Source: Stichopus chloronotus
Lineage: Eukaryota; Echinodermata; Holothuroidea; Aspidochirotida; Stichopodidae
Direction of reading: 5' to 3'
Assembly: GCA_021234535.1 (NCBI GenBank)
Contig: CM037830.1
Location: 32,771,405-32,835,404, forward strand
Length of the DNA stretch: 64,000 bases
The translations under genes and the position numbers were made by a program. The notes below the pieces were generated by a model. That model was not told the DNA's origin. It saw only the letters and a program-made list of their open reading frames with translations, and searched no databases. Below are positions 1 to 64,000 of the stretch, in pieces (within the stretch, counting starts at the first letter, position 1; each line of letters opens with the position of its first letter).

Positions 1-453
1 GACTTAAATGTTGCATGCATGGAATTTAGCTAAGGATTTCATGATCTGCACACTCCAGTGAAATGTCTGTCATCTCTACATCAATTCCTAAAAAATTAAG
101 TAAATGATCCCCTCACCATGTTCTGGCAAAGAGCACCAAAAAATCGTACATCATATAAACAATACTTTTACAATTCCTCACAGGCAAAAAAGTCTACAGT
201 AGGTGACATGAACATTAAGTTGAGACATTTTATTTTTGGAGGTCTCAAGCTTCATTTTCATCAACAAAGCTTTTCACATATAGCTAAGTGCCAGCTAACT
301 GAAGCCATCTGCAAATATCTTGAGAACCACACCATCATTGGCATGGGGTGAATCTTCACAAGACTGCTTCCATTATTTTTACAAATATCAAAGTTTATGC
401 CCTTACTTTAACTACATGACACAGAACACTAAATTACTGACAGAAACACTTAC
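1..453. other. Intronic sequence downstream of the PB1 exon; nothing else seen
   Basis: On the minus strand this follows the strong donor (GTAAGT) that ends the PB1/SAMD3-like exon, so it is best read as the start of an intron. I see no convincing continuation exon here. The remaining coding sequence of that gene is expected beyond the left edge. Confidence 0.5.
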
Positions 454-1476
454 TTCACTTTCCAAGAAAAGTCCTGGCCATCTTTCTAAGATGTCTTTCA
501 CTGGTGGTGTACTGATAACCAATTCCTTTCTTCTGTAGGCATACGTCAGGCTCATTCGAGAGTGTATCACTGTCATGTTTTTATTCTTTTTCTGCATTTC
601 AGAGATAAGGCTAGCTCGGTAAATTTCCATGCTGGTGTTGTCTTCACCCCTGGGAAGCTCTGGTAGGAAGTTAAGCTCAGCCCTTTTAGCCTTTCTAATT
701 TTTGGTGTGGACACCCCCGGACAAGATCTTTTCTTTGAATTAATTTTCATTCCTAGGCAATCCAATTTTCGCATTTTGGCTCTCATGTTTCCCATTTTAA
801 ATTTCAGGCTGTTGACTAACTCATCAAAGCCAGATGCAGATCCTTTCTCTGTTAGACATGGGTATTTAGACAAAATTGCCTTTGCAACTTGAATGTACTC
901 TAAATGAGTTGGGTAAGGTTTATACTGCCAGATATGATTTGAAATTAAATCCAAAAACTGGCTTTTTAGGTCTTTCCCCAACACAAGTTGATCTTGACTA
1001 CTAGCAAACTTTGCATTTCCTGCCTCAAACACAATTTCCAGTTCAGGTCCCAATTTGGGGATCTGAAAAACCTCAGGCCATGAACCTTGTCGTAGTTTTG
1101 TTTCCAAAGACTGCAAGTCATCTGATGAGCTGATACTGATTGTATCATGTGAGCTATCTGCTACTGAATCCTCACTTGTACTGGCACTGCTTAAGTCACT
1201 ATAACTGACATTGCTCAAGTCAAGGGGAAGGTGAGATGCTGGAGAACTAACAACTTTAATTGTGGCAATGTCCTGAGGAAGTTCATTAATGTCTGTCAGG
1301 GAGACCATGTCTCCTCCGAAATCACTATCTGCATACTGTAAACTGAAATCATAGTTTATATCAAATTTGCTCATGATAATTTCCTTCAAATTTTCAACTG
1401 AATTAGGTCTCTCCTGAAGGCAGAGTTTCCTTATGTTTGAATCAGTGATGACTACCCTTAATTTGAATGGATCCAT
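454..1476 (-). CDS. PB1-domain, SAMD3-like protein, first coding exon (partial gene)
   Basis: The exon has 341 codons from the ATG at 1476. That start is chosen because a pyrimidine-rich acceptor ending in AG (1488-1487) lies ten bases upstream, so extra codons further upstream would be intronic. Residues 1-76 look like a PB1 domain: a basic first strand, then an acidic OPCA-like stretch around residues 50-64 (DSDFGGD...). A Ser/Asp-rich linker follows to about residue 130. The rest resembles the body of fish and invertebrate 'SAMD3-like' proteins (WPxxFxIPK, YPxxxEYIQVAKAI, KYPCL, YRRKELV, RWPGLF). The exon stops in phase 0 at GAA/GTAAGT (454/453), in the middle of a conserved region, so the gene continues left. 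PB1 domains mediate heterodimerisation; the function of the rest is unknown. In the family, as I recall it, these proteins are linked to C2H2-transposase genes like the one next door. No catalytic role is claimed. Confidence 0.72.
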
Positions 1477-1531
1477 GATTTGGTATCTGTACAAAATAAA
1501 CACAAATGAAATGAATTTGGATGACTGATCA

Positions 1532-4183
1532 TCAGCATAGTACTGCTACATAGTGCTTCAAGACAATTACTTTTTCACCATGACTTGAATAGCAAGGCAA
1601 AGGGAGGTAATCAGACAGATCCTCAGGTCGAACAAGTTGTAAGGTATCTGTATCATGTACCTTAAATGCACCCATATTTTTTAAATAGCTACATCCAAAA
1701 TGTTTTACAACAAATGTAATATTATCACTCACTATGATGAGTTGAATTTCTGCAAACTGTGCTAAGCCCAAAGTGGCACTAGCAACAAGAACAAACATGC
1801 CATTTGAATACTTTGTCCCATCTATTACTACTGTGTCTGACACTGAAATTGTTGAAGATGGAAGCATATCAGGAAGGACTTTCTTTACGTCTTCTGAGAG
1901 CAGTGCAGCTTGTATACTTGCAACATTTTCGACAACAACTGATTGGCCAAGAAAATGTGGAGAAGCTAAATGGTATGCCTCCATTAACTGATGTCTTCTG
2001 GCTAATGTAGCAAGTATGTTCTTGAAGTTACTAATACCTCTAATGATTCTCTTAAAAAAATTGTGTTTAGCTTCAAATCGTATCGTAGATACATGAACTA
2101 AAGGCCCAAAAAGTTTTATTTGATCTGCATAATGTTGGCTAAAGTGGTGCTTTGGTTTGAATCTAGAGTCTGGAAATGCCTTCTTGAAAATAATTTTGTG
2201 TTCTTTTAGATATGTTTGAAGATGACCAACCATTGTATTTGTAAATACAGGACTGTGAACCATTTCCACAATATTTCTGAGTGACAGTATTACTGCCATA
2301 GCTGGATCACTGTCTGGTACACGACCTGCTACATACAATGGGAATAATCGAAGTAAGGTCCAATTTTCTGACTGATTTCCTCCAATGGTGCCTTTTGCCC
2401 TAAAATTATCTCCAATAGTCTGTGGTCTATTCACTCTGTCAGCACCTTTATACTGAAAATGTTGCACCTGAGAGTTGAAATACTGCAAAGTAAAATATTT
2501 GTTAGATATGAAATGACCAAGACTCAGGGCTATTTCATAAGGAACTACTCCCTCCAATAAATCATGTGACACATCAAAGGGAAGACCTTCCGTTACATGA
2601 AAGTGTTGCAAATATTCATGCAAAACACATTCCATTTTAACACCATATACTCCTGATAATTTGGAGTCCTCTTTCACTTGTTGAACATGGTACCTGTAAT
2701 TTTCCTTGTCTCTTTTTTGGCACTTATCAACTTCAAACTTAACGTTCTGTAAATCAGAATTGGTGGCCATACAAACTCGACACGGCCTAAGTACGTGAGG
2801 GCCAAAGCTCTCTTGAAATCCTCCAATTTGGTGTGCTCCAAGGTTATCACTGCAAATATAAACAACTGTGCCCCTTAAATTTTCTCCTAGGGTCTCTATG
2901 AAAACACCTTCCTTTTCAATAAAAGAGAGATCGTTCCAAAGAGGCAAAAAAGCCTTTTTGAAACCAAATTCTTTTAGATGTATAGATTTTACCAGTGCAG
3001 CAAGCTGTATAACATGAAGTTTTGAACGATACTTGGAAGGGATATCAGCCAACACCCAGTATGCACAGCATATTTTATGTTTTTTCTTGGACGTACCGAG
3101 TGGGTTGCAAACTTCCCATTCATCAAAGTATAAACCTATGGCCAATCTATTTGCTTCAAAGCGAAAAAAGGGATTACTTTGATAAATATGTCCATCTTTA
3201 AATGAAACATATTTGACGCCTCTTTCTTCTTCAGATAAGATTTTGTCCAACACATCATTTCTTTTTAACAACTGCCTAATCATGTCAGGTACCGATATAT
3301 ATACCATACTGCATTGGTTGCCATTGTATTTTCCCAAGTCAAATTCTTGAGGCTCAACGATGTGAAAATTGTCTCGGTAGTATTTCTGTCTCAATTTGTG
3401 TGTAGAGAGCTCACCTGCACATCCCCCAGGAGTTGTTTGCATGCTTTCAACAAATGGATATTGTGTAAAAAACATTTCAGTGACCATGTGGATTGTAGAA
3501 GAGTCACATTCAGGCTGACTTTCCAGCATTCTTGTAATTTTGGCCTGTAGCAATGGCCTGGACAATGAGTGTATTTCTACAAATTCATGAACTATTTGCT
3601 GAATAGTTGCAACAGGAACATGTAAAACAGATTCCAGTTTAAGCATGAACAGGGCAATTTTGTTGACTATACTATCCTTTACAATGTTACAAGCATCATT
3701 ATGGACTAATACTTCATCACTACAATCTACATCTACAGCATCCATCTCAAAATCACTTGATTCACCCTCTTCCCTTGCAGTTTGCTGTATGCCATGATTT
3801 ATTTCTGCATTTCTGTGATTTCTACTCTTGTGAGATGAAAATGTAGCCAGTACATTTGTTTGAAAGTTACAGTTTTGGTAAGGACATTGGACTGTTTCAT
3901 AATTCTTGAGATGTCTATTCAAATGACTCGCCAAATTACTGACAACATTTTGACAAACAGTACACATTTGCTGCTGGTTTTTAGAAGTTACATGTTTCTT
4001 TGCATGATGCTTTGCAATGTGAGTTTTCAAAGCACCCACTGATTTTGAAGAAACAAGACAATTTGCATACAAACAGGGAAAAGACCTGTTTCTCCCCTGA
4101 TGGGAATGTCTCAGCCTGTAGCGCTTGAACAACCTGACACGTTTATCACATGAAAAACTGCATATTTTGCATTTCCAACTCAT
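1532..4183 (-). CDS. C2H2 zinc-finger protein with DDE transposase-like domain
   Basis: This is one uninterrupted ORF of 883 codons. The N-terminus has three good C2H2 fingers, at residues 37-59 (C-x4-C-x12-H-x3-H), 74-91 (C-x2-C-x9-H-x3-H) and 100-123 (C-x4-C-x12-H-x4-H), plus a weak one at 5-28. After an acidic linker (about 137-160) comes a large domain resembling the CACTA/KDZ-like transposases common in fish and echinoderm genomes. Its landmarks are YFDEWE (D354), YICSDNLGAHQ (D446), a CRVC knuckle (468-471), DVSHDLLEGV (537-546), GPLVH and RFEAKHN (E704). D354 or D446 with E704 are my candidates for the acidic catalytic residues. It could be an active transposase or a domesticated derivative. 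The intact length and absence of stops suggest recent activity or selection. I did not find terminal inverted repeats around it. It ends only 45 bases before the acceptor of the PB1 exon on the same strand, so the two may share a promoter by alternative splicing. Confidence 0.8.
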   Translation of the reverse strand: MSWKCKICSFSCDKRVRLFKRYRLRHSHQGRNRSFPCLYANCLVSSKSVGALKTHIAKHHAKKHVTSKNQQQMCTVCQNVVSNLASHLNRHLKNYETVQCPYQNCNFQTNVLATFSSHKSRNHRNAEINHGIQQTAREEGESSDFEMDAVDVDCSDEVLVHNDACNIVKDSIVNKIALFMLKLESVLHVPVATIQQIVHEFVEIHSLSRPLLQAKITRMLESQPECDSSTIHMVTEMFFTQYPFVESMQTTPGGCAGELSTHKLRQKYYRDNFHIVEPQEFDLGKYNGNQCSMVYISVPDMIRQLLKRNDVLDKILSEEERGVKYVSFKDGHIYQSNPFFRFEANRLAIGLYFDEWEVCNPLGTSKKKHKICCAYWVLADIPSKYRSKLHVIQLAALVKSIHLKEFGFKKAFLPLWNDLSFIEKEGVFIETLGENLRGTVVYICSDNLGAHQIGGFQESFGPHVLRPCRVCMATNSDLQNVKFEVDKCQKRDKENYRYHVQQVKEDSKLSGVYGVKMECVLHEYLQHFHVTEGLPFDVSHDLLEGVVPYEIALSLGHFISNKYFTLQYFNSQVQHFQYKGADRVNRPQTIGDNFRAKGTIGGNQSENWTLLRLFPLYVAGRVPDSDPAMAVILSLRNIVEMVHSPVFTNTMVGHLQTYLKEHKIIFKKAFPDSRFKPKHHFSQHYADQIKLFGPLVHVSTIRFEAKHNFFKRIIRGISNFKNILATLARRHQLMEAYHLASPHFLGQSVVVENVASIQAALLSEDVKKVLPDMLPSSTISVSDTVVIDGTKYSNGMFVLVASATLGLAQFAEIQLIIVSDNITFVVKHFGCSYLKNMGAFKVHDTDTLQLVRPEDLSDYLPLPCYSSHGEKVIVLKHYVAVLC

Positions 4184-6399
4184 AATGCTGTGACTGTTTC
4201 ACAACATTCAGGAATTAATTGTCAATGGACTAAAAATTTGATAAACCCACTAGCCAAATCAGTCCGAATATGTTGTTAGACATCTTTTCTTGATTACTAT
4301 TGTCCATTCACATCACATAAATTTTGCAACTGACCTTGGGAAAAGATCTGACAGATGAGTCTGTTTTTAATATTGGGTTAATGGTTGCACAGAAAACCGC
4401 ACCTCAAACGACAGCATGTTCAGTCATGGAATAATTCCTGCAAGATAAAAGAAAGCAATTGCATCAAGTGTACAAGAAATTTGCTTTTAAGTATTTCCAT
4501 GTCATATACAACTTACAGTAAATTAAAATGCACTCATGAACTTTTCTTTCACAAAAATGTTTTCATGTTTACCTATAACAGTTACATGAATACAGGCCTG
4601 CATGCAGTTAAAACTTTTAACTTTTTTCACTGGAGTGGCCACAAAATTGTCAACAGTTACAACTGGGCTATTTGAGTTACACACTCATGATGAGATACCA
4701 CACAAAACAGATGATCACTGCAATCTTGATTAGATGATCAAGAACCCTGAGCACATTTTGAGGTCCTGTCAGTGTTCAATTTAAAACTCTTGACAAATAA
4801 CATATGAAATTCTGCTTTAATCCTCAGTTAAATCTTCAGCCTAGTATAGGTATAAAAAAGTGGCTGTTTGCTGTAGCAATGACACAACTATTCATAAAAA
4901 GGGTAAAGTGCAATTTTTTCAACCCCCACCCAGTGTTCAACCCCCTATTGTTATTCATGTCTCTTCTATCCCATTTAAGAACTGTCAATATGGTCACACA
5001 TAACCTTTGGAGCCAACCTTGTATTAGCCCTCAAACAGGGCTGTGCATTAGCTTACATGGTCTAAGCACAGTACACTCCACTTTACAGCCCTTGTCCAGC
5101 TAACACTAATTTCTGTTCATTAGCTGACAGAGTATCAGAGCAATATTTTTTCTCACCAAACTTCACATACCCAATAACCTCTAGCATCCCATTCACCTTA
5201 ATGCAAAAGCTTTTCCAAAAGTATGATGCATGAATGAATGAATTTTTAGTGAAAACACTGACCGTAACAATCTGCAATGTGTTACATATACCATGACTTA
5301 CAGTGAGCAATATATTTGTGAGAAACCTGTAGAGGGTCAAAGGTCACAAAAATTCCTGTAGAAACTGACTGTGCTACTACCTAGGCCTACTCATGTTGTG
5401 TGTACACGTACATATAGCACACGCCTACTGTATACCGAAAGGAATGTAGTGTGCACAGGTATAGGCCTAGTACTTGAGTCTGCATAAGCAGATGAATGTA
5501 CGTACATCTCCGCCAAAATAGGCCATGTATTAGTTTCACACAGAACTTGCACAGTTTACCACATTTTTATTTCCTTGACAACAGAAGTCCCTTTCCATCA
5601 TGCATTACGAAGCGGCAACGATGGACAATGTCATCTGCAGAGGATCAAAGCCAATTTTTGCCGATTTTTTTTCCGCAAATAATCACTAAATGCACATTTA
5701 AACCAATGCACTGCAGTACACCTGCAGTGATGAACAGTAATGCACTCTAAGAATGATTCTGTCTGAGACTTTGCAGTAATTTAGGTGGTGCGGTCCATCA
5801 TTGCAAGACATAATTTGACACAATTTTGTGGCTACGGCGTACAAACTTTCCATTATAGTATGCAAATAAATAATTGGGTAGGCCCTTGCCAAGTGTCAGG
5901 TCTACTGTAAGCCCTGGGCTTAATAATTACTTGGCATTCTTGTCCAATTACTAGGCCTAGGCAAGGCCGAGCTGTTTGTATGAGGATAATTGCTTTATGT
6001 CATGTCCAAACTTCATGTTCAAACATCGTGTAGGATACTGGCGTACAGGCTACATCATACGTGTCACTCAAGGCTACGCATATCAAGGCTAAAGCTACAC
6101 AGACTGACACTTAGTATAACGTTAGGCTAGGCCTACGTCACTCAACAGCTCTACAAGATTTAGCCTAATGTAGGCTAGACTGATTATGAATGACAATACA
6201 ACCAACAAAATGAACACTTAAGAGCCACAGACTGCCGTGGCGGATCCTCGGACGAGACTTTTGATAGCTTACTTTAAGTCACTGCTGACTTACAGCTTAG
6301 ATTATGGAGTAAATTTTGTATTGAAATGTAGATCTAGCATACCATCCAGTTCCCATCGATGATCGACGACACCAAATTCAGCAACGTTTGTTCAGTTCA

Positions 6400-6600
6400 A
6401 CTTCAAATTCACAGCGCAGCGCGCCCAGTACAGAACAGTTGCTATACGTACGCTAGCGCATAGCACCTGCACCGCGCTGTGTACATGTAGTGCAGGCCGG
6501 CTGCATACGGCATGCATTCGTTGTACGTACGTATACCGTATATGGGCATATATCGTACGACGGTCGTGTCGGGGCACGGTTTTTATATGCAAATTTAAAT
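6400..6600. promoter_or_regulatory. CpG-rich block, possible promoter
   Basis: CpG dinucleotides and self-complementary CG/TA words (cgcagcgcgc, gtacgtacgtata, cgtacgacggtcgtg) are much denser here than in surrounding AT-rich DNA. It lies about 2.2 kb upstream of the minus-strand transposase ORF. The PB1 exon's 5' acceptor implies an upstream non-coding exon, which could start here. This is inference; no TSS motif is evident. Confidence 0.25.
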
Positions 6601-7213
6601 TACATTTAAAGTTTTCAAACTGGGAAAACACGTCAAGAGGAGACAAAATTTAATTACAAATTTGTTCAGAATATCAGACGTAATCAGTGCTTAAATTTTA
6701 GTTGCATACTTACAAAAGTCAAGCTGACATTTTTTTGGTAATACAATTTGCTCAAACTAACCTCTAATGCATATTCAAATAGATATGATAATAATGTCAC
6801 AAATTGGTGCGAAAGGAAGATGAACATACTTTATTCGAGTCATTGCAACGTGGATAGAACAAGTGTTTTGGACAAACTTCGATAGAACTTACCAGTTATG
6901 AGTTATCTCAGCAAGATACGTGATCTTAAGTAATAGTAACCTCTGGGCATTGAGTTGACGTAACTATTTCACTGAACTGGGTTTTACAGTGTATATATGA
7001 AGCGGTCATTTCCCTTATGTATTTTATCGTTATTACTTCAGTGTGAACACCGTGACGTGTTCAAACTCTCTTACGAAAAGTATTTCATTACTTTACAGTG
7101 ATAGGAATAAGCTAAGATAGGAATAAGAATAAGAATAAACACAAGAATTTTTAAATCATAGCAAGTACTAGGCTAAATCTCTCTGTTTAAATTTGAATTT
7201 TCAGAGGAGAATG

Positions 7214-7579
7214 GTAAAAGGAAATAAAGTGTTTAGAAGTACCAACATGACATACCAAGAAAATAGCTTTAATCATTGTTAAACCATTCAGTCTCACCAA
7301 TAAACATGAAAAAAAAACTTGAAAGCTTTATCCCCTCAAAACATTATGCATGTGATGGGTAACGGATAATGTATCATTTGAATTTTGAAAAGTTTGGGTG
7401 AACAAATTATTGTTGAGTGACAGCTAAGTGCATTTCTATCTTCTCCGAGAAACGTTTTTTTTTTTAAACGGAGGCTGCTGTCCTTCCTTGTTCTGAAAAA
7501 TCTTTTATACTATGTTCACAAACATAGCTTTTAAAACTATGGTGGTTTTTCTGCAAACAAACGCCTTATTTCCCTTGAA
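7214..7579 (+). mobile_element. TTAA-type MITE, copy 1 (degraded)
   Basis: The termini are decayed forms of the AGGGAAATAGGGCGTTT inverted repeat (left AAAGGAAATAAAGTGTTT; right AAACGCCTTATTTCCCTT). The interior shares long blocks with the copies at 44,813 and 52,252, for example AACCATTCAGTCTCACCAAT and GAAAAGTTTGGGTGAACAAA. The TTAA flanks are mutated. The orientation matches the copy at 44,813. Confidence 0.75.
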
Positions 7580-9848
7580 ATACTTACAGTAACAGTTCAT
7601 AAACAACATTTTACCCCCCCCCAAAAAAAAAAAATAAGAAAAAGAAAAAAGAGGTAGTGATAAAAATGTGAACTGTGTATAGCCATGACGTTAAGCCAGC
7701 AGTATACTTCACAAGATTGTGTTTTTGACTATATAGCTCTTTATACAAGCCAGAGAAATCGTTTACATGTTTGTCTATTTAACGGAAACTTCAGAATCTG
7801 ATGTTTATCGGGGTCTGTAGTTGATGTATAAGGAAATACACGACGAAGTAAAATGACAAAAATGAGTTTTTTCCTTCTTCCCCTTGCTGCCGTGATAGTA
7901 ATGAGACAATTAATTTGAGATATCTGAGATTAGTAAGAGATATACGCCGGTATGAATATCCTGAGTGTTAAAACCTATCGTGTACGTAGTTCTCCACACT
8001 TTCAACTTTCGACTTGTTTCCGTCAAAGGGCGCTCCAGGGAGACAGGCTGAAAGGGATGTTTTGACAGAGTATTTTTGGAAAATTGAATACGGTATGCCT
8101 GGAGTGGATGAGGGGGGGGGGGGGGGTCGATGAAGAAGGTGTATAGATGGCGCTGGGGGGTACCCCTGAAGTTGGATGACGATCTTTCCCTCGAGATCGG
8201 CTAGTGTTGATTTCTTAAAGAGGCACGTTGGATTCTTTCCTGAAATTCACTAAAGTTTCCTAAACCATGTCAAGTTTGCTTCAAATGTTGGTGGCCATTG
8301 TCAAACTAAGAGGATCCTCATGTGTGACATACAAAGGAACATTAATGAGTGAGTTATTAACGATTCAGTTTCTTTTTGTTTTTCTTTTTCTTATTTTTCT
8401 TTTGACAATTCGTGAGAAGACACTTTTCACATTAATACATATGCAGATGCTGCACAGCTAGTTCAAGTCAGGGTTACAAATTCAAAAACGCTGAAAGTTT
8501 TCATCGACGTTAGATGTGAAACTTGACTAATTATGCTAAGCATATGATGATGGAATTAAAGTTATCGTAGTTGTTGCGGTCTGTTGGCTTTTCGTCAAAC
8601 TTTTTATAGCCGACTGTTTCCAGGGGCTTAAATCCAATATTCCAGGCCATGTAGGCCTAACTTGCAAAATGATGGCGGAAGCCTCGGCTGATACTACATT
8701 AGAGACCAGAATAGATGTCGCGCATAGCTAAAGGCGACGGCGCTACACAGAAATATCAATTTCCTACAACACCCCTCGAATCCGCAAACGAAGTTCGCAT
8801 TCATTTGATACGTGAATATAAAATAGATGTGCAAGAGAATGCAGGTAACTTAAACACATAGTTCGATGCTTTTACACTAAACGCGAAAAAGAACCCTTGG
8901 TTATGCTTGTACCGTTGTCATGCAAAACTAATTACGCTCATTGCCTCGTGTATATATATTCACATTTATATTTTTTTTCATATAGGCCTACAGATATTGA
9001 AATGAAAATATATTGAGAGAATGGCATTGTCGGAATTGGTAAATGTTAACACAAAATATCTAAAAATAAAATGTAAAAATCAAATGGATGGAGATGAAAC
9101 TTTGCGGAGTAGACCTTTAGATTAGGTTCCTTAACAAATTAAGATATCTTTGATGACTGCTATTCCTATCATTTTATCGTGTCAATAGTGTAACGAAAAG
9201 TCTCGTGTTCGATCTTGGGCTCCAAGGGAGGGTTCCATCGGGGCTCGGTTTGTATGAGAGGTTCAAACCAGCCCAGCGGACAAAAAACGAACTATTCGAG
9301 CCCCCCCCCCCCCCCCCTCTGGTGGAAGAACCCGTGTGGGAGTTTTTTTTTTCAACTTGTCCTCTGGCACAACTTTGTTTACACGCTTGACGAGAAAAAC
9401 TTCACAAAACAATATTTACTTAATCTCTGTCTCCTTTAAGCTGCAGTAACAAGTTATGTCTGCCTAAATATCGCATTGTTGAACTTTGGTCCCTATCTGT
9501 TTGACAATTACCCTGTCCACTTGGGTAACTGTATCCGTAGGTAATACAGCGTTGGTTCATAATCCTAATTAAACACCGTTCGTTCACTGTATGGTATTAG
9601 CATGTAGCCATGTGTTAACGGGAGCTTGAAAACCATTCTCCTGTTTGCCTGTTTGCCTGACGAACGGGCGTTTCTAGACAGTGGAGTCGTCCGCAAGTCA
9701 TTGCGATTATTTAATTTGTATCATTCCCTTACATTTATTTAACGCAAAGTAACCTTTTTTCGGTTTGGAGAGAAGCTGCTTTTGGTAACGTGATATAAGG
9801 ATCCTGTAAAACTTTTGAAATCATTCTCCTTCGATATTAAAGAACAAA

Positions 9849-12800
9849 ATGGATTCTAATGTAAAAAGGAAACGGCCGAGAATTAATGACAAGTCCCAGC
9901 TGCTGTCACCCCAGGAGAACGAACAGCTATTTGCCTTGATAGGAAAAACCTCCCAGGTAAGAGTACAATAAAATGATCAAAATATGAAGGAAACGAAAAC
10001 CTTCAATGTCTTGCCAATTTTTTATTATTGTGTAATTACTAGCTACACGTAAAGATCTTGTTATTCAATATAGTGATGATGTTGCTAGCTATTCATGATA
10101 AATTCATGCTTATCTAGTATTTATCGTAATTCTGTTGAGAATAACAAAGTAAAAAATTGAAGGGGAGGAGCCCGTTACACAACTTGAGAAGGGAAACAAA
10201 ACCTGCAGGGAATTATACCTATGTTGTCACGCCATGACGCCAAGCTGTGTGTCTGTAACCCTTGGTTTAGGCTGTCATTTAAGGGGTCCACAGCTTCAAT
10301 TAATTTTAATGAGTAACACCGTCAGTTATTCAAAGTAATTGCGCTTTCTTCACAGTTTCCTCTACACTGCTTAGCTTAAACATAAGAATCGATTAATTTA
10401 GTCATTGGAGAGACTTGTGTTATGATTGTCATGGCGATCGATTTACACTTTGAAGGTGATGTTACGAAACATTTGTTACATCTGCAGAGATGGCGCATAT
10501 AATTATCAAGCATAAACAAGTAGAGTCTCTAAATTTTGTGAATTGACTGTGGTCGGTTAACCCTTAGGCTCAGTTATTGTAATATTTTTTTAAGAACTTT
10601 ATATAAATGTCATCCTTGTCTTGCTAAAAGGTGAGATTTACCTACAGTGAGTGTGTGGCAAATATTGGCATACTTATGAAGTGAACAATGATTCCCCCTC
10701 CCCCATTGTAAGATATTACCAACTGTGTTACGAATTAGTGATATTATACTTTACTGCTGATATCAGCAAATAACCAGGTAACCAAAATGACTAGCATATG
10801 AGCGAACACTGATCATGTTAGTCCTCGGGACGACATATAGTGTCACAAGGGCACAGAAAGTGTAAAATTTGGGTTTCACCTCGCATGGACGTGCTAAATA
10901 TGTAGATAAGTGAAGATAATTTTCCTTCGGACAAACCAAGAGGTAAATGTAAAAACGGCTTACCAAACGACCGTATTACCTCTCAACGTTATGTAGGTTT
11001 CCCATTTGTAGATCCCATACCACCAGTATCTCTCCCACTGACTAACACACTAAACAATGAACGGTCTTTTGGGACCCTGTGTGATATCAGAAATTTCGCA
11101 TCTATCAAGTTACTGGTAATGGCCTGGCCTATCATAGCGTTTAAAAATTTCTGTATGTCCACCACTCAAATTTTGAGCTATAAGGGGTGGAACGTTTGAG
11201 AGATGCTACTGCTTCATTAACAAGGCTCTCCACCCGGAACTGCACCACATACGACGACACCTTCCAGTTACTAAAACAATCTAAATCTCCCAATCTTCCT
11301 AATCGTCTCACCATCTATCCTTTAATTGATGTTTGTCAACATCCAAATAAAAAATTACTGATGATATGTGTGAAACATGAATAAAGAGAGAGAACCGATT
11401 GGCTGAATTTATGCACTTTTCGCAACGGTTAACAAATTTCGCGGACGTATAGAACGCCAGTTCAACATTAAATCAGGAATCCGAGATATCTCTAATTGGT
11501 TGTTATTGTAGATATCTAAATTGAATTGGAGGTATGTGAAACTGAATTTCAGAAACTTTACATTCAATTCGAGATATCTGTAAAGTAATTCAACATATCT
11601 GACATTCTGTTTCAGATATCTGAAATACAATTCGAGATATCTTAAATTCAATTTGCGATATATAAAATTCTAAATTGGACATCTTAAATTTGATAAAAAG
11701 TATCTACAATTCAGTTGTTTCAGATATCTGAAATTGAATTTTAGATATCTGAATTGAATGTGAGATATCAGAAATTCTATTTCAGACATTTCAATTTCAA
11801 TTCGATATATCTAAAAACCATATCCAAAAGCTATGAAAAGACACTAAAATTGAAAGCTGCATAACCATGTATGATGTACTGTGTGCGGATACCGTACAGT
11901 ATGGGCCTATACAATAGTATACCTACTTCCATCCTACAATGCACCGTACCTAAGGACTAGTCCTAGCCAACACAACGGCAATATGTTAACTAATAATTAT
12001 TGCAATAATGTGATCCTACTTGACCTATCAAAATTGTGAATTAAAAAAAAAGACATGGACTGCATTTCAGATATCTTTAATTTAATTTCAGATATCAAAA
12101 ATTTAAATTCAGATATCTTTAATTCAATTTCAGATATCTTAAATTCAATTGCAGATATCGTATTTTTTAACCTTAAATTCAGTTCATTCACATATGCGAC
12201 GTTCAAGCGACGTTCGATTCGAGACATCTGAATTCGAATTTAAGGTATCTGAAATTAAAGGTTAGATATCTGAAATTTGAATTTTAGACATCTGAAATCA
12301 AGTTTTAGGTATCTGAAACTAAATTTTAGATATACGAAAATAAATTAGAGATATCTGAAATCAAATTTCAGATATCTGACACTGATTAGATATATCTGAA
12401 ATTGACTTGTAGATATCTATAAGAGAATTTCAGATATCTGAAATCTAATTTTAGATATCTAAACTTCTTTAGTATTTTGAGATCTCTCAAATTATTTCAA
12501 GATATCTGCAATTATTTTTAGAAATCTGTAATAAATTTAAAGATATCTGAAACTCAATTTAAAATATCTGAAATTAATTAGAGATATCTGAAGGTAATTA
12601 AAGATATTTGAAATCCCTGATTAAATGTTTAAATGGCTTTCCATACCGACGCACATTATCTAATGGTGGCATGTGAACCAGCATGGGGTTATAATGTATT
12701 GCAAGAGCCATAACACGCGCTTCGTATGAAATAAACTTTATACAGAGATACTATGTTTAAAGGTAGATAAGAGGAACTTTCCTTTTAATCTGAACTTATT

Positions 12801-14773
12801 AAACCGTCTAGTCTAGTGCATCTAAAATAAACATGGGGAATTTTCATAAACACTATTGCCACAGATCACAGTGGTTCTTAAGTTTCAGTAAAATATAATT
12901 ACAATAGATACAATGGAAAAGTTGGCTTACCCTGTTACGCCATAAGAACGTCCGATCAGTTACAGTGGTGACATGTGTTGCACAGACTTCTGCATGCTTG
13001 TAAAATCTATTCATAAATTTGCAAAATATTCACTTTAAAGGAGGACACGAAGACCATGCAGCTGACGTATTACCTACAAAATAATGGGGAATTCCCTCGT
13101 CGTGTTGACGAGTTGGAGTGTTTGCTGCTGCTGCGGTTTATGAGAACCATTATTGCTGTGCTCCAGCTCTGCTGTGGATATCCTATGCAGTGTAGGGTAC
13201 TGTAGGTAGTTACTACCGCGGTTTGTGAGTTGACTATACTGTATTACAAGCTCAACTGAAATGATATGTATTGTTTACAGAGAGGAAAGACCATATTGCA
13301 CCCCCCCCCCCCACACGTTAAGTGTTTTGACTTAAAAAAGACACTGAATGAAAACTGGATTTCTCTTGTCTCTACTACGTACACATCGATGTCGTAGGAC
13401 TTTTTAGGCGAGAGAGAAATAGGCCTAAGTGTGTTATAAAGATATGCTCATTATATTTGAGTAGTTTGTCTATTATGACATCACAGATTGCCTATAATGC
13501 AAAGCACCATTGCGACATAGGAATTTCTATTAATACTATGAATACTTTTATCACAACATTATTTAACGAATTCGACGAACACAAAAGTCTGTTTACTGTT
13601 AGTATGTTTACTTTTCGGTTAACATTTTATTAGCCATTGTTAATAGCAGACTACATTAAATGAGAAAAGGCTTTCCGTAGCTTTTAACAGGTTCCGCGGC
13701 ATTGGGTAAAAAAAGAATTACACTTTGTAACAAGCAAACAAAATCTTATGGAATTTTCTCTCTCAGCCTAGTCTGAGCTAATTAAAGTCTCGTCACCATT
13801 TTTCTTCCGTGTTTGTTCTTGACAGACGCTGGCATCTGCCGTGGTTCAGATATATCATTTCGAAAACAAGCGATGGATCAAACAATGCTGCGGTGTCGTC
13901 TGCTTCGAGAAAGATCATAAGTTGAGATCATTCTTTTTCAGAGTTTACGATATACTGGTAAGCATATATGTTGCGACTGTTTGTTGAATTCCTTGTCATG
14001 ATGCCATGACTCGCTAAAAGGCTCAACCAACAGACTCTTTCCAGTCTCAATAAGAGATATTTTGTCTATGGACATACCATCTAATATCCCCTGCCATGCA
14101 GCGCAACAGAAACCTATAGGTATTTGTTGACACTCTGAAACTAGTACGGTATTTTCAAAGAAATGCAGTGCGAGTAGGCAGGAGCTAGCAGCGCTTTGGT
14201 TTAATTGACCATGTGACAGCACAAGGTGATAAAACTGACCTACAGCCATGAGGTCATTTGCAACAAGATGTATCTCACTAGAACAAAGAAATGGTACGGT
14301 TGGCGGGACTCTCCTTTTAGCGTCGAAGATTCGGCATGTCATACCTAGTCTTTGGATCGAGAACGTAGCTCACTCATACCTCTCTCACCCTCTCATGAGA
14401 ATCTATACCATCCATATTGTCTACATCCTGGTAGAGATCAATTTTTCTTATCTAATATACAACGGATTATTGCTGTAATTATCTTGCAAATATTAAAGTA
14501 GCGGCCAAATACATGCAGTGAATTTTCAATTGTTCATTTTACACTTTAAAAAGTCTCTTCACATGAAACAGTGAGTGTTTGATTTCACATCTAATGGCAA
14601 ATACATATTTTTTTTTGCAACTTCATAAACTTCCCGATGCTTTCACCTCATTTCGTCACGTATGTATTTTCCTTTCAACGTTTCAGAACTTGACTAAGGT
14701 CTTCGAGCACGAGCTGTATAATCATTTTGTTTACAACGAGAGGCAGTCCTTCTTTCACGACTTCCAAGGAGAG
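9849..14773 (+). CDS. WASP-A exons 1-3: N-terminus and most of the WH1 (EVH1) domain
   Basis: Exon 1 (36 codons) carries a basic leader and LLSPQENEQLFALIG, matching the N-WASP entry into WH1. Exon 2 (44 codons) has AVVQIYHFENKRWIKQCCG and SFFFRVYDIL, the core WH1 strands. Exon 3 (29 codons) has LYNHFVYNERQSFFHDFQG. All three junctions are phase 0. Family knowledge: this domain binds proline-rich WIP/verprolin, which stabilises and localises WASP. Intron 1 (3.9 kb) holds the palindromic-satellite MITE and a poly-C tract. Intron 2 (729 bases) holds nothing recognisable apart from a chance antisense ORF. Confidence 0.9.
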
Positions 14774-17700
14774 GTGAGATGAACCTTTCACCAACAATTG
14801 GAAAAGTCCATTTTATTTAGAATTTATATACATTTTAACTTGAAATTTAGTTCAATTCCTTCAAAAGAAGTCATTCAGTCAATTTTCAGGACTTTTCAAA
14901 ATTTAGAGAAATGTGTTTTCGAGAAAGGAATCTTTACGTAGATCTGTCATTCAAAGAGAACAGTCGTTTTGCACTATGAGTAAACATCATACATCTTCAC
15001 CAGGTAAACGAACGGGATAAACATAGGCACACAGGGTAAATATCATAGCCTACACCATTGCAGGTAATTGCGATAGCCAACATGGTGGCACGTACCATAT
15101 ATGACACTTGTATATAGCACATGTGGTAAATACCATAGCACATGTAAAATATCAGGAAGTTTGCTGCACTGACTCCCAGGTGAATTTCATACGCCTACAC
15201 TGCAGGGTAGATATCATGAACATACACTTGATAAATATTATAGCCTACACGAATTAAGGTCATACTCTAAACCAGGTAAATATTACTAACCATATTTCAA
15301 GCATAGGCTATTTCTGGCTCATATCTACACCATGTAACTCTTATTTTCTTTTATTGTGATGCTTACACAGGACTGCTGGATCGGACTCAACTTTGCTAAC
15401 GATGGCGAGGGTGCGAAATTCAACGAGGCAGTTCAGAAACATATCGAGACGAAACGTCAAAAGAAAAGTAATTATATAAACCACCGTTAGGCCTAATTGG
15501 AATTAATCTAAATTAATTGTTTAGAATATTATACCAATACGTAGTCTATTCGACCGAGCAATAGCTTATATCGTGTACACTTTACTAAAGATTATTAATG
15601 AAAATAACTTGTAACTCCTGGGGGTTGGGTACATTGGATTATTTCTTTTAAACGCAAACTACTTCCATTGGTGTACTCACGGAAGAGCTCGTGTTGTGAC
15701 GTAGTCACGTCCAAGGACCCTTCTATGGATGGCAAAAATACTTGAATATATAGAAAATCAAAACCTATAGAAGATCAGCATAATTGAAATAAACTGTTAT
15801 TGTAATCGATCCCTTTAACTTCGCAAGTTAATCAGTTCCTTTGTACTCGGATCGTGTTCTAAAACAAGCGTCGTTTAGTTTCTCTACGTCAAGGTATGAA
15901 AAGACAAGCAACAGAAAATAGAAGAAGAGCGCCCCCACCTCAGCCTCCGCCAGCTCCATCCCCTCAGACAGTTGTGACGTCAATTCCAGCTCCTTCGCCG
16001 AAAGTTGGTGAGTGTGGTTACATAAACTTTACCGAAATGAAGAAAAATAGTTACAATCATCTCTATCATCATACATCTTTAATTTATTGTAATAATTGTC
16101 AAACTTTTTGACATTGTTATTGTTATTTAACATTGTTTCATAACGTATACATCTTCCTTACTTTGAAACAAACTAACTTACTCTTTTCAAGTTGTAGAAT
16201 GGCTATCAAAAATCAAACTGATTGGTCCATGCAGTCTAGCAAAAAGAAAATGAAAGTAAGAGAGGTCACCTATTGAAGTAACTAATTTTGATTCATGTTG
16301 GAGACTTTGCGGCTACAACTATAATAGTTTTTATAGTACACTTTCGGGTTTTCTCCGCTAAAGGCAGTCATTTTGGAGACTTGTTACTGAATTAAAAACT
16401 CTTGTAAGTTTCATGCTTTGGGCCTTATTCTCTCTCCCTCTCTCTTTTTTAAGAAAAAGGAAAACAGAACAAGAAAGAAAAGAATAAGAAAAAGAAGCGA
16501 ATTTCAAAGACTGACATCGCAGGACCGTCCAATTTTGTGTATGTATTTTTAATCCGGCGTATACACGGTACTGTTCTTATTTTTGGTTCAGAGTCGAGCA
16601 AAATAAATTTCCAGTTCCGATTATAAAAAAATAAATATAAAACAAGGAATTCTAACTACTATGACAACAAATGAAGGGATTGATCCATGGGCATGGGCAG
16701 GGCTTTTTTCAAAGATCTTAATCGCCGGGGGGGTGGGGTGGTGGGAGAACACCCCCCGGCCTAACCTTTTGAAATCGGAGTGTAATGAGCAATTCTTACT
16801 GTATGCCAACATTATGTTTTATTTAAGTGGGAATATCTTCTGTTGATGGATTATTAAGCTTCTCTTTAGGCCTTACTTGCGCAGAAGGATGGGGGGGGGG
16901 GGGGGTGGGCCTGTAATCCAATTGGACCACCAGTGCCCCTTCCGGTCCCACCTATACCTGCTCCCTATAATCTATATGGTTGTGTGAATAATAATTTAAA
17001 ATTGTTTTTCTCTTGCAGCCATCTCAGTCATGTTGGCTTCGGAGATAATCCTCAGGTGAATATGTACAATATATTTATACATACATACGGTAGATTTATT
17101 GCATTTTGTATCTAAAATGACAGTATTTCGATAACTTGCTACATAGCAAGTAAACAACTTATTATCTCCAAAAGATATAGCAGAAATACATATGTGTCGC
17201 ATGTTTTCTTAGGAAAAGTAAAATCTAGAAGGAAAAATGAAATCATTCTTCAAGTTAGAAAGAGCACCTTTTTTTTAAGTACCAAGACTAATTTTAATCA
17301 CATATCACCGTATAGGAGACAATCGTCTATATCATGAAGACAAAATCATCTCATTTTTGGGAGATTGTTACTTTTGACAAGATTTGACACACGTTTGGTC
17401 AATTTTGCTCAAATGTCATCGAAAAAGGCCGCGGTTGTGCAAAATTTCTGAAATATCGTAATCGATCGTTAAGGGCTCATGTAATCTGTTCGCGTCATAG
17501 TTGGCACCTCTGAGAAACTATACTACTTCGAAAACAGTGCCGTTATACGTGTATTAGGGGTTTCACGGAGAAAGAACCTTAAAACAGGGGTACTTAACCA
17601 TACGTGCAGTCTCAATGACTTACTTTCAAGGAAATGTGAAAAACATGGGTAGTCGAGATAAACAAAATTTTCCTTGGTAATATCGCGATAATCTGATAGA

Positions 17701-20700
17701 GAGATTTTTTTTCTGAAGAAACTGTCGGAGATTCACAAGAACTACCAATGCCCTAGTCCTTCACTGTCCTTGGTGAATAGTGACTAGTACATCGAAAAGA
17801 GTGGCATGGACAGTAACGCCTTTCTCACTGAATAACCGTTTTAAAACGTTCGGTGGGGGATAAAACAAATGTAAGATTCGAAAGGATTTATTTTCTAGCC
17901 TTTCACTGTCCTTGGTGAATAGTACAGCATACAGAGTGAAATGAGCAGTGATGAGTCTTCGCGGCTGACCAAATTACCGGTTTCAAATCTAAGTTGGTGG
18001 GGGGGGGGGGGGACAAAAGATTTAAAGGATCGTGATCTCGTGAAAATGGTACCGTCCTATCCTCGTTTTGGCTCTGAATGGTACAATGCAATTCGTTCAT
18101 TTCAAACAATTATTACAGTTTTCCATCACTTGTCTCGACACTTTTCATCTTCAATTACATTTTCTGAATTATTCCGGCATTTGAAATGGTTGTTTTTTTT
18201 TTACTTGCAAGAAAGAAACTTTCTAAATGTCTAACTTCATCTTCTAATTTCACAGAACTCCATGGGGATAGAGGACCAGGATCTTAGAGAGTGGTGCAAA
18301 AAACTGAATCTGACGGAGGAGCAATATCAGAGTCAGCTAGAATTTATCAAGAGTTGGGTCAACAGCCAGGGTGGACTAGACGCTGTCAAAATGAAAGAAG
18401 AAAAAGAAATGGCAATGAAAGGTTAATAAAGAAAGAAAGTTTACTTGATTTTCTTATATGGAGAATAAACATAACTTGATATCTCAGTGCAACGGAAAAC
18501 CATTAAGGTCAACCTCCTCAAAGTTTGTTTGTATTTCTGGGACGTTTGTTTACGATTCTGTTTACTTTTAATCCTATGTTTATGCAAGTGTGATCTCGTT
18601 CCCGGGACTTTTGTTTTAGTTTCTTTTTCACTTTTAGTGATAGTTTTGTTATCATTGGCATTTGAGGAAATTGCCGGAAATTGCTTTTCTTTACTGACAC
18701 CGGGTCCGATGCGGAACTACAATGTAGGCTTGATACTTCTTTACTATAAGCAAATATGAAAAGCACCTAATAGGATGCTTTTTAATGTTACCAGAAGCCT
18801 ACAAACTAGGAACCGTTGTACGGAAGTAGTGCAGTCACTCAAACAGTGTTAATCAATCCTTTTATTTTTTCCTATCATTAATCGTATTAAGGAATGTTAC
18901 AACATGTGTTTGATATGCTCAAGGGAGACCTTCACAGGCGTCTGTAATCTTTCATGGCTTAGTATTCCATTTGGGGCAGTAATATACTACAGACTTTTAT
19001 TACATTCACTACAGTTTGTGAATATCATTTACATCACTCAAATTTTAAACATGTTTTTTTTAACTAGTTCTAAATTGTGCATACCTTGAATCGCTGTCGT
19101 AAACTGACGCTAACAATGCAACCGGTCTATCCCCTCTACAGAAACAAGAGGAGCATCGTCTAAACGAGGTCCCCCTCCACCGGTTCCGACAGCTCAAGGA
19201 CGTGCTTCAAATCGAGGACCTCCACCTCCATGGCCTCCTAACGCTTCCAACTCGTCGCAACCTCCATCATTTGCAACATCACCTCCACCACCTCCGCCAA
19301 GTCGAGGATCTTATCCTCCTAGCCTACCGCAGAACCCGTCAAATCAGTTCGCTAGTCTGTCTAGAGCAACTTCCAAACGGTCACAACCTTCGTTTGTGGC
19401 TCCCAAAGTACCACCCTCTGGACCCAGCGTTGGGTCATACCCTCCCTCGTCACCACCGCCAGCGCCACCACCACCTCCACCACCTCCACCACCTCCACCA
19501 CTGCCAAATCAATCCCTCAGCCCAATGGGTGGTCCTTCCCCGCCACCACCTCCCCCTCCACCACCGCCGCCTCCACTGCCATCTGAGCCTGCACTACAGG
19601 TTTCTGAATCTCCATCGAGCCCTGGATTCCCATCGCCACCGCCTCCACCTCCGCAGGGTTTCAATGAATCAACAGGAAGTCGCGGGGGACTCCTCAGCGA
19701 GATTCAAAATGGAGTAACGCTAAGACGAACTAACACTGACTCCAGTTCTGACAACAAAAGCCAGGGAAGCGCACGTGACAGTCTGATGGAACAAATACGT
19801 GGCGGTTTTACATTGAAGCCAGTGAGTAAATGAGTAATACCTACACACAATTTGTAGACCATTGCTGTTACCTATGTATTTATTCATGTGGCAAATAGTA
19901 TGTCAAAAAGACTAGACTGAGCCTTTACTAAAGATGTGATTCGAGATTACAGTGCAAAGTACTTAACTACTGTGTTTGCTGTTCTTGTTTGTTTTTGTTT
20001 TCTTTTGTTTTATAAATTATAAAGATGACGAACGTTTCAGTCGTTGGACTGAGTCAAATTAGCTCTACAGGATTTAGTGACATCGACTTGAAACCGTAAA
20101 TTTGAACTCTCGCCGTCTCTTTCTAACGCAACGAACTTCCTTGATACCCACAGTATACATAGATTCGTCTCACTGAGATGGCCATGCAATGTATTCTTCG
20201 ACTTTTCCGTTAGGTTGAGGATCGTGACTCGGACGGTGACACTGCGAGCATCAATTCTGGTGACTTTGGATCCATGGGATCGGCACTTCGTCAAGCTCTC
20301 GAGAAAAGAGAAGCTGCCATTCGAGGTAAATCTGTCATTTTTGATGAAGGATGGAAAACCAAGATGGACATTAGGCTAAAGCTACAGAAGAAAGGTCCAC
20401 ACGGATGGGATATCGTACCATGAAAAATAAAGACATCATTCTCGAAGATCCATTGTATGTGTGGGTCTAAAAATGTAGGAAGTTATCAATTAAGCTATAG
20501 AAAATTGTCCTGATTACGTCAACAACATGTCACGTGACCCTAGACCCGTAAACGTTACCCGGCAATTCTTTCATCTATCTCGGGCATGTTCTGTTATTAC
20601 GCTGCAAAGGCGTTTAGATACATCGAGTTACAGTTTAGGTGTCCTTTGATCAACAATATAAGCGATGTTTATGTACTTTAAATCTGTGACACATTGAAAA

Positions 20701-21052
20701 AAAAAAAAAGTTGTAAAAAGCTAACCTTTTGGCGAATTAATATAGCAAAAGTTTGACTGCTTAATGTAAAGTAGTCCCCTGGCATTCATTTACTTGCCCA
20801 TTCATTTACTTGCACATTCAGTAATACTGTTTTTGTAATTTTCGAGACTGTTCCGGTTATCGTTATTATTCCAATAGCTGATCGCCTGTGAGCAATTTCT
20901 TTCGGTAATGTTGTATCGATTTTTCTATATTAACTTTTCCTTTTTTTTGTTTTATTCCTGTGTTTATTTTCGTCTTCTTTTTATTTTCCAAAGGTAACAG
21001 CGACGATGAATCTGACTCAGACGAGTACGATTCCGACGATTGGGATGACTGA
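9849..21052 (+). CDS. WASP/N-WASP family actin nucleation-promoting factor (paralog A), whole gene
   Basis: I reconstruct eleven coding exons: 9849-9956, 13826-13957, 14687-14773, 15371-15467, 15894-16007, 16454-16538, 17019-17055, 18256-18421, 19142-19821, 20214-20325 and 20994-21052. All introns are GT-AG and every junction keeps frame, giving 558 aa against about 505 for vertebrate N-WASP. Domain order is WH1 (about 20-141), basic stretch (181-195), CRIB (196-217), GBD/autoinhibitory helix (about 221-275), polyproline (about 280-450), two WH2 motifs (457-472, 488-503), central helix (about 522-540) and acidic tail ending in a Trp (WDD). Family knowledge: the protein is held inactive by GBD-VCA contact. 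Cdc42/Rac-GTP and PIP2 release it, and VCA then delivers actin to Arp2/3. WASP-A is more divergent than WASP-B in the CRIB and WH2 motifs. I give no symbol because WAS and WASL cannot be told apart in an invertebrate paralog pair. Confidence 0.93.
11441..12652. mobile_element. MITE-like element whose interior is a palindromic satellite
   Basis: The outer ~50 bases at 11,441-11,490 read as an imperfect inverted copy of those at about 12,605-12,652: GCGGACGTATAGAACGCC on the left against GCGTCGGTATGGAAAGCC on the reversed right end. Both then continue through CAT-T-AATCAGG to the GATATC array. This is what a non-autonomous DNA transposon with long terminal inverted repeats would show. I see no clear target duplication and no coding capacity. 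It sits in intron 1 of WASP-A. Confidence 0.7.
11486..12610. repeat. 21-bp palindromic satellite (GATATC-centred)
   Basis: GATATC recurs at about 21-base spacing in a consensus close to AATTTCAGATATCTGAAATT plus one base. That 20-mer is its own reverse complement, so both strands look alike. The array is in two blocks, about 11,486-11,815 and 12,065-12,610, separated by a unique AT-rich segment. Since 21 is divisible by 3, long spurious open frames with seven-residue periodicity appear on the minus strand at 11,409-11,651 and 11,997-12,227. Confidence 0.92.
13302..13312. repeat. Poly-C tract in WASP-A intron 1
   Basis: A run of C residues lies in otherwise AT-rich intron. It is one of about a dozen poly-G/poly-C tracts of ten or more bases in the window. 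Confidence 0.8.
14995..15300. repeat. Degenerate ~30-bp minisatellite in WASP-A intron 3
   Basis: The phrase caggtaaatatcatagcctacac recurs in degraded forms (gggtaaatatcatagcctac, ggtaaataccatagcac, gggtagatatcatgaac, gataaatattatagcctac, caggtaaatattactaacc). It ends just upstream of exon 4. Confidence 0.7.
15371..18421 (+). CDS. WASP-A exons 4-8: end of WH1, basic region, CRIB and GBD
   Basis: Exon 4 (15371-15467) finishes WH1 with GLNFANDGEGAKFNEAV. Exon 5 (15894-16007) is a Pro/Gln linker. Exon 6 (16454-16538) supplies the lysine-rich PIP2-binding-type stretch at residues 181-195 and the start of CRIB (ISKTDIAGPSNF). Exon 7 is only 37 bases and completes it (VHLSHVGFGDNPQ). The usual HxGHVGWDP core is altered: Gly is Ser before HVG, and Trp-Asp is Phe-Gly after it. 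Exon 8 (18256-18421) encodes the GBD helix region (LREWCKKLNLTEEQYQSQLEFIKSW in effect). The regulatory tyrosine of human N-WASP (Y256) aligns with a Lys in my by-eye alignment. Intron 3 holds a minisatellite; intron 7 holds a diverged ~142-bp tandem duplication and a poly-G run. Confidence 0.9.
16891..16905. repeat. Poly-G tract in WASP-A intron 6
   Basis: A run of about 15 G residues is followed by TGGG. It is the same class as the tracts at about 8,110 and 17,998. Confidence 0.8.
17751..18030. repeat. Diverged tandem duplication (~142 bp) in WASP-A intron 7
   Basis: The shared word tcactgtccttggtgaatagt occurs near 17,760 and again near 17,902. Both copies end in ggtggggg followed by an AAA-rich stretch, but the second copy's G run has grown to about 15 bases. 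Confidence 0.65.
19142..19821 (+). CDS. WASP-A exon 9: polyproline region and two WH2 motifs
   Basis: This 680-base exon joins exon 8 in phase 1 and ends in phase 0 at CCA/GTGAGT. Residues about 280-450 are proline-rich with runs of up to about 14 Pro, the usual profilin and SH3 (Nck, Grb2) ligand region. WH2-1 is at 457-472 (LLSEIQNGVTLRRT) and WH2-2 at 488-503 (SLMEQIRGGFTLKPV), its last Val coming from exon 10. Both keep the amphipathic LLxxIxxG helix. The basic LKKV end is altered to LRRT and LKPV, which may weaken actin binding. The other plus-strand frame across this exon, read from 19,202, is a shadow. Confidence 0.92.
20214..21052 (+). CDS. WASP-A exons 10-11: central helix and acidic tail
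   Basis: Exon 10 (20214-20325) begins with the Val that completes WH2-2, then gives GSALRQALEKREAAIRG, the amphipathic central helix that contacts Arp2/3 and the GBD. Exon 11 (20994-21052) gives NSDDESDSDEYDSDDWDD and stop, the acidic Arp2/3 docking tail with its conserved Trp (residue 556). The acceptor before exon 11 has a strong T-rich tract. A candidate AATAAA is at 21516-21521, about 460 bases past the stop, which would put the duplicated exon remnant in the 3' UTR. Confidence 0.9.
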
Positions 21053-21059
21053 GGTAATT

Positions 21060-21371
21060 CATTATCGGAATCAATCAATGTATTGATCTCGTCATCATCA
21101 GATTCCACCAATGCATACACATTGTTCGCAGGAAATAACTTAATCTATAGCTAGTACCCAATGTATCCTATTAATTTTCATCGTTCTGTGGTTGTTTATG
21201 TATATTTTCTCCCCAATTTTTGTTTTGCTTCTTTTTTGTCAAAGGTTACAGCGAAGGTAAATCTGAGTGACCTGAACGCAGTTCCAATGAAGTGGACTAA
21301 GCGAGCTGTTCATCGTGCTCTCATCTTGATCGATAGTTGTATCAATCTCATAATTATCGGAATCAATCAAT
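21060..21371 (+). pseudogene. Decayed tandem copy of WASP-A terminal exon
   Basis: A T-rich tract and CAAAG acceptor at about 21,225-21,244, followed by GTTACAGCGAAGGTAAATCT, mirror the real acceptor and GTAACAGCGACGATGAATCT of exon 11, 251 bases upstream. Similarity continues about 50 bases to a shared TGG. Read in the same phase, the copy gives GYSEGKSE and then a stop, so it has lost most of the acidic tail. A second landmark, ATTATCGGAATCAATCAAT, also occurs twice (21061 and 21353), so the duplicated unit includes sequence after the stop. Confidence 0.7.
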
Positions 21372-21515
21372 ACTTCAACGCTTTGCACACTTCTTTCTTT
21401 TCATATATACGTGTAACACATTGCAGACGATAGATAGAGTATTCTTTCACAATATTTATAAAGAACAGCCTTGCTGTTACATATTTTTTAGTAAGTTTAT
21501 AGATATCCGTGACAA

Positions 21516-21521
21516 AATAAA
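21516..21521 (+). terminator. Candidate poly(A) signal for WASP-A
   Basis: AATAAA lies about 460 bases after the WASP-A stop codon in AT-rich sequence. It is a plausible but unproven transcript end. Confidence 0.35.
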
Positions 21522-24500
21522 ATCTATATTACAGAGGGATGTGAAAGACGGGGAGGTGAGAAACTGGTTGAGTTCGAAGAAAGTCTATACTATCTTGTAG
21601 CACACTTTTATCACCTTCATACATCACGGCTCTTTGTTTACCAATACAAAACTCCTGCGATCATGGTTACTTTCCCACCATATATGTTAATTAGATCTGT
21701 TTAAAGCATTCTCTTTTGTGTGCTTACACTTAATTTCCTATATGCTTTTATCTCTATGTATTTATCTCTGTTGGTATTTCAACACAGCAAACGTAAATGC
21801 ACATACCTTGAAAATAAGACAAAATGTCTATTTGCATTAAACATTCTTTTTTTGTGTGTAAACCATTTTTGCACTTAAGACTTTTTATTAAATGCATCTC
21901 ACTACCAGGACAAGAATTTTCCTCAAATGGGAAATCTGCACTCCAATTCAATGTTTTTTTGTTTGTTTGTTAGAAACGGTTGCAACATAGCAATAGATTA
22001 ACAAGAATGACGTCAAGCTGGCAACTCAGCAATGAAATTCTAAGCTTAGGATTTCAGTGAGTACTCAAAAACAGAACAAATCGAACATAATAGGCGGTGT
22101 ACTTGTCTGAGAAATTTTTTCGTTCGATATCTAACTACATCTTCTTGGAAAACAAAAATAAATGCAACTTTTTGATAGCAAAACCTGGATAAAGCATGTA
22201 TGGGAAAAACTACTTTTCAATGTTTAACCGCTTAAGTTACAGTGTACTAAACTCTATGCTAATATGTCGCTCCGAGGTGACAGCGTATGATGGTTATTGT
22301 GTTAGTCGTAAAAACATCGTCTTACAGAGTAAGGACGCCTCTATTTTCATGGCCTTAGGTATTGCTCCCTGATGTCATTCTGAGTTATCTATTTCTATGG
22401 GTCTCAATAAATATATTCTTTCGTATTAAATTGAATAATCACCAACAATTGATATAAAATAGTCTTAGAATTTACAATTGTCACTGAAAAAAGTTACACC
22501 CAGTGTTCCTGAAGAATGGAATTGAAAGCAAAAAATACAAACAAACAAACAAACAAAGAAATAAATAAATCATACGTCGAAAAATCAAAATCAATGTATG
22601 AAAATACTCTAAGACAACAATAGGTACTCCAAATTGTGAAATTTACTACATAGAGCGATTGCACGCCAGTCGAAGTGCACGCGTGCAGGCCTACTATCGT
22701 TTACCAACATACCCCCCCCCAAAAAAAAAAAATGAAAGGGAACCTGTGGTGAAATTTTTGTTCGTCCAGCGAGATGCGAGAGTTGTTTGGTCGTTACAGA
22801 GACATAAAATATTGAACTGAAAACTAAGCCATGTCTGAGAACGTGGTCAAGCACGCTGTTGGTAATGGTGACGCAACTTACAAGCAAGCTGTTACAGTAG
22901 TACAATTTTGTTTGTATCATTGTATGTGTGGGTGTGTGTATGTATGTGTGTCTCTCTGCATTAACAGCTAGTGTAGTAATATGTGATTCAACCAACATTA
23001 AGTCATTAGTAGACGATATTTTCTGTTTGGCTTTCATTGTCGCCATTCATCGGGGCGGTAAAAAGGAGGAGGGGGAGTATGCTCAACTCAACGGCAGCAG
23101 GAAATAACCTTTAAGTGCACCTGTAATCCTTTCAGTGTATAACTCCACACTATGTACGTTTATCTTTGGAAGGGTGAGGAATGGGTAGAGGGGTGAAATA
23201 TTGACCCAAGTGGCCAGGTAATCTAAACCATGTAATAATATTTAACCGGATACACGTTATTTTACTTATCGATAAAGTAAGAATTGCACTATTACGATCA
23301 GGCCAAGTCTTGCTACATACTGCACTAACCGTTAGCACAACTATGAAAAATTCATATTTACTTCTTAGCTAGAGTAATATATTTGCCGCTGTGGTGACGG
23401 TCCTCAAACGTTCTTCATGTGTAACAATGTAACTTGATAAACGTACCACTGTTGCAAAACATCCTGGTAAGAATATTTCAATTTCAAATACATTGTATTC
23501 CTACAATAAAAAGAAAAAGAAAAAACCGTCATACAGCGGTGTATAGTGAACTACATGTATTATTACAATGTTTTGTTAAGTAACGTCCTTCTTTTAAAAG
23601 AACCACTCCCCCCCTCCCTCCCCGTGACCAACAGCACCACAACTATTGCCTACCCCACACAATCAGAAATCTTGGGGCATGTATGTATATGTCATCAATA
23701 GCATAGAATTGGTAGCCTCTACGTGTCTGGTCAGCAGTTAAGTTGCCTATATTCACATGATGATAAAGCTACCACCATGGCATGCTAGACCTTCACATTT
23801 ACAGTGTGTGGAAAAAAAGGAGGTCTTTAACTACAACTAAGATTAGAAGGTGATTGAATGGCGAGATGTCCCTAACTTTAAGCATACTTGTCAGGCCACG
23901 ACGCATAGTGATTAAATTCCATGCATTTTGCAAGCTATAGTATGGCGTACGCGTAAGTTACAATTTACAGAACTATTTTTGAGTCCATAATTCATCATTT
24001 TACATTGTACCAATAATCCGACTATGTGTCCCGGTTCGATATTTACACGCTTTGCGGGGTTATTGACTGAACGAAAAACTGCAAAACTAAAGACAGCCTA
24101 TTTGTAAAACGAAAAGTGAAGGCTGAACATAACTCTGTTTTGATAACAAAACTCACAAAGACCAAGAAGGGTAAACTGGTCTGGAGAGGGATGGAGGTTG
24201 TAAAGTTTGAATAAAATGACAAATAATGATGAAAAAACATATACGACAGCACTTTCTATGTAGATACCGAGTCTTCAACATTTTGTTCAAGCAGGCTAAC
24301 TATTGCAAGGAAACAAGGCGTGCGTAAGATGTTTCATGTATATTTGATAACCTTGTAACAAGGCATGGCCATTGAAAGCAATTTAGGAAAGTCCAGTCTC
24401 AGTCCTCGATCCCTACAAAAAAAAATAAAATAAAATAAATTGAAACAGTAAACGTTTCCTTTGTCGATAATGCATACTTTTTATTTTGACAGGACTAATA

Positions 24501-27420
24501 GACCGAACAACACTGAGGGAGAGTAATGGAGCATTGAAGGACGGGTCGAAATAAACCAGTTAGAAGAATATTGCTGTCTTTAACCTAAATATCAGCAACG
24601 ACAACCTCAGGATGTTTGACCCCCCCACCAAAAAAAAAAATACTGTACCACATTAGAAGCAGCACCCGCTGCAAGGAAGTATTGAACGGAGAATCACATC
24701 CACCATCTTAAAGGGGCGTTGCACTTTTTGTTGAGTTGAATACACGTAATTAAATCTTCCAGCAACTACCGATATATTACCTAAGGACAACATAAGCTTG
24801 TAGGAGGCGATTCTCCTGCATGGACGATCTAGGGGATATTTTAATTCATCCAAAAGTTTTCCACTGAGATATTACATATAATTTGGATTGTTTCTTCTAA
24901 TACAACTGCACATTTATTAGCAAAAAAAGAGGTACGGTTAAGATAGTATTTCAGACAAATAGTCCTGACTTACACAATGCGTGGTCATAGCTATGAAATG
25001 CGAAAACTTGGTTTGCCACCTATTGGGCTGGTTGGGAGAAATACTTTACTTATTATTACAAAAAAAAAAATTAACAAGCACATATTTCTAACCGTACTGT
25101 AATAGGTACATCGGCCACAAAGCAAAATGAAAGTGTGTGAAATGATAAAAGGCTGGTATGTTGTTTGAAAATGGATCCTACATTAACTGGCGTATCCGAC
25201 GGGGAATGCTCCCGAAAGAAAGGCTCCCCAAAAATGTGTTTCCAAAGGGCAATTAATAATTAAGGAAGAAACTTCATCCCTTCCCCAAGCATCCCCCACA
25301 GGAGTCGCGGTGGGGCCCTCGGAAGGCGATCACCGGGTATTTTTATCCAGAATTTTTGTGGTACGCTAAAGGCCAACTGATGGGCACTTAGTCCTCTCAC
25401 AAGCCCTGCAAGCCCGGTGGTGACATTCAGCTGCACCGCAACTGTCTGTGGGCCATGGCCAGTTATAGAAAATTTCATTTAAAGGGGAGGAGATACGCAT
25501 CCCGGTCCCCCCCCCCCCCCCACACACACACACACCATATTACTGTACCACCAGTTTGGCCTCTCTGGATACACCACAGTTTCTGGATAAGCCAGTGGTC
25601 AAGTGACGTTGTCTACTTCGGAAAGGAACTTGACCAGTTTTGTTAACGAGGAAATTATTCAACAAACTTAAAACGTTTGATATCAAGTGATCCGTGTACC
25701 AGATAATGCCCTGCGAATGTCCCACGAGTAAGCCCATTCCTCCTGTTAAGTTCGAGTCTCTCATCATGTCATGGAATGAAGAGAATTTAACAAGTGTAGA
25801 GAAAATTAATGCTTCAACGGGAATCGTATTAGCGACTTAAAATGCGGCCGGTAAGGCTCTGTCCATCAACAAGTGACTTCAGTATTAGGAGTGGTTTAGA
25901 TGGGGTTCCACTTACACCCTTTGTCTAGGGAAGGTAGGTTAACGGTGACAAAATAACTCTGATTATACTAGTGGTACCTTTCCTCCAAACTTAGGGGATC
26001 GTTTACTACGGTGGCCGCTCACAGACGTAGTTAAAAAGTAGTGATACTCTGTGACAGACATACACGCATCCGAAAACACTAAAAAGAATGGCATAATTTA
26101 TACTAATACAGGGCAGTCCATCGTCTTAGATATTGGAAGAATCTTGAGAGGCAAAGACAATTTATGACACAAGGAACACAAAAAAGCAAAAACGAACATG
26201 ACACACAATGAATTCGTCGTGAAGGAGTCACGTGACAACCTCGTCACTGTATTATCTACATCAATATCAAAATTATGTACTCGATTTTACTTACAGTTAA
26301 AGTCAGTTCACGCCACTGAGAGACTTAACCAACTTTTGCACATTCAGATATACTTCACATCTTGGTTCAAAAGTAAGGTCCCTAAAAATCGGACGCTAGC
26401 TTTTACAGTGCTGTGTATATCACATGTAAAGAAACAATTTTTTATCTCGGTTAAATTTAATCGAATTATAAATAAAATGTTGCTAACACACTTTTACGGT
26501 AAACTTTATGTTAGCAAATTTTGATTATTCGGTAGCAACAAACAAGACCTCTATTTTTAGTTCGTTTTGAGAGGAATGTAGAGTTTTTATATTTTTAAAA
26601 TATGCATTCTGAGAATGCCACTTAAGTAAAGAAAAGTGCTATATATCGGCTAAATTCAGACCCTTGGTTTAAAGGAACAAAGAACTTGTTTTAAAGAAAC
26701 TAAATAGAAATGGTACCTAGAAATGTTTGCAGTGGGTAATTCTAGCCTCCTTGTCTGTTTGATGGATAAATGCATTTTATAAATATATATTTCTATATAT
26801 ATATCTAACATCCTATCTGCGCTGTCAAAATGTGACAAAATACATACAAAATACGACTCAAACGTTGTAACAGAACTGGAATCATTCCAACACTGAAATA
26901 AACTGAACTTAATTCACCTATTGGAAATGACCGCCTTGTTGGAACTTTAACAAAGTGAAGGAAAAACTATTTGGTTAGAAGGAAATATTGATACAAACAA
27001 ATGATACAGATAAGAAAAAATAGGTGATAAGAACAAGTTGTGTTAGTGATCTTACATTGAGCATGTTCGAAGCATTTTCGCACAGAATGGGGCGAGGTAA
27101 AACGGATTTGATTTGAAGGCTCCGCTCACAACATCAGTGACAAGCTTTCACCACTACGATACCGAGCAGTACCACACACACACACGCACGCACAGGATAC
27201 CACTTATCGACCAAAAGTGAAAACAAATCAAAAAGTCCAAACTCCAGATCAGATGATGCTTATGATTCTAAGAAATAATGAAACGAAGTAAACGACTTTG
27301 GTCATGAGGAGGATACATCTTATTCCAGAATGTATTTTGTGTTCCCACTCCCCCACCATCCAGATTCTTATATGGGGTGGGTCAGGTTCATTAGTAAAAA
27401 CAATATATTTGGTTGCCAAG

Positions 27421-27837
27421 TGTATGGGATTTTTGTGAAAACCTTTACTAAGAAGCTAAACAAAGTGAATTCAAATGTTTTGACAAACTTTCCAACTTTT
27501 AGTTCACAGTTAACCATCAGTTTACAGTTTTGGGGGATGTTATTTCATTATTAAACTTAAAATTCTTTTGCAGCTTGTTTCATTTTAGTGAAACATAATT
27601 ACAGAGTCATAGAATAACATACCAACTTTTGTATGGGATTTTTGTGAAAACCTTTACTAAGAAGCTAAACAAAGTGAATTCAAATGTTTTGACAAACTTT
27701 CCAACTTTTAGTTCACAGTTAACCATCAGTTTACAGTTTTGGGGGATGTTATTTCATTATTAAACTTAAAATTCTTTTGCGGCTTGTTTCATTTTAGTGC
27801 AACATAATTACAGAGTCATAGAATAACATACCAACTT
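27421..27837. repeat. Near-identical 209-bp tandem duplication
   Basis: The block starting tgtatgggatttttgtgaaa at 27,421 is repeated from 27,630 to about 27,837. By eye I find only two differences (gcagcttg/gcggcttg and agtgaaac/agtgcaac). The similarity is high enough that the duplication is recent, or an assembly artefact. Confidence 0.95.
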
Positions 27838-28259
27838 GATACGACAGGGAAACCAAGATGTCACAATTTGGTTCCCTTGGTAACAAAAGAGAAATTACCC
27901 AGGTGGAAGAGATGTCAATAACATCAAGCAGTTCAGGAGAAAAATGTTGTAGCATATACACTCAATCTTTCTTCATTAACAGCGATGTTAAAAGTTCCTT
28001 ATGTGTTTTCAATCTAACAGGTTCTATTCAAGGAAAACAAAAGCAAATGAAGCAATCTAATGGGAGGATATTTACTACGACAAAAACTGCAAACCAAAGT
28101 CTTGGAAAGTTCTTCAAAATAAAGACTTTTTACTACCCTAAGGGGTTTGCATAAATACTAGATACAAAATTAATCAGCTGTTTTATAGGAGAAACAGAAC
28201 AAAAAATCAGAACAAAAAACCCAAAATATGTTAATAAACTGCTATAACAGCCACTGTAT

Positions 28260-28470
28260 GAAAAAGAATCAGTCTCACATTTCTATTGCAGAAGGGTCTT
28301 TGCAAGCCGGTTAATGTCATAAAAATGAGTCAGCATCCCACCCTGATCCCAGCTTGGCCATTGCAAGGTGGTTTATGACAAAAAGAAAAAGATGAGTCAG
28401 CATAACATCCAGATTCCAACTGGGTCTTTGCTGGCCAGCTAATGAAAAATCGTCAGCCTCACATCCTGGT
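28260..28470. repeat. Degenerate ~75-bp tandem repeats
   Basis: Three to four diverged units share the order gtctttgc-a-gcc-g-taatg...aaaaa-gagtcagc-tcacatcc. They lie downstream of WASP-B and have no coding signal. Confidence 0.5.
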
Positions 28471-29782
28471 CTTCACAAGTGATTGACTGTGAAGAACACA
28501 GATGTGATAAATGAAGTAAAAAAAATGTTATAATACAGCGATGATAAAGGATACATGTGAAAGGTATGAAAATTGAAGAAGGGATGAAAAAAGAAGAAGT
28601 CAAGAATGAGAAATGCAAAATTTAGGAGATTTAAATTGAGGAGTGGGATGAAGAATGCACCTGGTGGAGGGTCAACAAAAGTATTGAGTTGTGGGAAAAT
28701 AAAAAAAAGAGTAACACCAGGCACAGCATGGGGGTATGGGAAGAATCTTAAGTCTCTAGGTACAGAAGGCAGAAAAAAGAGCAATATGTACAGGGTCTCT
28801 ATCTTCGACTACTTTCATATATGAGGAAACACATCTCAGCCGTTGGTGAGGAAAATACTTTCACAGTGTTTCTGAATGCACCAACAATGATATATTAACT
28901 GCTATCCTACAGCACACGCTTTTGTTTTCAGAGAACTGCATTTCCGTGACTTTCTGTAAAATCCTGATCAACTGCTTAACGTTTGCCCATTTGTAACAGT
29001 GCAGACATTTCCCTGTCTCTTATGACTATTGCACTTCACCATTTTGCAGAAACAACTTAATGAATGGAAGTCCGATCCATTGCACAGTAGTGCAACTATA
29101 GCAGAAGGAAAATCTTGCAAGCTTCACCTGCATAGCTCCTAAACAGCAAAACACATTCTGAAGGGTACCTTTAGGGTGGGAAAGTTTTGCAGTCGATACC
29201 CTACATTAACATTTCAAGAGTACTTTGGAGAGTTCTAGGTATCCTAAGGCATCAAACACAATCCTATGCCCATCCTCAACCCCCCCCCACATTGAGCTGT
29301 ATCTCGTCCCCCCCCCCCCCCTTTTCCCGCCATAGCTCAACTTCCGCAGATCACTTCATTTCAAACAAACCCTTGCAGACAAGCAGAAGGGGATGAAAAT
29401 AAAAATGTATTTTGAGTAGTGGATACTACAGGGAACAACAAAAATAGTTATATTGTTTTTGTTACTAAATGCATTCACAGAAGTCTCAAACTCTACTTGA
29501 AAACCAAATATAAATTATAAATTATTACAAACTATAAACAAAAACGTCAACCTCAAAATACATACCCACTTTTAATAATATTACAAGTCCATGGACTTAC
29601 TAATTTCTTTGAACATAAATATCTTGGGTAAAGAAGCTTAAGAAAATATATTTCTATTATTTTCTTTAAACAATACATTTTTGAAAAAAAAAATTATGGA
29701 TGCGATAAATGCTCAGAAAGAGAGGAAAGTGTTTGGTGTCCTTCTTCTTCTTCTTCCGTTCTTGGAGATGGATTCATCTCAG

Positions 29783-31392
29783 TTAGTCGTCCCATTCATC
29801 ATCATCGTCATCAAATTCCTCGTCTTCAGAATCTCCATCTGGATCTGTGAATGCAATTTTAAGGTATCCTTTAAAATTTTGTTTGACGCAGATGTGCAGC
29901 AGGATATAGCCATGACAAAACCATGTCAAAACCATGATAGGCATTCCTTACAAGAACGTGGTAGCCTAGTGGTTGAAGCATTAGGAAAATAACCCAGTGA
30001 TTATGGGTTCAAATCCGCATACCGAGGTATTTGATCTTAACTGGCTTCTCTACCATTTGGTACATGCCACTAGGAGTAAACAGGTTCAGTTGGCCAAAGT
30101 TCACCTGGAAAAATGCTGAATTGTCAGGTGAAATCAATTTATGTCTCATAATCTATTGCACCCTTTGTGTGATAAACAAACGGTAAGGCCTGTTACCCAC
30201 GCAGAAGAGTATGGGTGCAGTCTTATGCCTGGCTTCTACAAATTACATTGCTTTACTTAACTGCATGTGCTTGATAGATATCAAGAAATAAATGAATGCA
30301 TGAATGGAAAACTCTGGTCTAAGTTGAGCTATTCACTTCCAGCCAAATGGCAGGCTGCATACTCTCTGGATTGTCTGTACTATAACTGCCCTGTGGAACA
30401 CACGACACATGTCTAAATTTCTATGTAGTCTTTACATATCCATGCATACAATGGGGATATGCATCCTTTCTATGCCACTGTGGCACATATCCATTCAGTA
30501 GAATCACTGGTGCTAAAAATGCAGCGCCCTCTTTCCAGTTGGTGACAATTTTTGAGATCAAGGTAAACTTGCGGCATTATGCATCCATGATACAGCCATG
30601 ACAAAACCATGATATGAATCCCTTGTTTGAATTGTTTGAAGTCAAAGCAACAACTATGCTTATGGCACATATCGCAAGGGGTTAAGTTTTCATCTTGTTT
30701 AACATCTGCTAATCTCAAGAAAAGGTTGACTGCTTATCAAATCAAACATTGATTAGCAAAATCTATTTATCAAGCTGATTGCACTCAACTGCCATCCCTT
30801 GTGTATTACATTTTTCACCTTGAGTGTCACATCTTTTTCGTTCCAAAAATCATCACGCCAAATATGATAAGAGATTTCTGCAAATGCGTACCATTGGGTA
30901 GATTATCTTAAAAACTCATAGAAAAGTGGAAATATTCAGCAAGGTGGCTTTCTAACTATGGTAATTATCTTGGCTTGAATTTCTGGTGAAAGTTCAACTC
31001 AATAACCTTCAGAGAGTCCACGAGAGGTTTCACCCAGGAGACACTGAAGGTTGATTTTGTGGGGACACTGCAGAGAACTAATAAGGAATATTTCTTTTCA
31101 CCACTGCTTGTCCTTATTTCATGAAACTACCCTTACAGTCTGACCTCTCCAAGATCAATGAAACTCTTCTGAATTTAGAATCACAAATGTGGTAAAAGTA
31201 ATAGAAACAGCTGCACTCTACTGTGTTGCACTTTGCATGGGTAAGTCACATACATAATTTACATATCATCACACAAAAGATCTTGACGATCATACCATGT
31301 ATAGCGACGTTTCGTTGACTGAGGGCATTGAGTAGAGCAGATCCGAGTCCACCCAACTCTGGTTGCGGTTCTTCTTTTTCTACAGCTTCGAC
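29783..31392 (-). CDS. WASP-B exons 10-11: central helix and acidic tail
   Basis: Exon 10 (31392-31296) begins with the Val that completes the second WH2 motif, then gives a Glu-rich linker and GLGSALLNALSQRNVAIH, the central Arp2/3-binding helix. Exon 11 (29844-29783) joins in phase 1 and gives DPDGDSEDEEFDDDDDEWDD and stop, the acidic tail with the conserved Trp two residues before the final Asp pair. The intron between them carries the tRNA-derived SINE. Confidence 0.92.
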
Positions 31393-34300
31393 CTACATCA
31401 AAACAAAAACAACAAAAAAGGTAAAAACCAAACAGAAAATGGAAATAAGGATACTGCGATTCATGTGTTAAAAGAGGTCCATTCTGGTGGAAGATTTAGA
31501 AGAATATTTCAGGAGATCACCAAACTCCTTTCACAGATGAGGAATAATCAATAACTATTATACAAGTTTTCATGCACAAACAACAACCACTTGGTCCACA
31601 AAAAATATTGAAACTGTGATGCATTTCATAATGCTAACATTTGAGACAGCCTCCTGTAAAATTCATTTACAACGACATGATGATGTTTAAGTTGCGCATA
31701 GTTTGCCTGCGCTGGTCGATGTGAAACTTCAACCTCACAGGGTTGGTCTAAGTGATGCATGTTTGTCTGTCAGATGGGGGGCATCAAATGGCAAGTCCAG
31801 GGAGCAGAACTGAGTTTGCACTGAATGTGGTTTGTTATCCTTAAAGTGGCCATGTGTTTATCTTCATCCTGATGAAGCAGTTTACTGGAGGGATGCTCAC
31901 CTAAAGCTCAATCGAAGACATTCTCTGAAGTTCTCTAAAGTATAGGTGAACTCCAAAACATGATGTACATGATGGATGAGTTCCCTCCCAATTTTGTAAC
32001 TTATTGAGTGACGGGCTTGAAAGACAGGCGTTTTAGACCTTTTGACCTCAGTATCAACTTTTAATCTTCATGGAAGACAATTCTGATCACCCCACACAGT
32101 GAGCCATACTGGTCTGCAAACTTCAAAGTTCCTGAACCTTGCACTTCTTTGAAATATTGTGTACAATTAATTTTTGGGAAGTCAAATGATCTTTGACAAA
32201 TTAAAAAAAGGAAACCTACCTTTGATCCAATTATTGGACACTAATGCAACAACATTAAAATACATCCCAGCCAAGTTAGAAGAATTAAATAGCATCTGCA
32301 ACATACATACATACATGACCTGCATTCATTTGACTCTTGGCAAGGAATCAAAAAGGAGACACTTGGAAGGGTGGATGGGCAGGGGGGGGGGGTAATATTA
32401 CTGAGTTCATGCTTCTGTCCACCTATATAGATCAGGGAGCTGTTACCCTTAGATGCCTGGTTAAATTCAGTGGAAAGTTTCAATGTCTCAGGTCACAATA
32501 TCAAGAAGTGAAAAATACAGACAACTGTAACATGACAAGAAGAATGTGAAGGGTGCCACTGAGAATGCCAGTGAAATTGTTGGTTAGTACTGCCATCAAC
32601 TGATTGACAGCAATCAGATACTGACCTTCTTCAGGTCTTTACCACTTCTAATGGCCTCCAGCAGGGCATCTCGTCCACTTGGAGCTGCTCTGGGCTGTTC
32701 GTTTTGGTTGACTGACTTGAGGGACGCTCCGGAGCGGATGTCAGATAACAAGTCTGCTCTGCCACCAGATGATCCACCTGGTGGTGGTGGAGGGGGAGGT
32801 GGTGGTGGGGGACCACCACCCATGGGAGGTGGTGGTGGAGGACCACCACCCATCATTGGTGGAGGTGGAGGAGGAGGAGGAGGGGGAGGTCCATTGCTTT
32901 GGGGTGGAGCCGGTGGTGGGGGAGGTAGTGATGAGGAAATCGGTCTTGAAGGAGGTGGAGGAGGCGCAGGCATAGGGGCAGCAGGTGGAGGGGGCCGGCT
33001 CCCACCCGGCCGTGTTCGTCCGACAGAGGGAGGTGGTGGAGGGGCATGTCCCCTGTTGTTGGCACGGGTTGGTGTTGGTGGCAACGGCGTGCTCCTGGTT
33101 GGTGGTGGAGGCAAATCTCTGTTTGGTGGTGGAGGAGGTGGAGGGTTACCTGTGAACAGAGGAGAGAAAGAAAAAAGTTGCAAGTCCAAATGCTGTATAC
33201 GATACCAACTCTCAAAGGTAAAATGGTTGGAAAATAAGCACATTACCTTTTCACCCTTGGTTTGATTTTCCTTTTTGTAAAGGAGCACTAGAGTTGTTTT
33301 GTGAAATTGACAATGCATTACAATCCTGCCGGGATACCTTCCTGCACTAATAACAAGTAGTCCAAAACAAATAAACGTTAGTGAATAAGCAATTAATGAT
33401 TCATGAAATTTCATGACCAGACACTTTTCACATTTGTACCACAGCACATGCACACAGTCAGGACAAGCCAATTTAAACAAAAATGCACAAATGCATTGTG
33501 ATTTCAATGACACGATTATCAGGATCTTTTCTCAGAATCGGATGTTATACATTAGGATGAGTCACAAGCTTAACAATTTGACCCTTGTTGACCTCAAATG
33601 ACTTTAACCTCCACTACAAACAACAGAATTCTTGCATGAGATTAGATACACCTACATACTAAAGAAGAGACCAGTCCAAGATTCTTCCATTGCGATATGA
33701 TGTTTACAAGAATGTCACATGTGACCCCTGTTGATCTAAGATGGCCTTTGACCTTCAACATAGAGGATGTGATTCTTGAACTGTATGAGATAAACCTACG
33801 TACTAAATAAGAGATTTTTCCAAGCTTTCTTCTTGAGATACCCTCTTTACACAGTTTTTACAAGCGTTGTTGACTTCAAATGACCTTTGAACTTCACAAA
33901 AATCAATAACTGTCTTGTACTCAATGTGGTACACCAACATATTAAACATAAGGTTTGCCGAAGCTTCCCTTCTTGCGATATGTTGTTCACAAGGTTTTTA
34001 CATTTTGACTCCTGTTGACACCATATGACCTTTGACCTCTATCAAAAACAATTTACTTAATGTGGTATAAATGATGAAAACTGAGAACTGTTTAAATTTT
34101 CCTACTTAAAATATCACATTTACAAGGTTTTCACAATTTGACCCCTGTTGACCTCAAATGATCTTTGACTTCCACTGAAAAAATTCGGTTCTTTTACTTG
34201 GTACAGTACATCTACATACAGAGTATGAGGTCTTTCCAAGCTCTTTCAGATATCATGTTTACAAGGTTTTCACATTTTGATCCCTCCTGACCCCAAATGG

Positions 34301-37300
34301 CCTTTAACCTCCAACAAAAATTGCAGACCTTTTTTTTAACTGAGTGGTGCAGGTTCATATGACATATGGATGTCCAAGCTTTCCTTCTTGAGATATCAAG
34401 TTCATAAGGTTTTCACAATGTGACACCTGTTGACCTCAAATGACATTTGACCTCCACCACACAAGTCAACAGGGTTATTTTACGGTATTTTTATCAACAT
34501 AGGCTAAAGAAAAAAATCTTCCTGTATTTCAGTGAGAAAACTTCTGTAAAAGCTTTGTATCTTTGAATTTATCTTTCTTGTTGTTTTCCCTTTTTTGGTA
34601 TTTAATTGAAGACTGAAGTAAGCTGAGACTTTGTGACTGTAAGCTAACTCAGGTTGGTGCAAGTTTGCAATTGTAACTTGTAGCCTAGTGGTAACATGAG
34701 TCCATCCATTAACAATCCTTTTCTCCTGGTAAAGTTTTTCTCATTACTACCTATCCTCCTGGTTAAGTCTTTCTCACAACTACCTATCCTCTTTTAAAGT
34801 CATAGACTCACTGGATCTGTTTGATCTGGCGGGTGGTGGCTGACGTTTCTTTTCTTGCTGGATGGCAGCGATGCCTCCGTTCTGATCGATGAATTCTTTG
34901 ATGAAGTTGACGGTCGCCATGTCCTTGAGCGAATCTTCGTCGATTCCGAGGTTCTTGCACCAGTTTTTCAATTCATCCTCCTCCCCGACCTAACCAAACA
35001 GGGCAAAAAAAAAAAACCAAAACACTCTAAATGATGGACTGGCTGATATTTCTGTGTTGAGCATGATCCTTACGTAAATCACTCTGTGGAAACTTCAAGC
35101 AAATTCTAGCAAATTAAAATTTGAGACATTCAATTTTGATTACTTGAGGATTCTGCTAGAGCAAGTTTTGAATTGATAATGTAAACAGGATGGGAAAACT
35201 GAGACAATCTTTTTGAAAAACAGAATCCTACTTCAAGGGGAAACCAGGATTTGACTGAGAAAATTCACCTTTAGTTGATTTTCTTTCTAAACTGATTGTT
35301 CACCGAAATATGGAGACCTTGGGGAGGTGTTTGAAGGTAGAAGAAATGGTTATTATTGGGTTAATTACTGTTGAATGGGAACTCTAAACATTTGTCGGGT
35401 ACAACAAATAAACGTTCATGTACAAGACAAGACAGCCTCCTCTATAAGATGACCAATCACAGCGTAAGACTGAGATGACGTTATATGAATAAACATAACC
35501 GAATGTTTACAGTTTCCATGCTATTAACGCATTGTGCAATGCTAAGTAAACAAGAATTCAGTGATAGTTGATGATACATACAGCACACGTAGGCTACATA
35601 TGAAACTGTTCAGCCACACCTCCTCATACCTTGAAAAGGTGATATTATTGAATATTCATATTTGATTCGATGAATATGGATGTTACAGACTTTCAGAGTT
35701 CTTCACCGATTTTTTTCGAATTTGACTCGTTTCTCAAAATTGTCCACATGTTTTGAGGTAATCTTGATCATATTTGTTAGTTATAACTCACTGTATGACA
35801 CCGGTGGGGAATTGCAGTGAAATAAATTGTGAAAATAAACCCTGATTTCCCCTTTAAATCTTGGGGATGTCAGAGAACATTTTCAATCACTTACAATGAA
35901 AGGAAATGCACTGAAGGTCTGGTATCCTTTTTCAAACATGGAGAAAATTATCCAAATCACATAGACTCATGATATCAAACTCCCTCGCATTTGTAGCATT
36001 TGTGGAAGAAAACTGTTTTGATATTAGGTTTTGGAAAGTGACAACACTCTTGCACCAGAATGGTGTACAACAGAAGACCCTTAAATTCTGAGTAATTCTG
36101 AATTTCTGAGTAACTTTCTAGATTCCATTCTCAAATTTGTCAGGATGGAACACTTTCAGTTTGTGCTCAGTAACTGCAGTCCAGCATTGGATCCTCTAAT
36201 ACAGGCTTCCTCAAATGGCGGCACATGTGCCACTTGTGGTGTCCGATGTGGTTTGTCGTTTCACAAAGAAAATCACTGGAAAAATATTGAAACTATTTTG
36301 GAACCTACTTTTGGAGACATATAGTTTATTCCACAAGGGCCATCACAACTGAGATAAATGTCCAAAAACTTGGCCAATTTGTGGAAAATTTGGCTTGGAA
36401 AGTGAACAAACTTTGCACCACTTTGCACCTTACCCATTTCTGAAACACCAAAAAAATCAAGGTTATAAGGGGGGGACTTCCTAAATCTGCTAACCACCGC
36501 ATAAACGACCACTAATGCCAGCACACTACAAAAATCATAATTTTGCACTCATATCACACTTACTCTGAGTGCAAATTACAAGTCATTAACTACATGAGAC
36601 TGATTTATTTTGTTGACCTTTCACCTTTTGGCAATTTAATCACCGAACCTCAGACATCGACTGACAACTTCCGACAATTCAAGAGTTTGGGAATTTAAGA
36701 AAAATGAGTCGAGGAAGAGGAAATCCCTCTGGCAGTCAATGGCCATGATCTCATTCAGGAGACTGCAGTCCCTCGTCTTTAGACCGAACAATTCTTGACG
36801 ATATAACCAAATTCTCACAATTACCAGTTGGATGTGATCAAATTACCTCAAAATAGCACTAAAGAAATGACAGAGACTAACTTTCCTGTTTCCGTCCAAT
36901 ATTGGAACAAGAAAAAAAAGTGAGGGAAGGACTGGCTCTGAACTAGAATCTTCACAGAAATTGATACACGCAATGCACTACAGCTACCTTTATACGAAAT
37001 GTCAGCTTTAAGGTGTGTAAGACCCAGGAAATGTCCAATTACCTGCCAATTTCCTGTGGGGTCCCAGCCAACGTGTCCAACATGCCTGCAGATAGAAGAC
37101 AAAGAACAGCATACAGTAAGAAAAAAAAAAACAATCGACAAAGAGAATCGAAAAACGTTTGGCAGGATGGTGCAGATGTATTGCATGGGCACAGTGCGAC
37201 TGAATAATTATGCGGGGTGAAGCGGGAAACCATACAGTAGAGGGGATTCCGCAGCCAAATCGCCAAAACTGGTGGGTGTGCTGGAATGGCCACAAAGCAT

Positions 37301-40300
37301 GGAAATGTGAACGACGCATTTTGCTCTGAGGTATGCTCTGAGGTATCTGCAATTGTACAAAGGATTGCATTGTTCTTAACAAGGTGCACAACAATACTGC
37401 ATCTCCCATAAACCTGGCCAAACGAGACTCATCAAACAAATCTTTCTTTTTGGGATGATTTGTTGCTCTGTCTCCCACAACGAAAAAGGATGGAAACAAA
37501 ACAGCACTTGAACTTTGACACGATTTTGAAATCATTGACAGAAATGATAGGATCTGTCATTCCTAAAGACCAAATTTTAAAACTGTTAACTCAGTTTGTA
37601 CAGATTGCATGTATTCTGTCAGCATCTCTTGTCTGCAGTTGACCTACAAGATGTTCCAGCAAGTATATCCCGTATACTGGCCCAAGTGCCATGAAAGGAT
37701 TGTGTGCACTTGTCCACACACTGTTAGACATCCTTCCTGTTGTCAAAAGAGGTGCAATTTATAGATATTTATTTATCTCAGTGGTTGTATGAAAAGGTAC
37801 CATATCAGTCTATTGTACCGATTCACATTTTTGTCAAGTTAGCGAATTGTAAACATAGATGTTTGTTTCCTAAAATGAATGAGGACAAGAAAAGGAATAG
37901 AGCAGTGGTTGAAACAAACTTGTCAACACTTCAAATGAGTACAAATGTTACTGAGATATTCTAGTGACCAGAGTTACTGACTGCACACATTGCAGAGAGA
38001 ACATTCTGAAAGGTTTGTTAGATCATTGTGGAAAGTCCTGCACCAATAGTATGCATTGATCATAGATTTTTTTTTCAAGAGCAGTACTGCATACATCACA
38101 TGCATGCTGTCAAAACTTCCTCATTTCTCCTTGTCGACTGCAGACGATCTCTAACATTACTTGTACGTGATGCAGCATCCAGCATCAATGCATTGCAACA
38201 CATGAAAAAGACGTTCGATCATTTCACGGAACTTCACTTCCTCTGATGACTTTCATTATCCACTCCATCAACTACATGATTCCACTTTACTTTGTAGGAG
38301 GAAGTCACTCTACTGTGAGGTACTTCTACGATAACATGCATGCCAGTGTTGCTCAGTCAAAGGTTTTAAAGTTGTCACTTGCATGAATATGTTTGGAACA
38401 TTCCTGGGGGCACAACTGATATCATATATAAATAAAAGAAAGAAAAAAAATAACAAAAGGCCCGACACAAAGATCTGCGTGTACTGAGGAATAGGCTTAA
38501 GACTTCTCTCCACCGTCGGATATGACTGTCACAATATTCAAGGTGGACAGTGTGAAACATTTGTATGACTTAACTCACTGTATTCAAAAAGGATGATACA
38601 CTGGTTTTCACACTGGTTTAAAAGCAACTGATTGGACTTACCAAAGAATCATTGCGACTAACTGGTGAGCGATCAATTACGCCTGCCACGACTATGATTA
38701 AGTTCTATCCACAAAATCTTGGATGGTCTTTGCAATGCATAAGCAAACTTTGAAATTTCAAACAAAGCAAATCATTGTTCTGCCTACATAACACAATGCA
38801 TTGAATAATACAGCTTTTGGCACATGCCCATAGTTGAATGTCCTCAAGAACGTTAAACAGCAGCCCTGTATAATAATGTACGTAACTCAGGAAGTCTTTG
38901 AATATGGTGTTATTTCTGTGACTGAGTGACCTTTGTGTAAAGTACCAAATATTTTGGAAAGAACTACCCCTGTAAAGGCAAAGGCCTAGACAAGGCTCTC
39001 TACAGTATCAGTGATGAGAAAATTTTTTCTTTTGTTTACACTGAGTGCACAATCAATCTTCAAAGTCTCTGATCACTTTGTCATAAATCTGGCTCGCAGA
39101 GAGCCTTTTTGACATTGAATCGCAAGTGAATTGGACTATGTTTTGACTGTTTAATGCATGTCATCCTGTGTTGGAGTCTCTTTAATATCAACAATTTTCA
39201 ATCGCCTCGAGAGGTTGAGCCAACAGTTTCTGAGTGGGTAACATCATGTACCGTAGGCAACAGGACTACCATTAGTAATGAAACATGCACAGCGTAAGTT
39301 TATCATTCAGTTTATGTGAGACCATACCAGGTTATTTTTCATCATCAAGGTTTTGTGCTGGGAAAACTAGTGGGGAGGTATGAGCTATTTTACATTTCAT
39401 TTGTTTTGATACACAGACTGCAAGTCTCAACCACAAGGGCAAGTCACGAGGGATAAATGTGCTACAATCACAACACCAGTTGGTGGGGAAGGTATCGTAG
39501 GGCCCAATACCCTATCTTTCCTCATACATGCAAAGGACATGGACCTCCTGTTCATTTACTAGTGGCATAACTAAGTTCTACACATCTCTACCCACTTGAG
39601 ATTCTTGATGTCACCCTTTGAGTATGGTAACACTTTCTGTACATCGCGCTAACTGCAAATTCACGTTTGCAAGTGTTTAATTTCCCTCAATCAGGAAATA
39701 AACACAGGAATCCAGTTTCATTTAGATCAGAAAATTAATGCCCACTTTCAACAACGGTTCTAAAAATGAGAGACAATTCTCGGGCTTGAACAACTTCCTG
39801 TACTCATGAAATGATGAACATGTTTGCCAACATGTCTGCATAGGATTGAATAACATGTCTGCCATTTGATTTCCATCTTTCAAAACTCTGTTAGCATGAT
39901 ACAATAAACATAGGCATATGAAATGATTTTAGTTTTGCCAATGCAATATGAACAAGTGAGATTTTTAATCAATATAAGTTCTGACAGTGCTTTGGAAAGC
40001 ATCTATACCCAAAGAAGGCTATCCTGCCTATCCCCACTGAAAGCAGAAAAATGGATAAGAAAATATTCACTTTGCTTTGCAGCATACAGTACGTTCTTCA
40101 AACGCTGCATAGAATGAGTTCCGACGTAACAGATTTTTGCGAGTGATGACTAACAGCATGACGTACAACCTTTCAAAGAGATTTACAAAAGCTAAAAGAA
40201 AGTAGTGAGAAAATCCATCCAGCAGGATATGACTAAGTAATTTGTAAAACAAAACAAAAAATTAAAGTAATGCTTACTGCAGTCACAGGGCGTACTGTCC

Positions 40301-43300
40301 ACATAGATCAAAGTACAATATGTTGAAAGCATTGTACTCTATTTGGAAAACTTTCTAACACTAGTTTGGGGGAAAACTGGATTGCAAGTTCCTTTGTTTC
40401 ACTGAGTGGTGATCAGTTATAAACAAAGAACTAGCGCAGCAATGCAGCTGTAGCTCACACAATTGAACTGAGGGTTACAGCCCTATGTTCTGACACACTT
40501 TTGTTCCCACACCCCATGTTCTGACACTCATATGTTACAACACATTCATTACATCAGGCACCATTTTGGGTCCCAGCTATTATGCTCGGCAGAGTAATGA
40601 CGCATTGATCAGCCGCTGCTGTCAGAATTTAAGTGCACATGTCGAAATATAAGTGTGTCGGAACATAGGGGTGTCGAAATTTATGGCAGTCACTGAACTA
40701 AGTAGAGGTAATCTTTGTTTGCAGCATTGCAAAATGAAAGTACAGTACTTGGAAGGTGACAAAATTTTACATACAAAAGTATCTAGTTGACACACTATCA
40801 AGCTGATGACAGTGTCATGTGCCAGTGTGGTATATTGATTTTGACATGTGATGTTGAAAAATGGCATTAGGTGTACCAGCTACTGTATGGTCTGTAGAGA
40901 AGTTTAAAACTCCTTTCCTCTGTGTGATATGTAAGGATGCAATGGATAATGTTCAGATCCTGTCAGAGCTTTGTTTTGAGAGGTGATTAGTTATAAACAA
41001 AGAAAAATGGTACAGTAATATTCTAGAGAGGAAAAAATGAAAGAAATGCAATAGTGTTTTTAATAGGTTTGAAAAGAAATTAAACAAGGGTCTAAGAATA
41101 GCAGCTTATTGTTACACTAAAGTAAAAGTGAAACTAAGAAACCCACAAGATCCGTTCGATTCAATGAACTCTACACCACATGAACTCTGCAAACACATAC
41201 GTCCAGGGAAGGTAGGAGAAATTCTGCAAATGACAACCTACAGCAACATCATTGCAACTTGTAAAGCCACCTGGAAAAAAAGCCAACTTCTCTAATTCTG
41301 ACACATTTCTGGTGCAAAGTGCATTCATTCTCTTATGATGCTATTCCATTAAAACTCTAAAAAGGTAAAAGAAATCATACTTACAAGAAATTTGAGGGGC
41401 GAGAAATATCTGCTTTGGTCAGCTTCTTGTTATCCTTCTTCTTGTTGCCTTTTTCCTTCTTTGTGCTCGGGGCTAGCAGAGAGGGCAGAACAACAGAATT
41501 AGAAATATCGCGGCAAGTCGCCATCATAGACTCTACACTCAACATTTTGCTAGTCCACACCCACCGGGATAACGGCTATCACAAAATAATTTGTCACAGC
41601 AGACCCCTCCTTTCTCTCCAGCAGTGATGGCATTCGCTCCCGCGATGTCACTAGATGTCAAAAGGTTGTGATATCACTACATCCTTAATGCCTCACAACA
41701 TCTTATTGGTGCCCATAATATGTCATTTACAACAGTGAACCTTTCCAAAAAATTGGTCTTCAAGTAGTCAGACTTAGCTAAGGATTGCCGAATGACCGAA
41801 ACTGGGTCAAACAGTGACACTAGATGTACGCTTCTGTAAGCTTTCGTCAGTTCCCGCCAGAATGACGTGCTCACAATAATCAAGTTTTCTTGACAAACTG
41901 GGAAGCATTTCCTGAGCGATGGCCCAGTCGCTTACCTTTCCAATCACAGGTACCAAATCAAGGACATGAAACGACAGCCAAGAACGACAGACATGGCCAA
42001 ATAACATCTGCTAGCTTCAAACAGGAAGTTAAGGGTACATTGTATCATGCCCACATTCTAGTTCTTATGACATCATTTGGCTTAATCAGACCGAAAGGTT
42101 GGCAAGTCACTAACACCCGTTTAATACGAGGGTGAATTGACAGCATCTCTACAGTAATTCTAGTACACCATAATGCCAACTGCCTGAAGAATGAAACAGA
42201 TAATACAATAAAACTTCCTCTGGGCTTTGACTTTTGCCCAACTTGTGTGCATGACTTTGCATGACCTCAGTCTGAATATTGACATACTTAAAGCAGGAAT
42301 TTCACTAATTACAGTGTTATTCCATTACAGTAGAAATGTTATTCCATTACAGTGGAAAGTACACTGATTCTGCTTTTTTCAGCTAAATTCTTATGTAAAC
42401 TTGAGATGTGGTTTTTCATGCAGGAATTCCACATATGTACCACAGGATCCTGTTCTGCTAAAATTACTGTTTGGACTAAATTTGGCAATTGTTTTATTTA
42501 TTTTCTGACAAAAAGACCAAGATACCGTAGTTTTCATAGCTTTTAATGACTGGAAGAAGTAGAGCCAGTCCTTTTGTGCACTTTTGAAAGTGCAGGAACA
42601 GCAGCACAACCTGCTTTCAACTTTTCCAAATGTCACAAGCTTGATATTTCATCACTGAACCTGAAGCCTCAGGTTGCCATTGTGTTCCCGCTTTGCCTTG
42701 GAACTATTCTTGAGTAAATTAAAACTGCATTGAGAATCGCATTAAGAGGTATAACTACAGTAAAACCTCATTTATCTGAACACGTCCAAACCAAACGTTG
42801 TTCGGAAAATGGCAAAGTTTGAATAAACAGGGTTTCACATATACCCCTTATTTGCTATCCCAGGTGTAGCATGCACTTATTAATAAAGTGAAATTAACCA
42901 CTACTATGTTGTCTCCATGTATTTTCTTTCTTTACTTTTTTTGAAGATTCAAACTCTTTCATGTTTTTTTTTGTTTTAGATTGGACTGGAAGGACATTTT
43001 AAATAGGGGCAATGAATGTCCATTTGGGTTGCGCTACTTTGCTCAACGTTAGGATAACACATAGCCTACACAGAATCCTCATGTTACAAACCAAAAAGCA
43101 AGAGTACATTTCCAAAACTTTTCGCGATAAAATAACCACATATAATTAAAAATTTACCTCTACAAACTGGATATATGCTGGCCGGCATGGAACATTTAAA
43201 GGGAGATTTAAAGTGAGAAGCATGCCAATTGACAACCACCACTGTCTAACCGCTAATACCGTTAATGAGGTTATCATCTCTCTTATAACACCCTGGAATT

Positions 43301-46300
43301 TCTTCTACACAGTTGTTAATTTAAATTTTGCATTGATAAGAGTGAAAAGAATGGCTGCTCAGCTGCGCTAACAAAAGATGAGCTTTGTCTGAATAGCCTA
43401 GGCTTAGTGCACTGCGGTAGGCGATTGACTTAATGATCCTATTGTGACTCTACATGGACGACGCAGAAACAAAGAAGTAAAGAATTGGGCTAATTCTGTA
43501 ACTTTGATGGTTGAGACTGGTCGTAGAGATAAACAAACAATAGTCGTGTTTTACTGCAATAAAAATCGATACAGATTGAAAGAGTAAAACAGAGAGACAA
43601 AATGTTGTCAAAACTAACCATGCTAAAATTTCACAGAGCTTGTGTAGGATGACAGTTTTGTGCAATCGAACAGCCAGTTCAGATAAACAGGGTTTTACTC
43701 TACTATATACTTTTGGCACTCCTAAAATTCCAAATAACCACCAACCCCAATCCCTATCTTTCTTCTCCTTGCTGCAAACTTACCAACCTCTAGACTGGCA
43801 ATAACTTAGGATTCTCGCAAGAAAACCTGAAAATCACATTTTAAACCTTGATGACTTTAAAAGTTCATAACTGTTGCAAAAAATGTTTTCTAAACTAAAA
43901 AGATATAGATTTTTTTCTTTAACATCTTTGCCACATAAGTCACCCTTCTGAGAACAATACAACTGCAATCCAAAAATGACTTGAACCAGGAATGGATTGG
44001 ATTGATCTTGGTCTAACTAGGGAACATCTAGCATTATATCAACATGATTTTCAAAGTGAGAAACTGGCAATTTCACCGTGAGATGTGTCAAGAAACCGTG
44101 AGACTCAAGGTGAAACCGTGAGACTCATGGTGAAATCGCGAGACTCAAGGTGAAACAGTTGGAGTTGGTAAGTCTGTTCCTGCCTCTTGATTACAAGACG
44201 GAAATTGTGGAGGCTACAGTACTCTTACCAGGTATATTTGTCTGTACAGGAGGGGGACTTCCTGGCAGTGGCCTTGAGGTTCTTCTGTTAGGGTCGCCGC
44301 CACCTGGTGCTGATGGTGCCTGTCTGCGTCTCTGCTCTGATTATCAGAAAGAGGATGAGAGGTACAGTATTGGTATCAAACTATTTTCGTACATGCAACA
44401 TCAACAGTTACCTCTCATGATGTCATAATGAAAATAGTTGCTGCTTTTCTGTTTTCTCAGGACTGTGTTGTTAACATTCTTTTTCATGAACAATGACAAA
44501 CTAATATGCATCGATGGTGTGAAACAAAATCACATTGTCAGGAGGTTCACAAATGTCAGGCTTACAGTATACCTACCTCTTCTCTGTGCCTTTTTGTGAA
44601 GTTTTTCCAGTACCACATTTTTGAAATTCCCAGCTTCTTCATCGGAGGAAAAGTTCATACCAACCCAAAATTCCTGAAAGGAAAAGAACAATCGACATGA
44701 AAATGTGAATCATTCTTATGTGTACCATAAATGTATCTCTCTCCCCAGTGACTGACAGAAGAGGAGAAAGGAGGGAACTTGTGGGTAGGGGGTACACAAA
44801 ACAAATGTGCATTTAAAGGGAAATAGGGCATTTAGAACATATACCACCATGGCATACGAAGAAAATAGCCTTAAGCACTGTTAAACCATTCAGCCTCATC
44901 AATAAACATCTGCAAAAGCTGAATAACGGAAGATGCATCGTTTGAATTTTGAAAAGTTTGGGTGAACAAATTATCAATGAGCAACAAATAACTGAATTTC
45001 TATCTGTGAGAAACTCAGTTCTTGAAAAGAAGGCTACTGCCCTTCCTTATTTTGAATAACCTATCATTCTATGCCCACAAACATTGGTTTTGTTTTACGT
45101 GAAACAAACGCCTTATTTCCCTTTAAGACAAACACTCGTTGGTTCACAACAGTCACCATCATGTGTTAGTTGTTGATGCAAACACAAAACCAAATGGCAT
45201 ATAACCGCTGGAACGAATGTTCTACAAAGGGATAGAGTTCCAGCCAGATCCCACGAGTAAGAGAAAGATTTTGCACACAGAGCTGCAAATGCAGAATTAT
45301 CGAACAAGCAAAGAATACTACTTCATATGCTATTGAAGTTCCAGGGTGAAACAAATATAAATACACATCGAACAGTTTACCATCGCTCAATGTCTAATGG
45401 CAGTTTTCGGTTTCTATTATCACAAGACATTTAAAAGAACACATACTCACATCAGAGGCAAAGTAATGGAAGAAAGAACACTGGCTCTCGTATTTGAGGT
45501 TATTATAAATCTCATGTTCCCAGATCAATTTCTGCTCCTGTAAGAAAGAGAAATAGGTCCCATTACATTAAAATGCAACTTTAACTCAAAATTCTCATCT
45601 GGACTTATCTGTTCCTTTGTCACCATCTGATATAATTTATCCTAGGATCAAATCAATTCTCGTGAAAGCAAACCCACAGTAACCCTACAATACTGTGCAG
45701 CAGTCTGTCTCATTCCAAAGTGAATGCACTTTGGATGCGGTACAGTACGCCCAGTTGAGGCATACTGTATGGACAGAGAATGATAGTGCTAATGTAGAAG
45801 GAAGTACAGTACAGTAAAAGAAGTTTTTGTGCACAGCAGAAAGCCAGTTGATATTGTACAATTACTTGACAGAAGGACATTCAAGGCACTGACTTACTGT
45901 AAGTCAGTTGGTCGTGTGGACAAGAATACTGTACTTCCAGATCATAACTTGAACAAGTTTTGGGGAAGAAAACATCAAAATCTATCAAAGCATGCAGGGG
46001 CAGGTGAGTGAATGTTTATCACCTCGAAGTCCGTGGGAAAACAACGAACTTCTGGGAGACCCAGAGTAGTTTTTTGTACAGTACAGTTCAAGTGGTTTTA
46101 CAATGGCTGCAATAGTTCACAGTTCATACGGTATTGTACAGAACTGTACAAGTAGAGTACCGGGATAACTTTCATCCACTTTCAGTGGCTATTAATTGCG
46201 TCAACATGCAGAAACCATGGGGCTTTGACAGCTTTCCACATGTCTTTGACCTGATCTGATCCACTGTAGAAATTAAGGCTTCCAAAAATGCAAATTTCCA

Positions 46301-49300
46301 TACTGAATATAGTGAATATTCATGAATTACTTTCAATGCAACACTCTACAGTAATATAAGCCAGATTTAGCCAGATGTTGAATATGACTATTTAATGACT
46401 CTTCACTACTGTACTGTATGTCTCCTCACTGGACAAATAAAAACCCTCTCAGTCAGGGTTGCAGCAAGACAGATTGGAGATGTGCTTGTTTTGAAAAAGG
46501 CAGCGGCTAATTTGTGGAGCCTGGCGAGCGAAGCAAGCCCAAGGCCATTTTTTTTTTTTACTCTGACAACAGTATTGGTCAATACAATGTTCTAGTAGTG
46601 GTCAGTATTTGTATTTTGTCTCTCTCTCTCTGGTGACTGTGCATACATAAAATATCATCCACAGATGGGCAACAATGTAATTCCTCCTATCACAGACGTA
46701 AATTATGGCTTATCATGGTGCGATATCAAATGTGATTCGGAGGGAGTTTCCGGTGGGGGAATGAAGCAACCAATCAGCAAAGACAGTATGCATCTTGTGA
46801 TCAGAAATGAACTGAAGACTCACCCAAAGGTCGTAGACTCGTATGAAGAAGGAACGCTTCACGTTGTCCTTGATGAAACAGGCCACCCCACAACATTTCT
46901 TGTGCCACTGTGAAGGACTTGGATAACTTTCATAAACCTGGACTACAGCTGCTGCCTGAGACTGGAGGCGTAAAAGCAAAAAAAAAACTCACAATAACGA
47001 GTTCTTTCTTGAACTACTGTAAACAGCTCATGCAACAGTTAAGCAATTCTCTTGCATACTATACATGTACAGTAGAGCACCGGCTGGTGCGCAGTACAGT
47101 ATTTGAAGTCAAGTGCTGACATCATACCTGGAAACAAATGGATCAAACTGCTGTGTACCAACCAGTGAAACTACTGTATGTGAGCATGTCATGGAAACTT
47201 GGATCTGGGAGACTGCCAGCAAATAACAGGCTGGTGGAAATGCCCCAGCAACCCTCATACTAGTGTGGATCAACGTTAGCAATAGCTGATATATATATTG
47301 TACGTATATCTCTCTGAAGTAACGTTGTCTTCTGCCAAGGTCACACATTAATCTGTCTTTTGTATCCTTCTTGGCACATCTACCAGGCATACTGTACATG
47401 AAATTATACAGTAAACCTAGCATACAGTGTATGGCATTTGTCATTTGCTACTGTACAGTCTGCAGAGGGTCTAGGAGATGTCCCACCTCCCACAGCACTG
47501 CCAGTCCTCGGGGAAGAAAGATTTTCTATCTTTTGTCCCTTGGTGTGGCATGTGACATTCTATCATTGAAGTTGTACGTCAAAACATGAAAAAGATATGC
47601 ATGGCTTTTTTAGAAAACTTCTGAAAATGTCTCATCTAGCTGTCAAAAAAAAAACTAGACTTAAGCTTCTTCAGCTCTGTTCATACAGTATTTCCATCCA
47701 CTAACTATTCCTCTGTTTTGATATGCCAGTCTGTATGTTTACTCTTAAGATATAACCAGTTGTTTTGATCTATGAGATGGGTCCTGACTTGAACGTCCGC
47801 AACAAACTTGGCATCAGAGCATTGTTTTACGAAATCATTTTCAGGGTGTTTTAGAGGGTGTGAATAATGGTTACTCTGATACTAACTGGAGTTGGATGTA
47901 CCACACAAAGGTGAAAGGGGGCCCAAGCCGTACTACTACTTATAAATTGAAACTCTTAATCGAATCAGAGAGCACCTGATAGGATAAGGATAATTAAACT
48001 TTCAGTTGACTCTTCTAAAGGCTTCTAAAGCAACAGATCCCTCTTAAGGCAGGCTAGGTTAAATGATATGTTCCAGTGACAGCTTGTGTGTATCTAAAGG
48101 TGTATGCCAATCACATGACCTCTCTGATTATGTGTGGTCTTTACTACACAAGTCTTAAGAAGAAATGAGAACAGAAAAAGATTCATTGATTTACACATTA
48201 CAGCAAATGTTGGATGGTGGTCTAATCCAACTACTGTGCAAGTGCCAATATGAACTACCATAATGTGCCCACCATGAGATTACCTTGGGGCCATGTCAAT
48301 CTTCCCGAGGTTCAATGTCCTCAGGGTTCGATGTAACCAGGTTTAATGTTGTCAGGGTTCAGGAACATCAGACCCTCAACATCGAACCCTTGAAACATCA
48401 CAACTTCGAAACATCAAACCCCAGGAACATTTACAGTGACATTTCCAGGAACACCGCACCTTGGGAATAGCGAACCTTGTGCTAATCTGGAACCATTGAA
48501 ATAATACAAAAGCATGGAACAATGAACCCTGGGAACAATGAACCCTAGGACATCCAGTATACCCTGATTACGTATGGTGGGTGTATCTATTCTACTTTTT
48601 TTTTACAAAGCACAGTACTTCTGAAGGTTGAATAAATCCAGAAATTCAGTGACTTAATTACCGTTTGCAAAGAAAACAGCAAAAACCATTTACTTTTATG
48701 TAGTATGTAAAATGTGGCAGGTTAAAGTCAAACATACAGTGCCACTTGTTTACAGTCAAATGTTCCAATGAGAGAGTCAATTACTCAAAGATAGGGTCAT
48801 TTACACTACACCTTTGTTGTATGTGAAAATCAACCAGATTGGAAAACATAGCACACTGTGCAGGATATTTTTGGGCAGTTCAAGAGTTTACAGACACTTC
48901 TTGTTCCTCAGCTTTGAACGGGGAGAATATTACCGATCACACTAGAAATCTATCATACACTATTATACTGCACGATACACATAGAAATCTTGAAACCCAG
49001 ATCAAGCAGAAAACGTCAGACTCTGGTAAATTTAGGCAAATGGTCATAAAATTTGCTTTTTTAATTGGGCAGAGGTTCACCTTTGCTCTCATTTCTCCGC
49101 AGGGGGTTCCTCCAAGCAAACAGGTAACTTTTTGGCACAACTGCAGAATACACCATGAGACTGAAGTTTCACCTTATAACCGGCTACACAATCACTCACC
49201 ATGAGGTTTAACTGCATATCCTTGTAGACTCCTAAAAATCACATAGGTGAATATCTATTCCTTCTAACCTTTTTACGACAATATGATGAGGAGTCGTTCT

Positions 49301-51197
49301 CAAAAAAGTGACATACAGTATGTAGAATCTTAACTGCATATTCTTGTAGCCTCTTGTAAATACACTTGGGTCTTTGATATGTCTACAATGTCATCCTAAC
49401 TTTGGTCATGTATCCCTTACAGTAAGTCTTTCCCGAACATGACATGATCCAGACCGTAAACTCTTTTTTTTGTGCCCAGGGAAAGCAAAAAAGGAATGGG
49501 GAAAAATGTGCGGGAAAAACAGGAATACCATCATTTCTGAAAGGCCCACTACAGTATTACTGTCATAAACCTTACTTCAGTGACTTCACTTAAATCCATC
49601 TTCATTTCCAGCGACACACAAAAGGTACAGTATACAGAGAGATGTTCAGTCGTTACCTGTTTGCACAGTGGCACCAATACAGTACCTGCAGCATATACAG
49701 GTATACGTAAACATCAATGTGCAAAAAAGTAAAGTTTATGTTCTCGATAAAACACATACTAATCTAAGGATAATCTGCGCTGCACATGGCCGCGGGAAAC
49801 CAACTTAAAATCAGTTTTAAATGATGCTAAGATTTCACTTAAAACTGCAGAAGTGCGTGGATGGGAAAACAGGGAAGTTTGGCATGCAGATCAAACTTTA
49901 CAGTCTCTTGACATGATGACCACATCTCCTCGTATCTTCTTAAAATCTATCTTATTTTGAGTCCTGCGTATCCTCGTAGCCTTTCCATGGATTGTTACAT
50001 ACCTTTACTTTTAAAAGGACTCAGAATTTTTAGTTGAGTATGTATCCATACAGCCTTTTTATAACTACGTACTGTACCACATAGTCAAACATACTTCTTT
50101 GCTTACACTTATGTTTGCTCAAATGGACACAGGCCTACTTAAAACATACGTACAGGAATTTCCACTGATGTTCACTTTGAATTTAATTATTTCTGATGCC
50201 AAGGTAATACGGGGCCTACATTATCTAGTAAGTCAAAGCATCAACACTGCATCCTGTTGTTTTCCTGGCATAACTTTGGCATAACTGAACTAAATATGTA
50301 GATAGTTTAAATGTGCAACAGATTCTGAGCAAATTTAGTTATAGTAGCTGCAAAATATTTGAAAATGTTGGACAGACAAAACAATGACAGTCTGGAACAG
50401 TGAATCTAATAATGTGAATGATGAGGTTTTCAACAAGGTTAGGCTCACTGTTTGATCTACAATAACTTTGCATGGTGTTTGCGCTAAGAAATTGAACCTG
50501 GAAGGAGGATCCCTTTGGAAGGAATTTTCAAAATCAAGGAGTGAGTTGTCACTTTGGACTTAAGATTTGATTGCGATTTATTTTGTGCATTTATAATTAT
50601 AACTACAACCTCAGCTGTGAAAAAGTCAGAAGTTTCTCGCATTAGACTTACAGTATATTTGTACAGGATTCAGCTGGAGACAAGTGCTGGAATCACAGCC
50701 CGTGTCTCACCACAGACACCAGTTGACATTACACTCACAGTAGGCTCATCTCACCCAATACTACCAAAGTATACATAAATTAAGCCAAGGTACAGTATAA
50801 CAATCTCATACAACTCTGCTTCAGGTCTAGTAGTATAGCCTACCATTACATTCCACTGGATTGACAGCTTTATGCACAGCAGTACTGTAGTCTATAGGCT
50901 ACTGTACTGCAGTGACTTCGTATGGGCCTCTGGGCACTACCCTGCAGGCTACTACTACTGTTAGTAAACACATGACATACTAGCCTACATCACAGCTGTG
51001 TGACAAGCTTTCTTGTATTACTAATACTGTTAGTCATTAGAACCTCTTCGGACTAACGTGTGGCGAAACTAAAATACAAGGAAATGTAACCTCACCACAG
51101 ATTTCTCAGCAAGGCAACCGAATAACTTGTTGTTTTCATCAGGAGAAAGCAGCCTAGACCCACAATTCTGTGGCTTTTTCGTCTGCTGATTGCTCAT
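29783..51197 (-). CDS. WASP/N-WASP family actin nucleation-promoting factor (paralog B, N-WASP-like), whole gene
   Basis: I reconstruct eleven coding exons in transcript order: 51197-51096, 46961-46824, 45537-45451, 44673-44577, 44336-44229, 41472-41385, 37085-37043, 34989-34812, 33149-32626, 31392-31296 and 29844-29783. All introns are GT-AG and in frame, giving 507 aa, almost exactly vertebrate N-WASP length. Domain order is WH1 (about 18-141), Lys-rich basic region (182-194), CRIB (195-217), GBD (about 222-275), polyproline (about 282-405), two WH2 motifs (411-427, 440-456), central helix (about 470-487) and acidic tail ending EWDD. The CRIB core HVGHVGWDP is canonical. Family knowledge: Cdc42-GTP and PIP2 relieve autoinhibition so that VCA activates Arp2/3 in endocytosis, filopodia and vesicle motility. 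The gene is nearly twice the span of paralog A because its introns hold several transposon copies. Confidence 0.95.
29955..30307 (+). mobile_element. tRNA-derived SINE
   Basis: A polymerase III A box (TAGCCTAGTGG, 29962-29972) and B box (GGTTCAAATCC, 30006-30016) have tRNA-like spacing. A tRNA-unrelated body of about 270 bases follows, and the element ends in a simple AAATAAATGAATGCATGAATGG tail (about 30,286-30,307). This is the architecture of a tRNA-derived SINE. It lies in intron 10 of WASP-B in the opposite orientation. It is not a functional tRNA: the cloverleaf does not close well and a tail is present. I could not define a target-site duplication. Confidence 0.75.
32626..33149 (-). 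CDS. WASP-B exon 9: polyproline region and two WH2 motifs
   Basis: This 524-base exon enters in phase 1 (A/GT, Ser) after a CAG acceptor at 33151-33150 and leaves in phase 0 at AAG/GTCAGT. Residues about 282-405 are proline-rich with PPPPxxR-type SH3 ligands and long Pro runs. WH2-1 is RADLLSDIRSGASLKSV (411-427). WH2-2 is RDALLEAIRSGKDLKK plus Val from exon 10 (440-456), a near-perfect LLxxIxxGxxLKKV. The sequence is CCA/CCT-rich, so the opposite strand shows long Gly-rich shadow frames. Confidence 0.94.
33540..34460. repeat. ~140-bp tandem array with DR1-like motifs in WASP-B intron 8
   Basis: About seven diverged units each contain TTTACAAGGTTTTCACATTT, GACCCCTGTTGACCTCAAATG and a TGACCTTTGACCTCC-type block. 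The last motif falls at about 33,599, 33,742, 33,881, 34,026, 34,159, 34,299 and 34,441, a spacing of 133-145 bases. The copy at 34026-34038 is an exact TGACCTTTGACCT, the reverse complement of a consensus DR1 (AGGTCA-A-AGGTCA). Confidence 0.85.
34812..41472 (-). CDS. WASP-B exons 6-8: basic region, CRIB and GBD
   Basis: Exon 6 (41472-41385) has the Lys-rich stretch (residues 182-194) and LTKADISRPSNF. Exon 7 (37085-37043, 43 bases) has LHVGHVGWDPTGNWQ, a canonical CRIB core. Exon 8 (34989-34812) has the GBD: LKNWCKNLGIDEDSLKDMAT and then NFIKEFIDQNGG. In the matching human segment (VIYDFIEKTGG) the kinase-target tyrosine Y256 aligns with Lys here, as in paralog A. Intron 6 (4.3 kb) shows no gene. 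Intron 7 (2.1 kb) carries a 626-bp TTAA-flanked element. Confidence 0.93.
35232..35857. mobile_element. 626-bp TTAA-flanked element with inverted termini
   Basis: The left end TTCAAGGGGAAACCAGGATTT is an inverted match to the right end AAACCCTGATTTCCCCTTTAA (about 18 of 21). The right flank is TTAA and the left flank is one change away (TTCA). The termini resemble those of the TTAA MITE family elsewhere in the window (AGGGAAATAGGGCGTTT) but the interior does not, so it is probably a related family using the same transposase type. It is in intron 7 of WASP-B. Confidence 0.65.
42758..43700. mobile_element. pogo/Tigger-like non-autonomous DNA transposon
   Basis: The left terminus CAGTAAAACCTCATTTATCT matches, inverted, the right terminus ending AGATAAACAGGGTTTTACTC, and both are flanked by TA (42756-57 and 43701-02). 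CAGT-AACCTC-TTATC-GAAC ends with TA duplications are typical of pogo/Tigger elements. A second inverted copy of the terminus (AATAAACAGGGTTTCAC, about 42,820) makes the first ~85 bases a palindrome of their own. No transposase ORF remains. It is in intron 5 of WASP-B. Confidence 0.7.
44229..44673 (-). CDS. WASP-B exons 4-5: end of WH1 and Pro/Arg linker
   Basis: Exon 4 (44673-44577, 97 bases, the same length as exon 4 of paralog A) gives FWVGMNFSSDEEAGNFKNVV and a basic tail, the last WH1 strand and helix. Exon 5 (44336-44229) gives a basic, proline-rich linker. Both leave in phase 1. The acceptor of exon 5 is AGAG; starting at 44336 is the choice that keeps frame. Confidence 0.88.
44813..45126 (+). 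mobile_element. TTAA-type MITE, copy 2
   Basis: It is bounded by TTAA (44813-44816 and 45123-45126), with inverted termini AGGGAAATAGGGCATTT and AAACGCCTTATTTCCCTT. The interior matches the copies at about 7,214 and 52,252. It has no coding capacity. It is in intron 3 of WASP-B, about 140 bases upstream of exon 4 in transcript order. Confidence 0.9.
45451..51197 (-). CDS. WASP-B exons 1-3: N-terminus and most of WH1
   Basis: Exon 1 (51197-51096) starts at MSNQQTKKP and contains LLSPDENNKLFGCLAEKSV. The Met 21 codons upstream is less likely because homology to WASP proteins begins only near LLSP. Exon 2 (46961-46824) has AAVVQVYESY...QWHKKCCGVACFIKD and SFFIRVYDLW, and is two codons longer than its counterpart in paralog A. 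Exon 3 (45537-45451) has LIWEHEIYNNLKYESQCSFF. All junctions are phase 0. Intron 1 is 4.1 kb and shows only a degenerate repeat (about 48,300-48,560) and AT-rich sequence. Confidence 0.92.
48295..48560. repeat. Degenerate inverted/tandem repeats in WASP-B intron 1
   Basis: Short units around caatgt-ctcagggttcgatg run one way for about 70 bases. Units of the opposite sense (gaaccctgggaacaatgaaccctagg, catcgaacccttgaaacatc) then run for about 190 bases. The arrangement is a loose inverted array. Confidence 0.5.
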
Positions 51198-52251
51198 CGT
51201 TATCCCTAACGAGAGTTGATGCCGTATATTTGATGAATAATATGCCGTGGAACGTTTCACCGAATAACTTTCAAAGAAACACGATCTTGCACTTGTGCAA
51301 TGTATATTCTAAACAGTTTGGATGGTAAACACGTACATTGAACCAGGTAGTGAAAACACGGAAGTAAATCATTGGCACTTGAATGAGTGCCGACTGGGCA
51401 CATATTACTACTAGCTAAACCTTATCACTGTACGTCTGTATAGGGGCTATCGTGGTGAATTATTGCTATTGAGATCCCTTATTCCCCGGAAGGAATAATG
51501 TAGAATTAACGCCCAAGATTGAATAGACGCGACATCGAACTGTAATTGGTGAAATCAACGGAGAGAGGGGTGGAGAAAGCAAATTCTTACAGGGTGGTGG
51601 TGGTGAGGGCTGGTATATCTAAAATGGTATATCGATCCATTTTACAAACAGGGAGGAGGAAATGTCAATAAGACAACTCTTAAAATATAATGGTGTAGTA
51701 AAATATCGATAAGGGCACTTTTGTCAATAAGGTCGTCATGTCTAGATTTTTTTTTTCTGCAATTGGGTGTGGGGTGGGGTTTTAAATGACCTCTACCACT
51801 CCCCAGCTCCCGAAGTGAGGGGAAACTTGAGAAGTCTGCAGGGAGCCTTAAAGGGAATGCTAGTACGTTCCGAAATTAATCTGGGGCACTGGAGCAATCA
51901 TGGATAGTAGCTAGTGGTTGCAATATCCACATTTTCTCAGTTGTTATAAATACGCTATGGTCTTACCAATCAGAAGATTGTGCTTTGCTGCCCTCCACTT
52001 TGTACATAAAGTCAGCGCGGTACACTTCTGTAAAACATCGATAGATATTGTACAGATTGTATGGTATTTTTTTGTTTATTGTTTTTTTTTATCCATAGAA
52101 CTTGATCTATCTATCTCTTAGAGTGTTTCCTCAATGAAACGACAACAAAATTGTAAGGGCGCTCCAGTTGCACAACCATGCTACAACGAATCCTTTCCAT
52201 GTGTGACTTCATCAAGTATACTGAAGTGTGCAACCAACTTTGAACCTGAAC

Positions 52252-52606
52252 TTAAAGGGAAATAGGGCGTTTGTTTTACAGGAAACATCCATATTTTTAA
52301 TACCGGTATTTGTGGATGTAGAATGATAGTATATTCAAAATAAGGAATTACAGTAGCCTTTTTTTCAAGAAATTCGTTTCTCACAGGTAGAAACTCAGTT
52401 ATTTGTTGCTCCACACTAATTTGTTCACCCAAACTTTTTAAAATTCAAATGATGCATCTCCCGTTACTCATCACATGCATAATGTTTTGAGGAGATGAAG
52501 CTTTGGCAGGCGTTTAGTGATGAGACTGAATGGTTTAACAATGACTAAAGCTATATTTCTTTTGTAGGTCATGTTGGTGTATTCTAAACGCCCTATTTCC
52601 CTTTAA
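52252..52606 (-). mobile_element. TTAA-type MITE, copy 3
   Basis: It is bounded by TTAA at 52252-52255 and 52603-52606, with perfect inverted termini AGGGAAATAGGGCGTTT and AAACGCCCTATTTCCCT. This is the best-preserved pair of ends of the family. The interior is an inverted match to copies 1 and 2. It lies about 1.05 kb upstream of the WASP-B start codon. Confidence 0.93.
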
Positions 52607-53090
52607 GCTTCCCTCAAACTAGAAAATGTGGTTACAAGTATCGCAACTATCTACTGTCCATGACTGTTCCTGCCCTTTATTATTTTGGAACGTTCCAGCA
52701 GTTCCCTGATTAACTATGCCACTGCAGACTGTGGCCCCATATCTGATGTGATTTGTGTATATGTTACGAGCGTCTATACCGTCTCTGTGGAGGGACTGCG
52801 ACCATATACATATGCACGGAACAATTATCACGCTTGCATTTACAGTGCTGTACACCGTTGGGAGTTTGACTTACTCAAGTCTTAAATTGCGACACATCAA
52901 AATACAAAACTGCCAAAATAAAAACCAATCTTATTAAGCCATATCCCAACCAAAATTTACAACGAAGTCCCGTTCCCGTCTATATGCTCGGCTCAACGCA
53001 ATGATCTCAGTTGTAGAGCAAACCACTGAATCCTGATCAAGAAACATTGATCAAGAGAACTGCCTCTGGAAAAACGAGAAGCGTGCCTAG

Positions 53091-53118
53091 GTACTGTCCA
53101 TGAAGTCATGGACAGTAC
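53091..53118. repeat. Perfect hairpin with 13-bp arms
   Basis: GTACTGTCCATGA, then AG, then TCATGGACAGTAC: the arms are exact reverse complements with a two-base loop. Part of the arm (TACTGTCCATGA) also occurs about 440 bases to the left, near 52,651. Confidence 0.9.
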
Positions 53119-55764
53119 AATTCTGTTTCTTCTAAGCAGTGGGCTTACTGTGGACTATTTGCTACAGTCTTATTTGTTCGTAATGTTCCACAGCTGAAAG
53201 AAGGCAGTAATTTTGGCAAAAGTTGTGACCTCTGTTGTGACAAAAGTGGTTGTGACACTGAAAAGTGGTGACTGCATGCCGCTGTAACAAAATTGGTTCG
53301 CAGTCGTAACGTGTGTGATACCTTAAGAGAGCGGCACATTGAATTAGCCTTATTTTGTTATTACCACTTATAAGAAAGAGGAGGGCAACTGGAGGTGTTA
53401 ATCATAGAGATGTTGGTTATATTCTCTACTTCTAAGTTTATTCAATATTGCCACATAGCAAATAAACATTAACTATGAATAAAAACAATTTTCAAACAAT
53501 TAGAGTTATGTAAAGGTAAATAAACTTCAACCTTCTGATAGTACTTAAGCACCGTAGACGAATTGCTTTTAGTAATATATAAACGAAATACTAAATACAG
53601 TTTTTTTTTTGTAGAACCAATTAACTCATAAATATTCATTGCTATTAAACTGCTTTCAATGGTCAACCATGGTGAAATATTCCCAATACACATACAACCA
53701 ATACCAACGTAACCTTATAGACAAGTGCTTGCTGCAACCGGAACTTCATTTTTAGTTACAAATGACATGTGACAACGAGCTGTTTAGTCAAAACGTTCCT
53801 TTTGTATTGCATCATTAATTAACCAGAAGATTACCTTTCCGTTAAGTTGTCTAAAACTAAGTTGGCCTCTATACAACAGTCTTTTTTCCCTTAGTTGGGC
53901 ACAAATAATGTACAGATTCATCAAGAAACAGATGTCATAGGATTAAAGAGACTAAAAATATAAGAGAATGTAAACTATTTTAAGAGATTTATTTTCAAGA
54001 GGCCGAAATAGTTCAATCTCTCAGTTCTGCATGGGAAAAATTTCAAGACCGGCTAAGTGAAGGGGAGGGGCGGTGGTGGAGTGCGGACGTGGAATATGGC
54101 TCTGGAAGAAGTAGGGTTCCTTCATGGAGAACTGTATACTGCCCTCTTTAATGCTAACTCATAATTCTACAGTTGTCACGATATTGAGGCGACTCCTGTC
54201 TGGCGTTCATCTTCGAACAATCTCGGTACTGTATCAAGATCTGATCTATTTTCACTGATCGTTTGTGACAAATACGACAAAGGAACATCAATGCGACTTT
54301 GCTGCTGGTAACTTTCTTTCCATAGATATATCGCGAATTATTACGGTGAAAAAAAAAAACTGTTGCGCAGCGATATGCGTGCACACTTGTTTCGCTATGT
54401 CCATTCAGTTTGCAATGCAGTACTACAGTACAATACAAATGCTGAAAGGAACTGTCAAACTCAGACAATCACCGTACTTTTACACGAACAAAACGTTAAT
54501 TACTGAAGGATTCAGGTGTATACTAGATTCTCATAAAATTTGTCGGCCTGACAAATTATTTTTTTATATTAATCACATGCCACCATTATTTCAATGTTTT
54601 GCCAATTATTAATGCGATGTTAATTTAGTATCAGCCTTAAAAATACATTCATTGACAGACAGTCCATCGGCGTTTTCCGTCGGTATTAGACACATGCATA
54701 CACATTGGCGTGTCTGCTACCGAAACGAGGGCTTGTAATAGATGCCGCTCTCGGCGTCGGAAGTCAAGCATCGAAGTCTTGAGGCCTCCACACATATAGT
54801 GTAACAAGTCTCTGTTAAAGGCCCAAAAGAACATCCAGTGCTAAATGGGAAATTCAGAATCTGGTCCAATTGGTTTCAACAACCTGACTGTTTATAGTCG
54901 TCATTGGTGGACAGATTTTATCAGTAAGTTGCAACTGATTGAAACGTACCCCGGAGCCCAGAAATTTGTCCCCTTTGCAGTTTCTAATAGGAATTGACTA
55001 CAGAAACTCATGATTTCTATTGGTGTGCAATTAGTAAGAATTGTAAAATTGCAAATTGCTACTTTAATGTACTTTACCTGGTGTATACTGTATTGTTGAC
55101 TGAACAAGATTTGACAAATGGAATTTCTGGTCCATCACAGGTTCTTCTAAAGTTCTATCACTAGTATAAAGCATGCACCACTATCAAGTGCAGGCTGTTC
55201 ATTAGAGGAGTGGTGGTTTCGATAAAACCAGGAGGGGGGGGGGTTGGGTGAATATGTGCTCATCCCCTTCCCCCATCAATATTTACGAAGTGCCGTAAGA
55301 ATATATGGAAAAAGATGCATGATTTAATTGCATATATGAGAAGCCTACATCAAGGCTACGTAAGGTACGTACGGCTTACACTCGGGAAATGCCGTTTCCG
55401 GCTATCTGTGTGCATATCTCGTGAATTAGCCAGAATTTGCGGCTCATCTTTAAGCGCATCGGTGATGGCGCTCCGTTTATATAGTCCCTAAGGTACTCTA
55501 ATAGTCCCTAATATAATAAATACTCTTAGGATAGTCCGTCCAACATTTAGCCACCCCTTCTTGTCAGTCCCCGTAGGCTAATATTTTTCGGCGTTCCTTG
55601 TGCCGCCTCGACTTTACTATATATACTGCTAGCTGTACAGCAACTCTTGATTTACGCAAGTCAGAAATGAAAATGTGCATTGTAGTGATTCAGTGATTGG
55701 CCCAGACTTAGTTGTTTCTTGTGTGCGAGTGTTTAGGTCCTTGAAGAACTGTCATAAGAGAAAG

Positions 55765-58700
55765 ATGGGCGAGTTTTGCTGTTACTTGTGCAATTTTGCA
55801 TCCAGATATGATTACTTTGGTAGAAAACCACCTTTCTGTGAATCAATTACGTAAGTACCTCACTTGAAAGGCTGTCAAATAGTGCAAACTGAACTCAACA
55901 TGCACATTTCGCGAAACTAGCCCTTTAAATGTCTCACGATTCTAAGTGCAACTGTACTACTAGATTCCTAGATCAACTTATAGTAGATGTGAGGTTATTT
56001 TCGTGGAAATGAAGTAAGTTAGGTGAAAAACTCCGATAGATGTTATAGGAGGCACTTCTTTTCCATGTTAAGAAAAATCAGGATGATTTTTTTGCATCTA
56101 GTATAGGCCTAGTCGTGTATGGTTTCAGCTGGTTACTGTACAGAGTCAGAATCTGTGGCTATTCGTAAGGAAGCTTTTACAAGCTTGGACAAGAAGTTGA
56201 GGAACAATATCACATTGAGTGCATTTCTCAATTATATCCATCAATGAATTATACACCTATGAAATTATCTTAATTCATATTACCCCATCTGTAACATTCA
56301 TAGTGACCATTTAGTGCAAAAATACCTGTGATTGTGAGCAGTGATGACCAGAGCATCTATAGAGAGCCTTTTTTTCCAGTTGCAGAAAATCGGTGGCCAT
56401 TTGAGTTACAGCAAAAAGTATAAACCAAAATGTGGTTTGAATTAGTTTCATAATTCTGATTGTTTGGTGCATGTAGAAATTTTGCTGTGCATGGAGATGT
56501 GTTGATCTACATGCAACCCTGGGATGAGCCTACTTTTTCTTTAAGGAAGGAAATTGGCATTCAGAGCCATTTTAGGAACTCTGTAACTTCTACCATCATG
56601 ACAAATGTTGTTTTAATTTTTAAAAATTCTTGCCTTAAAATATTTGCCTGAAATGGATTTTCCAACCAATTCTGATGTTTTTGTCAAGTTCATGAATCAG
56701 ACAGCTGCTATTCTGTTGCAAAAGAAATAATCTGTGCAACACAATACAACTACTATAGCATAGTGCAGCTTCAGCACAGTGTAAAAAATTCAACAAAGTG
56801 TAGAAACTTCGATACAGTGTATGAAATTCAACACAGTGTACTGTAGAAGCTTAAGCACAGTGTAGAAACTTATGCACTGTGCAGAAACTTCAGCACAGTG
56901 TAGTAACTTCAGCACAGTGTAGAAACTTCAGCACAGTGTAGAAGAAGCTCCAGCACAGTGTACAGTAGAAACCTTGGCACAAAATTATGGTTTCACAGCA
57001 ATGTACTGTATGCTGGTAAGTGTGTACATTTGTAAGTTTGCAATTTTTCAAGCCAAGGTAACAATTTGAACTGAATAAGTTTTGATCTCTGAAAAAGCAA
57101 AGTATATACCATGTGAAAATCTGCTTTGTGTGTAAATATGTAGACTCATATCAAAGATTCAACTCCCTTACATCTACCGGGCATATTTACCCAGCAGTAT
57201 GGAATGGTAGCAATTTTGCAAACCTTAAAATTGCTATCAAAGTCTTTGGACTGTTTTTATGTTATGTTGACCACTTCACTCATGTTGTTCATCCTCAGAA
57301 GTAGTTTGCCCACCATTTCTGTAACAAATTTTCTCAATTCTGCAGATTAATGGAGAAGGCATACGTCATGAAAAATCCATTCACACCTCACGACAGTCAC
57401 CTAACAATCGGCGGTCATTGCTCAGAATGTGAGAGAGCAGTTTGTATTCAGCAGGTAAAAATGAATGTTTCAGGTATTTTTAAGGTATTGTAAATTATGA
57501 ACCAAAGATCAGATCTGGTTTTAGGTCCGGTGGTGATTTCTATTCTTTCACCAAATCAACAGCGTGCATGCTTTTCTTAAATTTTGTCTTAATTTATAAA
57601 GAAAAATGCTGTCATGGATCATTGAAACCATGCATGTGCTACAAGAAGAAATGAGACAATGGCTGTAGGGACTCAATATAACCAACGTCAAAGGCCGGCC
57701 TGCCCAAGATGCCCTTGAAAAATAGAAACCTCTTCGATGACAATAAATGGCCTTTTTGTTTTGCAGAGGGCAATCTCCTTGTCAGTGCTTACTGTAGATT
57801 TTAGTAAAGTTAAATAGAGCACCACAGATGTTTCTGCCTCAATGAAAACAAGCAAATTTGGCTTGAATACAGTAGTTGATTCTGTTTTCCTGCTATTTCC
57901 AGAAACTCCACTTCTGGTAAAATTTGCAGCATCGTGTGGTTGAGGGTCTGCGCATACTGTAAAATCTATCATATCAGTACTTCATGGAAAAAAGTGCTGA
58001 CTATGCCCCTTTTGAGGATTGTTTTTCCTGTGCCCCTTTTAAAGCTTATTTTGAGTCCTGGTATTGTCCCTGACTTTTACTTCTCTTTTTTGCAGGAATA
58101 GTTTGGATAAGTTTGCAGCTCAGAATGGTTTGTCTTTCATCCTCTGAGAATGTTTTCTTGATTCATGAGTTATGAGTCTGTCTTGCCATTATCATGCTAA
58201 ATGCATTTTCATCTCAATACATTACATATAGAGATATTGTCACATTGGCTGGACCTTCTGCTATTCTTTTAAAGATGTTGTCAGGTACCTGATCCATTGT
58301 CAATATGTATCAAACTTCTCCAGCATACTTCTTTGAATGCACTGTGAAGACAATATGTATAAAACAGTAAGTCTTTTTGGCAAATTACTCACCCAAAAAG
58401 TGTCTGAAACCTGGAAAAGTCGAACTTCTTCCGTCATTTTGCTCACAGTACTTCGCATGAATTACAGATGATCAATCTATTTATAGTTGGATTGGTAGGC
58501 CATGTACAGAAGTGTTTTAAATTTTATTACAGTAGTAATTAGGTTTTGACCCAATCTTGTTTAATGTCAACTTTAACATAAAGTGTAAAAGAAAAATGTC
58601 AGATGCCATGTGTGCATTGCTGGAAGTGATGACAAAAGTATAATGACATGAAGTATCTTGTTGCAGGGCCATACCTTTTATATGAACCTAGGTTTTCAGA

Positions 58701-61700
58701 CGTAATGTTTATATGATATTACATAACATTGCTTGTTCATTACTTAACATGAATCAACATTGTTGATTCATAATATTGCAAACCATTGCCTAACATTGCA
58801 TTAATATAGCAAACAAGTTGTATAACATTACAAAGTTTTTCCATACTGTATTCAGAATTGACTACACTCCCTCACTCACGTGGCCTAGGCATTGTTGGTA
58901 ATAATGTACACTTGGAAACTGTTTATCCCAAATTGCATGAATGGCACATGAATGAAGGTCTGAATGCATGTCTAAATGGTGGAAAAGATATTCTATAAAT
59001 TTTTGGACATGACATTGTAATGATTTTACTTTTGCCAAAATGCATGCAGTCACTTTAATTGCCTCAAAAGAACTCCAGAAATTCACTTTTTCATTTCTGT
59101 TTTAATTGTTACCTCTGAATTCATGATGGCATGTCTGTGTGTTATTCACCATCTAAACATGATATCTGAAGAGGGGAAGATTGGACAAGTGTCATGTTTA
59201 CAATGTAGGGGTATCTCATTGATTATAATAAGCCTATTGCTTTTGGTGGAGGTCAAGAGGTCAGATTGTAAACACCTTGAGAAAACTTTGTAAGACTGGT
59301 ATCTCAAAAGAGGACAGTGACGTGGATGTCACCACCCACTTCAGGTCAATAGGGGAGGGGAAAATTGAGTATTAGAAGGTTACAGAGAATCATAAAGGCA
59401 AAATGTCAAAAAGGTTAACTAATCATCAGTCAGATTCAAACTCTTCTCTTTTTCATTTTAATTTATTCAATCGCAACTGAACTGTGTTCTAACATATTCA
59501 GAACATCCTTATAAAGAAACGTCAAACAACCAGAAGTGTTGAGATGCAGCAGCATTGCTGCTCTTGTTATATGATGAGGTATAATGAGCACTAGCAAGAC
59601 ATTTGTAAAATACTGTTAACACTTACTTGCCTGTCAAGAACTGAGATTAAGGCTCTCCTTGTCACTCATATTTTAGGCTCACTAGGCATTTCTTCTCATT
59701 CTAATTATTGATGAAAATTTATGCATGTGTCGATAAGTGCGGCTGTACAGGTAAATACATGCTGAGATGTATCAAGATAATGAAACTGGTATATTAGAGC
59801 ATTTGTGTAAATCTGCAGGAGAAGTCCTAGTGTGTCTTAAAGTCAATGAACTGAAAAAGAACCTGTAGTATGGTGAACCAGGGAAAGTCATCTCACTCAT
59901 TTGGTACCCTTTGAAGCATTTTCAACCTTTGGCTCTGAAAGGATATTTTTGGTGAAGTAATGCTGTGGGAAAGTAAAAACAGTCTCCACCGTTTGGAACA
60001 TCATGACACTAGTATAGTTCAGAAATTTTTCAGTAGGTTAAAGGTTGGAATAGTTCAGCCAGGTAAGAAAAAAAAATTAAAGAAAAAGAAAACCTCATAG
60101 CAAGTATTCAAACAAACAAACAAATCTCCAATCTGAATATTGACATAAGCAAAATAATTTAAATATGAAAACAAAAGGCAGTTTAAATATTCAAGCAAAC
60201 AAAATCCCTCATACAACCGACAATAAGCATTGAGGGTGGTTGCTTCATATCATACAGTGGACACTGCAAAGAAAGCATTTATTTCTTCTTGTATTCAAAG
60301 TTGCATTGTGACTTGTAAATTGCTGTTTTGATACACTTACAGAGTTGCAGCGTGTTCTATACCAGAAGGTTCTGCAAGAAATGTGTCGACGAGCATCGTG
60401 AAGAATTCCCTTCAGAGATTACTGAAGTAAGTTTAGTTGCTCCAGGTGGGAGAGAGCTACAGTAACTTAAACTCTGCTAGTCTGACCCACTCGGTCTCTC
60501 CCCCACCTGCAAAAAAGTCAATACTTTTATGTATCGACTGAAAGTTCCTGTCCTTCATGTTATCTTGTTTCTGCCAATTATTACCCATTCATTCTGAAGA
60601 GCAAAGTTTAATATTCTTCTTCTGAATTCTTTTCTAGAATATGAAAAATATCTGAGTCTGATAGCAAAATATCTCTAAAGAGTAATGTTGATGTTTTCAA
60701 TACTTGTGAGTGTCATTGAGAACTTCTCTGAAGGCCGCATTCTTGTTGTTCTTCTCCCTCCTATTTCACCCCTTCTCTACCCTCCCTCCCCTCCCTCCCT
60801 CCCCTCCCTCCCCTCCCTCCCCTTCCTCCCCTTCCTCCCCTCCCTCTCCCCCTCCCATTTGTTTAAAGTTTTAATTCTCTTCAGGGCAATCAAGCGACAT
60901 CTTCAGTTCACTACAATAGTGTACGTGTTGGAGGTAGTAGATCAACGGCAGGGTTTCCTCTTTGAGAATATGAAAACGTCCATCACTCACGACCAGTTTG
61001 GCTCAATCTTTCAAGCCTTATGGTTTGCCATCATGAAAATGTTTGTTTTCCACACTCAGTCCTAGTGCGTATACACAAGTGGACTCTTGTGTGTGACCGG
61101 AGACCTATTTTTAGCCCATCAGTAATTGATAGCACATCAATAAAACATTCATAATTTGAGTCCCGAGTTACACATATCCACATCAGTTGTAAGATCGCTC
61201 TTTTACAAAACAAAAGGCTAATCTTCCAAGCCATCAGCATATTTGCCAGATCTAAATCCTCCAATTTTGCATTTTTTATGAACCCTTTTTTTTTCTCAAT
61301 TCCTCTAGGTCATATCAAAGGGGTGAATGCACTTTAGTCTTCAGTGCTGTTGTGAACTGCACTTTGGTTGTTATGGCCTGAGCTGTCACTGCAGTGGCGA
61401 ATTCAATGCACAAGCAGAGGCGAGTGTGATTTGATAATGCTTTGTGAAGTTCCCATGGAATTGAGGGTCATCAAATCTGCTATCGTGTGTTCTCCTGTTT
61501 ACCATCAGAGAGGCAGAACCTGCTGGTCGATGGATGCAAACATGTGTTAAGTTGAAGAGCTCCAGGTAATAAATTCTGGTTCTGTTTCACAGCTGACTAT
61601 GAATTGCAGAGCATAGCATGCTGGTACAGAGTATTATAGTATTTCAAACCATTATTGGAATGAGGCCGAATTATCGCGTACATATTTTGTTCATTGTCAG

Positions 61701-62192
61701 GATTGGTAAGAATCACTTGACCTGACTTGACCAATCATTTGACCCACCGATTATTCTGTATTTACCCATTGAGGTTTGTATACTCTGTTATGAAAATTTA
61801 AATAGCGGTAACCCACTGCAAGTATTTACCTTTAAATTCGATTCACGCAACTACAGATCAACAGATGAAACATAACAATTGCTGTGATCACGTTGTAATT
61901 GCCAATTTTGTGCAACAGATAGTCAGTATTTGCCATTGAATGATAATCTGTTCATTAAAATGTACTTCTGTAGGATGTGTAAACATCAAGAATGAATTGG
62001 TGTGCATAGAAGTCACTGAGTGCCCGATGATTTGATCCCAGCAGGATTTTTGATCAGACTCAAGACATGGCAAAAAAACAAGAAATAAGTACAAAGGTGA
62101 CGAAGGACACACGAGGAAGAGTTGCAGATGACATGATCAAGGGACTGAAGGTAGAGCAAAGCAAACACTTAGTTAAGAAATTTGACATTTGA
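55765..62192 (+). CDS. CDPF1: CDPF1-like cysteine-rich DPF-motif protein
   Basis: There are four exons: 55765-55850, 57346-57454, 60343-60426 and 62058-62192 (including stop), all GT-AG and in frame, giving 137 aa. Exon 1 encodes FCCYLCNFASRYDYFGRKPP, the paired-Cys and aromatic opening of the C6_DPF family. Exon 2 has YVMKNPF and HCSECERAVC; exon 3 has CSVFYTRRFCKKCVDEH, so the family cysteines are present. The namesake DPF reads NPF here. Exon 4 is less certain. It is chosen because it follows a CAG acceptor in the needed phase 0 and gives TQDMAKKQE, matching a charged, Lys-rich C-terminus. The cysteines suggest a zinc-binding fold, but no molecular function is established as far as I know. 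Intron 1 holds a 19-bp minisatellite and intron 3 a CCCTCC tract. The gene is divergent from WASP-B. Confidence 0.85.
56764..56980. repeat. 19-bp minisatellite in CDPF1 intron 1
   Basis: There are about ten copies of a unit near AACTTCAGCACAGTGTAGA, some with an inserted CTGTAGAAG. The most regular copies are at about 56,880-56,945. Confidence 0.88.
60765..60858. repeat. Pure pyrimidine CCCTCC tract in CDPF1 intron 3
   Basis: About 90 bases are almost entirely C and T in CCCTCC/CCTTCC units on the plus strand, so the minus strand is a run of G3-4 blocks. Such mirror-like homopyrimidine tracts can form triplex or G-quadruplex structures. Confidence 0.85.
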
Positions 62193-62199
62193 TCAAATG

Positions 62200-63100
62200 A
62201 AAGGATACTGTACCAAATGCTGTGATGCAACCGTGTGTGAAACGATCAAAAGGATATCAAATGCTGTAGTACACCAGCACGCAGATCAAAGAAAAGGATA
62301 TCACTAATGCAATATCATGTGGATCAATAATGGGATACAAATCTTGTAATACAACCGTTCATGGATCAAAGAAAAGGATATCAAATGTTGTAATACAACA
62401 GAATGTGGATCAAATGAAAGAATATCTAATGTTATACTGCAGCAGCTCATGGATCAAACACAAGGATGACAAGTTCTTGTAATACAAGACCATGTGGATC
62501 AGTGGAAGGTTATCAAATGCTCTAATACAACAGCATGTGGATGAAATGAAAGGATAGCAAATGGTGTAATATACACATCAGCTTGTGTATCAATAAAAGA
62601 ACATCAAATAACAGCAAGTGCATCAATTAAAGTGATATCAAATGCTGTCATATAACAGCTTTGTAGTCAGTAAAAGGGTAACACGTGCTGCAATGCAGCA
62701 TGTGGATCAGTGAAAGCGTATAAACAAAGATGTGATTGGGCAACTGGATGTGAATCAAACAAAGGATATCAAGTGAAGTAATACCACCATGTGGATCATG
62801 ATGTGAGATCATATTGTGACCAATCTACTGCAATTACATGTGAACCATACAAAATGGCATTGACCCACTACAAAAGCATACATGTGATGAAACAAGTATT
62901 TCAATTGATTCCCTACAACAAGTAGTGGATCAAGTGAGATGCATTTGATCTAGATCTAATACAAAATGTGAATAATTGATTTACCTCAACAACATGTGAT
63001 CAAAGAAAAGCTCACAAGTTGGATATATGCTTACAAGTTGTGGATCAAGCATATCAACTGATCTAACACAACATGTTGATCAAAGAAAACTAAATAGCTT
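62200..63100. repeat. Degenerate tandem repeat downstream of CDPF1 stop
   Basis: The phrases catgtggatcaa, gaaaaggatatcaaatgctgt and aatacaacag recur in that order about 12-15 times at irregular spacing, roughly 45-65 bases. The array begins right after the stop codon, so it probably forms part of the 3' UTR. Confidence 0.8.
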
Positions 63101-63352
63101 TTGATCTGATTCAGCAAAATTGGGATTGTCTTTTCAAACCAAAGCAGAGTCTGGTACTAACATTTTGTTTGTATTTCATTATTTGATCCTAACACCTGCC
63201 CTCCCTTAACCTTTGACCTGGAATGACTGATCATCCAAGCATACTCACAATAATACAAAGCATCTCATCGTTCATTGTTAAAGCATTTTTGTTACTCATG
63301 ATTTCAATTTTATTGGATGTGTTTGAACCACTTTTTTGTCTTTTGATTAATG

Positions 63353-63358
63353 AATAAA
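63353..63358 (+). terminator. Candidate poly(A) signal for CDPF1
   Basis: AATAAA lies in an AT-rich setting about 1.16 kb past the stop codon. It is the first convincing hexamer after the repeat array. Confidence 0.35.
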
Positions 63359-64000
63359 TCACCTTTATGCTTAAGTCAAATTTCAAGTGTTCTTGTATTT
63401 ATTTCATATTAATTTTGTTGCTGTTGTTTGTTTTGGGGGCAGTTGTGGTTTTCAAAATGTTTCTATAAGTTATGTCTGAAAGGGTCTATCACCATCCATT
63501 ATCAAATTATTCCCAGAGGATAGAAGGGCTTCACTTGTTCCACCTGCATCCAGCTGTGAGAGAAAAAGGATGCCAAAAGTTTAGAACATCCCCTGAAGGT
63601 GGTCTTTTTTCAAAGTTTGTCTCACATCTTTCCCAAATTCCATTTCTCACCCCACCCCCCTTTCTAACCTCCCATTCAATGACCATGTTCAAGTCAAAAG
63701 TGCAATTTTCTCGTGCAATTTTCTCACTACTAAGGTTCTAACTGGTCTGTGACTCTGATGTGACATTTTACGTTAACTTTGATGTAGTTCTCATGCACTG
63801 CACTCACAGTGAATTTTTTCTTGTCTTTTTATAATCCATTTTAACTGTTCCATCAGTAGGTAGCTCCTTTGTAACTTTCTGTGGTTCTTGTAGCTTTGCG
63901 ATAACTTCTTCGTGTTTAATCTAGCTCATCTATAAATTTTCAGTGGCTCATGCATTATTGTGGCTAATTTTTTATAGCTCTTTAATAGCACCCTGTAGTA

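Follow-up and report, generated by a model that had tools for sequence, protein, structure and literature searches.

A probable recently mobile CMCT transposon from a sea cucumber, with a C2H2 transposase of predicted RAG1-like fold and a probable PB1-domain accessory partner

In the maize En/Spm transposon, TNPA acts beside TNPD and has the role of gathering the element ends or many transposase molecules. RAG2 is a beta-propeller, and the plant MUSTANG-B genes are derived from MULE elements. The signature of the CMCT clade (CACTA/EnSpm-Mirage-Chapaev-Transib), as defined in PMC12730594, combines the residues D, D and E and, between the second D and the E, the motifs C(2)C and H(3-4)H. The same paper gives a 3-bp target duplication for EnSpm, cites Lanisha as a CMCT lineage and describes ESTA as EnSpm-like with TA target duplications, its described families being fungal and bearing TET/JBP genes. 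Two tandem products, named TNPA and TNPD, are mentioned for CACTA/EnSpm in the SmTRC1 paper. PMC8616336 reports domesticated MUSTANG-B genes (MUG7/MUG8), which themselves gained a 5' exon that contains PB1. In the literature on PB1 or SAMD3 with transposons we found no published report of this gene pair; Repbase Reports and subscription papers fall outside this search, and may contain a prior description.

The 64,000-nucleotide stretch analysed here (the window) contains the 5' 6,991 bp of a minus-strand DNA transposon of 11,602 bp, whose 3' 4,611 bp lie beyond the left edge (window coordinate = 6992 - x for element coordinate x; Table 1). We consider it very probable that the element is a cut-and-paste CMCT transposon that has moved recently and has two genes, encoding a RAG1-like C2H2 DDE transposase and a PB1 accessory partner, whose part in transposition is suggested by linkage. 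The genome holds seven near-identical copies (11.58-11.61 kb each, pairwise identity 99.42-99.96%), and their flanking DNA differs, with a single 78% repeat in common at the sensitivity used. In all seven, the element has the termini CACTG...CAGTG and is bounded by the perfect 13-bp inverted repeat CACTGTAAAACCC, one pair of which encloses both genes; in the window this sequence has one match at up to one mismatch, with 0.09 expected. Each copy is flanked by a 2-bp target duplication (TA in six, CA in one), and with both flanks read none of the seven showed a 3-bp direct duplication. Within the initial 12 kb of the window no terminal inverted repeat is recognisable, because the second end lies beyond it; the whole genome supplied both ends. 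The initial annotation had raised the idea of a two-component transposon with a PB1 partner and had pointed outside 1-6,600 for terminal repeats and target duplications. Both kinds of mark were found, and the idea is borne out by their enclosing the two genes in every copy and by the linkage of the pair elsewhere.

Table 1. Features of the element, in window coordinates unless stated otherwise
Feature	Position	Strand	Basis or remarks
Transposon, 5' part	1..6991	-	seven genome copies, abrupt ends
5' terminal inverted repeat CACTGTAAAACCC, 13 bp, perfect	6979..6991	-	partner repeat beyond window
2-bp target-site duplication (TA), one side	6992..6993	.	both flanks read, 7/7 copies
Upstream region of element, 2.8 kb	4184..6978	-	CpG profile
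Transposase gene, one coding exon, 883 aa	1532..4183	-	open frame
Four C2H2 zinc-finger units, residues 1-123	3815..4183	-	Cys/His conservation; PDB profile matches
RAG1-like catalytic core (predicted), residues 172-747	1943..3670	-	D354 3124-3122; D446 2848-2846; C468/C471; H680/H684; E704 2074-2072
C-terminal BAH-like fold, residues 747-874	1562..1945	-	fold comparison only
Partner exon 1	454..1486	-	acceptor AG 1488-1487, ATG 1476, donor GT 453-452
PB1 domain, about residues 1-76	1249..1476	-	partner protein
Partner intron 1, first part	1..453	-	exons 2-4 beyond window
Partner exons 2-4	element 7155-7307, 8762-8842, 9798-10085	-	tblastn of P0126/P0152 on element, GT-AG sites

The CpG observed/expected ratio is 1.23 and 0.92 in the first kb of the element and 0.00-0.53 per 500 bp in the remainder, and the 2.8-kb upstream region that includes this CpG-rich kb is probably the promoter and 5' exon region. 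As for subterminal repeats, nothing clear above shuffles was observed in the element; a TNPA-like protein should bind such repeats, and this is a point against a TNPA-like role.

The transposase frame runs through its 883 codons with no internal stop, as initially annotated, and is open in all seven genome copies. Its length and both its termini agree with those of many homologues from fish, which measure about 880-895 aa; given these homologues and the seven near-identical open copies, the frame is more than chance. The zinc-finger profile matches the fingers of TFIIIA, CTCF and GLI in the PDB, and this region is probably the end-binding domain. The first finger of the window copy has no histidine at residue 21, where a zinc ligand is expected, and this residue is polymorphic among the copies (residue-by-residue comparison covers all but the C23 copy, whose transposase was checked for stops). 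The window copy may therefore not be fully active, and the description of this transposase as intact holds for the open frame and the catalytic residues but not for the first finger. D354, D446, C468-C471, H680-H684 and E704 are invariant in 101/101 sequences of an alignment that includes 100 homologues (from 120 listed of 186 found, with fusions and some shorter ones omitted), and D354, D446 and E704 are, by position, the likely catalytic D/D/E. The best match of the predicted fold is RAG1, followed by HzTransib. Among 40 homologues, Pfam matches at E<=0.1 were obtained with Transposase_21 (11/40, best 3e-5), Plavaka (6/40, best 2e-5) and DUF4218 (6/40, best 7e-3). None of the matches to transposase families was seen at or above the Pfam cut-off: the transposase of the element scored 14.4 bits with DUF4218 (cut-off 27) and gave no Transposase_21 match, and P0085, which has the best Transposase_21 E value of the 40, reached 23.8 bits (cut-off 28.6). 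The NCBIfam search returned nothing.

With its D/D/E, C(2)C and H(3)H residues, the transposase carries the CMCT signature; the 5'-CA..TG-3' termini, a duplication within the 2-5 bp range of the clade and a predicted RAG1/Transib-like fold are found as well. One of the nearest counterparts is CACTA/EnSpm (maize En/Spm and the animal SmTRC1), with which the element shares CACT(A/G)-type termini (here CACTG), the C(2)C and H(3)H motifs, a weak relation to Transposase_21/DUF4218 that stays under the Pfam cut-offs, and two tandem products. It differs from CACTA/EnSpm in that the duplication is 2 bp rather than 3 bp in all seven copies, in its N-terminal C2H2 fingers and in its partner, a PB1 protein for which a distinct gene with exons of its own is present. 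With ESTA, compared by its description, it has in common the CMCT signature and the TA duplication, whereas the described ESTA families are fungal and carry TET/JBP, and one copy here has CA. Unlike Transib, RAG1-RAG2 and ProtoRAG, the element has same-strand tandem genes and a partner modelled with no beta-propeller. MUSTANG-B also ties PB1 to a transposase lineage, but here PB1 belongs to a separate partner gene of a mobile CMCT element.

The partner is a four-exon gene with a predicted spliced protein of 514 aa. Its acceptor is separated from the transposase stop by 44 nt on the same strand, so that the reported position of the transposase just upstream of the PB1 exon is correct. The PB1 exon itself is real; the PB1 reading made within the window (minus-strand frame 1476-412) is incomplete: past residue 341 (...ESE) it continues into an intron, and the other three coding exons are outside the window. 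The spliced protein aligns gap-free with two other sequences over all three exon junctions (P0126, 91.5% over 259 residues), and an intron interrupts the fish and the sea cucumber genes after the same residue. The frame is open in six of the seven copies; in the seventh, C23, an early stop codon cuts the PB1 gene short although the element is complete. The protein model consists of PB1, a helical body and an alpha/beta end. The predicted N-terminal fold is that of PB1 with an OPCA acidic motif, the fold match being tied with ubiquitin. Pfam PB1 was matched at E<=0.1 in 13/27 partner homologues (best 5e-4), and the partner itself gave 17.1 bits with respect to a cut-off of 23.6. Among homologues with letters at the site, R7 is kept in 19/20, D50 in 23/24 and D52 in 22/24; the OPCA-like acidic motif together with a basic residue in beta-1 suggests head-to-tail assembly. 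Several fish homologues are named at source 'sterile alpha motif domain-containing protein 3(-like)'; this is a likeness to vertebrate SAMD3 in name, and no SAM domain was matched at E<=0.1 in the 27 homologues.

Genome-wide, 21 of 38 PB1-gene loci sit downstream of a listed transposase, and in all 21 the two genes share a strand (expectation 0.0014 per locus). Six of 157 proteins, plus one short, are fish gene models fusing transposase to PB1 in the identical order; the adjacency noted in the initial annotation thus recurs. These own-genome transposase matches are a lower bound (51/253 candidates scored). Eight of the 17 PB1 loci lacking a listed transposase were examined, and all eight have a C-terminal transposase remnant, with matches confined to residues 710-883 within 3.1 kb upstream. 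Conversely, at seven transposase loci diverged to about 32-56% identity (7 examined of 28 with no PB1 match) the partner body is present downstream and PB1 is undetectable; PB1 itself is therefore not obligatory. The partner profile was used on four of these loci (C22, C6, C12, C16); L028, L031 and L032 share the ORFs of C22, and their own partner matches are weak (E 0.012-0.041). By eye, the C22-type partner (L027, L028, L031, L032) seemed to contain a SAM domain, and L029 and L033 a beta-grasp domain; Pfam and PDB sequence searches supported neither.

The PB1 gene might instead be a passenger, captured from the host by an ordinary one-gene CACTA-like transposon and having no role in transposition. 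The PB1 modules found away from the pair (P0153 with no transposase, P0157 beside a LINE reverse transcriptase), the families whose partner gene has no detected PB1 and the complete C23 element with its broken PB1 gene would all agree with this. Against it, the partner body is kept behind diverged transposases, and the fish order and the intron site are common, which indicates a long association, unlike a recent capture; moreover, the indel columns among the seven copies number 38 in non-coding element DNA (27 in intron 3) and none in coding exons. We regard the passenger explanation as improbable. About equally improbable is a partner that represses or limits the element instead of helping it. 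On this reading, copies keeping the partner and losing most of the transposase, as the eight remnant loci with a PB1 match seem to do, would damp transposition. Stop codons are present in the listed matches at five of these eight loci (C3:11910961, C6, C5:37564779, C8:11665402 and C12:8653387), so that many may merely be decaying, and C5:33447046 also has a stop, in a small overlapping match; besides, the missing transposase part may have diverged beyond matching or be located farther upstream.

Much less credible than either is a domesticated host gene pair of transposon origin. The long open frames, the conserved catalytic residues and the existence of P0126 as a relative of the spliced protein could be read in this sense, but seven insertions with this degree of identity, terminal repeats, target duplications and different flanks mark a mobile element and not a fixed host gene. 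The domesticated derivative considered in the initial annotation does not fit the window copy, which is one of these insertions.

In the two-gene transposon that we favour, the zinc fingers would bind the element ends and the RAG1-like core would cut and join the DNA. The PB1 partner would assemble head to tail and serve as the accessory factor of the element, and by analogy with TNPA beside TNPD it may help to bring together either the two ends or numerous molecules of transposase. The initial annotation suggested an upstream exon that could splice to either ORF, and alternative splicing of transcripts from a single promoter region, within the CpG-rich first kb, may indeed yield both proteins. 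Anonymous 'SAMD3-like' and 'C2H2-type' gene models of fish and echinoderms can in this way be assigned to one defined mobile element that has known ends, carries two genes and shows signs of recent movement. As a complete CMCT transposon of animals, with a predicted fold near RAG1, it makes the need for a partner protein directly testable. More tentatively, and with somewhat more doubt than belief, we suggest that RAG1-fold transposons form a lineage, widespread in animals, which relies on a dedicated second gene with a constant body and an exchanged N-terminal assembly domain (PB1 or other small domains, one SAM-like by eye), and that vertebrate SAMD3 is a domesticated descendant of this partner. 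If this were true, relatives of RAG1 would repeatedly work with polymerising partners; a concrete origin of SAMD3 is offered for testing.

Outside animals, viral contigs contained no transposase or PB1 loci. A distant transposase (L001, 28% identity) is located on a 3.7-kb contig labelled as an Aquifex MAG, among whose ORFs no PB1 was seen by eye in the approximately 0.75 kb present downstream; this contig is evidently animal contamination.

Seven copies of the transposase, 99-100% identical at the protein level, were found in the search of the host genome, in which the window lies at C2:32771405-32835404; each copy has an 888-aa open frame. The stretch common to these copies is 11.58-11.61 kb long and has abrupt ends, formed in every copy by CACTGTAAAACCC and its inverted counterpart. 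All seven are flanked by a 2-bp duplication, which is TA in six cases and CA in one; in the CA copy this is a direct duplication and does not represent a palindromic end of greater length. Outside the element, the flanks showed no similarity at the sensitivity used, except for one 78% repeat common to two copies. The initial annotation had suggested that the transposase and its PB1 neighbour might form a two-component transposon and had proposed a search for terminal inverted repeats and target duplications, both of which are present; the coordinates it gave were also correct. The element is mobile and carries two genes that are inherited together.

Pairwise identity among the seven copies is 99.42-99.96%. 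Their alignment contains 38 indel columns in the non-coding parts, 27 of which are in intron 3, as compared to 0 in the coding exons. The transposase frame is open in all copies and the PB1 gene in six; in the C23 copy, codon 194 is a premature stop. In the first zinc finger of the transposase, one ligand position, residue 21, varies between copies, and in the window copy it is occupied by a residue other than histidine. The CpG observed/expected ratio is about 0.9-1.2 in element positions 1-1000 (window 5992-6991) vs. 0.00-0.53 in the remainder, a profile suggestive of a promoter end that lacks methylation and of a body that carries it.

Coordinates and members of the features described in the text
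Feature	Position or members	Strand	Remarks
Element, part in window	window 6991 down to 1	minus	last 4,611 bp left of window
Transposase frame	window 4183-1532	minus	883 codons, unbroken
PB1 frame	window 1476-412	minus	exon acceptor AG 1488-1487, donor GT after 454
Transposase gene	element 2809-5460
PB1 gene, four coding exons	element 5506-6538, 7155-7307, 8762-8842, 9798-10085
Remnant loci	L051-L058		PB1-gene match and transposase C-terminal part only; 3.1 kb upstream examined
Joined fish models	P0042, P0077, P0154, P0156 (Coilia grayii), P0068 (Merluccius polli), P0155 (Astyanax mexicanus)
Dispersed repeat, ~370 bp	window 7204-7579, 52252-52615, 44814-45126
Degenerate tandem repeat, ~21 bp	window 11478-11815
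Proline-rich frame with paired WH2 motifs	window 19114-19833	plus
Proline-rich frame with paired WH2 motifs	window 32614-33531	minus

The spliced PB1 protein has a predicted length of 514 aa. Its splice sites are supported, because it aligns across three junctions and without gaps to two other proteins, P0126 (91.5% over 259 residues) and P0152 (87.4% over 214 residues). The alignment also suggests that a relative of the spliced protein may be transcribed. In fish, the intron after ...ESE/ESQ| can be seen in frames read without splicing, as a valine encoded by GT at this residue; spliced frames join over it. Among the matches listed, Apostichopus japonicus supplies the best named homologues (62% for the transposase and 54% for the PB1 protein), and the PB1 gene is also matched by a 214-aa protein of Holothuria leucospilota, which identifies the host as a sea cucumber. 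Two members of the transposase family are filed under bacteria, a contig of an Aquifex MAG (L001) and, from Candidatus Epulonipiscium fishelsonii, the protein P0061; they are evidently animal-type transposons from host contamination.

The host genome gave 58 PB1 matches, corresponding to 38 loci. At 21 of these, a transposase among those listed is no more than 10 kb away, always upstream and on the same strand, with a chance expectation of 0.0014 per PB1 locus. Eight of the other 17 loci were examined, and about 250 bp upstream of each lies a remnant of the transposase C-terminus, from within residues 710-883; these eight are possibly internal-deletion derivatives that kept the partner gene. 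Conversely, a PB1 match lies no more than 10 kb from 21 of the 49 transposase loci listed. The PB1 gene is found about 250 bp downstream in the C5 family (L009, transposase identity 56%), and about 0.8 kb downstream in families at C9, C5 and C14 (38-41%). The same order recurs in fish, where 6 of 157 proteins are gene models joining transposase and PB1. We took these joins to be gene predictions, which are evidence of adjacency and not of fusion proteins. P0138, counted beside them, starts with a 23-residue transposase piece. A query from the PB1 part alone of a long protein retrieved six proteins, four with transposase, one with tandem PB1 only and one with a LINE reverse transcriptase. Away from the pair, we observed PB1 modules in tandem without transposase in a Coregonus gene model (P0153) and joined to a LINE-type reverse transcriptase in one from Brachyhypopomus (P0157).

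Seven transposase loci without a PB1 match were examined downstream. The partner profile was matched there with E values of 5.6e-20 (C22), 8e-18 (C16), 3e-8 (C12) and 2e-6 (C6), the best value among twelve 5-kb control segments taken from the window being 0.11; the ORFs of L028, L031 and L032 differ little from those of C22. PB1 was undetected in all seven loci, notwithstanding the partner body. At the C22-type loci (L027, L028, L031, L032), its place is taken by a different ORF of about 100 aa, within the initial ~300 bp of each oriented piece. By eye this ORF appeared SAM-like at the four loci; Pfam and PDB searches gave no support for SAM. In the C6 and C12 partners (L029, L033), yet another N-terminal ORF, by eye a small domain, stands in place of PB1.

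The structure model of the A. japonicus PB1-protein homologue (pLDDT 82.2) begins with a PB1/ubiquitin-like N-terminal domain, continues with a helical body and ends in an alpha/beta region. The N-terminal domain scored 9.2 with p40phox, 9.2 with Par6 and 9.1 with NBR1; the ubiquitin-type rows score 8.4-9.0, so that PB1 and ubiquitin matches are tied. An OPCA-like motif (YxDxDF...LTD) is conserved among the homologues, and the basic beta-1 residue R7 is present in 19 of the 20 having a letter there. PB1 domains with both faces, acidic motif and basic residue, assemble head to tail, and the partner protein probably does so.

We propose that the zinc fingers of the transposase would find the element ends, that its RAG1-like core would cut and join DNA, and that the PB1 partner would assemble and assist the transposase. 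A model for the assisting role is TNPA, which acts beside TNPD in En/Spm. The partner might instead have the opposite sign and act as a repressor, which would fit those copies in which the PB1 gene is retained and only the transposase end is seen; we consider this unlikely, and favour a helper.

The element belongs to the CMCT clade and falls outside EnSpm in the strict sense, because of its 2-bp duplication and sub-threshold Pfam match; it may be a member of ESTA. Animal CACTA transposons, known since SmTRC1, are not themselves new. SmTRC1, too, makes a transposase plus accessory products, in its case by alternative splicing, but the portions outside its transposase domain were described as lacking detectable conservation (PMC1636069). 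Extra genes have been described in CMCT elements before, such as TET/JBP in fungi (PMC12730594), and PB1 occurs in a transposase-derived gene, plant MUSTANG-B (PMC8616336). The literature searched, Repbase being outside that search, gave no report of a conserved partner gene of the PB1/SAMD3-like kind in a mobile CMCT element.

Just outside the element we observed a dispersed repeat, with copies of 76% (inverted) and 68% (direct) identity. A degenerate tandem repeat contains many GAGATATCT-like units, which form inverted repeats. Two proline-rich frames with paired WH2 motifs (Pfam E values of 3e-11 and 3e-15), which we take to be WASP/N-WASP-like, are oppositely oriented and separated by about 13 kb.
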